64,000 nucleotides of DNA from assembly GCF_900626135.1 (NCBI RefSeq), contig NZ_LR130785.1, positions 1 to 64,000 on the forward strand. Reading direction: 5' to 3'. Shown here in pieces: positions 1-64,000 of this stretch (its first letter is position 1; each line of letters opens with the position of its first letter). The notes under the pieces are model-generated. The model saw nothing but the letters and a program-made list of their open reading frames with translations, made no database searches and was not told the DNA's origin. A program made the translations under genes and the position numbers. Origin of the DNA: Senegalia massiliensis. GTDB taxonomy: Bacteria > Bacillota > Clostridia > Tissierellales > SIT17.

Positions 1-1681
1 CATAAGGTTCACCTAAAAACTCTTTATATAACTTCAAAACTTCTTGGTTTTCATGAGACTTTCTTCTTTTCTTATTTCTATCTTCGCTATAAATAGCTTT
101 TTGTCTTTTCTTTATAATTTCCATGTCACCATGATGATAAGGTTGGCCTCCACCACCTATACATCCACCAGGACAAGCCATTATTTCTATAGCATCATAT
201 TTAGATTCCCCTTTTTGGATAGATTCAAGCATTGCTCTTGCATTGCCTAAACCATGAGCTATACCTATTTTCAAACTTTTATCTCCAATTTGAACTTCTG
301 CCTCTCTAATTCCATCCATACCTCTTAAAGCTTCAAATTCTACATTCTCTAACTCTTCTCCAGTAAGCCATTCATATGCCGTTCTTGTTGCAGCTTCTAT
401 AACTCCTCCTGTAGTTCCAAATATTACAGAAGCACCCGTACTCTCACCTAATAATTTATCAAATTCTTCGTCTTTTAAATTTTTAAAATCTACTCCAGCT
501 TCTTTTAACATCTGTGAATATTCTCTTGTTGTGATTACTAAGTCTACATTGTCATTATCATCTTTTGTAAGTTCTGGTCTTTTTGCTTCAGCTTTTTTTG
601 CAACACATGGCATTACTGAAACTACTACAATATCCTTTGGATCTATACCTATCTTTTGTGCATAATATGTTTTAGCAATTGCTCCAAACATTATGTGAGG
701 AGATTTACAAGTTGAAGGTATATCTAATAAATCTGGAAACTGATGTTCAAAAAATTTTACCCATGCAGGACAACAACTTGTAAGCATTGGTAAAGTACCA
801 TCATGCTGTAATCTATGTGCAAGCTCTGATGCTTCTTCCATTATTGTAAGATCAGCACCAAAGTCTGTATCATATACTCCATCAAAGCCAAGTCTTCTAA
901 GTGATGCTGCTAGTTTCCCAGTAACAAGACTTCCAGGCTCCATGTCAAACATCTCACCTATTGCAACTCTTATAGCTGGAGCTACTTGAACAATTACATG
1001 CTTTTTAGGATCATTTAATGCTCTCCAAACTTTATCTGTATGATTAAGTTCAGTTAATGCAGCTGTAGGACACACTGCTACACATTGTCCACAATAAGTG
1101 CATGATGTATCTTTCATTGGTAGGTTAAAAGCAGGTCCTACAAAAGCATCAAATCCTCTATCTATTCCTGATAATATATTACATGTCTGAACTTCATTAC
1201 ACATAGTCTCACATCTTCTACACATTATACATTTATTTGGATCTTTTACAATTGCATCACTAGACTTATCTGTTTCATAATCTATTTTTTCTCCTTGCCA
1301 CGGAATATCTCTTATTCCAAGCTCTTTAGCTAAGGATTGAAGATCACAATCTAAATTTTTCGGACAAGTAAAACAATCATTAGGATGATTAGAAAGTAAA
1401 AGTTCTACACTCATTCTTCTTCCCATAATTGCACGTAATGTATCACTTTTTATTTTCATTCCATCATACACTTTTGTAGAACAAGCTGGCATTAAATTAG
1501 GTCTACCTTCCACTTCTACCATACATACTCTACAAGATGCTCCTTCATTTACTGCTCCAAATCCACCTAAATCTAAATGACATAATGTAGGTATATGAAC
1601 ACTTACTTTTTTAGCAGCTTCTAATATTGTAGTACCTTCTTCAACTTGTAATTCATGTTCATTTATTTTAATATTAAGCAT
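1..1681 (-). CDS. hydA: [FeFe]-hydrogenase catalytic subunit HydA (C-terminus cut by window edge)
   Basis: Catalytic subunit of a cytoplasmic NADH/ferredoxin-linked [FeFe]-hydrogenase that makes or oxidises H2. The reading frame is open to base 1, so about a dozen C-terminal residues are missing (the visible end reads EFLGEPY). The N-terminus has a plant-type [2Fe-2S] cysteine set, then a His-Cys3 [4Fe-4S] site (HPNDCFTCPKNLDC), then two ferredoxin clusters (CIMCRRCETMC and CTYCGQCVAVCP). The H-cluster motifs are complete: TSCCPAW, MPCVAKKAE and MACPGGCIGGGGQP. Start is ATG at 1679-1681 behind AAAGGAG, 12 bases after the hydB stop. The order hydC-hydB-hydA and the clusters match the trimeric electron-bifurcating type. 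Bifurcation itself is inferred from family knowledge. Confidence 0.95.
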   Translation of the reverse strand, partial: MLNIKINEHELQVEEGTTILEAAKKVSVHIPTLCHLDLGGFGAVNEGASCRVCMVEVEGRPNLMPACSTKVYDGMKIKSDTLRAIMGRRMSVELLLSNHPNDCFTCPKNLDCDLQSLAKELGIRDIPWQGEKIDYETDKSSDAIVKDPNKCIMCRRCETMCNEVQTCNILSGIDRGFDAFVGPAFNLPMKDTSCTYCGQCVAVCPTAALTELNHTDKVWRALNDPKKHVIVQVAPAIRVAIGEMFDMEPGSLVTGKLAASLRRLGFDGVYDTDFGADLTIMEEASELAHRLQHDGTLPMLTSCCPAWVKFFEHQFPDLLDIPSTCKSPHIMFGAIAKTYYAQKIGIDPKDIVVVSVMPCVAKKAEAKRPELTKDDNDNVDLVITTREYSQMLKEAGVDFKNLKDEEFDKLLGESTGASVIFGTTGGVIEAATRTAYEWLTGEELENVEFEALRGMDGIREAEVQIGDKSLKIGIAHGLGNARAMLESIQKGESKYDAIEIMACPGGCIGGGGQPYHHGDMEIIKKRQKAIYSEDRNKKRRKSHENQEVLKLYKEFLGEPY

Positions 1682-1693
1682 ATTATCACTCCT

Positions 1694-3589
1694 TTATGGC
1701 TTTTTAATTGCTTCAAATTTACATGCATTGTAACAAGCTCCACATTTTATACACTTTTGTTGGTCTATTACGTGTACCTTTTTTACTTCTCCATCAATAC
1801 AATTAACTGGACAAACTCTAGCACATGCTGTACATCCTACACAATTCTCACGTATTATTTCATATTTACTAAGAGCCTTACATTCACCAGTTTCACAATA
1901 TTTTTCTTCTACATGCTGCTTATATTCATTTTCAAAAAAATCCATAGTACTTAAAACTGGATTAGGAGCTGTTTGACCTAAACCACAAAGTGCTGTATCT
2001 TTTATAGTATTTGATAATTGATATAAATTTTCTAAGTCTGTATTTTCTGCTTTTCCATCTGTTATATTTTCTAATATTTCATGCATTCTTTTTGTACCTA
2101 CTCTACAAGGAGTACATTTACCACAGGACTCTTCCTGAGTAAATTCAAGATAAAATTTAGCTATATTCACCATGCAATTATCTTCATCCATTACAATCAT
2201 TCCACCAGATCCCATCATAGACCCAATTGCTTTTAATGATTCATAATCTATAGGAGTATCTAAATCTTTTTCAGTAATAACGCCTCCAGATGGACCTCCA
2301 GTTTGGACTGCTTTAAACTCTTTCCCATCTATTATTCCTCCACCAATATCATATATTATTTCTCTTAAAGTTGTTCCCATAGGTACTTCTACAAGTCCTA
2401 CATTATTAACTTTACCAGCTAATGCAAATACTTTTGTACCTTTACTTTTTTCTGTTCCTATAGAATTAAACCAATCTGCTCCATTTAAAAGTATAGGTGG
2501 AACATTAGCAAATGTTTCTACATTATTTACACTAGTTGGCTTTTCCTTATATCCAGATTGTGATGGAAATGGAGGTTTTCTAGTTGGCTCTCCTCTTTTA
2601 CCTTCTACTGAGTGAATAAGTGCTGTCTCTTCCCCACATACAAATGCTCCAGCACCAATTTTTATATCTATATCAAAACAAAAATCAGAATCAAAAATAT
2701 TTTTTCCTAAAAATCCATATTCACGTGCTTGAGTTATTGCATGATTTAACCTTGATATTGCTAAAGGATATTCTGCTCTAATATATACAAAGCCTTTACT
2801 TGCCCCTGTAATATATCCTCCTATTGCCATGGCTTCTATTATACTATGAGGATCTCCTTCTAATATGCTTCTGTCCATAAATGCGCCTGGATCTCCTTCA
2901 TCAGCATTACATATAATATACTTTTCATCTGAATTTTCTTTTTTAGTCATTTCCCACTTTACTCCTGTAGGAAAACCTCCACCACCACGGCCTCTTAATC
3001 CACTTTGCTTTATTATATCTAATAATTGTTCTCTATCAGTTTTTACGGCATTTCCTAAGGCTTCATATCCTCTAAAAGCTATATATTCCTCTATAACTTC
3101 AGGATTTATAATTCCACAGTTTCTTAAGGCTATTCTATATTGCTTCTTATAAAATGGCATATCGTGATGTTTATCCATTTTAGTATTTGTTATAGGTTCT
3201 TCATATAAAAGTTTTTCTACTCTATTTCCATTTATAATATGCTCATTCACTATAGCTTCTGCATCATCAGGAGAAACCTTAACATAAAAAACATCTTCAG
3301 GATAGATTTTAACTATAGGACCTTGTCCACAAAAACCAAAGCATCCAGTTTTTGCAACTTGTACCTTATCATCATATCCTTTTTCTTTTAACACTGAATT
3401 TAAACTATCTATAATTTCATCACTCTCTGAAGATACACATCCAGTACCAGCACAAACCATAATATTGCTTTTATAATTACCTGATATTTCTTGCATATTT
3501 CTATCATGATCATTTTCACGTCTTAACTCTACTTTGATTTTTGAATCTTTAGATAATTTTTTTAATTGTTCCAATGATTTTACTTGCAA
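1694..3589 (-). CDS. hydB: NADH-binding flavoprotein subunit HydB (NuoF-like)
   Basis: NuoF-like subunit that binds NADH and FMN and passes electrons between NAD(H), ferredoxin and HydA. The 631 residues contain an N-terminal thioredoxin-like [2Fe-2S] domain (VCAGTGCVSS, CFGFCGQGP), the NADH/FMN core (GRGGGGFPTGVKW, ADEGDPGAFMDR), the NuoF [4Fe-4S] site (ESCGKCTPCRVGT) and a C-terminal two-cluster ferredoxin domain (CVGCTACARVCP from about 583, CIKCGACYNACK from 613). Extra domains at both ends are the hallmark of hydrogenase HydB rather than respiratory NuoF. The start codon is TTG, 7-8 bases behind AAGGGGG, which overlaps the hydC stop. The gene sits between hydC and hydA in one operon. Confidence 0.95.
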   Translation of the reverse strand: MQVKSLEQLKKLSKDSKIKVELRRENDHDRNMQEISGNYKSNIMVCAGTGCVSSESDEIIDSLNSVLKEKGYDDKVQVAKTGCFGFCGQGPIVKIYPEDVFYVKVSPDDAEAIVNEHIINGNRVEKLLYEEPITNTKMDKHHDMPFYKKQYRIALRNCGIINPEVIEEYIAFRGYEALGNAVKTDREQLLDIIKQSGLRGRGGGGFPTGVKWEMTKKENSDEKYIICNADEGDPGAFMDRSILEGDPHSIIEAMAIGGYITGASKGFVYIRAEYPLAISRLNHAITQAREYGFLGKNIFDSDFCFDIDIKIGAGAFVCGEETALIHSVEGKRGEPTRKPPFPSQSGYKEKPTSVNNVETFANVPPILLNGADWFNSIGTEKSKGTKVFALAGKVNNVGLVEVPMGTTLREIIYDIGGGIIDGKEFKAVQTGGPSGGVITEKDLDTPIDYESLKAIGSMMGSGGMIVMDEDNCMVNIAKFYLEFTQEESCGKCTPCRVGTKRMHEILENITDGKAENTDLENLYQLSNTIKDTALCGLGQTAPNPVLSTMDFFENEYKQHVEEKYCETGECKALSKYEIIRENCVGCTACARVCPVNCIDGEVKKVHVIDQQKCIKCGACYNACKFEAIKKP

Positions 3590-3601
3590 TATTATACCCC
3601 C

Positions 3602-4081
3602 TTAAATATATTCATTTAATATATTTTTTATATCATCTTCTTTTACTTTTCCATATACCTTCTCATTTACTGTTATAACTGGTGCAAGTCCACACGCTCC
3701 AATACATCTAACTCCTTTTAGAGTAAACTTATTGTCTTTAGTTGTTTCTCCACTTTTAATATTTAATTCGGATTCTAATTTGTTCATTAATTTTTCTGCA
3801 CCTTTTACATAACAAGCTGTACCCATACACACACTAATAGTATGTTCTCCTTTAGGCTCTGTAGAAAAATATGAATAAAAACTTACTACTCCAAATACTT
3901 CTGATGCAGGAATATCTAATTTTCTTGCTATAAACAACTGTACTTCATTAGGTAAATACCCAAAAATAGATTGTGCTTTATGAAGTACTTGTATTAAAGA
4001 TTCTTTTGGTGCTTCTAAGTTATCAATAAATAATTCTAATTCTTGATACTTTACTTCTGGTAACTTTCTTACATTTTCCAT
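3602..4081 (-). CDS. hydC: Thioredoxin-like [2Fe-2S] subunit HydC (NuoE-like)
   Basis: Small NuoE-family subunit of the hydrogenase, carrying one [2Fe-2S] cluster that relays electrons to HydB. The 159 residues are normal for the family. Cluster ligands are visible as C85 and C90 (CMGTAC) and C126 and C130 (CIGAC). It is the first gene of the hydC-hydB-hydA operon, so any promoter lies in 4082-4215, a stretch that also holds a 12-bp inverted repeat. Start ATG follows AAGGTGGTG. The same fold serves NADH dehydrogenases and formate dehydrogenases; the adjacent HydA settles the assignment. Confidence 0.94.
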   Translation of the reverse strand: MENVRKLPEVKYQELELFIDNLEAPKESLIQVLHKAQSIFGYLPNEVQLFIARKLDIPASEVFGVVSFYSYFSTEPKGEHTISVCMGTACYVKGAEKLMNKLESELNIKSGETTKDNKFTLKGVRCIGACGLAPVITVNEKVYGKVKEDDIKNILNEYI

Positions 4082-4141
4082 CTTAACACCACCTTAAATA
4101 AAAGTATAATTTAATTATTAATCTAAGAAAAGATTTAATGA

Positions 4142-4176
4142 TAAAATATTAACATTCTATATACGTTAATATTTTA
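4142..4176. repeat. Inverted repeat upstream of the hyd operon
   Basis: Perfect 12-bp arms (TAAAATATTAAC and its complement) separated by 11 bases, 61 bases before the hydC start. It could be a regulator site or a weak RNA hairpin. It does not match the Rex consensus (TTGTTAA-N4-TTAACAA) well, so no regulator is named. Confidence 0.4.
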
Positions 4177-4214
4177 CCATAAACTTGTCCTTATACCTAG
4201 TTCTTTTTATAAAA

Positions 4215-4249
4215 AAACAATTAAATCTATAAAATAGATTTAATTGTTT
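4215..4249 (-). terminator. Intrinsic terminator after the UbiA-family gene
   Basis: A 16-bp AT-rich stem (CAATTAAATCTAT and complement, extended by A/T pairs) with a 3-base loop. It is followed on the minus strand by a T-run, 16 bases after the prenyltransferase stop codon. It separates that gene from the hydrogenase operon. Confidence 0.7.
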
Positions 4250-4264
4250 GATAAACTTATATAA

Positions 4265-5212
4265 TTATTTTAATAATAAGCCAGGTAATATACTTAATAT
4301 ATATATGCTGTTAATAAGTATAAAATTCTTCACCGCAAAAATAAATGTATTCTTTTTTGTTTGCTCTTTAAAAAATATATCTATATTTTTCTTTATAGGT
4401 ATCAACGTCAAGAATACTAATATAGTTGTAATAGGTAATATTTTAAATATTATAGAGAATATAATATTTATATAAGCAATATAATATAGATATTTAAACA
4501 ATTTAAGTGATTTTTTTCTACCTATATATATAGGTAGAGTATATCTTTTATTTTCTATATCGTCTTCTATATCACAAATATTATTTGCAAGCATTATATT
4601 AGAAATACACACAACAGTAGGTAATGATATTAAAAATATAATTATCACCTCTAAAATATCAAATTTAACAATTATTTGTGATAAATTAATATTCATATCT
4701 ATTAAACCTTTATTATATCTATGAATATATATAGATACAAAAGGTATTACAAAACCCATAAAAAAGCCTAAAAACATTTCACCAAGAGGCATCCTAGAAA
4801 TTGGTACAGGACCAAATGAATATAGTATTCCAACACCAAAAGATATAATTCCTAAAATTAAAAGTATATAATTTGTATTAATAAATAATATTACGCCCAT
4901 TGTTATAGCTACTAGTAATAATATAAATATGGTAAAAATCACTGTACTTTCTTTGAGATTAAAATTTGTTATGGCATTATGAACTTCATATCCAAAGCCA
5001 TGTTTTTTTATAGCTTTTTTATAATCAATATAATTATTTATAGCAGTAGTAGCCATATCAAATGTGATTAGAGAAATGTACATAAATAAAAAATTCTTAA
5101 CATTAAAATTATCATATCTATATAATGTATAAACTGTTCCTAATATAAATGGAATAATACTAGCAACTTTCGTTTGTATTTCTACTAATTTCAAAAAGCT
5201 TTTTATTCCCAT
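4265..5212 (-). CDS. UbiA-family prenyltransferase (MenA-like)
   Basis: Integral membrane enzyme of the UbiA superfamily, which transfers a polyprenyl chain to an aromatic or other acceptor. The 315 residues are dominated by eight or nine hydrophobic segments. The two Mg-diphosphate regions are recognisable: INNYIDYKKA at about 58-67 (a variant of NDxxDxxxD with the first Asp changed to Asn and the last lost), and NNICDIEDDIENKRYTLPI around 210-230, which resembles MenA. No menaquinone, heme O or other quinone genes lie nearby, so the acceptor is unknown. Start ATG follows AAAGGAG. It appears to be a single-gene unit with its own terminator. Superfamily is secure, substrate is not. Confidence 0.8.
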   Translation of the reverse strand: MGIKSFLKLVEIQTKVASIIPFILGTVYTLYRYDNFNVKNFLFMYISLITFDMATTAINNYIDYKKAIKKHGFGYEVHNAITNFNLKESTVIFTIFILLLVAITMGVILFINTNYILLILGIISFGVGILYSFGPVPISRMPLGEMFLGFFMGFVIPFVSIYIHRYNKGLIDMNINLSQIIVKFDILEVIIIFLISLPTVVCISNIMLANNICDIEDDIENKRYTLPIYIGRKKSLKLFKYLYYIAYINIIFSIIFKILPITTILVFLTLIPIKKNIDIFFKEQTKKNTFIFAVKNFILINSIYILSILPGLLLK

Positions 5213-5339
5213 ATAAAAACTCCTTTAATCATTTTATCGATAATATTATAACATATAAATCTTCATATGATTAACACTTTTAAAAATATGGTAAATAATA
5301 TATATAAGATTTATTAAATTTAATAAGTAGGTGATCTGT

Positions 5340-6188
5340 TTGACAAAAAATAAAAATGCTCTTGTAGTAGAAGGTGGAGCTATGAGAGGAATATTTGCAG
5401 CAGGAGTATTAGATGCATTTTTGAAAGAAAATTTTAACCCTTTTGATATGTGTATTGGTGTATCAGCTGGTGCTACTACATTATCAGGATACCTTTCAAA
5501 TATGCACGGAAGAAATATGAATATATATACAAAATATTCTACTCGTGAAGAATTTATAAATATTAAAAGATTTCTTCAGGGTGGAGACCTTTTAGACTTA
5601 GATTGGTTATGGGATATATCATTGAAAGAAATTGAACTTGATATAGATAAAATAATGGAATACAAAGGTAAATATCTTGTAGGAGTTACCAATATAAATA
5701 CAGGAAATATAGAGTATATTGAACCTAATAAAAATAATATAAGTAAAGTAGTAAAAGCTTCTAGTGCTATACCTGTAGTATATAGAAGTCCCATTGAAAT
5801 CAATGGACAAAAATATGCTGATGGTGGTATTTCAGACCCAATACCAGTCAAAGAGGCCTATAAAAGAAATGCCAAAAATATTATAGTAATACGTTCAAGA
5901 CCTAAAAATTATAGAATGACAGTCAGTAAATCATATTATATAAGCAAATTTATATTGAGAGATTATCCTAATTTAATATACGCTTTAGGAAATAGAGCTA
6001 AAAAATATAATGAATCAATAGATTTCATAAGAAAGCCACCAAAGAATATAAATATATTAGAAATTAACCCTCCTTTAGATTTTAAAACCACAAGATTCAC
6101 TACAGATTTAAATATATTAAACAACGATTATAAAACAGGCTTAAAGAAGGGCAAACAAGCTATTAATCAATGGGATAATATTTATTAA
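5340..6188 (+). CDS. Patatin-like phospholipase family protein
   Basis: Predicted cytoplasmic lipid acyl hydrolase of the patatin/RssA-YlbK type. All three family signatures are present: the glycine-rich oxyanion hole GGAMRG near the N-terminus, the nucleophile elbow GVSAG with Ser42, and the catalytic aspartate in DGG at about D161, giving a complete Ser-Asp dyad. The TTG at 5340 is chosen as start because AGGTGAT lies 4 bases ahead; the in-frame GTG at 5331 is part of that ribosome site. The 282 residues suit bacterial single-domain patatins. It is monocistronic and divergent from the UbiA gene. The lipid substrate cannot be read from sequence. Confidence 0.87.
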   Translation: MTKNKNALVVEGGAMRGIFAAGVLDAFLKENFNPFDMCIGVSAGATTLSGYLSNMHGRNMNIYTKYSTREEFINIKRFLQGGDLLDLDWLWDISLKEIELDIDKIMEYKGKYLVGVTNINTGNIEYIEPNKNNISKVVKASSAIPVVYRSPIEINGQKYADGGISDPIPVKEAYKRNAKNIIVIRSRPKNYRMTVSKSYYISKFILRDYPNLIYALGNRAKKYNESIDFIRKPPKNINILEINPPLDFKTTRFTTDLNILNNDYKTGLKKGKQAINQWDNIY

Positions 6189-6317
6189 AAATTTAGCTAA
6201 ATTATTAATAAAATTATTAAATTTAATATATAATATTTTTTATTTAATATATTGTTATTTGACTAAAATTATTATATAATTTTAGAACAAATAAAAAAAA
6301 TAATTTCGAGGTGAAAA

Positions 6318-6857
6318 ATGAAAAATATTAATTTAAACTTTATTGATAATTTAAACGACATCTTACCATTTAAAGATGCTATTTGGAATCTTTTATTATT
6401 ATGTGATAAAGATTTTTATCCCTCATTATCTGAAAGGGAAAATAACCCTAATGGACCTTATAAATATTTTAAAAGCTTATTCATAGATGAAGCTAAATTT
6501 TTACTAGCATTTGATAATAAAAATCTAGTTGGTTTTTCTATTTTTTATCATAATTATTATGAAGATATCATATCACAATATACACCATGTAATTATATAA
6601 AAATTGCATGTGTACACCCTGATTATAGAGGACAAAAAATCGCTTCAAAATTTAATAAATTTATAGAAAATGAATTACCATTTGAACTTTCATTACCTTT
6701 TATAGTAAGAAGAACTTGGTCATCTAACTTTCCACAAATGAGTCTTCTTCAAAATTATGGATATACTCTTTTTCATAAATTTGAAAATGACCGTGGTGAT
6801 GGAATTAATACTGTCTATTTCTCAAAATTTATAGAACCTATAGAGAGAATAAGTTAA
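6318..6857 (+). CDS. GNAT family N-acetyltransferase
   Basis: Acetyl-CoA dependent N-acetyltransferase of the GNAT fold. The 179 residues show the core strand-turn-helix that holds the CoA pyrophosphate, IKIACVHPDYRGQKIASKF, where R-G-Q-K-I-A matches the family Q/RxxGxG/A loop. The N-terminal region begins LPFKDAIWNLLLLCDKDFYP and is not a second recognisable domain. Start ATG follows GAGGTGAAAA. It stands alone between the patatin gene and a convergent cysteine desulfidase, with a shared bidirectional terminator. The acceptor substrate is unknown. Confidence 0.82.
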   Translation: MKNINLNFIDNLNDILPFKDAIWNLLLLCDKDFYPSLSERENNPNGPYKYFKSLFIDEAKFLLAFDNKNLVGFSIFYHNYYEDIISQYTPCNYIKIACVHPDYRGQKIASKFNKFIENELPFELSLPFIVRRTWSSNFPQMSLLQNYGYTLFHKFENDRGDGINTVYFSKFIEPIERIS

Positions 6858-6878
6858 CCCTGACATATGTCAGGGTTA
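6855..6878. terminator. Bidirectional terminator between convergent genes
   Basis: Ten-bp stem TAACCCTGAC with loop ATAT and perfect complement, placed between the stops of the acetyltransferase and the cysteine desulfidase. Flanking T-runs are short, so efficiency is uncertain. Confidence 0.7.
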
Positions 6879-6881
6879 TAT

Positions 6882-8171
6882 TTAAATCATATTTTCCATT
6901 ATAGCTAAAATACTATTGTCCATATTATGCATTCCATCACTGCTTAATATCCCCAAGTTTTTTATGGTTTTTTCAGCAGAAGCCTCAATTATTCCATTTC
7001 TATCAAATGTAATATCTCCATTTATTGCAAGAAGTGCTGACTGTACTGCTACTGAAGCAGAAGTAGATACTTTTAATGCACAACTTGACTTTGCACCATC
7101 ACAAATCATACCACTTATATTAGCTATCATGTTCTTTATAGCTCCATCAATTTGTTCATAACTTCCACCCATAAGCCATGTTATAGCTGCACTTGCTCCA
7201 GTACCAGCTGCTACTGCGCACCCACATAATGCTGATAACCTTCCTATATATGATTTTATATAACAATTTATCACATGACTTATAGCTAATGCTTTAACTA
7301 ATTTATCATTAGTTTGATGATATTTTTGATTAAATGCTACTATAGGAAGTATTGCTGTCAGACCATTATTCCCACTTCCGTTTGAACTCATCACTGGCAA
7401 ATCAACTCCACTCATCCTTGCATCAGCACCTGCAGCTGTAATCATCATTGAATTATTTAATAAATCATTTGAAAGTATATTTTTATCTATTAATTTTTTT
7501 GTTCTATATCCTACTCCTATTCCAAACTTTTTTTCTAAACCTTTGTCAGCCATTTTTTTATTCATATTCATACCATCTAATAAAAATAATAGATCTTCTG
7601 TGCCTATTTTCTCTATTGTTTTTACAATATCCTGTATTGTTTTATTAATTAAAAATGATATTTCAGTATTATCTTTGTTCTCATCATTACTACCTTTATT
7701 AAGTATTATCTCATTATTTTTTTCAATATATTTTATATTATTGTGCCTATCTTCTATTATTAAATTTACATTATTATATTTTCCTTCTATATTAACTTCT
7801 ATATATATTTTTTTATCTGTATCTTTGATATCTAATTTAAAGGGAATGTCTTTTAAAATCTTATGTGCTTTTAATAAAATATTTTCATCTACATCCTCTA
7901 ATAGTTCAAGACCTTTATTAGCATTACCTATAGATATTCCAAGTGCAGCAGAAATACTAAGTCCTACTTCTTCAGTATTGGGTATACCTACACCAAGACC
8001 ATTTTTATATATATTGGGACTTACAAAAACTTGTACTTTTCTTATGGATTCATCCTCTAATACTTGTTTTGATTTGGCACATGCAAATGCTACAGCAACA
8101 GGTTCAGTACATCCCATTGCAGGAACTACTTCATTTTTTAATATATTTATAATTATATTTTTTAATTCCAT
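6882..8171 (-). CDS. cyuA: L-cysteine desulfidase (UPF0597/CyuA family)
   Basis: Iron-sulfur-dependent enzyme that splits L-cysteine to pyruvate, ammonia and sulfide, or a close relative acting on serine. The family opening is clear (VVPAMGCTEPVAVAFACA, C21 and C31). Conserved cysteines recur at C316 and C318 (CGCAVAAGTGAS) and C357 and C364 (CDGAKSSC), suitable for a [4Fe-4S] centre. The 429 residues equal the family length. A sigma-54 promoter lies 36 bases upstream, and the next gene on the same strand is a sigma-54 activator, the arrangement known for CdsB/CdsR in Clostridioides difficile. Start ATG follows AGGATGATT. Family assignment is firm; cysteine rather than another substrate rests on homology and context. 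Confidence 0.88.
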   Translation of the reverse strand: MELKNIIINILKNEVVPAMGCTEPVAVAFACAKSKQVLEDESIRKVQVFVSPNIYKNGLGVGIPNTEEVGLSISAALGISIGNANKGLELLEDVDENILLKAHKILKDIPFKLDIKDTDKKIYIEVNIEGKYNNVNLIIEDRHNNIKYIEKNNEIILNKGSNDENKDNTEISFLINKTIQDIVKTIEKIGTEDLLFLLDGMNMNKKMADKGLEKKFGIGVGYRTKKLIDKNILSNDLLNNSMMITAAGADARMSGVDLPVMSSNGSGNNGLTAILPIVAFNQKYHQTNDKLVKALAISHVINCYIKSYIGRLSALCGCAVAAGTGASAAITWLMGGSYEQIDGAIKNMIANISGMICDGAKSSCALKVSTSASVAVQSALLAINGDITFDRNGIIEASAEKTIKNLGILSSDGMHNMDNSILAIMENMI

Positions 8172-8206
8172 CTAATCATCCTATCATTTCATTTACTGTT
8201 TATATT

Positions 8207-8223
8207 TGCAAATTCTATGCCAA
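8207..8223 (-). promoter_or_regulatory. Sigma-54 (-24/-12) promoter of the cysteine desulfidase gene
   Basis: TTGGCATAGAATTTGCA matches the consensus TGGCAC-N5-TTGC with one change (C to T). The invariant GG and GC doublets are exactly 10 bases apart. Transcription would start near 8196, leaving a leader of about 25 bases. Confidence 0.85.
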
Positions 8224-8253
8224 TAGCTATTTCATAATATCCAACCTAAATCT

Positions 8254-8268
8254 GTATCATTATGATAC
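8254..8268. promoter_or_regulatory. Candidate enhancer site for the sigma-54 activator
   Basis: Perfect 15-base palindrome GTATCATTATGATAC about 30 bases upstream of the -24 element and some 65 bases from the predicted transcription start. This is a usual place for an activator binding site. GTATCA also recurs in the adjacent hairpin at 8282-8326. Binding by the neighbouring activator is inferred. Confidence 0.55.
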
Positions 8269-8281
8269 TCCAATTGTTTAA

Positions 8282-8326
8282 AAATAGGTATCAATTTGAG
8301 AGAATATCTCAAATTGATACCTATTT
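8282..8326 (-). terminator. Long hairpin at the end of the activator gene
   Basis: Nineteen-bp perfect stem (AAATAGGTATCAATTTGAG and complement) with a 7-base loop, overlapping the activator's stop codon. The T-tract after it on the minus strand is short. It contains GTATCA as in the nearby palindrome, so it may also be part of the regulatory region. Confidence 0.6.
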
Positions 8327-10079
8327 AAATATTATATGATTTTATTTTTCTATATATTGTTGCTCTTCCAATACCTAAAACCCTTGCAGATTTTTCTATA
8401 CCTTTGTTATCCCTACCATATCTATCTAAAGCTTTTTTTATCTCTATTTTTTCTAACTCTTTTATAGTCATTATAGAAGAAGTATTTTCTTTTATATTTT
8501 CATATTCTTGTTCTCTTATATTCCTTGGTAAATCTCCTATATTTATTATATCTGTAACACACATATTAACAGCATATTCTATTACATTCTCAAGTTCACG
8601 AATATTTCCAGGCCAATGATATTGTCTAAACAATTCAATTACATTATTACTTACTTTATTTATATTTCTATTTAATCTTTTATTGAATTTCTCAAGAAAA
8701 TTATCTACTAATATAGTTATATCATCTAATCTCTCTCTCAAAGGTGGTATTTTTAAAGGAATTACATTCAATCTATAATATAAATCCTCCCTAAATTCTT
8801 TATATTTCACCTTTTGTTCCAATAACTTATTTGTAGCAGCTATAACTCTTACATCTACTGGAATTACACTATTTCCTCCTACTCTTTCAATTACACTTTC
8901 TTGTAATACACGAAGTAATTTTGTTTGTAAATGTAATGGCATGTCACCTATTTCATCTAAAAATATAGTTCCTTTATGTGCAAGTTCAAATTTGCCTAAT
9001 TTTCCACTCTTTTTAGCTCCTGTAAAAGCACCTTCTTCATATCCAAAAAGTTCAGTTTCTATTAAATTTTCAGGAATAGCAGTACAATTTATTGCAATAA
9101 ATGGCTTATCTGCTCTTTCCGATTCAAAATGGATACTTCTTGCAAAAAGTTCTTTCCCTGTACCACTTTCACCAGTTATTAATACAGTAGAATTACTTTT
9201 AGATATTTTTTTTGCATATCTTTTTACATCTTTTATATTTATACTTTCACCAATAATATCACTAAAAAATGTCATTTGAGTAGGACTTGATAAATCATTT
9301 ACTACTTTTAGTATTTCTTTCATTTTAGTAAATGTAAATATATAACCTGTTACTTCATTCTCTATAATTATAGGTTTTACACTATAAAATGCTCTATAAT
9401 TTTTATTTTTATATTTATATACAAATTCTTTATTTGATATAGGTGACTTTTTATTTGAAAATTTATTTTTTATTATTTCTTTTATATTCTTTATTTTATT
9501 TAATTCAAACATTTCATTTGCTATTATATTACATCTTTTTATTTCTCCATTTTGTCCAGTTGAAATTACTCCTGTATTCATAGAATTTAATAGTATTTCT
9601 AACTCACTAGCCATAAGAGTAATTTCTTCTTTTTTTCTATTTTCGTCTAATTTAGATGCAATTAAATCTGCCATATGATTTAAAAACTCTAACAAATTCA
9701 TCTTATTACTTGATATTATTTCTTTTTGTTCTTTATTAAATGCTATAAGCCCTATAATCCCAATTGTATCTCTATTTATTTTAATAGGACAACATACTTG
9801 AGCCCATTCTCTACACACACCTTTATGAGTACAATTCTTACATGCTTCATGTTCTCTAGGATTTTCTATTATAAAGCTTTCATTTTGCTTAAGAGCATAA
9901 GCAAAAAGACAATTGTCATTTAGCTTCTCGCCTATATTATCTAAATATTTTCCAGTTCCGGCAATTCTATTTAATTTTTCATCAACTATTGTAACATCTA
10001 CATTGATTACACTTGCTATAGCATTAGTTATATTTGTAAGAGTATCAGATATTTTATATAAATCATTTTGACTATACAT
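8325..10079 (-). CDS. Sigma-54-dependent activator, probable regulator of cysteine degradation (CdsR-like)
   Basis: Bacterial enhancer-binding protein of 584 residues. The N-terminal sensor (1-145) has a cysteine-rich loop with C80, C83, C89, C96 and C97. A PAS-like region follows at about 155-255. The AAA+ domain has Walker A GESGTGKE (303-310), the sigma-54 contact loop GAFTGA (350-355) and Walker B TIFLDE (to 376). A Fis-type helix-turn-helix ends the protein (KSARVLGIGRATIYRKIKS). It lies 23 bases after the M3 oligopeptidase gene on the same strand and directly upstream of the sigma-54 promoter of the cysteine desulfidase gene, so that gene is its likely target. Start ATG follows AAGGATTTG. 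The identity of the signal is inferred, not shown. Confidence 0.9.
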   Translation of the reverse strand: MYSQNDLYKISDTLTNITNAIASVINVDVTIVDEKLNRIAGTGKYLDNIGEKLNDNCLFAYALKQNESFIIENPREHEACKNCTHKGVCREWAQVCCPIKINRDTIGIIGLIAFNKEQKEIISSNKMNLLEFLNHMADLIASKLDENRKKEEITLMASELEILLNSMNTGVISTGQNGEIKRCNIIANEMFELNKIKNIKEIIKNKFSNKKSPISNKEFVYKYKNKNYRAFYSVKPIIIENEVTGYIFTFTKMKEILKVVNDLSSPTQMTFFSDIIGESINIKDVKRYAKKISKSNSTVLITGESGTGKELFARSIHFESERADKPFIAINCTAIPENLIETELFGYEEGAFTGAKKSGKLGKFELAHKGTIFLDEIGDMPLHLQTKLLRVLQESVIERVGGNSVIPVDVRVIAATNKLLEQKVKYKEFREDLYYRLNVIPLKIPPLRERLDDITILVDNFLEKFNKRLNRNINKVSNNVIELFRQYHWPGNIRELENVIEYAVNMCVTDIINIGDLPRNIREQEYENIKENTSSIMTIKELEKIEIKKALDRYGRDNKGIEKSARVLGIGRATIYRKIKSYNI

Positions 10080-10102
10080 TTTATCAAATCCTTAAAATAT
10101 TT

Positions 10103-11800
10103 TTAAAGTTTTTTATCATCTATTTTTTCTAACCATTCTTTTATAGGTTTTGAAATTTCAGATATAGTTCCTTCATTAAATGGATTTTTAAGTCCTGAAA
10201 ATTCTACTAATTCTAAGAAAGATTTACTTCCTCCCATTTTACATAATTTTATATAGCTTTCTAAAGCTTCTTCTTTATTATCTCTATATTTAACCCAATA
10301 TTGAAATGCACAAACTTGAGCTAAAGTATAATCTATATAATAGAAAGGATCTGTGAAAATATGACCTTGTCTAAACCAAAATCCTCCTCTTTCTAAGAAA
10401 TCATTATCTTCATAATTTAAATTAGGAAGATATTTCTTTTCTAACTCTCTCCATTTTCTTTTTCTATCAATTTTTGATACTTCTGGATTTTCAAATACAA
10501 AGTGTTGGAATTCATCTACTAATGCTCCATAAGGTAAAAATAAAACTGTTCCACTTAAATGAGAAAATTTATATTTTAAAGTATCTTCTTTAAAAAATAA
10601 GTCCATCCATGGCCATGCTAAGAATTCCATACTCATAGAGTGAATCTCACATGCGTCAAGAGTTGGAAAATTATACTCAGGCAATTCAAAATCCCTACTA
10701 CTATACATTTGAAAAGCATGACCTGCTTCATGAGTTAGAACATCTACATCGTCTGAAGTGCCATTAAAATTTGAGAATATAAATGGTGATTTATAATCAT
10801 CTATAAATGTACAATATCCACCACCAGCTTTACCTTTTTTAGCTTCTAGATCCATAAGATTTTTTTGCTTCATAAACTTAAAAAATTCACCTGTTTCAGC
10901 AGACAATTCATTATACATTTTTTCTGCATTTTGTATCATCCAGTTTTTATCGCCTTTAGGCGTAGCATTTCCAGATAAAAATTCTAAAGGTTCATCATAA
11001 TATTTAAGATTTTCAATTCCTAATCTTTCTGCTTGCCTTTTTCTTAAAGAGTTTGCAATAGGAACTATTTCTTCTTTAATTTGATCTCTATATTGTTTTA
11101 CCATATCCTTATTATAATCACTTCTTTTATGTCTATCATATGCAAGTTCTATAAAATTATTATATTCTAATTTTTTTGCTATTTTCTGTCTAACTTTTAC
11201 CATTTCATCATAAATATCATCAAATTCTTGTTCATTTTCAAAAAAGAAATTATTATAAGCAACTTGGGCTTTTTTTCTTATATTTCTATCTTTTGATTGT
11301 AAAAATGGACCCATTTCAGATAAATTTCTTTCTTCTCCTTCAAAATTTATTTTTGAAGAGCCACGTAATTTAGTATATCTACTTACTAATTTATTTTCTT
11401 TTTTTAAGTCTTCTATTATATCTTCAGAGAAAGTTTTAATTTTAAGTTCTGCAATTTTAAATATCTGATCTCCCCATTGGTCTTTTAATTCATTTTTAAA
11501 TTTTGAATTAATAAGTGCTTTATAATAATGTGAAACAAGTCCAGTATAAACAGGAGAATTTTCATCCATAAATTCTTTTTCTTTTTCATAATATTCATCA
11601 TTTAAATTTATTGTATGACGAATTAAAACTAAGTTTTCCATAGTCTCAAAGTTTTTTCTTAAATTGTTTATATTTTTCATCATTTCATTTTGAATATCTA
11701 CAGTTTCTGCTTCTTTAAATTTTTCTAAATAATCTATAAATTCTCGTTCTAACTTTTTAATATTTGGTCTTATATATTCATATTCATTAAATTTTTTCAA
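10103..11800 (-). CDS. M3 family oligoendopeptidase (PepF-like)
   Basis: Cytoplasmic zinc metallopeptidase that cuts short peptides. The thermolysin-type motif HEAGH is at 357-361, and further family residues follow in EIHSMSMEF. The 565 residues fit the M3 oligoendopeptidase length. The start is TTG, 8 bases behind AAAAGGAG; no ATG lies close enough. It is the first gene of a probable two-gene unit with the sigma-54 activator, which would tie peptide use to cysteine degradation. The closest named relatives are PepF/PepB type enzymes; exact specificity is not visible. Confidence 0.9.
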   Translation of the reverse strand: MKKFNEYEYIRPNIKKLEREFIDYLEKFKEAETVDIQNEMMKNINNLRKNFETMENLVLIRHTINLNDEYYEKEKEFMDENSPVYTGLVSHYYKALINSKFKNELKDQWGDQIFKIAELKIKTFSEDIIEDLKKENKLVSRYTKLRGSSKINFEGEERNLSEMGPFLQSKDRNIRKKAQVAYNNFFFENEQEFDDIYDEMVKVRQKIAKKLEYNNFIELAYDRHKRSDYNKDMVKQYRDQIKEEIVPIANSLRKRQAERLGIENLKYYDEPLEFLSGNATPKGDKNWMIQNAEKMYNELSAETGEFFKFMKQKNLMDLEAKKGKAGGGYCTFIDDYKSPFIFSNFNGTSDDVDVLTHEAGHAFQMYSSRDFELPEYNFPTLDACEIHSMSMEFLAWPWMDLFFKEDTLKYKFSHLSGTVLFLPYGALVDEFQHFVFENPEVSKIDRKRKWRELEKKYLPNLNYEDNDFLERGGFWFRQGHIFTDPFYYIDYTLAQVCAFQYWVKYRDNKEEALESYIKLCKMGGSKSFLELVEFSGLKNPFNEGTISEISKPIKEWLEKIDDKKL

Positions 11801-11919
11801 AAATAATCACTCCTTTTATTTTCTACTTATATCATATCACTATCTATTACTTTTTTTCTACTATAATATAAATATATATGGGTAATAATAAATTGAATAT
11901 ATAGAAAGAAGGGATACAA

Positions 11920-12921
11920 ATGAAAGATGTAAAATTTAAAGCATTTTTTGTGGAAGAAGATGGAGAAAACTTTAAAAGAAGTATAATCTCAAAACAAATA
12001 AGTGATTTGCCAGAAGGTGATATTACTATAAATGTAAAATATTCTTCTTTAAATTACAAGGATGCATTGTCATCAATAGGAAATAAAGGAGTAACTAGAA
12101 ATTATCCTCATACTCCTGGAATTGATGCAGCTGGAATTGTAGTAGAAAGTAATGATAATAATATAAAAGAAGGCGATAAAGTATTAGTCACAGGATATGA
12201 TTTAGGAATGAATACTGATGGTGGATTTGAAGAATATATTCGTGTTCCTAGTAAGTGGGTAGTTAAACTCCCAGAGAATTTATCATTAAAAGAAAGTATG
12301 ATATATGGTACAGCAGGTTTTACTGCCGCTATATCTGTATATAAACTTATGAAATTAGGAAGAGTAAAACCTAATGATGGAGAGATATTAGTAACTGGTG
12401 CTACTGGTGGAGTTGGTAGTACTGCTATAAAAATATTATCTAAATTAGGATATAATGTAATAGGTGCTACAGGAAAAAAAGAAGAAAAAGATATGATAGT
12501 TGATATGGGAGCAAAAGACATCATAGATAGACATGAATTGGAAGATGAAAGTGGAAAACCTCTTTTAAAATCTAGATGGGCTGGAGTGATTGATACAACT
12601 GGAGGTAATATGCTTTCAACTGCAATAAAAACTACAAATTATGGTGGTAGTGTAACTACATGCGGAAATGTAGCTGGTCATAAATTTGATGCATCTGTTT
12701 ATCCATTTATATTAAGAGGAATATCACTGCTTGGAGTTGACTCAGTAAATGTAGATAATGAGCTTAGAAATATATTATGGAGCTTGCTTTCAAATGATTG
12801 GAAAATAGATACTTTACATGATAATATAAATGAAATTGGACTTAAAGAATTAAATGAAGAAATTGATAAAATGTTAAATGGAAATCATAAAGGAAGAACT
12901 ATTGTAAATTTAGAAAAATAA
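11920..12921 (+). CDS. YhdH/YhfP family quinone oxidoreductase (AcuI-like)
   Basis: Zinc-free medium-chain dehydrogenase/reductase of 333 residues, related to YhdH, YhfP and acrylyl-CoA reductase AcuI. The GroES-like N-terminal half carries SSLNYKDALSSIGN and HTPGIDAAG. The Rossmann NADPH site is VTGATGGVGSTA at about 158-169. Typical late segments SRWAGVIDTTGGN and GRTIVNL agree with the family. Zinc-binding cysteines of alcohol dehydrogenases are absent. Start ATG follows GAAGGGATAC. The gene is monocistronic with a strong downstream hairpin. Substrate could be a quinone, an enone or acrylyl-CoA. Confidence 0.87.
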   Translation: MKDVKFKAFFVEEDGENFKRSIISKQISDLPEGDITINVKYSSLNYKDALSSIGNKGVTRNYPHTPGIDAAGIVVESNDNNIKEGDKVLVTGYDLGMNTDGGFEEYIRVPSKWVVKLPENLSLKESMIYGTAGFTAAISVYKLMKLGRVKPNDGEILVTGATGGVGSTAIKILSKLGYNVIGATGKKEEKDMIVDMGAKDIIDRHELEDESGKPLLKSRWAGVIDTTGGNMLSTAIKTTNYGGSVTTCGNVAGHKFDASVYPFILRGISLLGVDSVNVDNELRNILWSLLSNDWKIDTLHDNINEIGLKELNEEIDKMLNGNHKGRTIVNLEK

Positions 12922-12923
12922 AA

Positions 12924-12957
12924 AATAATGACATCATATTGATATGATGTCATTATT
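12924..12957. terminator. Bidirectional intrinsic terminator
   Basis: Fifteen-bp perfect stem (AATAATGACATCATA) with loop TTGA and T-runs on both sides. It serves the oxidoreductase gene and the convergent metP-metS unit. Confidence 0.85.
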
Positions 12958-12964
12958 TTTTATA

Positions 12965-13063
12965 TTAACTTTTATCTTTTATGGCTATAGTAACAGTAAC
13001 TGCTATGCCACCCCATAATACAATTGCTCCAAATAAGAAAAATGCTATAGAAGTTCCTGTCAT
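12965..13063 (-). CDS. metS: MetS, small subunit of methionine/alanine NSS transporter
   Basis: A 32-residue single-span membrane protein starting MTGTSIAFFLFGAIVLWGG and ending in a charged tail (IKDKS). This matches the MetS family, whose members pair with a 12-span NSS transporter to import methionine and alanine. Its ATG overlaps the metP stop codon by one base (TAATG), with GAGGAGG positioned inside the end of metP, so translation is coupled. The size, the tryptophan-glycine pair and the tandem arrangement with metP support the call. Confidence 0.85.
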   Translation of the reverse strand: MTGTSIAFFLFGAIVLWGGIAVTVTIAIKDKS

Positions 13064-14586
13064 TAAATTGCCTCCTCTTCATCTTCAATATTTTTCTCTA
13101 ATACTCCCTTATGCCATCTTGTACTTTTAGCTATAAATGCAATAACTATAATAGATCCTACAACTCCCCAACCTAATAGTAGAAGTGCAGAAGATGAGTA
13201 ATCTCCACCACCATAAGGAGATTTTATTTCATTAATTATCTTTGTAATAAGCATTACACCTAGTATTGCAGGTGTTACAAACTTAATCATTACTTCCCAC
13301 CATTTACCTATACTATAAATAGATACTGAGTTAGTATGCTTTCTTATCTTATCTGCACCAATTATCCAACCTAATATTAATGCTTCGAGTAATCCTACAG
13401 TTACTAAACTAAATGAATTAATAAACGCATCAACTATATCTAGTACAAAAACTCCAGCTCCTGTTGCATATATTACACATACTAAATATCCTACTATGGA
13501 AGTTATAGTAATTACTTTTTTTCTACTTGCTCCAGATTTATCTATAACTGCACTAGAGAATGCTTCTAATAATGAAATACTTGATGTTAGTCCTGCAAAT
13601 ACTAATGCTAAAAAGAATAATACTCCAAAAACAGCACCAAGTGGTCCCATTAAACTAAAGACTTTTGGAAAAGCTACAAAAGCAAGACCAATACCTTGTG
13701 TTGCAACATCTTCAATTGGTATTCCTTGGCTAGTTGCCATAAATCCTAATATCCCAAACACTCCTATAGCTGATAAAAATTCAAATCCACTATTTGAAAA
13801 TGCAGTTATAAATGCACTATTATTTATATCTGACTTTTTAGGTAAATAAGATGAATATGTTATGAGTATTCCCATAGCTAAACTAAGTGAGAAAAATACT
13901 TGCCCATATGCATCTATCCATACATTTAAATCTTTTACTTTTGACCAGTCAGGTGTAAATAGTTTATTTAATCCTAAAGATGCTCCAGGAAGTGTAACTC
14001 CTCTAATAACTATAATAATCATAATTCCAAGTAATGTAGGTATGAGTACTTTATTTAATTTCTCTATTCCACCGGAAACTCCTCTATAAGATACAAACCA
14101 ATTTATAAACCAAATAGCTGTAATTCCTATAAATATTGGCCACCTCATTCCTGATATATCTAAGGGACCAGATGAAGCCTGTAAAAACTCACCAAAGAAA
14201 AATGCATTAGTATCAGAACCCCAAGTTTGACCAAATGAGAAAAACAAATAATTAATTGCCCAACTTAATATTGCTGTATAATAAGTAAGTATAATGAAGG
14301 ATGTAACACTAGGCCACCAACCAAGCCATTCAAACTTCTTATTTCCTCTAGCAAACGATAATGGAGCAGACCCTCTAAACTTATGTCCAAACCCATATTC
14401 TAATATAACCAAAGGTATCCCTGCTGTAAATAAAGCTATAAAATAAGGTACTAAAAACGCCCCTCCTCCGTTGGTATATAAGAGATAAGGATACCTCCAA
14501 ATATTTCCTAAACCAACTGCCGAACCTATAACTGCTAAAATAAAACCTAATTTCGAACCCCATTGTCCTCTGTCATTGTTTTCCAA
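13063..14586 (-). CDS. metP: Sodium-dependent amino-acid transporter, NSS/SNF family (MetP-like)
   Basis: LeuT-fold sodium symporter of 507 residues with 12 predicted membrane spans. The TM1 signature around GSAVGLGNIWRYPYL is intact and includes the unwound sodium/substrate site. The 12-span length and the following metS gene identify the MetP type, known to take up methionine and alanine. The start is TTG (MENNDRGQW), with AAGGAG upstream at a rather long spacing of 10 bases. A CodY-like palindrome lies 58 bases upstream. The substrate assignment is by family, not by visible residues. Confidence 0.88.
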   Translation of the reverse strand: MENNDRGQWGSKLGFILAVIGSAVGLGNIWRYPYLLYTNGGGAFLVPYFIALFTAGIPLVILEYGFGHKFRGSAPLSFARGNKKFEWLGWWPSVTSFIILTYYTAILSWAINYLFFSFGQTWGSDTNAFFFGEFLQASSGPLDISGMRWPIFIGITAIWFINWFVSYRGVSGGIEKLNKVLIPTLLGIMIIIVIRGVTLPGASLGLNKLFTPDWSKVKDLNVWIDAYGQVFFSLSLAMGILITYSSYLPKKSDINNSAFITAFSNSGFEFLSAIGVFGILGFMATSQGIPIEDVATQGIGLAFVAFPKVFSLMGPLGAVFGVLFFLALVFAGLTSSISLLEAFSSAVIDKSGASRKKVITITSIVGYLVCVIYATGAGVFVLDIVDAFINSFSLVTVGLLEALILGWIIGADKIRKHTNSVSIYSIGKWWEVMIKFVTPAILGVMLITKIINEIKSPYGGGDYSSSALLLLGWGVVGSIIVIAFIAKSTRWHKGVLEKNIEDEEEAI

Positions 14587-14643
14587 AAAATATCAACTCC
14601 TTGCTTAAAAATTATTATATAAAACCACTATCCCCCTTTCTGT

Positions 14644-14656
14644 ATATTCAGAATAT
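14644..14656. promoter_or_regulatory. Possible CodY-type operator upstream of metP
   Basis: Palindrome ATATTCAGAATAT, which with flanks differs at three positions from the CodY consensus AATTTTCWGAAAATT. Such matches are easy to meet in AT-rich DNA, so this is only suggestive. The location before an amino-acid importer fits. Confidence 0.25.
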
Positions 14657-14750
14657 TTTGTATCATTAGTTTAACATATGACAATTATATACGATTTATT
14701 TCAATTTAGCAACACTTTAAATTATATTTTTTTACTTTTTGTTAATAATT

Positions 14751-14779
14751 AAAATCACCTATATTATATAGGTGATTTT
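14751..14779 (-). terminator. Hairpin after the YgiQ gene
   Basis: Thirteen-bp perfect stem (AAAATCACCTATA) with loop TTA, 12 bases beyond the YgiQ stop. The T-tract on the minus strand is weak. Confidence 0.65.
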
Positions 14780-14790
14780 AATCGTTATAT

Positions 14791-16578
14791 TTAAGGTTTT
14801 ATAAGACATTTTTTAGAAAAACCAATTAAATCTTCTCTATTTTCTTTTAAAAGAGCTTCTTTCACAAGTTTATAATTTCTACGGTCACTATATTGAATTA
14901 ATGCTCTCTGTATAGCTTTTTCATGTGGTGACTTTGCCACATATACTTTTTTCATAGTTCTAGGGTCAAGACCTGTGTAATACATACAAGTAGAAAGAGT
15001 AGAAGGGGTTGGATAAAAATCCTGTACTTGTTCTGGTCTGTGTCCTATTTTATTTAAATATTCTGCAAGGGATATAGCATCTTTTAAAGTTGAACCTGGA
15101 TGAGAACTCATAAGATAAGGAACCACAAATTGTTCTTTTCCTATTTTTTTATTTATATTTTCAAACTTATTTATGAATTTTTCATAAACTTCTTTTTTAG
15201 GCTTTCCCATTTTTTCTAATACATTCTCTGAAATATGTTCTGGTGCAACTTTTAATTGACCACTTATATGATGTTTACATAATTCCTTAAAAAAAGTATC
15301 ATCTTTATCATGTATAAGATAATCATATCTAATTCCTGAACGAATAAATACTTTTTTCACCTTAGGAATATTTCTAAGTTTCCTTAAAAGATGTAAATAA
15401 TCCTTATGATCTATTTCAAGCTGGGTACAAGGACTAGGAAATAAACATTGTTTTTCTTTACATACTCCATATTTTTCTTGCTTTTTACAAGCTCTTTTCC
15501 TAAAATTAGCAGTAGGTCCTCCTACATCGTGAATATATCCTTTGAAGTTTTCATCTTCAACTATTTTTTCTGCTTCATTTAATATAGACTTATGACTTCT
15601 TGATTTAACTACCCTTCCTTGATGAAAAGCTAAGGCACAGAAATTACAGTTTCCAAAACAGCCTCTATTACTTATAATACTAAATTTAACCTCATTTATT
15701 GCAGGTATCCCACCCTGTTTTTCATATATAGGATGGTAATTTCTAGTATAAGGAAGATTATATATATCATCTAAATCTATATTTTCTATAGGTTCTTGAG
15801 GTGGATTTTGTACAATATAGTAATTATCTTCATAAGATTCTATTAGTGGTTTGCCTTGTATACTATCCATATTTTTATATTGAATCATAAAACTTTCTGC
15901 ATATTTTTTCTTATTATTAGTTATTTCACTATATGAAGGCAAGAAAATAGGCTCATAAGCCCTATCCTTATCTTTTGTCTTATATACTGTACCTTTTATA
16001 TATGTTATTTCTTCTATAGGTATACCACTTTCCAAGGATTCAGCTATCTCTACTATTTGCTTTTCTCCCATGCCATATACTATTAAGTCTGCTCTTGAAT
16101 CTATTATTATACTTCTTCTAATACTATTATCCCAATAATCATAGTGAGCAAATCTTCTAAGACTTGCCTCTATTCCTCCAAGTATAATAGGCACATCCTT
16201 GTATGCTTCTTTGATTTTATTACTATACACTATAGAAGCTCTATCAGGCCTATAATCTGCATTACCTCCAGGTGAATATAAGTCATTTCTTCTTTTCATT
16301 TTTGCTACTGTATAATGATTTACCATAGAATCAATATTTCCACTTGTTACAAGAAATGCTAATCGAGGCTTACCTAATTTTTTGAAGTCTTTTAAACTCT
16401 TCCAATTAGGTTGAGCTATTATTCCAACTTTATATCCATATCTTTCTAGTACCCTTCCAATTATTGCAGCTCCAAATGATGGGTGATCTACATATGCATC
16501 TCCTGATACAATTATAAAGTCTAATATATCCCATCCTCTATCTTTCATATCTTTTTGTGATATTGGTAAAAATTCCAT
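14791..16578 (-). CDS. YgiQ family radical SAM protein
   Basis: Radical SAM enzyme of the YgiQ (UPF0313) family, function unknown in general. The 595 residues open with [20 protein letters not shown], a typical start, followed by a B12-binding-like N-terminal region. The [4Fe-4S]/SAM motif CFGNCNFC has C307, C311 and C314. A second cysteine group, [20 protein letters not shown], lies near 370-390 and is usual for the family. Start ATG, single-gene unit between hairpins. The family name is firm; the reaction is not known. Confidence 0.92.
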
Positions 16579-16641
16579 TTATATTCATCCTTTGTATTAT
16601 AATATAGTTATTATATACATTATAATACTTTTAATCAACAA

Positions 16642-16667
16642 AAAACCGCCTTAAATAAGGCGGTTTT
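16642..16667 (-). terminator. Intrinsic terminator of the CoA-disulfide reductase gene
   Basis: GC-rich stem CCGCCTT/AAGGCGG with loop AAAT, extended by A-T pairs and followed on the minus strand by a T-run. A textbook Rho-independent terminator. Confidence 0.9.
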
Positions 16668-16672
16668 AAAAT

Positions 16673-17998
16673 TTATGCATTTAAACCTGGTAAATTTAAT
16701 AAGTTCCATGGTTTATTATAATGTGGTTGGAAAAAGAAATCAGTATATGCAAGTTCATCTAAAGTCATTTTATTTTGTATAACTACTGACATAGTATTCA
16801 TATACTGTGTTAAATCTGCATCTGATATAATTTGTGCACCTAATATTCTTCTTGTACCTTTTTCATATACTACCTTTAATGTAGCTTCTTCATGTGTCGG
16901 CATAAATTCAGGTCTATATTTATCCTTTACTGTAACAGTATCAAAATCTAAACCAGCTTGTTTTGCTGCTTCTTCTGTAAGCCCTGAAGAAGAAATATTA
17001 TGATTATATATCTTTATACCAGAAGTTCCTTGAGTACCCATATATCTAGCTTTATTTTCTAAGAGATTTTTAGATGCTATAGTTCCCATTCTTACTGCAT
17101 TTGTAGCTAATGGTATGTATCTATGCTCTCCTGTTGGGTTATAAATTATTGCTGAATTGTCTCCTGCTGCAAATACGTCTTCTTTACTTGTTCTCATATA
17201 TTCATCTACTTTTATTGCACCATTACCTAACATTTCTACTTGATCCTTAAGTAAAGAAGTATTTGGTTTGAAACCAATACATAATATAACTAAATCTATA
17301 TCATACTCACCCTTATCAGTTATAACCTTTGATACTTTACCATCATTTCCTTCAAATTTTGTAACTTTTTCACCTAACGCAAGTTTTATTCCTTTTTCTC
17401 TAAAAGTATTTTCAGCTATATCAGTATATTCTTTATCTAAATATTTACTTAGTATTCTATCAGCCATATCTATAAGAGTAACATTTTTATCATTTAAATT
17501 AAATGCTTCCGCAAGCTCTACACCAATATATCCTGCACCTATTACTGCTATATTCTTTGCATTTTTAGCTCTCTCTATAATAGTATTTGAGTGATTATAA
17601 TTCTTAGATAATAATATGTTATCCAAGTCTATACCTTCAAAAGGAGGTACTATTGGCCATGAGCCTGTTGTAACTATTAATTTATCATAAAGCTCTTCAA
17701 ATTCTTCTCCTGATTTCATATCTCTAACTTTTATTTTCTTTTTGTCAGTATCTACATCTAATACATCATGCTGCATCTTGGTATTAACTCCAAGTTTAGC
17801 AAGTTCCTTTGGTGATGAATAAAATAATCCTTCTGGATCCTCTATAAATCCACCTACATATAATGCTATACCACAAGAAAGAAAAGAAATATTATCATTT
17901 CTTTCGTAAACTGTAATTTCTGCATCAGGATACATCTTAGCAGCATTTACTGTTGCCGCTGTTCCCGCATGTGTACATCCTATAACTACTATTTTCAT
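16673..17998 (-). CDS. CoA-disulfide reductase / NADH oxidase family flavoprotein
   Basis: FAD-dependent pyridine nucleotide-disulfide reductase of 441 residues that either reduces CoA disulfide or reduces O2 to water with NADH. The N-terminal FAD site is VVIGCTHAGTAA, the redox cysteine is C42 (SFLSCGIALYVGG), the NAD site is VIGAGYIGVELAEA and the second FAD site is VFAAGDNSAI. The ATG at 17998 is preferred because AAGGAG lies upstream; a GTG nine bases earlier overlaps that site. Single-cysteine enzymes of this group cannot be split into NADH oxidase and CoA-disulfide reductase by eye. In an anaerobe a role in oxygen or redox defence is likely. Confidence 0.9.
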   Translation of the reverse strand: MKIVVIGCTHAGTAATVNAAKMYPDAEITVYERNDNISFLSCGIALYVGGFIEDPEGLFYSSPKELAKLGVNTKMQHDVLDVDTDKKKIKVRDMKSGEEFEELYDKLIVTTGSWPIVPPFEGIDLDNILLSKNYNHSNTIIERAKNAKNIAVIGAGYIGVELAEAFNLNDKNVTLIDMADRILSKYLDKEYTDIAENTFREKGIKLALGEKVTKFEGNDGKVSKVITDKGEYDIDLVILCIGFKPNTSLLKDQVEMLGNGAIKVDEYMRTSKEDVFAAGDNSAIIYNPTGEHRYIPLATNAVRMGTIASKNLLENKARYMGTQGTSGIKIYNHNISSSGLTEEAAKQAGLDFDTVTVKDKYRPEFMPTHEEATLKVVYEKGTRRILGAQIISDADLTQYMNTMSVVIQNKMTLDELAYTDFFFQPHYNKPWNLLNLPGLNA

Positions 17999-18277
17999 AA
18001 AACACACTCCTTGATTGTTAAATTTAAAATTATTTTATTTGCTGCTATATTAATAGTACCCACAATTTTTAAAAATAAACTTTAATTGATAATTATTTTC
18101 AATAAAACATGAAAATTTAATAATAATATGAAAATTAGTATTACTCAAATGGTCATAGAAACTGAATTACGTTTAATTTTACTATTTATTGTTATATTAA
18201 CATAATCATAGTTTGAATTAATTTTTATTTAATACACATAATAATATGGCAGCAAAAATTTAAAAGGAGTGAAAACT

Positions 18278-18490
18278 TTGAAAAATAAAATGGGAAATAA
18301 TCAAGGTAAAAATGCTAGACAAAGAGTTCAAGGAGTTACAGGTCAGCTTCAATCTTCAGTAAATGAGTTAAATCAAGCTCTTTCTTCTGTTGAAAAACCA
18401 GAAAATAAGCAAAAAATCCAAAATACTCTTAACTCAGTAAATAGTGCATTACAATCTGCTAATGATACATTATCAAATTATAAAGAATAA
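18278..18490 (+). CDS. Small glutamine/asparagine-rich protein of unknown function
   Basis: A 70-residue hydrophilic protein from a TTG start with AAAAGGAG eight bases ahead; an in-frame GTG at 18269 belongs to the ribosome site. It contains a lysine-rich head (KNKMGNNQGKNARQRV) and a helical Gln/Ser/Asn-rich body with a two-part repeat, VNELNQALSSVEK and VNSALQSANDTLS. It has no signal peptide or membrane span. The strong ribosome site and terminator suggest a real gene, perhaps a small DNA- or spore-associated protein, but I do not recognise the family. Confidence 0.72.
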   Translation: MKNKMGNNQGKNARQRVQGVTGQLQSSVNELNQALSSVEKPENKQKIQNTLNSVNSALQSANDTLSNYKE

Positions 18491-18502
18491 TATATTTATT
18501 TT

Positions 18503-18527
18503 AAAAGGAGCTTAGGCTCCTTTTTTT
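18503..18527 (+). terminator. Intrinsic terminator of the small protein gene
   Basis: Nine-bp stem AAAAGGAGC/GCTCCTTTT with loop TTAG and a run of seven T residues. Confidence 0.92.
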
Positions 18528-18601
18528 AATTCTAAATATTAAATTTGATTAATATTTAGAATTAAATTATAATATAAATATTAATCAAAGGGGGTGAGAA
18601 T

Positions 18602-19951
18602 ATTCGTGATAAATGGTCTTCAAATTTAGGATTTATTTTGGCAGCATCTGGTTCTGCAATAGGTTTAGGTAATTTATGGAAATTTCCATATAATACTGGT
18701 TCAAATGGTGGTGGAGCTTTTGTTTTATTATATCTATTATTTCTAGCAATTATAGGTATTCCTTTAATGCTTGCAGCTATAACTCTTGGACGAAAAACTG
18801 AATTATCTGTTTTTGGTGCATATAGAAGCATTGATAAAAGATGGGCTTTTGTTGGTACTCTAGCAATAATATGTGGTTTTATTATACTTGCCTTTTATTC
18901 TACTGTAGGAGGCTGGGTTATATTTTATCTAAAATCAGCAATAGTAGGTGATCTAAACACTACTGATTCAGCATATTTAGGTAGTATTTTTGATAATTTA
19001 CTTAATTCTCCTATAGAATTATTGTCATATCAATTTATTTTCATGATAGCTACCATATTAATAGTTTTAAGAGGTATTAGTGGTGGAATTGAAAAAGCTT
19101 CAAAAATAATGATGCCGGCTTTATTCATAATGATTATAATTATAGCTATAAGAAGTATTACTCTTAAAGGTGGTATAGCAGGTATAGAGTTTCTATTTGT
19201 ACCTGACTTTTCAAAAATTAATATGAACGTAGCAATGAATGCTCTAGGTCAAGTATTCTTCTCAATTTCTATAGGAATAGGAACTATGATTACTTATGGA
19301 AGCTATTTAGATAAAAAAGATAATCTCTTATCTACAGCAACTCTTATTCCAGTATTAGATACAATTATTGCTATACTTGCAGGTCTTGCAATACTACCTG
19401 CCGTATTTGCCCTTGGTTTTGAGCCTACAGAAGGTCCAGGACTTATGTTTATAACATTACCTGCTGTATTTTCATCTATGCCATTTGGTTACTTTTTCAG
19501 CTTATTATTTTTTATATTAGTATTATTTGCAGCCCTTACTTCTTCTATATCCATGCTAGAAGTAGCTGTATCATATTTTGTAGATGAAAAAGGCAAAAAG
19601 AGAATACCAACAACTATAATTACAGGAGGATTTATATTTTTACTTGGAGTACCTGCTTCACTTTCTCTTGGAGCTTGGTCATTTAAAGTATTAGGTAATT
19701 TGAACTTCTTTGACCTTTATGATAAATTAGCTTCAAATATACTTTTAACAACAGGTGCATTCTTACTTGCAATATTTGTAGGATGGGTTTTAACTCCAGA
19801 AAAAGCAATAGAAGAAATAGAGAGATCTAAAATAGAGTTTAGATTATCTAAAATCTGGTCTTTACTCATAAAGTATGTAGTTCCTATTGCTGTTGGGATA
19901 ATATTAGTTAATTCTTATATAGATTTCTTTAAATCGGTTATTGATATATAA
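18602..19951 (+). CDS. Sodium-dependent transporter, NSS family (11-span MhsT/TnaT-like), apparent ATT start
   Basis: LeuT-fold sodium-coupled amino-acid transporter of about 449 residues, the short 11-span type. Reading upstream from TTG at 18638, the frame continues RDKWSSNLGFILAASGSAIG, the highly conserved start of NSS proteins. That frame has no ATG, GTG or TTG between a stop at 18575 and 18638. GGGGGTGAG at 18590-18598 stands 3 bases before ATT at 18602, making ATT (Met-Arg-Asp-Lys-Trp) the best start. Starting at TTG would remove half of TM1 and the sodium site. No MetS partner follows, unlike metP. Substrate is unknown, probably neutral or aromatic amino acids by family. Confidence 0.85.
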   Translation: MRDKWSSNLGFILAASGSAIGLGNLWKFPYNTGSNGGGAFVLLYLLFLAIIGIPLMLAAITLGRKTELSVFGAYRSIDKRWAFVGTLAIICGFIILAFYSTVGGWVIFYLKSAIVGDLNTTDSAYLGSIFDNLLNSPIELLSYQFIFMIATILIVLRGISGGIEKASKIMMPALFIMIIIIAIRSITLKGGIAGIEFLFVPDFSKINMNVAMNALGQVFFSISIGIGTMITYGSYLDKKDNLLSTATLIPVLDTIIAILAGLAILPAVFALGFEPTEGPGLMFITLPAVFSSMPFGYFFSLLFFILVLFAALTSSISMLEVAVSYFVDEKGKKRIPTTIITGGFIFLLGVPASLSLGAWSFKVLGNLNFFDLYDKLASNILLTTGAFLLAIFVGWVLTPEKAIEEIERSKIEFRLSKIWSLLIKYVVPIAVGIILVNSYIDFFKSVIDI

Positions 19952-19952
19952 T

Positions 19953-19990
19953 AAAATAATCCCTGCATATTAATATGCAGGGATTATTTT
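19953..19990. terminator. Bidirectional intrinsic terminator
   Basis: Eighteen-bp arms (AAAATAATCCCTGCATAT) around a 2-base centre, with T-runs both ways. It overlaps the stop codon of the convergent S9 peptidase gene. Confidence 0.88.
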
Positions 19991-21926
19991 ATTTTAAATA
20001 TTTATCAAACCAATTAGTTATTTGTTCAAGTCTTTCTATTCTACTTTTTGGCTTACCACTTCTACTAAGTTCATGATTTTCATCTTTAAATATACATAAT
20101 TTACTTTCAATATTATGATATTTAAGTGCTGTAAACATCTGTATTCCTTCAACTACCCAACATCTATAATCTTTTTCTCCATGAATAAAAAGCGTAGGAG
20201 TATCTACTTTATCTGCATATTTAAGGGGAGAATGCCACCACAATTTTTCATTATCACTCCAAGGAGTTTCACCAATTTGGTCCTGTGTAAAGTAATATCC
20301 TATATCTGTAGTAGAATACATACTCGTCCAGTTAGATATACTTCTTTGAGATGCAGCTGATCTAAATCTACTAGTATGACCTATTATCCAATTTGTCATA
20401 AAACCTCCATAAGATCCACCTGTAACTCCTACCTTCTCTTTATCTATAAAAGAATACTGTTCAAGTACTTTATCAGTAAATTTCATTATATCATCATAAT
20501 CAATTGTTCCATATTTCCCTCTAATATCTGCAAAATCATTTCCTTTTCCATCACTACCACGAGGATTACAGAAAAACACTACATAACCTTGATTTGCCCA
20601 ATATTGCATTTCATGATAAAAAATATTTCCATATACAGTTTTAGGTCCTCCATGAATGTCTAATATGGCTGGATATTTTTTATTTTTATCAAAATTAACA
20701 GGTTTAATTATGAATCCATCAATAGTAACCCCATCATTTTCCACACTATAATTTTCTACCTGAGATAATGTTCTTTCTTTTTGTAACCAATTATTAAAAT
20801 TAGATATTTGAATTTCTTCTTTTTCATCTAATTTATATATTTCTTGTAATTTTAAATCACGAAGCCCTATAAAATATATTTCTCCATCTTTTACACTAAA
20901 TCCATCTACGGAACCTTTATTCTCTACTAACTTTTGTATATTACCATTCTCATCTATTCTATTTATATACGAACTATCATTTTCTGTAGTAATAAAATAA
21001 AGATAATTTCTATCTAACTTTACACTAGATGACGCACCATACCTTACATCTGAACCTACTGAGTTCCATACACTTTTGTCAAAATCAGGGGTTATACATT
21101 TCATTTCATCTTGATTTAAATCATAAGTATAAAACTTACCATTTTCATTTATACCATAATTTTTCATATCTGTAGCATTTATTATCAAAGTATCATCTTT
21201 AATAAATCTAGAATAATAATATGAAAATTCATTACTATGGATATTTTTCAATTCATCATTTTTTATATCATAAATATATAATGAATCAGCTAAATCCATT
21301 TTGTTTTCAAATTTATTAGATATAAATACTACTTTATCCTTATTATCATTTAATGAAAATTCACCTATATTTGTAATTTCATCTGTAATAGCCTTACATT
21401 CTTCTTTTTCTAAATCATAAATATATAATCTACTTCTTTTTTTATTAGTATAGCCACTACCATTAGACCAAAAAGGTATTTCGTCTAATTCAACAAAATT
21501 TTTTTCATCTTTATTTTTATCTTCTTTATCATAGCTAGCTGTAAATATAAACTTATTGTCACTTAACTTTTCAATATTAATTACATTTTTATCTATTTCA
21601 AAATACTTTTTGGCTTCTCCTCCATTTATATTTATTTTATAAAATTTAGTAATTTCTTCTTTTGTTTCTTTACTCTTATCTATTTCATCTCTATTGCTTG
21701 AGAATATTATCTCTTCATCATCTATCCATATAAATGAACTTTCTTTATCAAATGTAGTGAGCTGTCTTAAATCACCTTTATCATATAACCAAATATTAGA
21801 TAAGTATTTATTTTCTTCTTTATCAATATTATGTACTACAAAAGCAAATTTTCCTTTTTCCTTTCCATGTTTAATACCTGATAAAAACTTATACTTTGTA
21901 AAATCATCTAATTTTAACTTTTCCAT
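19989..21926 (-). CDS. S9 family peptidase (acylaminoacyl-peptidase/YuxL-like)
   Basis: Serine peptidase of the prolyl oligopeptidase family, 645 residues. Residues 1 to about 380 form a beta-propeller (repeated strands such as LYIYDLEKEE and FTYDL-like blades). The C-terminal alpha/beta hydrolase holds the triad Ser505 in GGSYGG, Asp586 in HGEKDYR and His618 in DENHELS. HGGPKTVYG forms the oxyanion region. There is no signal peptide, so it acts on peptides in the cytoplasm. Start ATG follows AGAGGGGGAA. It sits head-to-head with the M29 aminopeptidase gene, in line with peptide use. Confidence 0.92.
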   Translation of the reverse strand: MEKLKLDDFTKYKFLSGIKHGKEKGKFAFVVHNIDKEENKYLSNIWLYDKGDLRQLTTFDKESSFIWIDDEEIIFSSNRDEIDKSKETKEEITKFYKININGGEAKKYFEIDKNVINIEKLSDNKFIFTASYDKEDKNKDEKNFVELDEIPFWSNGSGYTNKKRSRLYIYDLEKEECKAITDEITNIGEFSLNDNKDKVVFISNKFENKMDLADSLYIYDIKNDELKNIHSNEFSYYYSRFIKDDTLIINATDMKNYGINENGKFYTYDLNQDEMKCITPDFDKSVWNSVGSDVRYGASSSVKLDRNYLYFITTENDSSYINRIDENGNIQKLVENKGSVDGFSVKDGEIYFIGLRDLKLQEIYKLDEKEEIQISNFNNWLQKERTLSQVENYSVENDGVTIDGFIIKPVNFDKNKKYPAILDIHGGPKTVYGNIFYHEMQYWANQGYVVFFCNPRGSDGKGNDFADIRGKYGTIDYDDIMKFTDKVLEQYSFIDKEKVGVTGGSYGGFMTNWIIGHTSRFRSAASQRSISNWTSMYSTTDIGYYFTQDQIGETPWSDNEKLWWHSPLKYADKVDTPTLFIHGEKDYRCWVVEGIQMFTALKYHNIESKLCIFKDENHELSRSGKPKSRIERLEQITNWFDKYLK

Positions 21927-22065
21927 TAAATTCCCCCTCTATTATTCTAATTTATATTATATAATAATATCAGAATTATTAAAACATTATAATATTTGAG
22001 AATTTAAATGACTTTTTAGAAAATTTAATATAAAATAATATTAAACTATATGAAAGGATGATAAA

Positions 22066-23298
22066 ATGAACAATTTCAATGAATTATTAAAAAAATATGC
22101 TGATATTGCAATTAATATTGGTGTAAACATTCAAAAGGATCAAATTCTTTATATTAATGCTCCTATTGAAAGCAATGAATTTGTAAGAGCTCTTTCAAAA
22201 TCTGCCTATGATGCAGGTGCACGTGATGTTATGGTTAATTGGAATGACGATGAATTAGCCCTTATAAGATTTTTAAATGCACCAGACAAAGCATTTAAAG
22301 AATTTCCACAATGGAAGGCAGATGGATTAGCAGAGCTTGCAAAGGATAATGCTGCCTTTATATCAATTACTGGTAATGATCCAGACATATTTAAAGATGT
22401 AGATCCTGAAAAAATGGCAACAGATACTAAAACAAAACTCAAAGCCCTTCAGGAATATAGAAAATATACAATGGCTAGCAAAGTAGCTTGGTGTGTTATA
22501 GCTGCTCCTTCAAAAGCATGGGCTAAAAAGGTTATAGGTATTGATGACAGTGAAAAAGCTATAGAAAAACTTTGGGATAAAATATTTAAAATAGTTAGAG
22601 TAGATAGAGAAGACCCTGTAGAAGCATGGAAGGAACATACTACAAATTTAGAAAATAGAGTAAAATATCTAAATAAAGAAAACTTCAAGAAATTACATTT
22701 CAAATCCTCTATTACAGATTTAGAAGTAGAACTACCAAAAGGCCATATTTGGGCAGGTGGAGGAGAAGAGAATGATAAGGACACATATTTTGTAGCGAAT
22801 ATTCCAACAGAAGAAGTCTTTACTATGCCTCATAGAACTGGAGTAAATGGTGTAGTTAAAAATACTAAGCCATTTAATTATAATGGCAATTTAATAGATG
22901 ACTTTACACTTACATTTGAAAATGGTAAAGTTGTAGATTTTAAAGCAGAAAAGGGCTATGATGTACTTAAAAAAATGTTAGAAACTGATGAAGGAGCATT
23001 ACGTTTAGGTGAAGTTGCATTGGTACCACATGACTCTCCTATATCAAATTTAGATACAATATTCTATAATACATTATTTGATGAAAATGCATCTTGTCAT
23101 TTAGCTTTAGGAAAAGCATACCCTACATGCATAGAAAATGGAAGTGATATGGAAACAGAAGAGTTAACAGAAAAAGGTGCAAATGATTCACTTATACATG
23201 AAGATTTCATGATAGGTTCAGCTGATATGAATATAATAGCTGAAAAACAAAATGGTGAAAAAGTACAAATATTTAAAGATGGTAATTGGTCTATATAA
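22066..23298 (+). CDS. M29 family aminopeptidase (AmpS/PepS-like)
   Basis: Cytoplasmic metal-dependent aminopeptidase of 410 residues. Family blocks are present: EEVFTMPHRTGVNG with a ligand Glu, LRLGEVALVPHDSPIS, ASCHLALGKAYPTC and DSLIHEDFMIGSADMNI, which together supply the Glu, His and Asp ligands of the two-metal centre. Length matches AmpS/AmpT/PepS. Start ATG follows GAAAGGATGA. Single gene, with a hairpin after it shared with the convergent chemoreceptor. It would finish breakdown of peptides made by the nearby M3 and S9 enzymes. Confidence 0.93.
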   Translation: MNNFNELLKKYADIAINIGVNIQKDQILYINAPIESNEFVRALSKSAYDAGARDVMVNWNDDELALIRFLNAPDKAFKEFPQWKADGLAELAKDNAAFISITGNDPDIFKDVDPEKMATDTKTKLKALQEYRKYTMASKVAWCVIAAPSKAWAKKVIGIDDSEKAIEKLWDKIFKIVRVDREDPVEAWKEHTTNLENRVKYLNKENFKKLHFKSSITDLEVELPKGHIWAGGGEENDKDTYFVANIPTEEVFTMPHRTGVNGVVKNTKPFNYNGNLIDDFTLTFENGKVVDFKAEKGYDVLKKMLETDEGALRLGEVALVPHDSPISNLDTIFYNTLFDENASCHLALGKAYPTCIENGSDMETEELTEKGANDSLIHEDFMIGSADMNIIAEKQNGEKVQIFKDGNWSI

Positions 23299-23302
23299 AA
23301 AT

Positions 23303-23332
23303 ATAACCACTAGGGATTAACCTAGTGGTTAT
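23303..23332. terminator. Bidirectional terminator
   Basis: Twelve-bp perfect stem ATAACCACTAGG with 6-base loop between the convergent aminopeptidase and chemoreceptor genes, followed by TTTCGTT on the plus strand. Confidence 0.82.
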
Positions 23333-23336
23333 TTCG

Positions 23337-24869
23337 TTATTTAATCAATTCATTCATTTGTACAGCTATGTCTTTTAAGTTTTCAGCATTTGCCGAAAGT
23401 TCTTCACTCATTGCTGCACTTTGTTGAATTGATTGAATTAAAGTATTAAATTCTCCTATTGTACTTTCTGTATTTTCATAAATATTTTCATTAAAATTTA
23501 CTATTTCTTTTGTTTTATTAAGTTGTCCTTTAGTCATAACATTTATATTTTTTATAGTTTCAGTAAAACCTTTTAATTCTGATATCATATCTTTTACATT
23601 ATGTACAGTATCACCTACTATATTATTCCCTTCAGTTATATGATTATTATTATTAGTCATTAAATCTTCTACATCAGAAATTTTTGTTTTTAACTCTGTA
23701 GTTATTCCAGCTACATCTTTTAATGAATGCTTAGTATTTTCAGCTAGCTTTCTTATTTCTTCAGCTACAACTACAAATCCTCTTCCAGATTCTCCAGCTC
23801 TAGCAGCTTCTATTGAAGCATTTAATGCAAGTAAATTAGTTTGTTCAGCAATATTTCCAATAATAACTAATATCTCATCTACTTCTTCAGCCTTATTCTG
23901 AAGTTTTCTTGTAGCATCAAAAGTAAATTCTATTCTTTCCTTTATTTTATTCATAATGCTAGACGCTTCATTTAATGATATTTCATTTTTATTGGATTTT
24001 TCTATAAGTTCTAAAGCTATGCTCCTACTATTATTTGTTTTGTTATATATACTCTCATTCTCTGATAACAATTCATCTAATATATTTGTATTCTTTTTAG
24101 ACTTGTCTAACATAGAGTTACTTGATTGTAGTACATTATCACTAGTATAAGCTATTTCTTGCATAGCTGTACTTTCTTCTTCTGCTATAGTTGATACCAT
24201 TTTACTAGAGTCTAATAATGAATCTGCAAATTCAGAAGTTCTATTAAAAATGTTTGATATTTTTTGATTGTTATTTGCCAGTTCTTCTTCTCTTTTTTGT
24301 ATTTGATTAAGTATATTAGAAGCAAACAATGTAAATATAAATATACCAAAAGAAGTCAAAGTAATTATTATTGCTCTGATTACAAATTCTTGTATAATAA
24401 ACTCTTCAGATGGAAGTGTATTAGAGTTAAATGTAAATATAGCTATTTGACTTATAATTCCAGCAATTATAAATGCAATATTTAATTTAACATCTAAAAA
24501 TAATGCTCCTAAAATAATAAAGTAAAATATGCTCATCCATAATTCTTTAGATGGAATCATAAATACTAAATATAAATAATTTATAAAAGTCATAATAAAT
24601 ATTATATACTTTAAAATATTAAAATTCTTTTTATTAAAATTTCCACCTTCAATAGTTTTTCTATGCATTAAATAAAAAATAATAGATTCAACTATAATTA
24701 AAAGTCCAAATAATGACAAATCTAACCATTTAATTGAACTATATAACCCTAAATATTTCATAGCTGAAAAAGTTATTGCAGCTAATAATCCACTTATTGA
24801 ATAAATAATAAGTACAAATTTCAAAGTTTTTTTCTGATAATCTATTATCGTATTAGTATCTTCTCTCAT
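23337..24869 (-). CDS. Methyl-accepting chemotaxis protein with multi-pass membrane sensor
   Basis: Chemoreceptor of 510 residues. The N-terminus is an unusual sensor made of about six closely spaced membrane helices (about 15-195) with almost no extracellular loop and no visible HAMP. The long cytoplasmic coiled coil has the signalling hairpin [20 protein letters not shown] and [18 protein letters not shown]. The ATG at 24869 is preferred because AAGGAGG precedes it; an ATG 15 bases earlier overlaps that site. It follows the KAS III-like gene by 21 bases and so shares its c-di-GMP riboswitch. A ligand within or near the membrane is plausible. No other chemotaxis genes are in the window. Confidence 0.92.
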
Positions 24870-24890
24870 ATTAACCTCCTTCATAAATAT

Positions 24891-25895
24891 TTACCATTTA
24901 TAGCTCAATGCTTGCATAGTATAACCTGCTGCAACAGAACAAAATACTATTAAGTCACCTTCTATAAAATTTTCTTTTTCTAACCTTTCATTTAGAGCCA
25001 TTATTGGACTGGCACTACCAGTATATCCATATTTATCAGCTATAAAGGTAGCTTGTTCCGAAGTATTGCCTAATTTTTCTAAAGTAACTTTTATATCATC
25101 TTTAGAAAATTGTGACATAAAATAATGTGATACATTTTCTGGAGTATATTCATTTTCTTTTAGTAAGTTAACTACTAATTCTGACCACTCATCTGAAAGA
25201 AAGCTAAAATCAAAAGGTTTCCATTGCATCTTTCTATCATAGCTTGTTATATTTGTATCAACTATATTTTCAAGTCCACATTCTGGAAATCTTATAGTAT
25301 CATTGTAATTATCATCAGTAAACATTCTTGTTGCTAAAAACCCTCTTTGTTTGTCTTCTTCTATAGATTCTAAAATAATTGCAGCAGCACCATCTCCTAC
25401 AATAGAATATGTAATCATATCATCTTCCCTAGCAAAAGGACTTACATGTAAAGAACCAATTATTAAAGCTCTTTTAAATTTTTTATCAGTTTTTAAATAT
25501 CTAGTTGCTACATCAATAGCACTTATCATACCAACACAATTATTGTTTAAATCAAAAACTGATGTTGCATTAGTAGCCTTTAATTCATTTCTCATCATCA
25601 ATGCACAAGAAGGCATTAAATATTGTGGTGTATCTGTAGCAGATATTATTATATCTATATCTTCAGGAGAAAGATTTGCATTTTTCAATGCTTTTTTAGC
25701 AGACTTAACTCCCATACCTATCATACTTTCATTTTCATCAGCTTGCTTTCTTATGTCTCTACCTAATTTTTTCATTAAATTAGTTACATGATCATCTAAT
25801 TCATACTTTTTAAAGTGGTCTATCACTTCTTTATTTCTCACTTCTTTTGTTGGATTATATGAACCAACACCTTTTATTAGTACATTTTGATACAT
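24891..25895 (-). CDS. 3-oxoacyl-ACP synthase III-like protein with altered catalytic triad
   Basis: Thiolase-fold enzyme of 334 residues related to FabH (KAS III). The acyl-accepting cysteine C120 is present in LNNNCVGMISA, and VGDGAAAIIL (about 166-175) matches the family. The other two FabH residues appear replaced. The His motif PHQAN aligns with MSQFS (Ser261), and the Asn of YGNTS aligns with Y291 in KYGYTGSAS. This argues against ordinary decarboxylating condensation in fatty-acid synthesis and for an acyl-transfer or specialised condensing role. Start ATG follows GGGGAGTG. It is first in a two-gene unit with the chemoreceptor, under a c-di-GMP-I riboswitch. There are no other fatty-acid genes nearby. 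Confidence 0.85.
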   Translation of the reverse strand: MYQNVLIKGVGSYNPTKEVRNKEVIDHFKKYELDDHVTNLMKKLGRDIRKQADENESMIGMGVKSAKKALKNANLSPEDIDIIISATDTPQYLMPSCALMMRNELKATNATSVFDLNNNCVGMISAIDVATRYLKTDKKFKRALIIGSLHVSPFAREDDMITYSIVGDGAAAIILESIEEDKQRGFLATRMFTDDNYNDTIRFPECGLENIVDTNITSYDRKMQWKPFDFSFLSDEWSELVVNLLKENEYTPENVSHYFMSQFSKDDIKVTLEKLGNTSEQATFIADKYGYTGSASPIMALNERLEKENFIEGDLIVFCSVAAGYTMQALSYKW

Positions 25896-25939
25896 TTTAC
25901 ACTCCCCTTTAGTTTAGTTACTAAGAAGATAGACAAAGT

Positions 25940-25973
25940 AAAATAGATAACTCTAAGTAGAGCTATCTATTTT
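25940..25973 (-). terminator. Riboswitch expression-platform terminator
   Basis: Fifteen-bp stem (AAAATAGATAGCTCT on the minus strand, one G-U pair) with loop ACTT and a U-rich tail, directly after the c-di-GMP aptamer. ACTTAG in its loop can pair with CTAAGT from the aptamer's closing stem, which suggests a switchable terminator. Confidence 0.78.
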
Positions 25974-25982
25974 ATAGCGATC

Positions 25983-26069
25983 AACTTAGCGGCTTGGCAA
26001 TCATAGATTAATTCCTTAGACCCATAGCTTTGCGTCCTTAACTTTCGATAAGTTTGCCTTTATTAAGTT
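25983..26069 (-). ncRNA. c-di-GMP-I (GEMM-I) riboswitch aptamer
   Basis: On the minus strand the RNA has closing stem AACTTA/TAAGTT around the GEMM-I conserved blocks in order: AAAGGCAAACTTAT, CGAAAG, GGACGCAAAGC, GGGTCTAAGG (tetraloop receptor side) and TTGCCAAGCCGC. These match the Vc2-type class I aptamer, including the GAAA loop and the GACGCAAAGC core. It lies about 90 bases upstream of the KAS III-like gene, with a terminator between. Together they would make the KAS III-chemoreceptor operon respond to c-di-GMP. The short antiterminator option (CTAAGT with ACTTAG) suggests an OFF switch, with low certainty. Confidence 0.93.
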
Positions 26070-26140
26070 ATATAATTCGACAATATTTTACTAGATTATA
26101 ATATCATATAAAGTATCTTTTTCCAATATATTAATAAAAA

Positions 26141-26170
26141 AGATGAGAATTGAATCTATCAATTCTCACC
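26141..26170 (-). terminator. Intrinsic terminator after nhaC and the small membrane gene
   Basis: Stem GGTGAGAATTGA/TCAATTCTCATC with loop TAGAT, one mismatch or wobble, followed on the minus strand by six T residues. Confidence 0.85.
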
Positions 26171-26177
26171 TTTTTTA

Positions 26178-26288
26178 TTAATATTTGTGACCAAAGCTAG
26201 GGAAAATAAGGAATATAACTACAATCACACAAATTATAAGTAATAAATCATCATCCAATCCAAAAAAGCCTTTTGTTGTTGCTGACAT
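26178..26288 (-). CDS. Small single-span membrane protein (36 aa)
   Basis: A 36-residue open frame beginning MSATTKGFFGLDDDLLLI and continuing into one hydrophobic helix (LLLIICVIVVIFLIFP), ending GHKY. ATG is preceded by a near-perfect TAGGAGGTG. It follows the NhaC antiporter gene by 53 bases and ends just before a strong terminator, so it is probably co-transcribed. It resembles short hydrophobic sporulation or transporter-associated peptides in general shape only; I do not recognise a family. Confidence 0.65.
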   Translation of the reverse strand: MSATTKGFFGLDDDLLLIICVIVVIFLIFPSFGHKY

Positions 26289-26341
26289 TTACCACACCTC
26301 CTAATAATATATGATATGTTTTAAAACAAATATTGCTACTA

Positions 26342-28036
26342 TTAGAAGGTAACTTTTTTTCCAAATAAATATACAAATGATATTACTACAATTAATCCTA
26401 ATGGAAGAACAACATAAACTGGAACTCCAAGTCCTACTGGAATATAACCAAATAATATTGTAATTATACCAACAGTTATAGAATAATATAATTGAGTTTT
26501 TACATGATCTATATGATCACATGCAGCACCCATTGAAGATAATATTGTAGTATCTGAGATAGGTGAACAATGGTCACCAAATATAGCCCCTGTAAGTACT
26601 GCTCCTGCATTCATTAACATGTATGAATTTTCCGGAGATATAGAAAATGCCAAAGGTATTGTAAGTGGCATAAGTATACCCATTGTTCCATAGGATGTAC
26701 CTGTAGAAAATGATATTATTGCTCCAAATATGAATATTACTGATGGAAGTAAAAACTCAGGCATTTTATCACTTAATATTGATATTAAAAATTTACTTGT
26801 TCCTAAATCTTTTATCACTCCTGAAAGTGACCAAGCAAGGACTAATATAACACCAGTAATAAGTAATGATTTTAAACCATGTATAAAAGTATCAATACCT
26901 TCATTTACTGTAAATATTTTTTGTTTTATTCCCATTAAAAGTGCTACAATACTTGCTAAAAGTGCTGCTTGAAATAAAACTATACTAGCATCTGATGCTC
27001 CAAATGTTTCTCTTATAGCCATAATTGATAAAGGAGAATCCTTTATCATTTCTATCATATTAGCATCTTCTGCTAAAGCTACATATCCATTATAATAAAA
27101 CCCTGCAAAAGCTGATATCATAAGCACAAGTATTGGAACCAGTGCATTTTTTATTTTTAATTTAGTATTTTCATTTGGTTCTAAGTTTTTATCATTATCA
27201 CTCATCATTGGACTTGAATCTTTTCTTAATACCTCACCTTTAATTCTAGCTCTTTTTTCCGCTTTATACATTGGTCCAAATTCTTTCATAAGAATTGCTG
27301 TTGCTACTATAAATATAAGTATAAGTATATTATAAAATCTATAAGGTATTGTAGATACAAATATGCCATATGCATTTACATTTTGTCCTATTGATTCATA
27401 TGCATCCTTTATAAGACCTACCTCATATCCAATCCAAGTAGATATAAGTGCAATACCTGCAATAGGTGCTGCTGTTGCATCTATTATAAATGCTAATTTT
27501 TCTCTTGAAATTCTCATTTTATCAGTTACAGGTCTCATAATAGGACCTACTATAAGTGCATTTGCATAATCATCAAAAAATATAAAAAGCCCTAATATCC
27601 AAGTAATTATTTGTGCACTTACAGGTGATTTAGCTTTTTTAGCTAAAGACTCTGCAATAGCTTTTGCTCCACCCATTTTTGAAATCAAAGCAATCATTCC
27701 ACCAATAGTTAAACATTGAAGAATAATTCCTGCATTCCAGCTGTCTGCAAGAGATGAAACCATATATACTATTAAGTCTAAAAAACTATGAATTAATGCT
27801 CCAAATACATTATAATTATTTAATGATAGAATAAATGCTCCAGTAAGAACTCCTATAAATAATGATATAATTACATTTTTACTTATAAATGCAAGAACTA
27901 TAGCTATAAGTGGTGGTAAAAGAGTCCAAATACCAAATTTTTCTGCATTAAGCTTTGCACTATCTACTTCATCTGCTAAAGCATAAGTAGAAATAAAAAT
28001 AAATATTAGTACTAATAACAATACTTTTCTCTTCAA
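26342..28036 (-). CDS. Na+/H+ antiporter NhaC family protein
   Basis: Integral membrane antiporter or related carboxylate/amino-acid exchanger of the NhaC family, 564 residues. The TTG at 28036 is taken as start because AAGGAGG precedes it by 8 bases; it yields a signal-like segment (RKVLLLVLIFIFISTYALAD). About a dozen membrane spans follow. Family segments include IFFDDYANALIVGP, DATAAPIAGIALISTWIGYE and GAIFGDHCSPISDTTILSS. Probably exports Na+ in exchange for H+, though NhaC homologues include lysine, malate-lactate and other carriers. A 36-residue membrane gene follows. Confidence 0.88.
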   Translation of the reverse strand: MKRKVLLLVLIFIFISTYALADEVDSAKLNAEKFGIWTLLPPLIAIVLAFISKNVIISLFIGVLTGAFILSLNNYNVFGALIHSFLDLIVYMVSSLADSWNAGIILQCLTIGGMIALISKMGGAKAIAESLAKKAKSPVSAQIITWILGLFIFFDDYANALIVGPIMRPVTDKMRISREKLAFIIDATAAPIAGIALISTWIGYEVGLIKDAYESIGQNVNAYGIFVSTIPYRFYNILILIFIVATAILMKEFGPMYKAEKRARIKGEVLRKDSSPMMSDNDKNLEPNENTKLKIKNALVPILVLMISAFAGFYYNGYVALAEDANMIEMIKDSPLSIMAIRETFGASDASIVLFQAALLASIVALLMGIKQKIFTVNEGIDTFIHGLKSLLITGVILVLAWSLSGVIKDLGTSKFLISILSDKMPEFLLPSVIFIFGAIISFSTGTSYGTMGILMPLTIPLAFSISPENSYMLMNAGAVLTGAIFGDHCSPISDTTILSSMGAACDHIDHVKTQLYYSITVGIITILFGYIPVGLGVPVYVVLPLGLIVVISFVYLFGKKVTF

Positions 28037-28097
28037 GAATAATCCCTCCTTTCTTAAATATATATTCGACAACTTTTAAAAATATCCTAATTGTAAG

Positions 28098-28126
28098 TTT
28101 ACATTTAAATTTAATTATTATATATT
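28098..28126 (+). promoter_or_regulatory. Possible sigma-A promoter of the ABC-F gene
   Basis: TTTACA and TATATT separated by 17 bases, about 37 bases before the start codon. The match is fair, but AT-rich DNA gives many such sites. Confidence 0.4.
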
Positions 28127-28162
28127 ATGTATTATGAATAGCTTCGTAGAAAGGAAGATTTT

Positions 28163-29719
28163 ATGAGTATTTTAACAGTTAAAAACCTAACTCATGGTTT
28201 TGGTGATAGAGCCTTATTTGATAATGTATCATTTAGATTATTAAAAGGTGAGCATATCGGACTAATTGGGGCAAATGGAGAAGGTAAGTCTACATTTATG
28301 AATATAATTACAGGAAAAATAACGCCAGATGAAGGTGACATTGAATGGTCTAAAAGAGTAAGAATAGGATACTTAGACCAACATACAGTTTTAAAAAAAG
28401 GTATGACTATTCGTGATACATTAAAGTCTGCTTTTAGTTATCTTTTTGATTTAGAAAAAGAAATGAATGCTATATGTGATGAAATGGCTAGTGCTACTCC
28501 TGAACGATTAGAAACACTTTTAGAAGATATGGGAACAATCCAAGATATTCTTACAAATAATGATTTTTATATAATAGATGCAAAGGTAGAAGAAATAGGA
28601 AGAGGTCTTGGACTTGATGCTATAGGATTTGAAAAAGATGTAAATGATTTAAGTGGAGGGCAAAGGACTAAAGTACTACTTGCAAAGTTATTATTAGAAA
28701 AACCAGATATATTACTATTAGATGAGCCTACAAACTATTTAGATTATGAACATATAGAATGGTTAAAAACTTATTTAAATGATTATGAAAATGCATTTAT
28801 ACTCATTTCTCATGACATACCATTTTTAAATAGTGTAATAAATCTAATCTATCATATGGAAAATCAAAAATTAGATAGATATGTTGGAGATTATGATGAT
28901 TTTATGAAAGTTTATGAAATGAAAAAGAAACAAATAGAAGCAGCATATAAAAAACAACAACAAGAAATAGCAGGACTTAAAGATTTTGTAGCAAGAAATA
29001 AGGCAAGAGTATCTACTAGAAATATGGCTATGAGTAGACAAAAAAAGCTTGATAATATGGATATAATAGAATTAGATAGAGAAAAGCCAAAGCCAGAATT
29101 TAATTTTAAAGAAGCAAGAACTCCATCAAAACTAATTTTTCAAACTAATGATTTAGTTATAGGATATGATGAGCCTCTTACTAAGCCTTTAAATATTCGC
29201 ATAGAAAGAAAACAAAAAATAGCTATAGTTGGAGCAAATGGTATAGGTAAAACTACATTACTAAAGAGTATATTAGGCGAAATAAAACCCATATCAGGCA
29301 CAGTTGAAAAAGGTCAAAATCAATATATAGGATATTTTCAACAAGAAATAAAAAAAGATAATTATAATACATGTATTGATGAGATGTGGAGTGAATTCCC
29401 TGGATTTAATCAATATGAAATAAGATCTGCACTAGCCAAATGCGGACTTACTACAAAACATATTGAAAGTAAAGTAGTTGTTCTAAGTGGTGGAGAACAA
29501 GCAAAAGTTAGATTATGCAAACTTATAAATAAAGAAACTAATATATTAATTTTAGATGAGCCTACAAATCATCTAGATAAAGATGCAAAATCTGAACTGA
29601 AAAGAGCATTAAAAGAATACAATGGAACAATACTTTTAATCTCACATGAACCAGAGTTTTACAATGATATTGTAACAGATATTTGGAATTGTGAAAATTG
29701 GACAACAAGAATAGTTTAA
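28163..29719 (+). CDS. ABC-F family ATP-binding protein
   Basis: Soluble ABC-F ATPase of 518 residues with two nucleotide-binding domains and no membrane part. The first domain has Walker A GANGEGKST (36-44), signature LSGGQRTKV and Walker B LLLDEPTNYLD. The linker (about 265-310) is basic and helical, as in ribosome-binding ABC-F proteins. The second domain has GANGIGKTT, LSGGEQAKV and [11 protein letters not shown], so both sites look active. Start ATG follows GAAAGGAAG. Members act on the ribosome as translation factors or give antibiotic protection; nothing here points to a specific drug. It is one of three ABC-F genes in this window. Confidence 0.88.
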   Translation: MSILTVKNLTHGFGDRALFDNVSFRLLKGEHIGLIGANGEGKSTFMNIITGKITPDEGDIEWSKRVRIGYLDQHTVLKKGMTIRDTLKSAFSYLFDLEKEMNAICDEMASATPERLETLLEDMGTIQDILTNNDFYIIDAKVEEIGRGLGLDAIGFEKDVNDLSGGQRTKVLLAKLLLEKPDILLLDEPTNYLDYEHIEWLKTYLNDYENAFILISHDIPFLNSVINLIYHMENQKLDRYVGDYDDFMKVYEMKKKQIEAAYKKQQQEIAGLKDFVARNKARVSTRNMAMSRQKKLDNMDIIELDREKPKPEFNFKEARTPSKLIFQTNDLVIGYDEPLTKPLNIRIERKQKIAIVGANGIGKTTLLKSILGEIKPISGTVEKGQNQYIGYFQQEIKKDNYNTCIDEMWSEFPGFNQYEIRSALAKCGLTTKHIESKVVVLSGGEQAKVRLCKLINKETNILILDEPTNHLDKDAKSELKRALKEYNGTILLISHEPEFYNDIVTDIWNCENWTTRIV

Positions 29720-29723
29720 AAAT

Positions 29724-29755
29724 AAAAAATCCTGATTTATAAATCAGGATTTTTT
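29724..29755. terminator. Bidirectional intrinsic terminator
   Basis: A 32-base perfect palindrome with stem AAAAAATCCTGATTT and T-runs on both strands, between the ABC-F and cystine symporter genes. Confidence 0.9.
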
Positions 29756-29761
29756 ATAAAT

Positions 29762-31159
29762 TTAGTTTTCTTCCGTGTATTCTTCTCTATGTTCTTTCTC
29801 ATTATATTTTTCTATATCAATATTATTCATAACCTTACTTGAAACTAGTCCTGCAAGCATAGAGCCACTTACATTTACTGCAGTTCTACCCATATCAATT
29901 AATGGTTCAATTGCTATTAAAAGCCCTACAAGTCCAACAGGAAGACCCATTGTAGATAGAACTATTAAAGCTGCAAATGTTGCTCCTCCACCTACACCTG
30001 CAATACCAAATGAGCTAAGTGCTATTACTATTACAAGTTTAATCAAAAATGCTGGCGCTAAAGGGTTTATTCCTACTGTTGGTGCTATCATAACAGCAAG
30101 CATAGCTGGATAGATTCCCGCACATCCATTTTGACCAATACTTGATCCAAGAGATGCTGATAAATTTGCATGACCTTCAGATACTCCAAGTTTATCTGTT
30201 TGAGTTTCAACATTTAACGGAATAGCTCCTGCACTAGTTCTAGATGTGAATGCAAATGTTAAAACTGAAGCTGATTTTTTAAGATATGTCATAGGATTTA
30301 ATCCAAATATAGCCAATATTACAAAGTGAATAATAAACATAACTATAAGTGCTACATATGAAGCTATTACAAATTTAAGTAACCTTGCAATTTCACTAAA
30401 ATTACTTGTAGAAACCACCCTTGTCATAAGAGCTAAAACTCCATATGGAGTAAGTCTTAATACTAAAGTAACCATTCTCATAACCACATCATGAAGTGTA
30501 GATATTATTTTCGCAAAATGTTCTGCTGATTCTGGTTTCTTTCTTCTAAGACCAAGTGTTGCAATAGATATAAATGCTGCAAATACAACTACTGAAAGAG
30601 TAGCCGAACTTCCCTGACCAGTCATTGCATAAAAAGGATTTATTGGTATTATCTCAACTATTTGTTCAGGAATAGGTTTTGCTGTAAATTCTCCTAATCT
30701 GTTTTCTAGATTATCTGCTGCTTGTGATTCATCTTCTCCCACTTGAAGTCCTTCTGCAGAAAGATCAAATATAGATGCTGTACCTACACCTACTAAAGCT
30801 GCAATACCTGTAGTTAATACTAATACTAATATTATAATACCTGCCATCTTACCTAAATCTTTTCCAGTTTGTTTTATTATGGCTCCAGTTATGGCTATAA
30901 ATACAAGAGGAATTACAATCATTTTAAGAAGTCTTACATATGCTGTACCTACTATTGAAATCCATGTATTAGATTGAATAACAACCTCTGAGTTTGGACC
31001 ATAAATTAATTGCAGTACTGCCCCAAATACTATACCACCAAGTAATGCTAAAAGTACTCTTTTGGTAAATGATACATATTTCTTTTGCATCATAAATAAC
31101 CCAAATGTTATAGCTAAAAATACTAAAATGTTTATTATGGTTAAAAATATATCATTCAA
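29762..31159 (-). CDS. tcyP: L-cystine symporter, DAACS family (TcyP-like)
   Basis: Sodium- or proton-coupled dicarboxylate/amino-acid symporter of 465 residues. The glutamate-transporter fold is seen in about eight spans, HP1 with FAFTSRTSAGAIPLNV and HP2/TM8 with GVGGGATFAALIVLS and DMGRTAVNVSGS. The acidic loop after TM4 (LQVGEDESQAADNLENRLG) and SRTSAGAIP are typical of the cystine carrier TcyP/YdjN rather than GltP. Start ATG, with a good promoter about 30 bases upstream. Cystine uptake would feed the cysteine desulfidase encoded at 6.9-8.2 kb. Confidence 0.87.
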   Translation of the reverse strand: MNDIFLTIINILVFLAITFGLFMMQKKYVSFTKRVLLALLGGIVFGAVLQLIYGPNSEVVIQSNTWISIVGTAYVRLLKMIVIPLVFIAITGAIIKQTGKDLGKMAGIIILVLVLTTGIAALVGVGTASIFDLSAEGLQVGEDESQAADNLENRLGEFTAKPIPEQIVEIIPINPFYAMTGQGSSATLSVVVFAAFISIATLGLRRKKPESAEHFAKIISTLHDVVMRMVTLVLRLTPYGVLALMTRVVSTSNFSEIARLLKFVIASYVALIVMFIIHFVILAIFGLNPMTYLKKSASVLTFAFTSRTSAGAIPLNVETQTDKLGVSEGHANLSASLGSSIGQNGCAGIYPAMLAVMIAPTVGINPLAPAFLIKLVIVIALSSFGIAGVGGGATFAALIVLSTMGLPVGLVGLLIAIEPLIDMGRTAVNVSGSMLAGLVSSKVMNNIDIEKYNEKEHREEYTEEN

Positions 31160-31186
31160 TATTATTGCCTCCTTCTCTTTTTTTAT

Positions 31187-31214
31187 ATTATACCATACTA
31201 TTCCGGTATGTAAA
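31187..31214 (-). promoter_or_regulatory. Promoter and possible operator of tcyP
   Basis: TTTACA, 16 bases, then TATAAT with an extended -10 (TGGTATAAT), ending 28 bases before the tcyP start. The spacer contains the inverted repeat CATAC-N7-GTATG, well placed for a repressor. The regulator is unknown. Confidence 0.55.
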
Positions 31215-31227
31215 TAGGGAATTAAAA

Positions 31228-33033
31228 TTATTCTATATTTACACCTGCCATTTTCATAAGATATATTGCATTTCTAGTAGTTGATACACCCCTCCTTAAC
31301 TTATAATCAAAATGTATTTCTCCTCTTTCATAGTATTCCTTGAAATGATAATTTAGTACATTACCCAAAGTCTCCTTTTCCATTTCACCTAATTCTAAAT
31401 CATGAGTAGAAACAAGGCCTATAGCTTTATTCTTATAAAGCTGTTTTAAAAGCATTTTTGCACCAATATGTCTATCATATGAATTGGTACCTTTAAATAT
31501 TTCATCTAATAAGAAAAATACTTGCAAATCTTTATTTGACTTTTCTACTATACTATTTATTCTCTTAAGCTCGCCATAGAACGAAGAAATACCTGCTTCT
31601 AAGTCATCACTTATTCTCATACAGGTTTGTAAATTCATTATAGATAAATTCATACTTTCTGCACATACTTTACAGCCACAATAGCCAAGCACTATATTTA
31701 TTCCAATAGTTCTTAAAAAAGTACTCTTCCCTGCCATATTTGAGCCTGTTACAAGTATTACTCTAGAAGGATCTTCTATATTTATACTATTAGCTACTCC
31801 TTTTCTTAAAAGAGGATGAGCTATACTTTTTGAATTAAAAATTGAATCTTTTTTTTCTATATTTGGAAATACCCAATCTCTATTATCAAAACTAAGTCCT
31901 GCAAAAGAACTTAATTCTTCTAAATCTCCTATTATATTAATCCATTTTTCAACATTATCCCCTGATTGTTCTTTCCATTTATATAAAGATATTAAACACT
32001 GATAATCCCATAAAAGTAATACATTTATAGGAAAGAAGATCATATTTTTTCGATTTAGAGATCTTTCAACTATTTTCTCAAGTTTTCTTAATTGATTAGA
32101 AGCATCTTCATTATCTTTATTTCTTAAACTATTTTTTAAATCTAAAATATATTTAGATTTAAAATTACCTTTTTCAAACTTTTCTATCATCTTTGTATAG
32201 GTTTTTATATCATCTCCATATTTATATATTTTGTCAAATTCCTTATTTAAGTTGTTAGAGTTAAGTGCTCTCATCAAAAATTGAATTGCTACAAATGATA
32301 ATGCTACCATTTTTGGTATAGCTAAAAATACATATGCCCCTAAAAGTAAACTAATAGTTATTAATGGTAATATTTTTAAAAATATATTAGTGCTTTTTTT
32401 GGTATATATATCTTTTTTATGTTTCGCCCATGATATTATGTCTGTATTATCTCTATTACCCTTCTTTTCCTTCTCTATAGCTGATGCAGCAAATCTTTGT
32501 CGCCACCATCTCTTTTTTGATAACTCTTCTATAGCCTCTTGTCTACTTTTTATAACTTCTATATTACTAGGAGGATTCTTTAAAATATTTGCTAACTTTT
32601 CTTTCCCAATAGGAGTATATGTCCTATTTATATATTGAAAAAGTGAATTTTTACCAAATATATCTAAGTCATAGCTAAATCTATGATTCATATCAATAAA
32701 CTCTTTTCCATCTTCTTTGAAATTTTTCCAATTCCAATTTAATCTTTCTATTCCATTACTATTTATATCTCGTATAGATGATATATATCTATGATAATTT
32801 TTTAAATCATTATGTATTTTTACAAGATATAAAAATAATAATAATGAAATAGTAAATAATCCCCATAATACTAAATCACCTAAATCTCTAGCTAAAAATA
32901 TCCCTAGCATTATAATAACTGCAGCTGTTAAAAGTCTAATAGTACTAATTATATTCATTGTTTTATTTGTACTTTTTAATAAATTACTATATTTTGCTTT
33001 TCTTCTTTTATATATATTTATTGGCTCAACCAA
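31228..33033 (-). CDS. Membrane-anchored MutS-like ATPase
   Basis: Protein of 601 residues whose C-terminal part is a MutS-type ATPase: Walker A GSNMAGKST, a Walker B region with VFFLLDEIFKGTNSYDR, and LVSTHDLELGE. The lever/core helices precede it. Unlike mismatch-repair MutS it has no mismatch-binding domain I. It carries two pairs of hydrophobic segments instead, at about 25-65 and 225-255. TTG at 33033 is the likely start, 8 bases after AAGGTGG; a GTG 12 bases earlier is within that site. It belongs to a group usually annotated as MutS-related ATPase, of unknown role. Not a standard repair gene. Confidence 0.83.
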   Translation of the reverse strand: MVEPINIYKRRKAKYSNLLKSTNKTMNIISTIRLLTAAVIIMLGIFLARDLGDLVLWGLFTISLLLFLYLVKIHNDLKNYHRYISSIRDINSNGIERLNWNWKNFKEDGKEFIDMNHRFSYDLDIFGKNSLFQYINRTYTPIGKEKLANILKNPPSNIEVIKSRQEAIEELSKKRWWRQRFAASAIEKEKKGNRDNTDIISWAKHKKDIYTKKSTNIFLKILPLITISLLLGAYVFLAIPKMVALSFVAIQFLMRALNSNNLNKEFDKIYKYGDDIKTYTKMIEKFEKGNFKSKYILDLKNSLRNKDNEDASNQLRKLEKIVERSLNRKNMIFFPINVLLLWDYQCLISLYKWKEQSGDNVEKWINIIGDLEELSSFAGLSFDNRDWVFPNIEKKDSIFNSKSIAHPLLRKGVANSINIEDPSRVILVTGSNMAGKSTFLRTIGINIVLGYCGCKVCAESMNLSIMNLQTCMRISDDLEAGISSFYGELKRINSIVEKSNKDLQVFFLLDEIFKGTNSYDRHIGAKMLLKQLYKNKAIGLVSTHDLELGEMEKETLGNVLNYHFKEYYERGEIHFDYKLRRGVSTTRNAIYLMKMAGVNIE

Positions 33034-33140
33034 AATTATATCCACCTTTCTTTTATCTCTATATAATAATTGTATCTAAAAAGGGTAAATATATCCATAA
33101 GAGATTTAATTTTTTGAAATTAATTTGGAGGTGAAGAAAT

Positions 33141-33968
33141 TTGAGCATAGAAGGTTTTTATTTACTCCCCCACCCTCCTATAGTTATTCCAGAGGTTGGA
33201 AGAGGAGAAGAGAAGAGAATAAAAGAAACTTATGAAAGTTTAGAAACTGTAGCAAGAAATATAAAAGAAATTTCTCCTGACACTATTATTTTAGTAACTC
33301 CACATGGTACTATGTTTAGAGATGCCATATCTATTTCACATGGTACTACTATACATGGTGATTTATCAGATTTTGGTGTGAATAATGTAAGCATGGATTT
33401 AGATATTGATTTATCTCTCACTGATAAAATTTATGAATTAGCTGAAAACAAAGAAATTCCCGTATTAAAATCAACATCTTCATTACTAGATAGTTATGAT
33501 GCTTCTTTTTATTTAGACCACGGAGCAATAGTTCCATTATATTTTATAAATAAATTATACACTGATTATAAAATAGTCCATATAACTTATGCTCCAATAG
33601 AAGATGAAAAATTATATGAATTTGGAAAGGTTATAAAAGAAGCAATAGAAAATATGGAAACAAAATCAGTATTTATAGCTAGTGGAGATTTATCTCATAG
33701 ACTTAAAGATAGTGGTCCTTATGACTATCATCCAGCTGGAGAAAAATTCGATAAAGAAATACTAAATCTTTTAACTAAAGGACAAACTAAAAAAATATTT
33801 AATATGGACACAGAAATGATAAAAGATGCAGGAGAATGTGGAATGAGATCAATTCGTATACTTTTAGGTTCTCTTTCTGAGTATAACTACAAAGGAAAAC
33901 TGTTAAGTTACGAAAATACTTTTGGCGTAGGATATGGAGTGATGAAATTTGACTATAAAAGGCAATAA
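33141..33968 (+). CDS. amrB: AmmeMemoRadiSam system protein B (MEMO1 family)
   Basis: MEMO1-family protein of 275 residues with the fold of class III extradiol dioxygenases. Likely metal ligands of the family are visible: H11 in LLPHPP, H55 in TPHGTM, the Asp/His of SGDLSH and the Cys of ECGMRS. Start is TTG behind GGAGGTGA. It is the first of three overlapping or closely spaced genes that make the widely conserved but unexplained AmmeMemoRadiSam set. Its 3' end overlaps the next gene by 20 bases, showing tight coupling. Confidence 0.93.
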   Translation: MSIEGFYLLPHPPIVIPEVGRGEEKRIKETYESLETVARNIKEISPDTIILVTPHGTMFRDAISISHGTTIHGDLSDFGVNNVSMDLDIDLSLTDKIYELAENKEIPVLKSTSSLLDSYDASFYLDHGAIVPLYFINKLYTDYKIVHITYAPIEDEKLYEFGKVIKEAIENMETKSVFIASGDLSHRLKDSGPYDYHPAGEKFDKEILNLLTKGQTKKIFNMDTEMIKDAGECGMRSIRILLGSLSEYNYKGKLLSYENTFGVGYGVMKFDYKRQ

Positions 33969-34479
33969 TCCTTATATAAAATTAGCAAGAGAAAATTTAA
34001 CTAAATATATAGAAAATAGACATATATTAAATATTTTACCTGATTATATAACAAAAGAAATGCAGCAAACTAGAAGAGGAGTATTTGTAACCCTTCATAA
34101 AAATGGAAATTTAAGAGGTTGCATTGGTACAATTTCCCCTGTAACTGAGTCCATAGTTGGAGAAATTATAAGAAACTCTATAGAGGCAGGAGTTTATGAC
34201 CCTAGGTTTCCTGCAGTTACAAAAGATGAATTAAAAGATATACAATTTTCAGTAGATGTACTATCAAAACCAGAAAGAACTAGCAGGGAGAATTTAGATC
34301 CTAAAAAATATGGAATAATAATTACAAGTAATGGAAAAAGTGGGGTATTACTTCCTGATTTAGAAGGAGTAGATACAGTGGATGAACAAATTGATATAAC
34401 ACTTAAAAAAGCCCAAATAAGTAAATGTGAAAATTATGAAATAGAAAGATTTACAGTTACAAGATATGAAGAAGAGTAG
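33949..34479 (+). CDS. amrA: AmmeMemoRadiSam system protein A (AMMECR1 domain)
   Basis: AMMECR1-domain protein of 176 residues. The invariant six-residue block LRGCIG appears within GNLRGCIGTISP, followed by DPRFPAV and ISVLS-like FSVDVLSKPE. TTG at 33949 is the start, with GGAGTGATG ahead of it inside the end of amrB. Biochemical function is unknown; partnership with the radical SAM and MEMO proteins is inferred from conserved gene order. Confidence 0.93.
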   Translation: MTIKGNNPYIKLARENLTKYIENRHILNILPDYITKEMQQTRRGVFVTLHKNGNLRGCIGTISPVTESIVGEIIRNSIEAGVYDPRFPAVTKDELKDIQFSVDVLSKPERTSRENLDPKKYGIIITSNGKSGVLLPDLEGVDTVDEQIDITLKKAQISKCENYEIERFTVTRYEEE

Positions 34480-34502
34480 GTGATATTATCAAAAAAGAAG
34501 CT

Positions 34503-35354
34503 ATGTTTTATGAGAAACTAGATGATAAAAAAGTACATTGCTATTTATGCCCACATAATTGTGTAATAGAAAATGAGAATGTAGGTAAATGTAGTGTAAG
34601 GTTAAATGAAGATGGTAAGCTTTTTTCTACTAATTATAGAGAAGTTACAGCTATAACAGTTGATCCTATAGAAAAAAAGCCTCTAAAATTCTTTCGAGAA
34701 GGATCAAATATATTATCTGTAGGTACATTTGGATGTAATTTAACATGTGCTTTTTGCCAAAATTATTCTATAGCTCAATTTACAGATTATCATGCTCCTA
34801 GCCAAAGAATAACAAAAGAAGAATTAGTAGCTTCAGCCCTTCACACTTCTAATAATATAGGTATTGCCTTTACCTATAATGAACCTACAATTTGGTATGA
34901 ATATGTATATGAAACAGCTAAATTATTAAAAGAAAAGGATAGTACTAAATCTGTAGTAATAGTTACAAATGGATTTATAAATAAAGAGCCCTTAGAAAAA
35001 TTGCTCCCATATGTAGATGCAATGAATATAGATTTAAAAGGATTTAATAATGAATATTATACTGAAATTTGTGGTGGCAGATTAAATCCAGTACTAGATT
35101 CAATAGAAATAGCAGCAAAAAGTACCCATGTAGAAATAACAACACTATTAGTTACAGGAGAAAATGATAATCTAGATGAAATAGAAAACTTAGCAAAATT
35201 TCTATCTAATATTGATAAATCTATCCCCTTACACATTACAAGATATTTTCCAATGTATAAAATGGATAATCCACCTACAGATTTAAATATAATGTATAAA
35301 GCAAAAGAAATAGCAGAGAAATATTTGGATAGGGTAGTTTTAGGTAATGTATAA
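34503..35354 (+). CDS. amrS: AmmeMemoRadiSam system radical SAM enzyme
   Basis: Radical SAM protein related to pyruvate formate-lyase activating enzymes, 283 residues from ATG. The SAM cluster motif is CNLTCAFC with C78, C82 and C85. A second cysteine set, C13, C16, C20 and C30 (CYLCPHNC and GKC), is normal for AmrS. ATG at 34503 is the first regular start, but the ribosome site AGGTGAT ends 18 bases ahead. Homologues usually begin a few residues earlier (KKEAM...), so ATC at 34488 or ATT at 34485 may be the real start. It completes the B-A-radical SAM operon, which then ends at a hairpin. Confidence 0.9.
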   Translation: MFYEKLDDKKVHCYLCPHNCVIENENVGKCSVRLNEDGKLFSTNYREVTAITVDPIEKKPLKFFREGSNILSVGTFGCNLTCAFCQNYSIAQFTDYHAPSQRITKEELVASALHTSNNIGIAFTYNEPTIWYEYVYETAKLLKEKDSTKSVVIVTNGFINKEPLEKLLPYVDAMNIDLKGFNNEYYTEICGGRLNPVLDSIEIAAKSTHVEITTLLVTGENDNLDEIENLAKFLSNIDKSIPLHITRYFPMYKMDNPPTDLNIMYKAKEIAEKYLDRVVLGNV

Positions 35355-35382
35355 AGCTGAACTTTAATTAGTTCAGCTTTAT
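35351..35382. terminator. Bidirectional terminator
   Basis: Thirteen-bp perfect stem ATAAAGCTGAACT with loop TTAATT between the amr operon and the convergent DUF4179 gene. Confidence 0.8.
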
Positions 35383-35385
35383 GCA

Positions 35386-36789
35386 TTACTTTGATAAATC
35401 AATAGTAAAAGGCTCTAATTTTTTATTTTCAATAAAACTTGTGAAATCAAATCGTAAAATAGTATTTTCTAATGAGAAATCTTCTATCTTTTCTTCTCCA
35501 TCAAGTTCAAATACTGATTGAAAATGATAATTATCTTTATCAATTAATTTTACATTATTTCTAGATATACTATGACCTTTAGGTAAAAAAGGATTTTCTG
35601 GATCAATGTCATTGATAAAGTATTTATCAACTAAAGAAAAGCTATAAGATAGATTATGAGCTAATATATCAAATTTATCCTTGCTTAAATTTTCCTTTAG
35701 CCCCTTAAAATTATAATCAACAATTAGTTTATTTCCTTCTTCAGTAACGTTATTCACTTTAATTTCAAAATCTGTACGTTTGCTTTCTAATATAAATGAT
35801 GTTTTATTTAAAGTCTCTTGAACAGGAGTCTCAGATATTGAAAGAGACGGATAAAGTTTAATTGATTTTATATCTTTATCAATTTTATTAATATTTTTCC
35901 TGTAAATATTATAATGATTATCGTCTTTTAATAAAGTAGAAAGTTTAGTATTATTTTTATAGTTAAATAATTCCTTTCCATTTTCATCTTCTGCTTTATA
36001 AATATCTATATAATCATTTTTATATTTTGATACAGTTTCAAAAATTATATTGGAAGTTTCTCTTGCTACGTTAATTTCATCAATTTTTATTTTAATTTCT
36101 TCGTCTTTATAAAACTTAGATTGATTAACCATTAATGTCTTATTTATCTCTTGTTTAATAGGAACATCAAAACTCCAATTTCCTTTTATACCATTAATAT
36201 TATGAATAGAAACAGGTAATGTGAAATCTTCTTTAATCTCTCCATAAGGATATTTTAATTTCCATTGAAAGTCATATCCATCTTCTGATTCATGTATTCC
36301 AGTTGACATGTTATTAAGCCATGAATCTTCCTTATCCCCTTTATTATTTTCAAAATTAACATCAAAATGTACTTCTCCTTTTTCAATATTTCCACTTACA
36401 TGTCCTATAATTGAAACATTATCACCATCAAAATATGCATTCTTTAATTTAACTGTCACTCCATTTTGAGTTATTTCTTCACCTAATTCTGTTACTAATT
36501 CATCTTTAGCTAATTCTACTCCTAAGTTATCTCCAAATTCTTCATATATTCTTCCAATAAAGGGTGCACTAGCTAATACTTGATTCATACTGGGAATGAA
36601 AAAACCTGATAAAAAAGTAATACCACAAATAGATGCAGCAGCTACACAACTAATTATTAATTTCTTTTTAGTAGGTTTTTTTGTTTTAGTTTGACTCTCT
36701 CTCTTTATTCCTTCATCAATTGCATTGAAAACATCTTCTTTTGGTACTTCTATTTTATTAATAGATGACTTCATATATTTATTATCCAT
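35386..36789 (-). CDS. DUF4179 anti-sigma factor (single-span membrane protein)
   Basis: Probable anti-sigma factor of 467 residues. A short cytoplasmic head of about 40 residues is followed by one membrane span (LIISCVAAASICGITFLSGF) and a large outside domain starting with the DUF4179 segment (APFIGRIYEEFGDNLG). The preferred ATG at 36789 overlaps the upstream ECF sigma gene by 8 bases (ATGGATAA), and GGGAG lies upstream. The pairing with an ECF sigma factor supports control by membrane sequestration. The signal sensed is unknown. Confidence 0.85.
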   Translation of the reverse strand: MDNKYMKSSINKIEVPKEDVFNAIDEGIKRESQTKTKKPTKKKLIISCVAAASICGITFLSGFFIPSMNQVLASAPFIGRIYEEFGDNLGVELAKDELVTELGEEITQNGVTVKLKNAYFDGDNVSIIGHVSGNIEKGEVHFDVNFENNKGDKEDSWLNNMSTGIHESEDGYDFQWKLKYPYGEIKEDFTLPVSIHNINGIKGNWSFDVPIKQEINKTLMVNQSKFYKDEEIKIKIDEINVARETSNIIFETVSKYKNDYIDIYKAEDENGKELFNYKNNTKLSTLLKDDNHYNIYRKNINKIDKDIKSIKLYPSLSISETPVQETLNKTSFILESKRTDFEIKVNNVTEEGNKLIVDYNFKGLKENLSKDKFDILAHNLSYSFSLVDKYFINDIDPENPFLPKGHSISRNNVKLIDKDNYHFQSVFELDGEEKIEDFSLENTILRFDFTSFIENKKLEPFTIDLSK

Positions 36790-37315
36790 AGCTTCTCTCC
36801 CTTTCAAATTTCTTTTTTAGTTCTGCTTTACCTCTACTTAAATAAGTCTTTACAGTCCCTTCTGGTATGTTCATGATTTTACTAATAGTTTTTATAGAAT
36901 AATCATGATAATAAAAAAGTATAATTGGTGTTCGGTAATTTTCCTTTAATTTACCTATAGCTTCTATAATATATAAAGAATCATTATCTACTACTCCAAT
37001 ATCAGAGTTTAACTTAAAGGAAATACCTTCTGTTAAAGAAATGATATTTTTCCTTCTTGAAAGTACTTGACCGGCACATCGAATTATAATCTTTGTAAAC
37101 CAAGTCATGAAATACTCTGGATGCTTTAAGGTATGAATAGATATTAAAGCCTGATAAGTTGCTTCTTGAACAATATCTAAGGCATCTTCTTTGTTATGTA
37201 CATATAAATAAGCTGTGCGATAAATTTGTTCATAATTTTTCTTAAGTAATCTTTCAAAAGCTTTTTTATTCCCTTTTATTGCTTTTTTTATTAATTTATA
37301 ATCATTTTTTTCCAT
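36782..37315 (-). CDS. ECF-type RNA polymerase sigma factor (first copy)
   Basis: Sigma-70 family ECF factor of 177 residues, regions 2 and 4 only. Region 2 is seen in DALDIVQEATYQALISI and region 4 helix-turn-helix in IPEGTVKTYLSRGKAELKK. Start ATG follows AAAGGAG. It is translationally coupled to the DUF4179 anti-sigma gene. Upstream on the minus strand is TGAAAC at a typical -35 position (near 37355), but the expected CGTC/CGTA -10 is not present at 16-17 bases (CCCACTA is), so autoregulation is possible but not shown. Confidence 0.9.
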   Translation of the reverse strand: MEKNDYKLIKKAIKGNKKAFERLLKKNYEQIYRTAYLYVHNKEDALDIVQEATYQALISIHTLKHPEYFMTWFTKIIIRCAGQVLSRRKNIISLTEGISFKLNSDIGVVDNDSLYIIEAIGKLKENYRTPIILFYYHDYSIKTISKIMNIPEGTVKTYLSRGKAELKKKFERERSYG

Positions 37316-37386
37316 TTCATAACTCCTTTCAATACATTAGTGGGAAAAATGGATAAAAAAGTTTCAACTTTTTTAAATTTTATCAT

Positions 37387-37424
37387 AAAAAAACTAGAAC
37401 GGTTTTAATCCATTCTAGTTTTTT
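37387..37424 (-). terminator. Repeated hairpin, copy 1 of 4
   Basis: AAAAAACTAGAA ... TTCTAGTTTTTT with a 13-base loop (CGGTTTTAATCCA on the plus strand), followed by a T-run on the minus strand. It ends the M28 transcription unit. Three close relatives lie at 44637, 46181 and 47511. Confidence 0.8.
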
Positions 37425-37467
37425 CGTTTTTCTTTTCAATTAATATATACATCATATTTTATATAAA

Positions 37468-40400
37468 TTATTTAAAAAGATTTTGTTCATCTAATTGGCC
37501 TCTTTCTACTCCCCATTCTAAGCTGTAAGGAGCATATAAAGTTGACAATAATATCATATTTATTATTGTAAATATAACAAATGTTTTTAACAATGCTTTA
37601 TTATTTGTCTCTTTCAAGTAGAAAAATGTAATTATCAAAGCACATATTGCTATGATAATAGGTACTATTATATACTCCATTGAATATCCAAATACATAAT
37701 TCTCTCTCATGGATATTATTTCAAATAAAATATTGATTATTAAACTACTAAAAACTACAATTTTAAGATATTTAGAGTTTTCTTTTCTTAATAACCTATA
37801 TATCCCTAGAATTATTAATCCTGGTAATACCAAATACATTCTACTGACTAAAAATACAGGCATCATAATTATATTTTGTATTATATTTCCTAATTTTATA
37901 AAGAAATCTACCTTTTTCTCATCATTTCCAAACTGAGAGTCTGATGATGAAGCTTTCAAAGTATAGTTATTCCCCTTACCTTCCATCCAAAAAACATAAC
38001 TATAGTTACTTGAATCTAAAATTTGTAAATCTTTTATATTTACTTTATCTTTTTTGTATATTAATTTTTCCTCAGTAACTCTTCCATTATATAAATTTCT
38101 TAAAAATATATAAGATACATTATGTTTATCTTTGCCTTTTGCTACTAATGATATCTCTCCATCTTTATCCATATCTTTATTTATAGTTAAATTTAAATCT
38201 TTATCTACTTTAATGCCACTATTTCCAGTCAATTCTAATTTCTTAAAAGATCTAATAGTTGAGCTTCTTGACCCTAAATTAAATGTCCCATACTTAATAG
38301 TTTTTTTATCGTTTGTAAATATATAGCCCTTACCTATATCTATACCAAATTGAATATCATTCTTTTTATCTATTTTTCCTATTGATTTTATTTCTCCTAT
38401 TTCTTCATTAGAATTACTATATAAGTATAATAATTCAGTATTTGATTCTTGTTCTCTTTCTAATAGTATATGAATATTTTCATTTCTGTCTTCTCTAGCC
38501 TTAATACTTTCAATACCAGAAATAACTTTTTCTCTCACTGAGCCTTCATTTATTAAATATAGCCTTTTTTCATCAGATGCTATTATATAAGGTGTCTTAC
38601 CTTTTCTTAATACATCAAATCCAATAATATTATCTTTTATTTCTTCAACTTCATTTCTATCATTTATTTTAGAGAGTGTGTTTTTGTTTATAAAATATAC
38701 TTCATTGTCTAATATTTTTATATCTTCTGATGATATATTATGGAGATTTAACTCTTCTCTGTCACTTAATTCACCTTTTTTATTTATTGTTAAGTTAGCT
38801 ATATTTTTATTATCATTTATAACTATATTTATATTTTCATAAAAATCAGAGTCATTTATACCCTGAGCTTTAGTGATATTTTCAGTGTCCTTCCATGGCT
38901 TGCCTTTATATTTATCTGTATTTATCATCCTAGTAACTCCATACTGTTCATATTCATAGAAGGTATTATAAAGTAAAATTAAAATCATTATCACAATTAA
39001 AAGTATAATAGTAAGTATAGGTTTGCCCTTTTTCTTTCTATATTTTAATAATAATAGAAAAACAAAAATTATAAAGAATAATGATACTATTAATATATAT
39101 ATATTCTTATTTTGAGTATCAGATATACTCCTATTTATTAAATCTTTAGCTTTAACTCCATAATAATCCGTTATCCATAATACAAGCTCGCCAGGTTGTT
39201 TTAATCTTTCTTTATCAATATTATCTATATCATCACTGTATGCATGAATAAGTTCCATTGATGGATGATTTAATGTTATAGAAGGAATGTCTTTCTCTCC
39301 AAATACAGCATGATCACTAGAAGCTGAAGGGTTAAGCTTTAAATCCTCTCCCCACTTATCTTTTATTTCCTTTGCTAAATCTTTACTAGTTTGGCTATTG
39401 GGAAAATAGTCTATATACAGGTCTAGATTTTCTTTAGATCCTATCATATCTAGATTGATAATCTTACTTCCTATTAAATCAAAAGGTCTAGACCTAGTAT
39501 AATAAGTGGAACCTTTAAGTCCACTTTCTTCTCCATCAAAGGCTACAAATACTATATTTTTCTTAGGAGATATATTGCTTTCTTTAATACTCCTAGCTAC
39601 TTCTAATAACATACCTATACCTGATGCATTATCTAATGCACCATTAAATACTTTTCCATCTGCATCATAGCCTACATGATCATAATGTGCTGTTATTATC
39701 AAAGCTTCTTCTGTTTCCTTGTCTTTAGCAGGGATATAACCTATCACATTTCTCATATCTACCTTTTTCACATTTAAATCCATATTAAATTTAATGGTAT
39801 ATCCCTCTTTAGTATATTTTACTAATTCACTAAAAACATCAGATTTAACTAAAATTCTAATTAATTGAGATTCTTCGGCATCATCAGTCTTTCCATCCGT
39901 TATTACAGTTTTAAGAAATTTATTTTCACTATTATCTTTAGATGGACTTATTACTAGATTAACTCCTAAACTCTTTAATTTTTCTATGTCAATATGGTTA
40001 TAAAAAGTTTTAGAACTTAATATTATTTTACTATTCTCTTCTATCTCATCAAGTGATTTAACTATAGTTGCATTACCTTCTATTAATCCACCTACAGTAT
40101 TATTCACAGGAAGTTCAGTATAGTCATCTCTGATACTATATTCATGAGCTATATTTCCGTTTTTATCTATAACTTGAAAAGTAGGTTCTTCTTTAAGGAT
40201 AGGAGAGTAGTCTTGAAATTCTTGAAAGTATTCATTTCTCTTATGTATAGGAGCAAGTCCCATTTCTCTAAATTCATGAGCTATATATTCTGATGCTTTT
40301 CTATGTCCCTCTGCCCCAGGGAGTCTACCTTCATATTTATCAGATGATAACTCTTTTATGTGATTATAAGCATTGTCTTCATTAAACTTTAAATTATTAG

Positions 40401-40482
40401 TCTTGCTACAACCCATAAGAGTAACAATCAAATATATTAAAATAAATATTAGAATTACTTTTTTTCTATTTTTCCTATTCAC
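37468..40482 (-). CDS. M28 zinc peptidase lipoprotein fused to a propeller-like and multi-span membrane module
   Basis: Very large surface protein, 1004 residues from GTG at 40482 (AAGGA 8 bases ahead); an ATG 30 bases earlier lies inside the upstream gene. The signal peptide has lipobox LMGC (C25). The M28 aminopeptidase domain (about 40-450) has ligands H266 in AHYDH, D284 in GALDNASG, E318-E319 in DGEESG, D345 in NLDMIG and a late His (LIHAYSDD). Two membrane spans follow near 460-515, then about 320 outside residues of short beta repeats, then five membrane spans. Canonical M28 enzymes end after the peptidase domain. The second half resembles the separate protein encoded at 58.8-60.4 kb. 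Paired with a lipoprotein gene. Confidence 0.85.
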   Translation of the reverse strand: MNRKNRKKVILIFILIYLIVTLMGCSKTNNLKFNEDNAYNHIKELSSDKYEGRLPGAEGHRKASEYIAHEFREMGLAPIHKRNEYFQEFQDYSPILKEEPTFQVIDKNGNIAHEYSIRDDYTELPVNNTVGGLIEGNATIVKSLDEIEENSKIILSSKTFYNHIDIEKLKSLGVNLVISPSKDNSENKFLKTVITDGKTDDAEESQLIRILVKSDVFSELVKYTKEGYTIKFNMDLNVKKVDMRNVIGYIPAKDKETEEALIITAHYDHVGYDADGKVFNGALDNASGIGMLLEVARSIKESNISPKKNIVFVAFDGEESGLKGSTYYTRSRPFDLIGSKIINLDMIGSKENLDLYIDYFPNSQTSKDLAKEIKDKWGEDLKLNPSASSDHAVFGEKDIPSITLNHPSMELIHAYSDDIDNIDKERLKQPGELVLWITDYYGVKAKDLINRSISDTQNKNIYILIVSLFFIIFVFLLLLKYRKKKGKPILTIILLIVIMILILLYNTFYEYEQYGVTRMINTDKYKGKPWKDTENITKAQGINDSDFYENINIVINDNKNIANLTINKKGELSDREELNLHNISSEDIKILDNEVYFINKNTLSKINDRNEVEEIKDNIIGFDVLRKGKTPYIIASDEKRLYLINEGSVREKVISGIESIKAREDRNENIHILLEREQESNTELLYLYSNSNEEIGEIKSIGKIDKKNDIQFGIDIGKGYIFTNDKKTIKYGTFNLGSRSSTIRSFKKLELTGNSGIKVDKDLNLTINKDMDKDGEISLVAKGKDKHNVSYIFLRNLYNGRVTEEKLIYKKDKVNIKDLQILDSSNYSYVFWMEGKGNNYTLKASSSDSQFGNDEKKVDFFIKLGNIIQNIIMMPVFLVSRMYLVLPGLIILGIYRLLRKENSKYLKIVVFSSLIINILFEIISMRENYVFGYSMEYIIVPIIIAICALIITFFYLKETNNKALLKTFVIFTIINMILLSTLYAPYSLEWGVERGQLDEQNLFK

Positions 40483-40484
40483 AT

Positions 40485-41801
40485 CTAATTTCCTTCTACT
40501 TGAGATAACCATTCATCTTCTAATTGGATTAAATCTTTCCCATATACTTTGACAAAAGAATCATTTAATCCTTTCTCTGTATTCGTCTCATAAAGTTCAA
40601 TATATTTATCTAATCCATATATTTCTACAAGGTGCTTAGAAAATAAAGTAAGTTCAGTTACTACTATATCCCAATCTAATTTTCTATCTATCATATAATC
40701 AGACATATAACTAAATTGAATATATTTATCCTCTTCTATAACCTTTCCTATATCTAACTCTATATCTAATTCACTTTCAACTTTATCCATAGTTATATAA
40801 TAAAATAGACCATATTCTATAAACTGGTTTAGTGGAAACCCCTTTTGAATATTAATTGCTTGATATATTCGGGCCATAATACTTGAATCTTCTCCATAAA
40901 CTTCATAAATACTCCCCAAATAAGAACTATTATGATTTCCATACACTACTTTATTTTCTATTTGCTTAAAATCTAATAAAATATAATCATTTATTTTTTC
41001 AGGATTTTTAAATCCTAATTTATCAGATATATTATCATAGATTTTTTCTCTCTCTTTCATTATCTTTTCTATATTTTCATCTACATCCGTATTAAATTCA
41101 CTATATATGAACTTGAAATTGTCACTTTCTTTAACTATATTATTTTTATCAGAATAATCATTATCACCTAACTGAACTTTCCATTCATCATCTTCTTTAA
41201 TAAAATCTCCTTTATATCTTTCATTTTCATTAACTTTTATATCATAATCTTCTCTTATACTATTATCTTGATTTATAGCAATATATTCATTGTCTAACGA
41301 ACCATTTATCCATACATATTTATTAGTATTTAAAGGATTTGGATGAATATAGTTAAACATTACTTTATCTCCTGTAAATATTTTATCCCCGGCTATTACT
41401 TCATCACCATCTATATATATTGGCAATTTATCATTGATTTCTTTATACATAGAATTTACTGATGGATTACCTGTTAAAATAATATGTGCATTTTTAATAT
41501 CTTCTTCAGTCACTTCAATATCAGATTTAATTATTATGTTATCTGAAGAATTTACCTTTAAAAGTTTAAGCATAAGATTTTCATAACCATAAGCAGATTT
41601 TTCAGAAGACAAATTTTCTTTTTCACTTCCTATAGTGCCATAAACTATAACGACCTTATCATTATTTTCACGAACACTAATAAAAAAATCTTCATAATTC
41701 ATATCATCCTTTAATTTCGTACCTACTTTATCTGTTTCACTACATCCACTTAAAAGAATAGTAATTATACTTATTATTAAAATACCTTTAATTAATTTCA
41801 C
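40485..41801 (-). CDS. Lipoprotein of unknown function, partner of the M28 gene
   Basis: Predicted secreted lipoprotein of 438 residues with signal peptide and lipobox LLSGC (C20). The next part (about 30-215) has segments recalling peptidase-associated propeptide or docking domains, such as AHIILTGNPSVNS. The C-terminal half resembles the helical fold of gluzincin-like proteins but shows no HExxH motif, so catalysis is doubtful. Start GTG follows AAAGGGG. The M28 gene starts 2 bases after its stop, so the two are co-translated and probably act together outside the membrane. I do not recognise a named family. Confidence 0.8.
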   Translation of the reverse strand: MKLIKGILIISIITILLSGCSETDKVGTKLKDDMNYEDFFISVRENNDKVVIVYGTIGSEKENLSSEKSAYGYENLMLKLLKVNSSDNIIIKSDIEVTEEDIKNAHIILTGNPSVNSMYKEINDKLPIYIDGDEVIAGDKIFTGDKVMFNYIHPNPLNTNKYVWINGSLDNEYIAINQDNSIREDYDIKVNENERYKGDFIKEDDEWKVQLGDNDYSDKNNIVKESDNFKFIYSEFNTDVDENIEKIMKEREKIYDNISDKLGFKNPEKINDYILLDFKQIENKVVYGNHNSSYLGSIYEVYGEDSSIMARIYQAINIQKGFPLNQFIEYGLFYYITMDKVESELDIELDIGKVIEEDKYIQFSYMSDYMIDRKLDWDIVVTELTLFSKHLVEIYGLDKYIELYETNTEKGLNDSFVKVYGKDLIQLEDEWLSQVEGN

Positions 41802-42042
41802 CTCTAAACCCCTTTCATTTAAATGAATAATTTCGTTTAATGAATTAGTATTTATAAGATTTTAGGCCTAATAACTTCATTATAATAAATAGTAATGTTA
41901 ATCTTCTGAATATTTTATCTCTACTAACCCCCTTAAATTTAAAAATTATTATAAGTAGTTAATATAGTATATTTTGGGTATTTATACATTAAATATTTCT
42001 TACTTATTTACATTATAAAATATTTAAAATAATAAAACCATA

Positions 42043-42054
42043 CGAAAATTTTCG
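42043..42054. promoter_or_regulatory. Possible operator before the XRE regulator gene
   Basis: Perfect palindrome CGAAAATTTTCG, 20 bases upstream of the start codon and next to the ribosome site. A good candidate for autoregulation by the encoded HTH protein. A further palindrome, TTCATTTAAATGAA, is at 41815-41828 near the divergent lipoprotein gene. The rest of 41802-42074 shows nothing else. Confidence 0.4.
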
Positions 42055-42074
42055 GCATTTTATAAGGGGGTAAC

Positions 42075-43034
42075 ATGTTTGAAACTTATGATTTAAAAAA
42101 TTTTGGTACAAGAATAAGAAAAATAAGAAAGTCATTAGGTTATAGTCAAATACAAGTTTCTACAGAAACGGGTGTTCATAGAGATACTTTGAGAAGAATA
42201 GAAAATGGAAATAATATTGTGACCTTTGATACATTAAATAAATTATCCATGTTCTTCAAAAAAGACTTATTTCACGAGATAGCTCATTATAATACTAACA
42301 GAAACTTACTAAATTATTATGAAAAGATAGATGATATTATAAGTTCATATGATTACGATAAACTTATTAATATATCTAATGATTTTGAAGTTAATTTTAA
42401 AGATAAATCACCTTCTGATTTTAGCTTATATGAAGGTAGGGTTATTGAGCAATTCAGATTAATAGTTAAAGGAATTGAAAAATTAATTAAAAAAGATCAG
42501 AATAATAAAAAAATAATGAGTATCTTTAAAGAAGCATTAAAACTTACTCTAAAAGATTTTAATTTATATAATTTCTCTAAGTTTAAATATAATCTATTTG
42601 AAATTCGTATATTAATTATGATAGCAGTGGCTCTTAAAAGAGATAATAATTATGAAAAAAGTAATGAAATTTTAAAATTTGTACTTAAATCTTTAGATTT
42701 TAGTGAAGAATCACTTCTAAATGAAAAAAAGCTTATAATTAAATGTTTTTCTAATATTTCATATAATTATCATAATATGAATAATTATATGAAATCTCTA
42801 GAGTATGCTATTAAAGGCATAGTCTATGCTATTAACCAAGATATTATATATGCTTTAAACCATCTATATTATAGAAAAGGTATTGCAGAATATTTACTTG
42901 ATAAAGATGAAAGTATTTATAAAGATTCTCTTAATAAAGCCATACATATATTAGAAATAAAAGGATATTATGAATTAGCTAAAAAGTATAAAGAGATTAC
43001 TAAAGATAAATATAACATATATTTAGATAGGTAA
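42075..43034 (+). CDS. XRE-family regulator with C-terminal helical repeat domain
   Basis: Transcription regulator of 319 residues. The N-terminal helix-turn-helix is in RIRKSLGYSQIQVSTETGVH followed by RDTLRRIENG. The rest (about 75-319) is all-helical with tetratricopeptide-like pairs, for example YNYHNMNNYMKSLEYAIKGI and YYELAKKYKEI. This resembles the layout of Rgg/PlcR-type peptide-responsive regulators, but no signal peptide gene is apparent. Start ATG follows AAGGGGG. It is divergent from the lipoprotein-M28 pair, a possible target. Codon use is very AT-rich, like the surroundings. Confidence 0.83.
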   Translation: MFETYDLKNFGTRIRKIRKSLGYSQIQVSTETGVHRDTLRRIENGNNIVTFDTLNKLSMFFKKDLFHEIAHYNTNRNLLNYYEKIDDIISSYDYDKLINISNDFEVNFKDKSPSDFSLYEGRVIEQFRLIVKGIEKLIKKDQNNKKIMSIFKEALKLTLKDFNLYNFSKFKYNLFEIRILIMIAVALKRDNNYEKSNEILKFVLKSLDFSEESLLNEKKLIIKCFSNISYNYHNMNNYMKSLEYAIKGIVYAINQDIIYALNHLYYRKGIAEYLLDKDESIYKDSLNKAIHILEIKGYYELAKKYKEITKDKYNIYLDR

Positions 43035-43166
43035 TAATATTTAAAAAGTAATAATATTTTTCTTCTATTTCTTAACTCTTTTCAAGTGGAAAAATCATTC
43101 AGCACTTTCTTTCATAGCAAACTTCTCTATAATTTAATTTAATCTTCTAGTTCTTCTACATCTAAA

Positions 43167-43216
43167 TTTAAAGCTTGTATGGTTCTATAATATTATAGAA
43201 CCATACAAGCTTTAAA
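43167..43216. repeat. 50-bp perfect palindrome
   Basis: Two 25-base arms meet without spacer (TTTAAAGCTTGTATGGTTCT... and exact complement). It sits between convergent genes, 132 bases after the XRE gene and 63 bases after the CPBP stop. There is no T-tract, so a plain intrinsic terminator is less likely than for the other hairpins. Confidence 0.8.
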
Positions 43217-43279
43217 TGAATCAATAACCAGTTCTAGGTTAGATAAATATACTAATTTATTTAACGTTAATATAATTAT

Positions 43280-43939
43280 CTACTGCACCCTTATTCTTTT
43301 CTTCTTTACATTAAAATAAATAGAGCCAGTAAGATTAATGAGAATATGCATCAAAATGCTCATCCACAGTGATGATGTGAGTAAAACTAGATAACCTATA
43401 GCATTTCCCACAATAAAAATCATAATGAATCTCAATATAGAATTTCTATTGAATTTAAATTCTCTCTCATAATTAATATGAAACACAGAAAATAATAATG
43501 AGCTTATCATTACAAATGGTTCCTCATATTTCAATATTGGAAACATATTTAGCAAGCTCATTAAAATAATACCTCTAAATAGAATCTCTTCAAAAATAGG
43601 TACTACAAAAGAAAAATAATAGAATTCTGAACTATTCCAACTATGAGCTGCAGCAGTACCATTTAGATTTTGATCAGTTAAAAAATAAAATATTAAAATT
43701 CCTGATATCCAAGAAAATATATGTTTAATGGCTTCTTTGATATATAAAATATTTCCCCAAGGTTTATATTCACCAGGAATTATAAAAATAAGTACTATGA
43801 ATAATATAGAACCCCAAAGAAAAGCCCACTGACTAGACCAAAGCAAAGTATTTTTACTTAAAAAATTCTTCTTATATAAAAAGAATTCTAGAATTGTATA
43901 GAGAAAAAGTGAAAAAATCATTATAATTATCCATAACAT
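43280..43939 (-). CDS. CPBP family intramembrane glutamic endopeptidase (Abi)
   Basis: Integral membrane protease of 219 residues with about seven spans. The CPBP motifs are complete: EEILFR at 117-122, FSVFH with H154 and HILIN with H198 and N202, which form the catalytic Glu/His/Asn site. Members prenyl-process proteins, act in bacteriocin immunity or have unknown roles. No bacteriocin gene is visible nearby. It lies next to two ECF sigma modules, so a role in anti-sigma cleavage can be imagined but is not supported by sequence. Confidence 0.88.
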   Translation of the reverse strand: MLWIIIMIFSLFLYTILEFFLYKKNFLSKNTLLWSSQWAFLWGSILFIVLIFIIPGEYKPWGNILYIKEAIKHIFSWISGILIFYFLTDQNLNGTAAAHSWNSSEFYYFSFVVPIFEEILFRGIILMSLLNMFPILKYEEPFVMISSLLFSVFHINYEREFKFNRNSILRFIMIFIVGNAIGYLVLLTSSLWMSILMHILINLTGSIYFNVKKKRIRVQ

Positions 43940-44024
43940 AATATTAATTTTGTATGAAGTCTATAAAAGAAAATCATACTCTCCTTATATAATATATTTA
44001 GATTTCAAAGATAATCTATAAACT

Positions 44025-44528
44025 TTATGCAATAAAAGAAAATATTAATCTTCCAAGTATATTTAATAAAAGTAATGGTATAACTACTGATGCCAATATC
44101 ATTAAATCATTTATATTATATTTTTTAACACATTTATATTTTTTAAATTTAACATAGACCAATCCAAAAAGGGTTAATAATATTAAGGGTGAGATTAGTA
44201 GCAAATCTTCATAAGAATATGAATATGAAAACATTCTTATTCCAAAATATGCAAATAAAAAGTTTAAAGCAACCATTATAGTATAAAGAACTTTAACAAT
44301 CTTACTATCAAACATTAAAAAAGTATACATCATTATAAAAATTAATGTAAACGCCCCTGTTATAGCATAATCTAATTGAAATATTTTGTAAATGTAACTA
44401 AATGTATCATCATCTGCATAAAAGGGCATTAAGTAAACTAAAACAACAAGAAGAAAAAACAAATTAATTAGAATACTAATTAATTTATTATCTCTATAAT
44501 AAGATTTTAAGGAACATAATATATCCAT
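44025..44528 (-). CDS. Multi-span membrane protein of unknown function
   Basis: Protein of 167 residues with about five hydrophobic helices and short loops (for example LISILINLFFLLVVLVYLM near the N-terminus). The ATG at 44528 is chosen because GGGAG precedes it; an in-frame TTG 21 bases earlier contains the ribosome site. It stands downstream of the second sigma/anti-sigma pair on the same strand, separated by hairpin copy 2. I recognise no motif or family. Confidence 0.65.
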   Translation of the reverse strand: MDILCSLKSYYRDNKLISILINLFFLLVVLVYLMPFYADDDTFSYIYKIFQLDYAITGAFTLIFIMMYTFLMFDSKIVKVLYTIMVALNFLFAYFGIRMFSYSYSYEDLLLISPLILLTLFGLVYVKFKKYKCVKKYNINDLMILASVVIPLLLLNILGRLIFSFIA

Positions 44529-44636
44529 AAAGAACTCCCATCCTTTCAATAATTTATTTTATATATTTTTTATTACCTTCTATATACTATTATAAATCAA
44601 ACCTATTTAATTTACCAGTAATTTGGTTTAAACGGT

Positions 44637-44670
44637 AAAAACTAGAATAGTCTTACCCATTCTAGTTTTT
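44637..44670 (-). terminator. Repeated hairpin, copy 2 of 4
   Basis: AAAAACTAGAAT ... ATTCTAGTTTTT with loop core AGTCTTACCC, after the zinc-finger anti-sigma gene. Same sequence family as the hairpins at 37387, 46181 and 47511. Confidence 0.8.
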
Positions 44671-44723
44671 CTTCTTTATTTGTTTTATATATTCCCTTTA
44701 TATATTATAAAATTATATTACAT

Positions 44724-45623
44724 TTATTTATTTATATAGTTTTTAATTTTTGCGAAATAATTCTTATATATCAACAATATAAATATACTAAATAATAATA
44801 TTCCTGTTATGATAATAAAGAGAAAATCTCTAATCATGTGATAAGTTGTGCCATTAGTTCCTAATATAATAATATGTGATAATATATAAGATAAAGCTAA
44901 TATCATTATTGGAGTAGTTATTTTATTTATTCTATGATTTTTTCTAAATATTAATGATAAAATCATGAATATAATAAAAACTATTCCTGCTATCACAAAA
45001 TAATAATTAATAGTTAGTCTCGGAAGAGTAATTGTATTTTTTTCAAAAGATTCACCATAAATAAGTTTATCTAAACTACCATCTTGATTTAAATAGTACA
45101 CTACATCCACTTTATCTTCTTTAACATTTATTACCGCATTTTTCACCTCTCCTGTATCAAATATACTACTCAAATAAGTTGTCCAGGCAACAATATCATA
45201 ATGAACTTCTCCATAATATTCAGAGTAATTAATTTCATAATTAGATACATCTTCACTAAATTCTATGAACACTTTTCCGTCGTCTTCTTCTATTGATTCA
45301 ACAGCTTTGGAATAAACTATAGGGATAGGTTTTGTAAGTTTATCAAATGCTATAAATAAAAATAAAGAGACGATAAGTGCTGTTAAAATTCCTATATAGA
45401 TATTTCTATTTTTAAGTTTTCTTTTAACCTTTTTTAAGGGAATCGCTTCTAAATCCTTTTCATTTTCAAAGTCTATTTCAGTTGATTTTAGTTCTTTATA
45501 TTCACCTCTACATCGTTCACATTTTTCTAGATGTTCATTTATAATATTTACTGTATCTTCACTCGCTAAATCTTCTGCTACTAAAGGCAATAGATCTTGA
45601 ATTGTATTACAACTTAATTTCAT
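44724..45623 (-). CDS. Zinc-finger (zf-HC2) anti-sigma factor
   Basis: Membrane anti-sigma factor of 299 residues. The zinc-binding anti-sigma domain is clear near the N-terminus: C5 and then HLEKCERC (His-x3-Cys-x2-Cys). One span follows at about 75-95, an outside domain at about 100-205, and three more spans to the C-terminus. Its start overlaps the stop of the ECF sigma gene by 4 bases (ATGA), so they form a coupled pair. It should hold the sigma factor at the membrane until a signal is sensed; the signal is unknown. Confidence 0.9.
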   Translation of the reverse strand: MKLSCNTIQDLLPLVAEDLASEDTVNIINEHLEKCERCRGEYKELKSTEIDFENEKDLEAIPLKKVKRKLKNRNIYIGILTALIVSLFLFIAFDKLTKPIPIVYSKAVESIEEDDGKVFIEFSEDVSNYEINYSEYYGEVHYDIVAWTTYLSSIFDTGEVKNAVINVKEDKVDVVYYLNQDGSLDKLIYGESFEKNTITLPRLTINYYFVIAGIVFIIFMILSLIFRKNHRINKITTPIMILALSYILSHIIILGTNGTTYHMIRDFLFIIITGILLFSIFILLIYKNYFAKIKNYINK

Positions 45624-46123
45624 GATTTTCCCTCCAATTCTTTTTGTATTTTCTTCCTTGCTCTATGATAAGTGACACAAGCCCAGTTATCAGTTTTCCC
45701 AAATATATTTCCTATTTCTTTAAAGCTTAATTCATCATATACTCTTAATCTAAATATTTTATTGTAAGGCTCTTTAAGTGAAGAATGAATAATATTACTT
45801 ATTTTTATAAACCCTTCATTGGATATTATATCTTTTTCAAAAAGGTCAGTTTCTTCTTTTTCTATAATATCGTCTAAATCTTTCCTGAAATCTACTTTTT
45901 TATTTTTTCTTAAATATGAAAAATATTCATTTTTTGCAATTTGACATAGCCATACTCTAAGCTTAGTATCTCCTCTAAATTTATCGATAGATTTTATTGC
46001 TTTTAGGAATGTTTCAGAAGTTATATCTTCTGCTATATGTTTATCCTTAGATAAACTTAACATATAATAATATATATCTTTAAAATAAATTTGGTATATC
46101 TTTTCAAATTCTTCACTTGTCAC
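45620..46123 (-). CDS. ECF-type RNA polymerase sigma factor (second copy)
   Basis: ECF sigma factor of 167 residues. Region 2 includes AEDITSETFLKAIKSIDKF and WLCQIAKNEYFSYLRK; region 4 includes LSFKEIGNIFGKTDNWACVTYHRARKK (split by a turn), the DNA-recognition helix. Start is GTG behind AGGAGGTG. A promoter of ECF type (TGTAAG, 16 bases, CGTC) lies just upstream, consistent with self-activation. It is coupled to the zf-HC2 anti-sigma gene. It shares little obvious sequence with the ECF gene at 36.8 kb apart from family motifs. Confidence 0.92.
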   Translation of the reverse strand: MTSEEFEKIYQIYFKDIYYYMLSLSKDKHIAEDITSETFLKAIKSIDKFRGDTKLRVWLCQIAKNEYFSYLRKNKKVDFRKDLDDIIEKEETDLFEKDIISNEGFIKISNIIHSSLKEPYNKIFRLRVYDELSFKEIGNIFGKTDNWACVTYHRARKKIQKELEGKS

Positions 46124-46145
46124 TTTTTCACCTCCTCATATATAA

Positions 46146-46171
46146 GACGCATAAAGAATAAATATCTTACA
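46146..46171 (-). promoter_or_regulatory. ECF-type promoter of the second sigma gene
   Basis: TGTAAG, exactly 16 bases, then CGTC, placed 23 bases before the start codon. This is close to the TGAAAC/TGTAAC-N16-CGTC pattern of ECF factors such as SigM, SigV and SigX, and suggests autoregulation. Confidence 0.65.
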
Positions 46172-46180
46172 ATATTTTTG

Positions 46181-46238
46181 AATTATATAGTAAAAAACTA
46201 GAACAGTTTTCCTTATTCTAGTTTTTTACTATATAATT
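46181..46238. repeat. Repeated hairpin, copy 3 of 4 (extended)
   Basis: Longest copy, with 23-bp perfect arms (AATTATATAGTAAAAAACTA to GAA and complement) and a 12-base loop. Here it lies just upstream of the ECF promoter rather than after an intact gene; the nearest upstream gene on the strand is the decayed one at 46400-46740. Confidence 0.8.
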
Positions 46239-46399
46239 ATTTTTAGCTCATGTCGTATGTTACACTTAAATACTCAATAAGTTTTTGTTTATTATGAAAA
46301 ATCAAAAAAATATTAGAAAAAATAATTATTCATAAGTCATGCATAATTTATATAATATCAATATTTATGAGTTTTTAAACAAGTTTATTATAATTGTAT
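46239..46399. other. Gene-free AT-rich stretch
   Basis: I see no open frame with a ribosome site, no structured RNA and no clear promoter here. Confidence 0.5.
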
Positions 46400-46740
46400 T
46401 TAAGACAAACTAATATCTATCATATCTTTAATTAATTCATTATAATCCTTGTCTTTTAAGTTCTTTATAAATAATTTTAATATCAAATCAAGGTGATTTT
46501 GAGTATTTTTATTGATAAATTTAATAATTTCTCTTAGCTCAAATTCTTCTCTATCATTTATTGCTTTAGGTTCATTTCCATGAATATAATACGATTTTTT
46601 TATAATAACCTTTTATCATTTTAGAAGCCTTAGCTTTTTGTTCTTCTTTTTCAAAAAAAGAATATTACTAGTTGAACTTGCTATATTTTTTTTAACCTTT
46701 TTACCAGTACAGATAAAAATTCCTTTACAATGAATTTTAT
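46400..46740 (-). pseudogene. Decayed reading frame of unknown family
   Basis: Reading the minus strand with two single-base frame corrections gives a continuous protein of about 110 residues: ...SSTSNILFFEKEEQKAKAS, then KMIKGYYKKSYYIHGNEPKA, then INDREEFELREIIKFINKN and a helical end (LIKDMIDISLS, stop TAA at 46400). The corrections are at a run of seven T (reads as eight) and a run of seven A (reads as six). Biased charge and codon pattern favour former coding. No start codon with a ribosome site is visible. It may be a pseudogene or an assembly error in homopolymers. I do not recognise the family. Confidence 0.5.
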
Positions 46741-46749
46741 TATTACTAT

Positions 46750-47334
46750 TTAAAAAAATCTAGTTAATAAATACATAGTTCCTATCGACAATACTAGAGT
46801 AGATGTAGCAGCAAAAAAAGCTAGTAATATTTTTTGATATTTACGTTTCCCTTCTTCTCTTGCTTTTGAAATATCGTCTAAATTTTTCCCTTCACTAAAA
46901 GCTATAATTTCTTTGTATGTTTGAATATCAAATTCTTTTTTCTTCTTTTCCACTAAAAAAGCTACATACATCGAAACTATAGCTAATATAGACCAAATTA
47001 TTATTCCAGCTTTATCTAAAAAGTACAATAAAGGCATAGGTGTTGATATTAATAGTCCAAATAAAACAGCAAGTATATTACTTATCTTATCAAAATCTTT
47101 TCTGTCTTTTTCACTTATATCTTTTTTCATCTTTTCCAAATCTCCTTTAATTAAAATATCAAGAGAGATTTCGAAAATTTCACTTAGACGAAGTAGACTA
47201 TTTATGTCTGGATAATTTTTATCATTTTCCCAATTAGATATAGTTTGTCTAGAAACATAAATTTTTTCAGCTAGTTTTTCTTGAGAAATTTTTAACTCCT
47301 TTCTATACTTTCTAATCTGATTTCCTAATTCCAT
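46750..47334 (-). CDS. XRE-family regulator with membrane spans
   Basis: Helix-turn-helix regulator of 194 residues. The DNA-binding domain is typical (LKISQEKLAEKIYVSRQTIS, then NWENDKNYPDINSLLRLSEI). Three hydrophobic spans follow (about 85-108, 112-127 and 168-192), so the regulator is probably tethered to the membrane. Such proteins often sense cell-envelope or peptide stress, by analogy. Start ATG has a weak AAGGGAG-like site upstream. The decayed frame at 46400-46740 follows immediately. Confidence 0.85.
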   Translation of the reverse strand: MELGNQIRKYRKELKISQEKLAEKIYVSRQTISNWENDKNYPDINSLLRLSEIFEISLDILIKGDLEKMKKDISEKDRKDFDKISNILAVLFGLLISTPMPLLYFLDKAGIIIWSILAIVSMYVAFLVEKKKKEFDIQTYKEIIAFSEGKNLDDISKAREEGKRKYQKILLAFFAATSTLVLSIGTMYLLTRFF

Positions 47335-47510
47335 CTTTCCTCATCTCCCTTCTCTTTTATATTAATCAAAGAAACATTTTTTAGCTATCAAAAGTCTTTG
47401 CTAGTAGTGTATTTTAATTGTCAAAAGCATTTTACAAATAGCTTATATACGGTATTTATCTAATTTTAATCTTTAAACTAATTTTATCATATTGATATAT
47501 CTTATACATT

Positions 47511-47546
47511 AAAAAACTAGAACAGTTTTACCCATTCTAGCTTTTC
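47511..47546 (-). terminator. Repeated hairpin, copy 4 of 4; end of V-ATPase operon
   Basis: AAAAAACTAGAA ... TTCTAGCTTTT with loop CAGTTTTACCCA, overlapping the end of atpD and followed by T residues on the minus strand. One arm carries a single change relative to the other copies. Confidence 0.82.
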
Positions 47547-48159
47547 ACTTCTTCTTTTCCTTAACTTTTTTAAGTCTAAAAAAGTCTTCTCTTTCTTTTT
47601 CTTCTAAGGTTTCTTCTATATATTTAATTTGTTTTTTATATTTTGGTATTTGAATTTTATCTAAAGCATTGGCTCTTTTTTGAGTTCTTTGTATTTCTGT
47701 TGCTAATTTAAATACTGAGTTTTCTATTTCAGCTAATCTATATATTAGATATTTTATATTTTGAAAATCAATTACTGCTGTATCTAGTGCTGGATTTGAT
47801 CTAAATATACCATATTGAGCTTTAAAGTCTTTTTTATTATATTTAACCTGTGGTATTTCCACTCCCATTACACTACGAAGTAATATTTCAAAATCATCTT
47901 CTTTATTTATAGAAAGGGCTATTTCTTCTACACTGTTTATACCCATTGTGACATTTGCATCTTGTAATGCTTTATATGAATCGCTAAATGTAGATCTAAT
48001 TTTAGATTGTATCTCTTTCGCTTCATCTATTAGATTCATCATTTCTCCTATTAATATGGTTCTTTTTTTATCTAATAAATCATATCCCTTTTCAGCTAAT
48101 TTTTTTGAACTTTGAGCTTTCATTAAATTACTCTTAGTTGGAACTTTTCTCTTAGCCAT
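47545..48159 (-). CDS. atpD: V-type ATP synthase subunit D (central shaft)
   Basis: Rotary shaft subunit of the V/A-type ATPase, 204 residues, two long coiled-coil helices. The family start KRKVPTKSNLMKAQSSKKLA and the C-terminal basic helix (KEREDFFRLKKVKEKKK) are clear. It is the last gene of the operon, starting 2 bases after the atpB stop. Start ATG. Length is normal. Confidence 0.93.
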   Translation of the reverse strand: MAKRKVPTKSNLMKAQSSKKLAEKGYDLLDKKRTILIGEMMNLIDEAKEIQSKIRSTFSDSYKALQDANVTMGINSVEEIALSINKEDDFEILLRSVMGVEIPQVKYNKKDFKAQYGIFRSNPALDTAVIDFQNIKYLIYRLAEIENSVFKLATEIQRTQKRANALDKIQIPKYKKQIKYIEETLEEKEREDFFRLKKVKEKKK

Positions 48160-48161
48160 TA

Positions 48162-49547
48162 TTATTTGTCCTTTCCATAATGTCCATACTTTTCTATAAT
48201 CTTTGGATCTATACGATCTAATTCATTTGGAGGTAATATAGCTAATATCTCCCAAGCTAAGTTTAGAGTTTCTTCTATAGTTCTGTTTTCTGAATTCCCT
48301 TGCTTTAAAAATTTTTCTTCAAAATTTCTTCCAAATTCCATATACTTTTTATCCTCATCTGACAAATCATCTTCTCCTATAATCTGTGCTAATTCTCTAA
48401 TATCAATTACTTTAGAATATGAAGAAAAAAGTTGATTTGAAACATCAGGATGATCTTCCCTTGTGTAACCTTCCCCTATACCATCTTTCATAAGTCTTGA
48501 AAGTGATGACAATATATCAACTGGAGGATATATATTTTTAGTATCTAAATCTCTAGCTAGAACTATTTGTCCTTCTGTAATATATCCTGTTAAATCAGGT
48601 ATAGGATGAGTTATATCATCATTTGGCATTGTAAGTATTGGTAAGAATGTAATAGAACCTTCTCTATCTTTAAGCATTCCTGCTCTTTCATAAAGTGCCG
48701 CTAAATCTGAATAAAGATATCCTGGATATCCTTTTCTACTTGGCACTTCTTCTCTAGCTGATGAAATTTGTCTAAGTCCTTCACTATAGCTTGTGATATC
48801 TGTCATTATAACGAGGATTTCCATATTTTCTTCAAATGCCAAATATTCTGCTGCAGTTAATGCACATCTTGGAGTAGTAATTCTTTCTGCTATAGGATCA
48901 TCTGCATAATTTATATACATTACTACATTATCAAGTACTCCTGATTCTTCAAAACTTTTTATGAAAAAGTTAGCATCATCATGTTTTGAACCAATACTTG
49001 CAAAAACTATAGCAAATTCTTTATCCTCATCTGAGCTTATTTTAGCTTGATTTACTATTTGAGCTGCAAGTTCATTATGACTTAGTCCATTTCCTGAAAA
49101 TATAGGTAATTTTTGTCCTCTTATAAGTGTTGTTAAGCAATCTATAGAAGATATGCCAGTTTGTATAAAATTTCTAGGGTATTTTCTCGCTACAGGATTT
49201 ATAGGCCTACCATTTATATTATAATCTTTCCCAGTATAAATATTGCCTCCACCATCTATAGGTTCACCTAATCCATTAAAAACTCTCCCCATTATATCTT
49301 TTGATAATTTTACTGTAAATGGCTTTCCTGTAAATCTTATTTTTGTATCTTCTGTACTCATACCTGATGTAGTTTCAAATACTTGAGCTACCATATTATC
49401 TTCTTCTATTTTTATAATTTTTCCAGTTTTATGTTCATTGTCTTCAGTTTCTATATTTATCAGTTCACCATATCCTACCCCTTCTATAGAATTCAAGGAT
49501 ATGAGTGGTCCATCTATAGATTTGAGTCCCATATAAGATTTTTTCAT
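48162..49547 (-). CDS. atpB: V-type ATP synthase subunit B
   Basis: Non-catalytic nucleotide-binding subunit of V1, 461 residues. It shows the family segments [15 protein letters not shown] (in the place of a P-loop, lacking its Lys-Thr), [20 protein letters not shown] and [18 protein letters not shown]. Start ATG overlaps the atpA stop by one base (TAATG), with GAGG ahead, so A and B are coupled, as expected for equal stoichiometry. Length is normal. Confidence 0.95.
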
Positions 49548-51340
49548 TAAATCACATCCTCATTTCCATCATCTTTATATTTTGACAGTAAATTTGTATA
49601 ATAAGACTTAATTTTTTCCTCTAGTTGGTCTATTTTTTCTAGCTCATTATTAGAAATATTATATTTCATTTTAGTGACTTCATTAAATAATTCATCATTT
49701 TTCACTTGAGATATTGCAATCCCTTCCCTTATACTATTACTTGTCATTTTATATAAGTAATCTATAGCTTCTAACATTTTATATTGTTTTTTAAGTGGTA
49801 CATAAGTATCTTCTTTATGAAATGCATTTTGTTGTAAAAATCCATTACGAATAACTTTTGCTATTTCTAATACCAGTCTTTGATCATCTGGTAATACATC
49901 TTCACCTACAAGAGAAACTATATCTTTTAATTTATCTTCTTCTTGAAGCAATCTCATAATATTAGCTCTTAATTTAAATACATCATTTGCTACATTTTCC
50001 GTATACCATTCATCTAACACTTTAATATATCCACTATAGCTTTCAAGCCAATTTACAGCTGGATAATGCCTTGCATATGCTAAATTTTTATCTAAAGCTA
50101 AAAATACATTTACAAATCTTTTAGTGTTTTCAGTTACAGGCTCAGAAAAATCTCCTCCTGCAGGAGATACTGCTCCTATTATAGTAACTGAACCTTCTTT
50201 CCCATTTAATGTGTCAACATAGCCACCTCGCTCATAGAACTCAGCTAGTCTTGTTGGAAGATATGCAGGATATCCTTCTTCTGCTGGCATTTCTTCAAGT
50301 CTACCTGATATCTCACGAAGAGCTTCTGCCCATCTTGAAGTAGAATCTGCCATTATTGCTACATGATAACCCATATCTCTAAAGTATTCTGCCATAGTAA
50401 TTCCTGTATAAATACTTGCTTCTCTTGCTGCAACAGGCATATTTGAAGTATTTGCTATAAGTATTGTTCTCTCCATTATAGGTTTGTCTGATTTAGGGTC
50501 AATAAGCTTTGGAAAATCTTCTAAAACCTCTGTCATCTCATTTCCTCTTTCACCACAACCTATATATATTATAATATCTGCATCAGACCATTTAGCAAGT
50601 TGATGCTGGGTCATTGTTTTCCCTGTACCAAATCCACCTGGAATTGCAGCAGTACCACCTTTTGCTATAGGAAAAAATATATCTATAACTCTTTGACCTG
50701 TAACAAGTGGTCTTTCTATCTGCCTTCTTTTCATCACTGGTCTAGGTTCTCTTACTGACCAATATTGATACATTTTTATATCATGATTATTACCTCTATT
50801 ATCTTTTAAAACTATAAGTGTTTCTTCTATATTGTATTGTCCATCTTCTTTTACTTCTACTACTTCTCCATTTACTTTAGGTGGAACCATTATTTTATGA
50901 GTTACTAAAGAAGTTTCTTCTACTTCTGCAAAAATATCTCCTGATTGTAGCTTTTCGCCCTTTTTAACATTGATTTTTACACTCCATAGTTTTTCTTCAT
51001 CAATAGATAAAAGGCCTATTCCTTCAGGTATAAAATTTTGTGAAATATTATTTATTTTTTGTAAAGGTCTCTGTATTCCATCAAACATATTCCCAAGCAT
51101 TCCAGGTCCTAGTTTAAGTGATAAAGGTCTACCTGTAGGATAAATTTTCTCATTAAGCTTAAGTCCCTCTGTTTCTTCATATACTTGAATAGTTCCTATG
51201 TCACCATTTATTGATATTACTTCTCCAATTAATTTATCATTTCCTACTGTAACCATTTCCCTCATCCTAAAACTGCTCATAGATTTTCCTTTTATAACAG
51301 GTCCATTAATTTGTGATATTATGCCATATTTATTTTTCAA
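49547..51340 (-). CDS. atpA: V-type ATP synthase subunit A (catalytic)
   Basis: Catalytic ATPase subunit, 597 residues from TTG at 51340. The P-loop is GGFGTGKT within [19 protein letters not shown], followed by [19 protein letters not shown] and [20 protein letters not shown], and the typical A-subunit non-homologous insert is present at about 110-190. TTG is chosen because AAGGTG lies 6 bases ahead; the GTG 9 bases earlier is part of that site. It overlaps the end of atpE by 11 bases. Length is typical. Confidence 0.95.
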
Positions 51341-51965
51341 TTTCTTCACCTTCTCTCAATGCTTCATATAACATTTTTCCTATATACTCTTTATTCTGTT
51401 CTAATTTATCTAGAAGGCTAAGGTCCAAAATAGCACGATTACTTTTATCAAGTAATATCATTCCACCAATTATATCTTCATCTGATTCCAACATATTTAC
51501 ATTAGTAAAACCATTGTCTAATATTATAGTTTTTATATAGTCTTTATTATTTTTTATATCATATTTAGAAATTTTCACTTCTATATTACTTTTGTTACTC
51601 ATTTCCTTCAATCCGTTTTCTAGAATATTTCTCAGATAATTTTTATACTCATTAGTAGTTATAAATATTGTTAATTTATTTTTTATACCTTCTATAAGCT
51701 TATTAAATAGTTTATTCTTTTCAAGCATAATTTCTTTTTTTATTTGTCCTTTTTTCTGAGAAATTTGTTTGTCATTTTTTTCTTTTTCTTTTTTTATTAT
51801 TTCTTCTGCATATGCTTTCTTTTCTTGTTCTATTTTATATCTATGTGCGTCCATTTGCTCTTTATTGTGTTGTTCTATTTTCCTTATTTTTTCTTCGCTA
51901 GCTCCTCTAATCTCTTCAAAAACATGTTTGGAAAAGAGATTTAATTTCTCTTCAATGGTTATCAA
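51330..51965 (-). CDS. atpE: V-type ATP synthase subunit E (peripheral stalk)
   Basis: Peripheral-stalk subunit, 211 residues. The N-terminal half is one long charged helix (KIEQEKKAYAEEIIKKEKEK and onward) and the C-terminal half is a compact alpha/beta head (IIGGMILLDKSNRAILDLSL), as in family members. Start TTG follows GGTGGTGG. It lies 12 bases after atpF and overlaps atpA, within the nine-gene operon. Confidence 0.9.
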   Translation of the reverse strand: MITIEEKLNLFSKHVFEEIRGASEEKIRKIEQHNKEQMDAHRYKIEQEKKAYAEEIIKKEKEKNDKQISQKKGQIKKEIMLEKNKLFNKLIEGIKNKLTIFITTNEYKNYLRNILENGLKEMSNKSNIEVKISKYDIKNNKDYIKTIILDNGFTNVNMLESDEDIIGGMILLDKSNRAILDLSLLDKLEQNKEYIGKMLYEALREGEEIEK

Positions 51966-51977
51966 AATACCACCACC

Positions 51978-52286
51978 CTATATTTTTATTCCTATAGATT
52001 CATTTATATATTTAGTTATAAAATCCTCTTTACTTGAAAATCCATGTCTATCAGGTATTGTAACTATAAGGTGATTATTTTCATTTATCCTTACTTCCAT
52101 TACCCTATCCATGATTTTATCTTGTATTCTCTCTGTTATTATTATAATTCCTATATTTTTATCTTTTAGTGCAGAGTTTAGTTGTTTTAAAATCTCTTCT
52201 TTTTCATGTGCTATTATTCCATCAATTCCTGCAAGTCTCATTGCAAGAAGTGTGTCTCTATTGTCACTTATTAAAAATGATTTCAT
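51978..52286 (-). CDS. atpF: V-type ATP synthase subunit F
   Basis: Small central-stalk subunit of 102 residues with a Rossmann-like fold. It begins MKSFLISDNRDTLLAMRLAG and has IIIITERIQDKIMDRV mid-protein, both diagnostic. The ATG at 52286 follows AGGTGATATTT; a GTG 9 bases earlier is inside that site. It sits between atpK and atpE. Confidence 0.92.
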   Translation of the reverse strand: MKSFLISDNRDTLLAMRLAGIDGIIAHEKEEILKQLNSALKDKNIGIIIITERIQDKIMDRVMEVRINENNHLIVTIPDRHGFSSKEDFITKYINESIGIKI

Positions 52287-52295
52287 AAATATCAC

Positions 52296-52724
52296 CTATA
52301 CAAAAAGTATAAATATAGATACAATTAATCCATATATTGCAACACCTTCTGCAAGCCCTACAAATATAAGAGTTTTACCTAGTATTTTAGGGTCTTCTGA
52401 TACTGCACCAAGTGCTGAGGATCCTACTGCTCCAACTGCATAACCTGCACCTATCGTTGCAAGTCCTGTAGACAGTGCTGCTGCAATATATTGAAGTCCA
52501 GAAGCACTAGTCTCTTCTGGTGCTCTAGTAGCAGCTTTTACAGCATCTGGCATTAGTATAGTAAGTGCTCCTAAAAGTAAAGGTATAAATACAAAGAGAT
52601 TTATTCTTAAAGCTTTGCTTATTTTAAATCCTGTCTTTTCATTTTCTTTATTTAAAAAATATAAGCCTGTTGCTATAGTAGCAATTACTAAAATAGTTGT
52701 CATAATCATTATTGCAATAATCAT
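52296..52724 (-). CDS. atpK: V-type ATP synthase subunit K (rotor ring), single-hairpin type
   Basis: Rotor c-type subunit of 142 residues. Two N-terminal hydrophobic segments precede one c-hairpin (AALSTGLATIGAGYAVGAVG, turn SEDPK, then FVGLAEGVAIYGLIVSIF). The ion-binding Glu is in GLAEGVAIYG. The Gln that helps bind Na+ in sodium-type c subunits (GQGYAAG) is Ala here (GAGYAVG), and the neighbouring Ser/Thr are absent. This suggests proton rather than sodium coupling; that is an inference. Start ATG follows AGGAGAGAT. Confidence 0.92.
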   Translation of the reverse strand: MIIAIMIMTTILVIATIATGLYFLNKENEKTGFKISKALRINLFVFIPLLLGALTILMPDAVKAATRAPEETSASGLQYIAAALSTGLATIGAGYAVGAVGSSALGAVSEDPKILGKTLIFVGLAEGVAIYGLIVSIFILFV

Positions 52725-52742
52725 TTTTATCTCTCCTATAAT

Positions 52743-54704
52743 CTATTTATTTTCTTCATGTATTTTAAAAGGTTTATAAGGTCTTCCTTCTCCTCTATAA
52801 TATTTACTAAATAATTCATAATACTCAAGTCTAAGTGATTGAATACCAACTATTAGACCTTCTAAAGCAATTATTATTATATTTCCAATAGTTAACACTA
52901 TTATGCTAAAACCTAAGTTGCTTAAAATATCAGATATAACTTGAAATGCCATAAATAACCCTACATGTGTTAAGGCAAATGCTCCAATCCTTATAAAAGA
53001 AAGTGTATTACTAATCATACTAAGTAATGTTTCAATTATTTCAAATGAACTTTCTATATAATAAGCACCTATATCTTCAGAATATAAAGGTTTATTCCCA
53101 AAAATAATATTTGTTAAAGGCTCTCTTAATATCATTAATGCTATTAAAATTAAGGATATTATAATTCCTAAAAATATTGAAATCTGAGGTATGTTTAAGA
53201 AATTCTGTGCTACCAAATAAAGTACAATTCCATAAAATAATCCACCAACAATTCCATTTTTCCCAAATAAAGCATCTTCATATTCACTTAATCTTATTCC
53301 ATTAATAATATTAAATATATAAGCTATAAATACTAAAAATACACCTGCTGAAACTGAAGCTATTAAAACAGTTTGTATATTTTCAAAAGGTCTGATTACT
53401 AATGCAGGAATTATCTCTTCAAAACCAAATATACTTCCATATAAAACCCCAAATATCATAGAGCTTATTCCAATTCTTGATATAAGTTTTGCAAATTTAC
53501 TTCCATTTTTTCTACTTAAATAAATCCCTCCAACGGTTATCACAAAACCTTGACCTACATCACCAAACATAGCTCCAAAAAACAACATATATGTTATTGC
53601 TAAGAAGGGAGTAGGGTCTAATTCCTTGTATGAAGGCGTTGCATACATCTCTATAAGGTATTCAAAAGGAGATAATAACCAATTGTTTTTTAATTTTGTA
53701 GGAGGATTTAATGATGTAGTTAAATTTTCTTCCTTTTCATAATGAATAGTTATATCAAAATCTTTTAATCTTGATTCAAACTCATGTGTACAATCCGTAG
53801 GTATCCATGCAGATAAATAAAAAAAGTATTTAGTAGCTACCATTAATTTTTTTAAGCTATTTACTCTTTCCTGTAGTTTGAATATTGAATAACACCTTTC
53901 AATCATTTCTCTATTTTCCTGTTTGAAATTTTCTAGTTTTTCTCTAACTTTTAATAATTCTGACTTTTTATTGTGTTTTTCTTGATTTAATTGTTCTATT
54001 ATATCTTTAGGTTTACCTTTAAATCCCTTTTTAATATCTAATTTTTTAAAACTTAAAGAACGTAATATTCTTTCAGTTTCTTTGCCTAAGTCAACTGGAA
54101 ATATTACAAGATAAAGTTCTCCAGAGTTTAAAGTATCTTCATGTAAAACTATCGCGGGAATATTTTCATAGTTTTTTTTCAATTTTATTCTGTTTTCTTT
54201 AGATAATAATCCAAAATAATAATTAAATCTTTCCATATTATCTAATTTTTCAATCTCTATATCCAATCCTTCTATTAGCTTTATATTATCAAGTGATTTT
54301 TGTATATTGTCCATATGACCTTTAATTTTTTCTCTTTTATTCATTATAGGTAAGATTTTGTTATAAAGCTCATCCATATTTTTTTCCATGTCATCTAAAC
54401 TACAATTTTCATCTATATATTCTTCCTTTATATCAAAGCTTTCATCGTATATTTTTTCTATTAGTTTCATTTTTTCAAGAGCTTTTTTATAACCTTCATG
54501 TAAAGTTAAAGGATGAACACTTGCCATTCCTGCTAAACTTTCTACATTTTTTTCTGTTACATCTAAATTAAATCTACTTTGTTTTATTTCATTTAATGCA
54601 CTTACTACATCTAAATTTCCAGAAAGTATAATTTGTCTTGCAATTTTATCTACATCTTCAATTGAACCTACTAAATTTATCATAGACATTTTTTCTATAC
54701 TCAA
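52743..54704 (-). CDS. atpI: V-type ATP synthase subunit I (membrane stator)
   Basis: Stator subunit of Vo, 653 residues. The N-terminal cytoplasmic half (to about 340) is helical and coiled; the C-terminal half has seven or eight membrane spans, with the ion path segment FIRIGAFALTHVGLFMAF including the essential Arg. MFFGAMFGDVGQGFVI is another family signature. Start TTG follows GGAGGTG and directly abuts the atpC stop. Length is typical. Confidence 0.94.
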   Translation of the reverse strand: MSIEKMSMINLVGSIEDVDKIARQIILSGNLDVVSALNEIKQSRFNLDVTEKNVESLAGMASVHPLTLHEGYKKALEKMKLIEKIYDESFDIKEEYIDENCSLDDMEKNMDELYNKILPIMNKREKIKGHMDNIQKSLDNIKLIEGLDIEIEKLDNMERFNYYFGLLSKENRIKLKKNYENIPAIVLHEDTLNSGELYLVIFPVDLGKETERILRSLSFKKLDIKKGFKGKPKDIIEQLNQEKHNKKSELLKVREKLENFKQENREMIERCYSIFKLQERVNSLKKLMVATKYFFYLSAWIPTDCTHEFESRLKDFDITIHYEKEENLTTSLNPPTKLKNNWLLSPFEYLIEMYATPSYKELDPTPFLAITYMLFFGAMFGDVGQGFVITVGGIYLSRKNGSKFAKLISRIGISSMIFGVLYGSIFGFEEIIPALVIRPFENIQTVLIASVSAGVFLVFIAYIFNIINGIRLSEYEDALFGKNGIVGGLFYGIVLYLVAQNFLNIPQISIFLGIIISLILIALMILREPLTNIIFGNKPLYSEDIGAYYIESSFEIIETLLSMISNTLSFIRIGAFALTHVGLFMAFQVISDILSNLGFSIIVLTIGNIIIIALEGLIVGIQSLRLEYYELFSKYYRGEGRPYKPFKIHEENK

Positions 54705-55766
54705 TTATTTCACCTCCTTGCTAATTTCTCTTATTATATATCTTTCTGTTTCTTTTTTATCTAAATCATATCTTATGGATTCAGCTATAGATATTATATC
54801 TCTTATTTCATATTCTAATAAATGGATATAGCTTACAGCAACCATTATATTCATTTTTCCTTGATTAAAATAATCTAAAAATCTATTATACATATAAGTT
54901 TCTAATTTTATTTCCATATATAAGTCTATTGTATTTTTATCTTCAAATAAAAAATAATACGGAGTAGTAGCTACTATTTCTATAAAATCTTGTTCAGAAT
55001 TTGCATAACTAAGTTTTTTAATTAAATTATAATTTGTTATTCTTCCACCTTTTAAAGCATAATTTACTAGCTCTTCTTTAGATAAATTAAAAAATTTACG
55101 GCCTCTATATAACCACTCTATATTTAAAAGATCTATATTTATGCCTAATATATCTTCTAAAGTTTTTCTATCTGTGCTTTTTAAATGTTCAATCTGTTCA
55201 TATAATTTTGTAAAATAAAATCTATCTAGGTTCATCTCAATATAAAACATCAGTCTATCTTCTTCTTCGTCTAAATAAGGATAAAGTCTATCATAATATA
55301 TTGTTCCTTTTAAATTTTCTATTAACTCAGAAGTATTTTTTGATTTAATTAACTTATCATGATCAATAGTACTATAACTTCCTTTGTAAAGTATCAAATC
55401 TTTTATTGAATCTAAATCTTTTCCTCTAGCAAGAGTTCTTAGATATAGTTTTAAATCTTCTATCTCAAATTTTTTAAATAGTATTTTAAATAGTTTTCTA
55501 TATTCACCAATGAAAAAATGAATTATTTTCTCATATTGATTTTTCATATATTTTTTAAGATATATTTCTAACTTATCTCTATGTATACCTTTTGTATTAA
55601 TTTGCTCTAATGCTTCACTATATCCTGTATTAGATTTTAAATAATCTACAAAATCTTCAATATTTTTTTTTGATATTAAATTTTCATAATCATTCAATGT
55701 AAGCATGTTTCGTTTCAATGCTCTTATTTTAGTATTTACAGCAGCAAACTTTGTAACACTACTCAA
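54705..55766 (-). CDS. atpC: V-type ATP synthase subunit C (d-type, rotor cap)
   Basis: Funnel-shaped subunit linking the shaft to the rotor ring, 353 residues, all helical. Family segments include AAVNTKIRALKRNML near the N-terminus, RNTLARG-like LRTLARGKDLD, and NIEWLYRGRKFFNLS. TTG at 55766 is the likely start, 7-9 bases after AAGGAGTG; a GTG 9 bases earlier is in that site. It precedes atpI without spacing. Confidence 0.9.
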   Translation of the reverse strand: MSSVTKFAAVNTKIRALKRNMLTLNDYENLISKKNIEDFVDYLKSNTGYSEALEQINTKGIHRDKLEIYLKKYMKNQYEKIIHFFIGEYRKLFKILFKKFEIEDLKLYLRTLARGKDLDSIKDLILYKGSYSTIDHDKLIKSKNTSELIENLKGTIYYDRLYPYLDEEEDRLMFYIEMNLDRFYFTKLYEQIEHLKSTDRKTLEDILGINIDLLNIEWLYRGRKFFNLSKEELVNYALKGGRITNYNLIKKLSYANSEQDFIEIVATTPYYFLFEDKNTIDLYMEIKLETYMYNRFLDYFNQGKMNIMVAVSYIHLLEYEIRDIISIAESIRYDLDKKETERYIIREISKEVK

Positions 55767-55788
55767 CGTATTCACTCCTTAGATAAAA

Positions 55789-56100
55789 TTATATTTCTAA
55801 TATTTCTTTTAGAGCTTTTTCAATTATTTCATCTTTATTTTCACTATATATTTGTTTGAAGTTTGAAATCTTTTTTTCTTTTTTATTTTCCATAAATTTA
55901 ATAGTTTTATAGGTTTCTTGTCTTATAAAATTTGTTTCTTTTTGTATTTTTTCTTCTGCTTTTTTTTGCTCTCTATCCTCTATATCTTGAAAATACATTC
56001 TCAAGTTATTTTGCTTTTGCTCTATTAAATCCTTAGTTCTTTGTTCTAAGTCAGTTGCCTCTTTATCTATATCAATTATCTTTTTTATAATCTGTTCCAA
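55789..56100 (-). CDS. V-type ATP synthase subunit G/H (peripheral stalk)
   Basis: First gene of the operon: 103 residues in a single long charged helix (for example QRTKDLIEQKQNNLRMYFQD), the form of peripheral-stalk subunit G/H that pairs with E. TTG at 56100 follows AGAGGTGATATAT; the GTG 9 bases earlier is the ribosome site. Coiled-coil proteins diverge fast, so the call relies mainly on position and shape. Confidence 0.8.
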   Translation of the reverse strand: MEQIIKKIIDIDKEATDLEQRTKDLIEQKQNNLRMYFQDIEDREQKKAEEKIQKETNFIRQETYKTIKFMENKKEKKISNFKQIYSENKDEIIEKALKEILEI

Positions 56101-56138
56101 ATATATCACCTCTATTAATTTTGAATTTTCATATAATT

Positions 56139-56168
56139 ATATTATATCTCTTTAAATTTTAAATTCAA
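56139..56168 (-). promoter_or_regulatory. Likely sigma-A promoter of the V-ATPase operon
   Basis: TTGAAT, 18 bases, then a perfect TATAAT, with 38 bases to the first start codon. It lies in the short gap after the methyltransferase terminator. Confidence 0.45.
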
Positions 56169-56201
56169 CTCTACACTAATAATATACCCATTAAACAAAA
56201 A

Positions 56202-56227
56202 AAAGACTCAAACTGAATTAAGCCTTT
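56202..56227 (-). terminator. Intrinsic terminator of the methyltransferase gene
   Basis: Ten-bp RNA stem AAAGGCTTAA/TTTGAGTCTTT with two G-U pairs and loop TTCAG, then a run of about eight T residues on the minus strand. It overlaps the stop codon. Confidence 0.75.
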
Positions 56228-56781
56228 TTTATAACAATATATATTGAATCTTTATATTCCATTTCAGTATAATATGCTATATCTAAAATTTTAAATTTTT
56301 TACTAAACAAATTTATTAATTCATCCTTATCATAATATACAAATTTTAATCCATCTACTACTTCTTCTGTTTCTCCTCTCCAAAAACTATGAACAGTTAT
56401 ACCATCATTGTTCAGTATATCATATTGTCTATTTATTGATTCCTTTAATTCATCTTTATCTAAATGTATTAAAACCTTATTTGAATAAATAGAATCAAAT
56501 TTTCTATCTATATTTAAGGTTTTAGCATCAAGTAATAATAGTTCTATATCTTTATTTTCATCACTATATAAATCTAAAAAAGCCTTTGATTTATCAGAAC
56601 CAGTAACTTTATAATCTTTTTTAAGTAAGTTTAAATCTTTTCCTGGTCCCATACCTAGTTCTAAAATTGTAGAACCTTTTTGTAAATATTTCTTTAATAT
56701 GTTAACTAAATAAGTTCCATCTATTCCTTCTGCCATATTAATATATTCTTTTGCATTTTCTATATTATCGAAATATGCCAT
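56218..56781 (-). CDS. Class I SAM-dependent methyltransferase
   Basis: Cytoplasmic methyltransferase of 187 residues with a Rossmann SAM site. Motif I is ILELGMGPGKD, motif II acidic end is VTGSDKSKAFLD, and IELLLLDAKTL and FDSIYSNKVLIHL follow in order. Start ATG follows AAGGAGGGAT. Single gene with its own terminator, between the V-ATPase operon and an ABC-F gene. Substrate (small molecule or other) is not predictable from the sequence. Confidence 0.85.
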   Translation of the reverse strand: MAYFDNIENAKEYINMAEGIDGTYLVNILKKYLQKGSTILELGMGPGKDLNLLKKDYKVTGSDKSKAFLDLYSDENKDIELLLLDAKTLNIDRKFDSIYSNKVLIHLDKDELKESINRQYDILNNDGITVHSFWRGETEEVVDGLKFVYYDKDELINLFSKKFKILDIAYYTEMEYKDSIYIVIKKA

Positions 56782-56825
56782 ATAATCCCTCCTTAGTTTA
56801 GTATAGTATATGAATTATATAGTTA

Positions 56826-58721
56826 TTATTTGCTTTTTTCTTCTTCTATTTTTTCAGCTAATCCATTTAAATATATCCATCTTTCCATCTTTGCTTCTAA
56901 CTCTTTTTCCAATATTTCCTTTTCTTTTAATAGATCTTGTAATAAAACATAATCTGAAGTAGTATCATTTATTTTTTTATCAACTTCTTCTATTTTAGTT
57001 TCTAAATCTAATATAATATCGTCTATTTCCTCATATTCTTTTTTTTCATTATAAGAAAATTTTAATTTTTGACTTTTAGATTTCTCTTTATTTTTCTTTT
57101 CATTGTTAGTTTTTTCTTCTTTTTTAAATAATGTATTTATTGCTTTATCTCTACTCTTTTTAAATGCAGTATAATTACCTGTATGTTGTACTATTTCACC
57201 TTTACCTTTAAATTCAAATAATTTTTCTGCTATTTTATCTAGAAAATATCTATCATGTGAAACTGCTATTACAGCTCCATCAAAGTTTTCTAAATAATCT
57301 TCTAGTATTCTTAAAGTTTCTATATCTAAATCATTTGTAGGTTCATCTAATAATAATACATTAGGTGTTTCCATAAGAACCCTTAAGAGATGTAACCTTC
57401 TTTTTTCACCACCAGAAAGCTTAGATATATATGACCATTGTAAATCTTTTGAAAAGAGAAAGTTCTCCATCATTTGAGATGCAGTTATTTTATCTCCATC
57501 TCCTGTTTCTATATATTCTGCTCCTTCTTTTATATATTCAATTGCACGTTGATTTCCATCAATATGAGAAGTCTCTTGAGAAAATAATCCTATTTTAACA
57601 GTTTCACCTATCTCTACTTTCCCAGCATCAAGATTTGTAATTCCAGTTATTATATTTATCAAAGTAGATTTGCCTATTCCATTTTCTCCTATTATACCTA
57701 CTCTATCATCTCTTAATACTGTATAAGTAAAGTCTTCTATTATTTTCTTTTCACCATAAGATTTAGATATGTCTTTTAATTCAACAATCTTTTTACCAAG
57801 TCTTCTACTTCCAACTGATATATCTATATTTTCTTTTGTAGTATCTATTTTACTTTCTTTTAAATTCTCAAATCTATTAATTCTTGCTTTTTGTTTTGTA
57901 GTTCTTGCTTTTGCACCAGTTCTTATCCATTTTAATTCACTATTATATAACTTTTTTCTTTTCTGCTCTTCTTTTTCTAAAAGTTCTTCTCTTTCTAGTT
58001 TCTTTTCTAAAAAGTAATTATAGTTACCCATGTATTCATATATATTCTTGTTATCTAATTCTATTATTTTGTTCACTATTCTATCTAGAAAATATCTATC
58101 ATGGGTTATCATTAATAAAGCACCTTTTCTATTATTTAAATATTCTTCTAGATAATCTATTGAATCATTATCTAAATGGTTTGTAGGTTCATCTAATATT
58201 AATAAATCACATGGTTTTATAAGAGCAGATGCAAGAGCTATTCTCTTTTTTAATCCTCCAGATAAATTGTCTACTTTTCTAGTAAAATTACTTATGCCTA
58301 ATTTAGTTAATATTGATTTTGCTTCACTTTCTAATTCCCATGCATTTTTCTTATCCATTTCTGATGATAATTTTATTATCTTTTCGTTTGAAGTATTTTT
58401 ATCTTCTATAGCCTCATTATATTCTCTTATAGTTTTCATAATATCACTATTCCCTTGAAAAACTTGCTCTAATATAGTTGCACCTTTTTCAAAATGAGGA
58501 TTTTGACTCAAATATTCTATTCTTATATCATTTCTTTTAATAATTCTACCACTATCAGGACTTTCTTTTCCTGTAATTATTTTTAATAAAGTGGATTTGC
58601 CTGTTCCATTTATTCCGATAAGACCTATCTTATCTTCTTCATTTATTCCAAAAGTTATATTATTAAATAATTCTTTCTCTCCATATCTCTTTGATATATT
58701 TTCTATAGTTAATAAATTCAA
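56826..58721 (-). CDS. ABC-F family ATPase, Uup-type
   Basis: Soluble twin-ATPase of 631 residues. First domain: Walker A GINGTGKST, signature LSGGLKKRIAL, Walker [13 protein letters not shown]. Second: GENGIGKST, LSGGEKRRLHL, LLLDEPTNDLD. The linker is basic (KARTTKQKARINRFENLKES). A C-terminal coiled coil of about 80 residues (IDDIILDLETKIEEVDKKI) marks the Uup type, linked in other bacteria to ribosome function and DNA-element excision. TTG at 58721 follows AGAGGTG; the GTG 9 bases earlier lies in that site. Both ATPase sites look intact. Confidence 0.9.
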   Translation of the reverse strand: MNLLTIENISKRYGEKELFNNITFGINEEDKIGLIGINGTGKSTLLKIITGKESPDSGRIIKRNDIRIEYLSQNPHFEKGATILEQVFQGNSDIMKTIREYNEAIEDKNTSNEKIIKLSSEMDKKNAWELESEAKSILTKLGISNFTRKVDNLSGGLKKRIALASALIKPCDLLILDEPTNHLDNDSIDYLEEYLNNRKGALLMITHDRYFLDRIVNKIIELDNKNIYEYMGNYNYFLEKKLEREELLEKEEQKRKKLYNSELKWIRTGAKARTTKQKARINRFENLKESKIDTTKENIDISVGSRRLGKKIVELKDISKSYGEKKIIEDFTYTVLRDDRVGIIGENGIGKSTLINIITGITNLDAGKVEIGETVKIGLFSQETSHIDGNQRAIEYIKEGAEYIETGDGDKITASQMMENFLFSKDLQWSYISKLSGGEKRRLHLLRVLMETPNVLLLDEPTNDLDIETLRILEDYLENFDGAVIAVSHDRYFLDKIAEKLFEFKGKGEIVQHTGNYTAFKKSRDKAINTLFKKEEKTNNEKKNKEKSKSQKLKFSYNEKKEYEEIDDIILDLETKIEEVDKKINDTTSDYVLLQDLLKEKEILEKELEAKMERWIYLNGLAEKIEEEKSK

Positions 58722-58785
58722 TTTTTTCACCTCTTAAAAATTTCTATATATATTATATCATTTTTAAGAGGTATGAAAAAACTAT

Positions 58786-60420
58786 CTAAAACCCAAAAAG
58801 TCTAAATATAGTCAAAAATGGTACATATAATATATTGTTTAAAAATACATCTATTATTATAAAGAAGGTAGGATATGTTATAAATGATAAGTCCATGCAT
58901 TTTTTCTTAGATTCTTTATAAAATATAAAAGTAGCTAATCCTGAAATCATATTCATAGCTAGAGGGCCTAATATTCTATAAAAATTACTGAAAAAGAAAT
59001 TTGGATAATATATTTCATTCCCTTGTGTAAAATATATAAATTTAAATACTATTATATTTGCAATTATATATATACCTATCATGACTGCTATCTTTATAGA
59101 ATCTTTACTATATCCTTTATTAAAATAAGTAAAGTAAAATATTCCTAAAGGTAATGCCATCACAAAAATTATCATAAGTCCTCTAATCACTGTATACATT
59201 ATTGATATAAAAGGTATAACTACTGCTTTTAAGCTAGCTGATAAATAATCTTCTCTTGTTATGCGTTCTTTAGCCATCATTTCCTCTGAATCACTAAATA
59301 TTCTAAGATCATCACTATCATAGACCACCTCATTAAATACTACATATTTGTATCCATTAAACTTTACCATTTCAATCTGACTTGAATATTCATCAGTAGT
59401 AGCGATAAATTCTACATTTTTAACTTCACCATTTTTCTTAAGTGTCATATCAAATATATCATTTTTATCTGAGGAATATTGATTCTTTGAGTTTTCTCCA
59501 GATCCTATTATATGAATTTCATTATTTTCCACATATGTTTCTATATCTGATTCCAATTCATATATATCATAATTATCCAGATAATATTTGCTACTTTCAA
59601 AATCCAAGGTATCTTTATCAATTCTAATATTATTTATTTGATAATTTTTACTTCCATCTTTGTTTAATCTCTTTAAATAAGTTACAACTAATCTATCTTC
59701 TAAATTATCTATATTTATATCTTTTATACTATATCCAGTATATTTATTTATATCAACTAAAACAATATTCTCATTTTTTCTCTCATTAAAAAGAGTTAAT
59801 AACTCTCTATCCTTACCTTTATCCTCTACAGATACTAACAAGTTATCTTCTGGACTATAATATGCGCTCTTTATATTTCTATCATTTTCTTTTTCAAATA
59901 TATTTTCTAACTCTTCATTTTGAAATTTATAAGCTAATACTTTTTCATCATTAGATGTAGTTATTATTATATCTTCATCTATCATACGTACAGTTAAATA
60001 ATTTACATTTTCAATTATTTTTATAGGTTCTAAAAACTTATCTCCATCAAATGTAGACATATATACATTATTTTTGTAAAGATAAATATATTTATCTTTT
60101 ATTAAATATGATTGATTTACATTCTTATACTCAAAATTAGAAATTTCATTAGTTCCACTATCCTTTACTTCACCTTTTTTATCTATAATATTAAAGTTAA
60201 ATTTATTAGGTTTTTCTATATTTAAGTTGAGTATATTATCTTCTAATGAGGATAATTTAAAATCATCATCATTTGTTTCACCAATTTTAAAGTCTTCACT
60301 CCAACTATCTGTAAAGCTTATTTCACTAATATTTAGAAAATTATAAAAATGCATAGAAATCATTACAATTACTAATACAACTACTATTAATGTACTTCTA
60401 AAAAATATTTTATTTTTCAT
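58786..60420 (-). CDS. Membrane protein with outside beta-repeat domain and C-terminal spans
   Basis: Protein of 544 residues with one N-terminal span (STLIVVVLVIVMISMHFYNF), about 360 outside residues with short beta repeats (YKNVNQSYLIKDKYIYLYKN type strands), and four or five C-terminal spans. The same layout forms the second half of the M28 fusion at 37.5-40.5 kb, suggesting a shared module. ATG at 60420 follows GGGGGA; an in-frame codon 12 bases earlier is weaker. I recognise no named family and no catalytic motif. Confidence 0.75.
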   Translation of the reverse strand: MKNKIFFRSTLIVVVLVIVMISMHFYNFLNISEISFTDSWSEDFKIGETNDDDFKLSSLEDNILNLNIEKPNKFNFNIIDKKGEVKDSGTNEISNFEYKNVNQSYLIKDKYIYLYKNNVYMSTFDGDKFLEPIKIIENVNYLTVRMIDEDIIITTSNDEKVLAYKFQNEELENIFEKENDRNIKSAYYSPEDNLLVSVEDKGKDRELLTLFNERKNENIVLVDINKYTGYSIKDINIDNLEDRLVVTYLKRLNKDGSKNYQINNIRIDKDTLDFESSKYYLDNYDIYELESDIETYVENNEIHIIGSGENSKNQYSSDKNDIFDMTLKKNGEVKNVEFIATTDEYSSQIEMVKFNGYKYVVFNEVVYDSDDLRIFSDSEEMMAKERITREDYLSASLKAVVIPFISIMYTVIRGLMIIFVMALPLGIFYFTYFNKGYSKDSIKIAVMIGIYIIANIIVFKFIYFTQGNEIYYPNFFFSNFYRILGPLAMNMISGLATFIFYKESKKKCMDLSFITYPTFFIIIDVFLNNILYVPFLTIFRLFGF

Positions 60421-60658
60421 ACTATCCCCCATTATCTAAATTATATTTATTTATATAATTTTATCATAATTTCAATGCATAATATGTCTGAAAATTATGA
60501 AGAAATTGAAACATATTATTTTTTATTTAATTTATCTAGTTTAATTTTTATATTCTATAAAAGTATGTATATTCCTTTTTTTATTCTATATGAAGTTATA
60601 AAATATTATGATATAATTTATTGGAATTGTAAAATTATATGTAAAGGATGAAAATTAA

Positions 60659-62242
<1,584 letters not shown>

Positions 62243-62245
62243 TTT

Positions 62246-62283
62246 AAAAGAGATATATTGACTCGAGTCAATCTATCTCTTTT
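62246..62283. terminator. Bidirectional terminator
   Basis: Eighteen-base arms (AAAAGAGATATATTGACT and near-perfect complement, one mismatch) with a 2-base centre. It lies between the convergent ykpA-like and VOC genes, with T-runs. Confidence 0.82.
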
Positions 62284-62293
62284 TTATATTTCC

Positions 62294-62644
62294 TTATAAA
62301 AACTTTTGTACTTCTATAGTGTATCCATTATTATCCTTTAAAAAGAAATGATATATATTAAACTTTTCGTTCTTTTTAGGCTTATCTTCTATATTTATCC
62401 CCTTATTTTTAATACTTTCATACATTTTATCTACATCATCAACTATTAATGTGAGAATAGGACTTTTCTCATCTATAGTTTTATTTATATGAGTGCAAAA
62501 CCCAATAGATGATCCCTGATTTATTTTATAAATCATACATGTTTTTTGGTCTTTATAAAGTTCAAGTTCTAATACATTTCTATAAAAATCATCAGTTTTT
62601 TTTAGATTATTTGTTCCTAAAAACAATATAAACTCATTATACAT
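62294..62644 (-). CDS. VOC family (glyoxalase/bleomycin-resistance-like) protein
   Basis: Small beta-alpha-beta-beta-beta fold protein, 116 residues from ATG at 62644, preceded by AGAGGTGAAA. Upstream in-frame codons extend into the end of hemL and lack a ribosome site. Recognisable pieces are YRNVLELELYKD, LTLIVDDVDKMYESIKNKG and FFLKDNNGYTIEVQKF, with a Glu at the usual metal position near the end. It follows hemL closely on the same strand. The reaction cannot be told from the sequence. Confidence 0.82.
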   Translation of the reverse strand: MYNEFILFLGTNNLKKTDDFYRNVLELELYKDQKTCMIYKINQGSSIGFCTHINKTIDEKSPILTLIVDDVDKMYESIKNKGINIEDKPKKNEKFNIYHFFLKDNNGYTIEVQKFL

Positions 62645-62654
62645 TTTTTCACCT

Positions 62655-63947
62655 CTACTTTTTAAAAGCCACTTTAAATGCCTTTCCTGCTGCATCTATT
62701 GTTTTTTCTATATCGCAATCTGTATGTGCTGTTGATAAAAATAATCCTTCAAATTGTGCTGGTGGTAAAAGAATTCCTTGCTTTAGCATTTCTTTAAAGA
62801 ATACCTTATATTTATCTGTATCTGATTTCATAACTTGACTGTAACTATCTACAGGTCCTTGTGACATAAATATACATATCATAGCTTTTACTCTATTTAT
62901 AGTCACATCTATATTTAATTTTTCTATATGTTCATTTAATCCTTTTTCTAACTTCTTAGCCTTTTTTTCTAAATCACAATATATTTCCTTGTTATTTTCA
63001 AGTATTTCTAAAGTATTATAGCCCATATACATTGCTAATGGGTTCCCTGAAAGCGTTCCTGCTTGATATACACCACCTAATGGTGCTATCATATCCATTA
63101 TTTCAGCTTTTCCACCATAAGCACCTACTGGAAGTCCTCCACCTATAATTTTTCCAAAGCAAGTGAGATCTGGATTTATATCATATATTCCCTGGGCACC
63201 AGAGTATGATAATCTAAATCCTGTTATAACTTCATCAAATATAAGTAGGGAGTTATATTCCTTTGTAATTTCTCTAAGACCTTCTAGGAATTCTTTCTTG
63301 GCTTCAACTACTCCCATATTTCCTGCTACTGGTTCTACTATTACTGCTGCTATATCATTTGAATCTTGAAATGCTTTTTTCACTGAATCTATATTGTTAT
63401 ATTCACATACTATTGTATCTTCTATTACTGTAGAATTTACTCCAGGGCTTGTAGGAATTCCATAAGTAAGTGTACCTGAACCTGACTTCACAAGTAATCC
63501 ATCTGAATGACCATGATAACAACCTTCAAATTTTATTATTTTTTTCTTTTTTGTATAAGCTCTTGCAAGTCTTAAGGCACTCATTGTAGCTTCTGTCCCT
63601 GAATTTACCATTCTCACTTTTTCTACTGAAGGGTATGCATCTACTATTTTCTTTGCCATTTTAGTTTCTATTTGAGTAGGAAGTCCATAACTTGTACCTT
63701 TTTTAAATTCATCCTCTATTCCATTTACTAACTTTTCATTACTATGTCCTAATATAAGTGGTCCCCATGAGCAAATATAGTCAATATATTCATTTCCATC
63801 TAAATCATATATTTTACTTCCTTTAGCTTTTTCTATAAATATTGGAGCTATATCTACAGAACCAAAAGCTCTTACAGGGCTATTTACTCCCCCTGGAATA
63901 TATTTTTTAGCTTCATCAAATGCTTTCTTTGACTTTTCAAATTCCAT
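62655..63947 (-). CDS. hemL: Glutamate-1-semialdehyde 2,1-aminomutase
   Basis: PLP enzyme of the C5 heme pathway that turns glutamate-1-semialdehyde into 5-aminolevulinate. The 430 residues show the family start (AKKYIPGGVNSPVRAFG), the PLP region with EGCYHGHSD, LLIFDEVITGFR and the Schiff-base lysine in CFGKIIGGGLPVGA, and GGVYQAGTLSGNPLAM. Start ATG follows AAGGGGGAG and overlaps the upstream gene's stop by one base. That upstream gene ends like hemB, consistent with a hem operon reaching beyond the window. Confidence 0.95.
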   Translation of the reverse strand: MEFEKSKKAFDEAKKYIPGGVNSPVRAFGSVDIAPIFIEKAKGSKIYDLDGNEYIDYICSWGPLILGHSNEKLVNGIEDEFKKGTSYGLPTQIETKMAKKIVDAYPSVEKVRMVNSGTEATMSALRLARAYTKKKKIIKFEGCYHGHSDGLLVKSGSGTLTYGIPTSPGVNSTVIEDTIVCEYNNIDSVKKAFQDSNDIAAVIVEPVAGNMGVVEAKKEFLEGLREITKEYNSLLIFDEVITGFRLSYSGAQGIYDINPDLTCFGKIIGGGLPVGAYGGKAEIMDMIAPLGGVYQAGTLSGNPLAMYMGYNTLEILENNKEIYCDLEKKAKKLEKGLNEHIEKLNIDVTINRVKAMICIFMSQGPVDSYSQVMKSDTDKYKVFFKEMLKQGILLPPAQFEGLFLSTAHTDCDIEKTIDAAGKAFKVAFKK

Positions 63948-64000
63948 TAATTTCTCCCCCTTAGTTTTTCTGCTATTTCTTTTGCAAAATATGTTATTAT
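63947..64000 (-). CDS. hemB: Probable C-terminus of porphobilinogen synthase (HemB), cut by window edge
   Basis: Only 17 codons plus TAA are visible: IITYFAKEIAEKLRGRN. ITYFAKE...A is the common C-terminal end of HemB, and hemB often precedes hemL in Clostridia. The stop overlaps the hemL start (TAATG). With so little sequence the name is an inference from end motif and context. Confidence 0.65.
   Translation of the reverse strand: MITYFAKEIAEKLRGRN

Follow-up and report, generated by a model that had tools for sequence, protein, structure and literature searches.

The stretch of DNA analyzed here (the window) comprises 64,000 nucleotides from Senegalia massiliensis (contig NZ_LR130785.1, positions 1 to 64,000). 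On its minus strand lie, in order, a probable promoter, a c-di-GMP-I riboswitch aptamer, a terminator, a gene for an enzyme of the KAS III fold, a chemoreceptor (MCP) gene, and a bidirectional terminator (Table 1). The first-pass annotation had described the two genes as one unit with a 21-nucleotide gap, and this spacing is borne out if the chemoreceptor starts at the ATG at 24869, downstream of AGGAGG; the open reading frame list gives the start as 24884. The promoter arrangement TTGGAA-N17-TATTAT is also kept upstream of the riboswitch of A. frigoriresistens. The bidirectional terminator reads AACCACTAGG-TTAATC-CCTAGTGGTT, then TATATTTTT. Since the S. massiliensis genome encodes one CheA (by its dimerization domain), two flagellins, nine MCP domains, and seven GGDEF matches, both ends of the circuit proposed below exist in this organism.

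Table 1. Features of the riboswitch-enzyme-chemoreceptor locus (window coordinates)
Feature	Position	Strand	Details	Basis
Probable sigma-A promoter	26098..26126	-	-35 TTGGAA 26126-26121, 17-nt spacer, -10 TATTAT 26103-26098	Consensus match only
c-di-GMP-I riboswitch aptamer	25983..26069	-	P1 formed by 26069-26064 with 25988-25983	RF03167 and RF01051 above gathering
Antiterminator (predicted)	25953..25989	-	CUAAGU (25989-25984, part of P1 3' strand) with ACUUAG (25958-25953, terminator loop/arm)	Folding
Intrinsic terminator hairpin	25939..25974	-	-17.2 kcal/mol; followed by CUUUGUCU	
RBS of KAS gene	25902..25910	-	AAAGGGGAG, 6 nt 5' of ATG	Sequence reading
KAS III-fold enzyme	24891..25895	-	334 aa; Cys120/Ser261/Tyr291 at the FabH Cys-His-Asn sites	Pfam, NCBIfam, alignment
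RBS of chemoreceptor gene	24875..24880	-	AGGAGG	Sequence reading
Chemoreceptor	23337..24869	-	510 aa; N-terminal six-membrane-helix bundle and C-terminal MCP signaling domain	PF00015, AlphaFold
Bidirectional hairpin terminator	23302..23332	.	Between receptor gene and convergent M29 peptidase gene	Sequence reading

The riboswitch and its predicted direction

The aptamer had originally been placed at 25983-26069, the same span that we obtained with P1 (AACUUA/UAAGUU) included, and an Rfam scan matched it to RF01051 (c-di-GMP-I) at 72.4 bits, above the gathering threshold of 35. RF03167 (c-di-GMP-I-GGC) matched the same place (25984-26067, minus strand; 67.0 bits against a gathering threshold of 59, E value of 1.2e-13) and was the family retained in the Rfam clan comparison. 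We infer that "GGC" in the name refers to bases of the RF03167 consensus, CGCGAAGC, which has G at the position of Vc2 A47; the window reads CGCAAAGC, and with A at this key base a true GGC variant aptamer is doubtful. The ligand-contact bases G20, A47, and C92 (in what we take to be Vc2 numbering) are as in ordinary c-di-GMP aptamers, judged by eye from the RF03167 alignment (GGCAAAC, GCAAAGC, and CGCUAAG), and the aptamer would be expected to bind c-di-GMP.

Elsewhere in the same genome, a second c-di-GMP-I riboswitch (L002 1501-2147; C1:1165171), at which no terminator was seen, closely precedes the gene of a small exported protein with a Pfam M73 camelysin match (7.2e-11), and it probably exerts translational control over a TasA/CalY-like surface protein. 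A. frigoriresistens carries three tandem c-di-GMP-I riboswitches (G002 C11:235631-236079) and seven in its whole genome.

A terminator had been proposed at 25940-25973, and folding recovered a hairpin there with the boundaries given in Table 1. When the transcript was ended at the terminator loop and folded without constraint, the P1 3' strand (CUAAGU) paired with the loop (ACUUAG) at -24.2 kcal/mol, compared with -21.0 kcal/mol when P1 was enforced, so that folding without ligand prefers the antiterminator by 3.2 kcal/mol. The antiterminator duplex of the window, taken alone, was not significant against shuffled sequences (z = -0.5). In many relatives, pairing between the P1 3' strand and the terminator, with sequences that differ, was far beyond shuffles (for example, z = -4.4, -4.2, -4.3, and -3.3), and in the leaders of a few relatives shuffle-tested folding gave no clear antiterminator. 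Terminators were present in almost all intact leaders examined; that of A. frigoriresistens keeps the hairpin and the ACUUAG loop, with diverged arms.

Because the P1 3' strand is shared with the antiterminator, a ligand that locks P1 should free the terminator, and c-di-GMP should therefore turn the unit off. The riboswitch had been described as driving the two genes; the c-di-GMP riboswitch itself is supported by the Rfam scores, and on the basis of folding the direction is modified to a predicted OFF switch. The opposite direction, in which c-di-GMP activates the unit by preventing termination, could hold whatever the enzyme does. Both ON and OFF switches occur among cyclic-dinucleotide riboswitches of this class (PMC9262584), and the terminator is present in the fold of the full leader when no ligand is modeled. 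However, because the terminator loop or 5' arm is what the P1 3' strand pairs with, a locked P1 should release the terminator, and we consider an ON switch unlikely. A precedent for the OFF direction is Cd1, which precedes the flagellar operon of Clostridioides difficile and shares with the window the aptamer family, the terminator platform, the OFF logic, and a motility-type target (PMC9262584); Cd1 controls flagellar genes, whereas the genes behind the window riboswitch encode a KAS-fold enzyme and a single chemoreceptor. The computation thus resolves the architecture of the switch, from which we infer binding and direction.

A. gelatinilytica (L006 5063-5142) has naturally lost the terminator together with the aptamer's 3' half; the KAS ribosome binding site and ATG come directly next, and the upstream promoter region is kept. 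With these elements missing, the KAS gene of this species should be constitutive.

An altered KAS III-fold enzyme and its exchangeable partners

The first-pass annotation of the enzyme as KAS III-like was correct as to fold (PF08541, 3e-18; PF08545, 1.7e-14), and the enzyme differs from an ordinary KAS III in its active site. The enzyme scored 150.8 bits with the NCBIfam FabH model TIGR00747, below the cut-off of 292.1, 156.9 bits against a cut-off of 249 with NF006829, and 35 bits against a cut-off of 550 with the DarB model. In an alignment with FabH, whose catalytic residues are Cys112, His244, and Asn274, the cysteine is kept (Cys120), while the histidine and asparagine are replaced by Ser261 and Tyr291. 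The same holds among 132 aligned copies from Clostridia, with Cys in 132/132, Ser at the His site in 127/132, and Tyr at the Asn site in 132/132, and seven copies from Bacilli have the same Cys and the same SQ and GYT motifs. In contrast, Cys-His-Asn is present in all 19 FabH-like control paralogues from the same order. Condensation by KAS III enzymes is served by the His and Asn, so decarboxylative or ordinary KAS III activity is unlikely for an enzyme that has neither, and its sequence is compatible with a possible Cys-based acyl transfer. A corresponding role is described for related enzymes (PMC9573744). The AlphaFold model of the enzyme has a pLDDT of 41.6, and the active-site reading rests on sequence. 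Assignment as a FabH paralogue was rejected on the active site, the NCBIfam cut-offs, and the neighbors. Two related KAS-fold proteins (L016 and L017) have Gln/Tyr at the His/Asn sites and adjoin a CoA-transferase gene; they perhaps form a second noncanonical class.

The chemoreceptor carries an MCP signaling domain (PF00015, 9.7e-34, 117.1 bits against a threshold of 34.6). Its membrane part, for which about six helices and hardly any outside loop had been proposed, is modeled by AlphaFold in just this way, as six helices with short links (residues 3-40, 48-72, 80-104, 108-124, 127-149, and 157-202; mean pLDDT of 66). No Pfam family matched this part, and the best Foldseek match to the six-helix domain, a low-confidence model, had an E value of 0.07 and a TM score of about 0.3. 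For most partner MCPs across the copies, about four to six membrane spans are predicted close to the N terminus; a minority are soluble. Among the soluble ones are MCPs of ~280 aa that are divergent neighbors of KAS copies at a distance of 600 to 800 nt (L173, L178, L180, and L186).

Riboswitch, KAS gene, and MCP gene were found together in each of the four genomes searched within the genus, one with a truncated riboswitch, a recurrence that argues against chance; the KAS-MCP pair also occurs in a different family, at 56% and 47% identity. Searches for the enzyme subfamily found it in 12 of 249 genomes of the order (two more distant matches aside), 15 of 391 of the class (the window's genome included), and 90 of 207 of a clostridial family. 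The 132 copies have an MCP neighbor in 77 cases (26 with a riboswitch), a small protein that we call c2 in 43 (8 with a riboswitch), and neither in 12 (2 with a riboswitch), whereas none of the 19 FabH-like controls has an MCP or c2 neighbor. The pairing of enzyme and receptor genes that had been described is thus conserved far more widely than the genus, with c2 replacing the MCP in many relatives. The c2 protein is ~120 aa long, has invariant K, G, F, L, Y, F, and Q residues, and alternates with the MCP as the enzyme's partner (L072-L077, L081, L089, L092, and others). It matches no named family in Pfam, NCBIfam, or the PDB sequences; inspection by eye raised the suspicion of a STAS or lipid-binding fold, for which these three sources gave no usable match.

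Relative to the KAS gene, the MCP gene is downstream on the same strand in 45 cases, upstream and divergent in 23, upstream and codirectional in 5, and convergent in 4. That adjacency survives such reorientation is an argument that the genes function together. Partner type requires at least 16 changes on the tree, compared with 47 in shuffles, and is thus clustered yet repeatedly exchanged. One clade has the riboswitch-led unit as KAS-MCP in some members and as c2-KAS in others.

A c-di-GMP-I riboswitch lies upstream of 36 of the 132 copies, with one of these riboswitches truncated, and at least 8 changes of riboswitch state are required on the tree. These aptamers were found with a model built from 19 of them, whose members match by construction; RF01051 itself reached the gathering level in L063 and L064 and just upstream of the KAS gene in further genomes, mostly picked for having a match. 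For an aptamer within 750 nt upstream on the same strand, the chance per gene is about 0.1% or less, an estimate based on the one to seven aptamers per riboswitch-bearing genome checked, compared with 27% observed among relatives that are not independent. The module of enzyme and partner under c-di-GMP control is therefore real and conserved far beyond the genus, across many Firmicutes. Some KAS-linked aptamers have A20 in place of G20 (L063, L064, L092, L093, L126, L127, and others), and some also have UAGCACAC; the base at this selectivity position is not the same in the sisters L126 and L127. As A20 shifts the selectivity of the GEMM class toward 3',3'-cGAMP (PMC6274999; PMC9262584), some of these aptamers may sense 3',3'-cGAMP.

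In a phylum-wide sample, the subfamily occurred outside the class in five genomes of one further family (6.4 to 7.3 Mb), which we took for Bacilli (Paenibacillus-like), partly from gene content. Five loci (among them L202, L204, and L207) have the gene order ThDP enzyme, CMD protein, c2, KAS; the ThDP enzyme (PF00205/02775/02776) is acetolactate-synthase-like, below cut-offs, and the CMD protein has PF02627. In two of the five, RF01051 matches ahead of the operon (75.6 and 68.4 bits), and an MCP gene lies immediately upstream. The strongest argument that a product is made comes from this position of the KAS gene amid apparent biosynthetic genes.

Relation to known systems

PpyS and DarB are KAS III-like makers of small signals that are read by cognate LuxR-type regulators, and they resemble the window in fold and, on the reading proposed below, in a small signal with a cognate receptor, but differ from it in their LuxR-type output. 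CqsA and LqsA are PLP enzymes, and where CqsA/CqsS combines a PLP synthase with a histidine kinase, Pfam shows the KAS III fold for the window's enzyme and an MCP domain for its receptor. Compared by topology only, CqsA/CqsS and LqsA/LqsS are likewise an enzyme gene with a six-helix, few-loop receptor (PMC4821796; PMC3376566); CqsS and LqsS have hardly any loops and bind lipophilic signals (PMC4821796). CerJ and ChlB3 share with the window enzyme a KAS III fold, a changed active site, and the catalytic Cys (PMC9573744), but they use Cys-His-Asp, whereas the window has Cys-Ser-Tyr and no antibiotic cluster.

The pair itself appears in published expression data, through a copy in C. acetobutylicum (G765) that we take to be CA_C0814/CA_C0815, matched partly by gene position. 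These genes, annotated as a 3-oxoacyl-ACP synthase III next to an MCP, are coregulated: in two alcohol-dehydrogenase mutants their levels drop jointly, to 0.11/0.13 in one and 0.02/0.04 in the other, and the pair is listed as downregulated under butanol stress (PMC4845359). The MCP gene lies upstream there and downstream in the window, and no c-di-GMP-I riboswitch was found at the CA_C0814/CA_C0815 locus. The literature searched held no description of the module combination, the active-site type, or c2, and it held the pair only as table rows for CA_C0814/0815. The parts are each of a known kind; the whole would be an enzyme-receptor signaling pair with chemoreceptor output.

Proposed circuit and alternative readings

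In the circuit that we propose, at low c-di-GMP, the motile state, the P1 3' strand would pair with the terminator loop, no terminator would form, and both genes would be transcribed; at high c-di-GMP, the aptamer would lock P1, the terminator would form, and transcription would end in the leader. The Cys-Ser-Tyr enzyme probably forms an acyl-Cys intermediate and passes the acyl group to a non-malonyl acceptor, giving a small hydrophobic molecule that the adjacent six-helix receptor would bind in the membrane, feeding CheA and the flagella. In other species, c2 would fill the receptor slot, probably as a soluble partner for the same product. Cells would produce a shared metabolite and track it while swimming, and would cease to do so when c-di-GMP rises.

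We give even odds (a probability of roughly 0.5) to the central part of this proposal, that the enzyme makes an acyl-derived ligand sensed by the receptor, a reading already suggested in the first-pass annotation and helped by the Bacilli operon and by the analogy with six-helix quorum sensors. Counting against it are the many copies with c2 and no adjoining MCP, the 12 with neither, and the soluble forms among the neighboring MCPs, which fit a membrane ligand less well. The broader proposal, a widespread self-signaling taxis of Firmicutes in which a new class of hydrophobic signal is read by a membrane-bundle receptor or by soluble c2, with c-di-GMP as the off switch, is tentative.

The KAS-fold protein could instead be a cytosolic sensor of acyl-CoA or acyl-ACP whose acylated Cys reports on metabolism as the protein touches the MCP or c2, letting the cell navigate by its own acyl-CoA state with no diffusible product. 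Loss of the condensation His and Asn with retention of the Cys fits such a sensor, as does one constant protein with exchangeable signaling partners, some of them soluble, but in Bacilli the gene is last in a pathway-like ThDP enzyme/CMD operon, and we know of no KAS-fold protein that contacts MCPs; we regard this explanation as less likely than the maker-and-sensor reading. It is improbable that the acyl group ends up on the receptor or on a lipid of the membrane, setting receptor sensitivity with no ligand involved: the input part of the receptor is wholly membrane embedded in the AlphaFold model and KAS III-fold enzymes such as CerJ and ChlB3 can be pure acyltransferases (PMC9573744), but those two rely on Cys-His-Asp, and a shared acceptor site was not found between the MCP and c2 partners. 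A spare FabH for ordinary lipid supply that lies next to a receptor gene with no joint function would share the fold and Pfam domains but is very improbable, given that none of the 132 copies has the active site of FabH, that the genome contains other KAS III/FabH-like genes, and that the pairing is conserved across families in several orientations and absent from the 19 controls.

It is unusual for a chemoreceptor to have a genetically fixed partner enzyme, and ligands are known for few chemoreceptors. The enzyme subfamily marks the receptor or other partner in more than 100 gene copies and, in a quarter, also the time of action (low c-di-GMP), so that the question of the ligand becomes directly testable in laboratory clostridia; R. 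cellulolyticum H10 and C. acetobutylicum ATCC 824 both have the pair, in riboswitch-free form. The analysis also draws attention to the c2 family and to an active-site type, which current databases either list under FabH or do not name. If the maker-and-sensor reading is true, Firmicutes would gain a lipid-like signal system tied to the decision to swim or settle.
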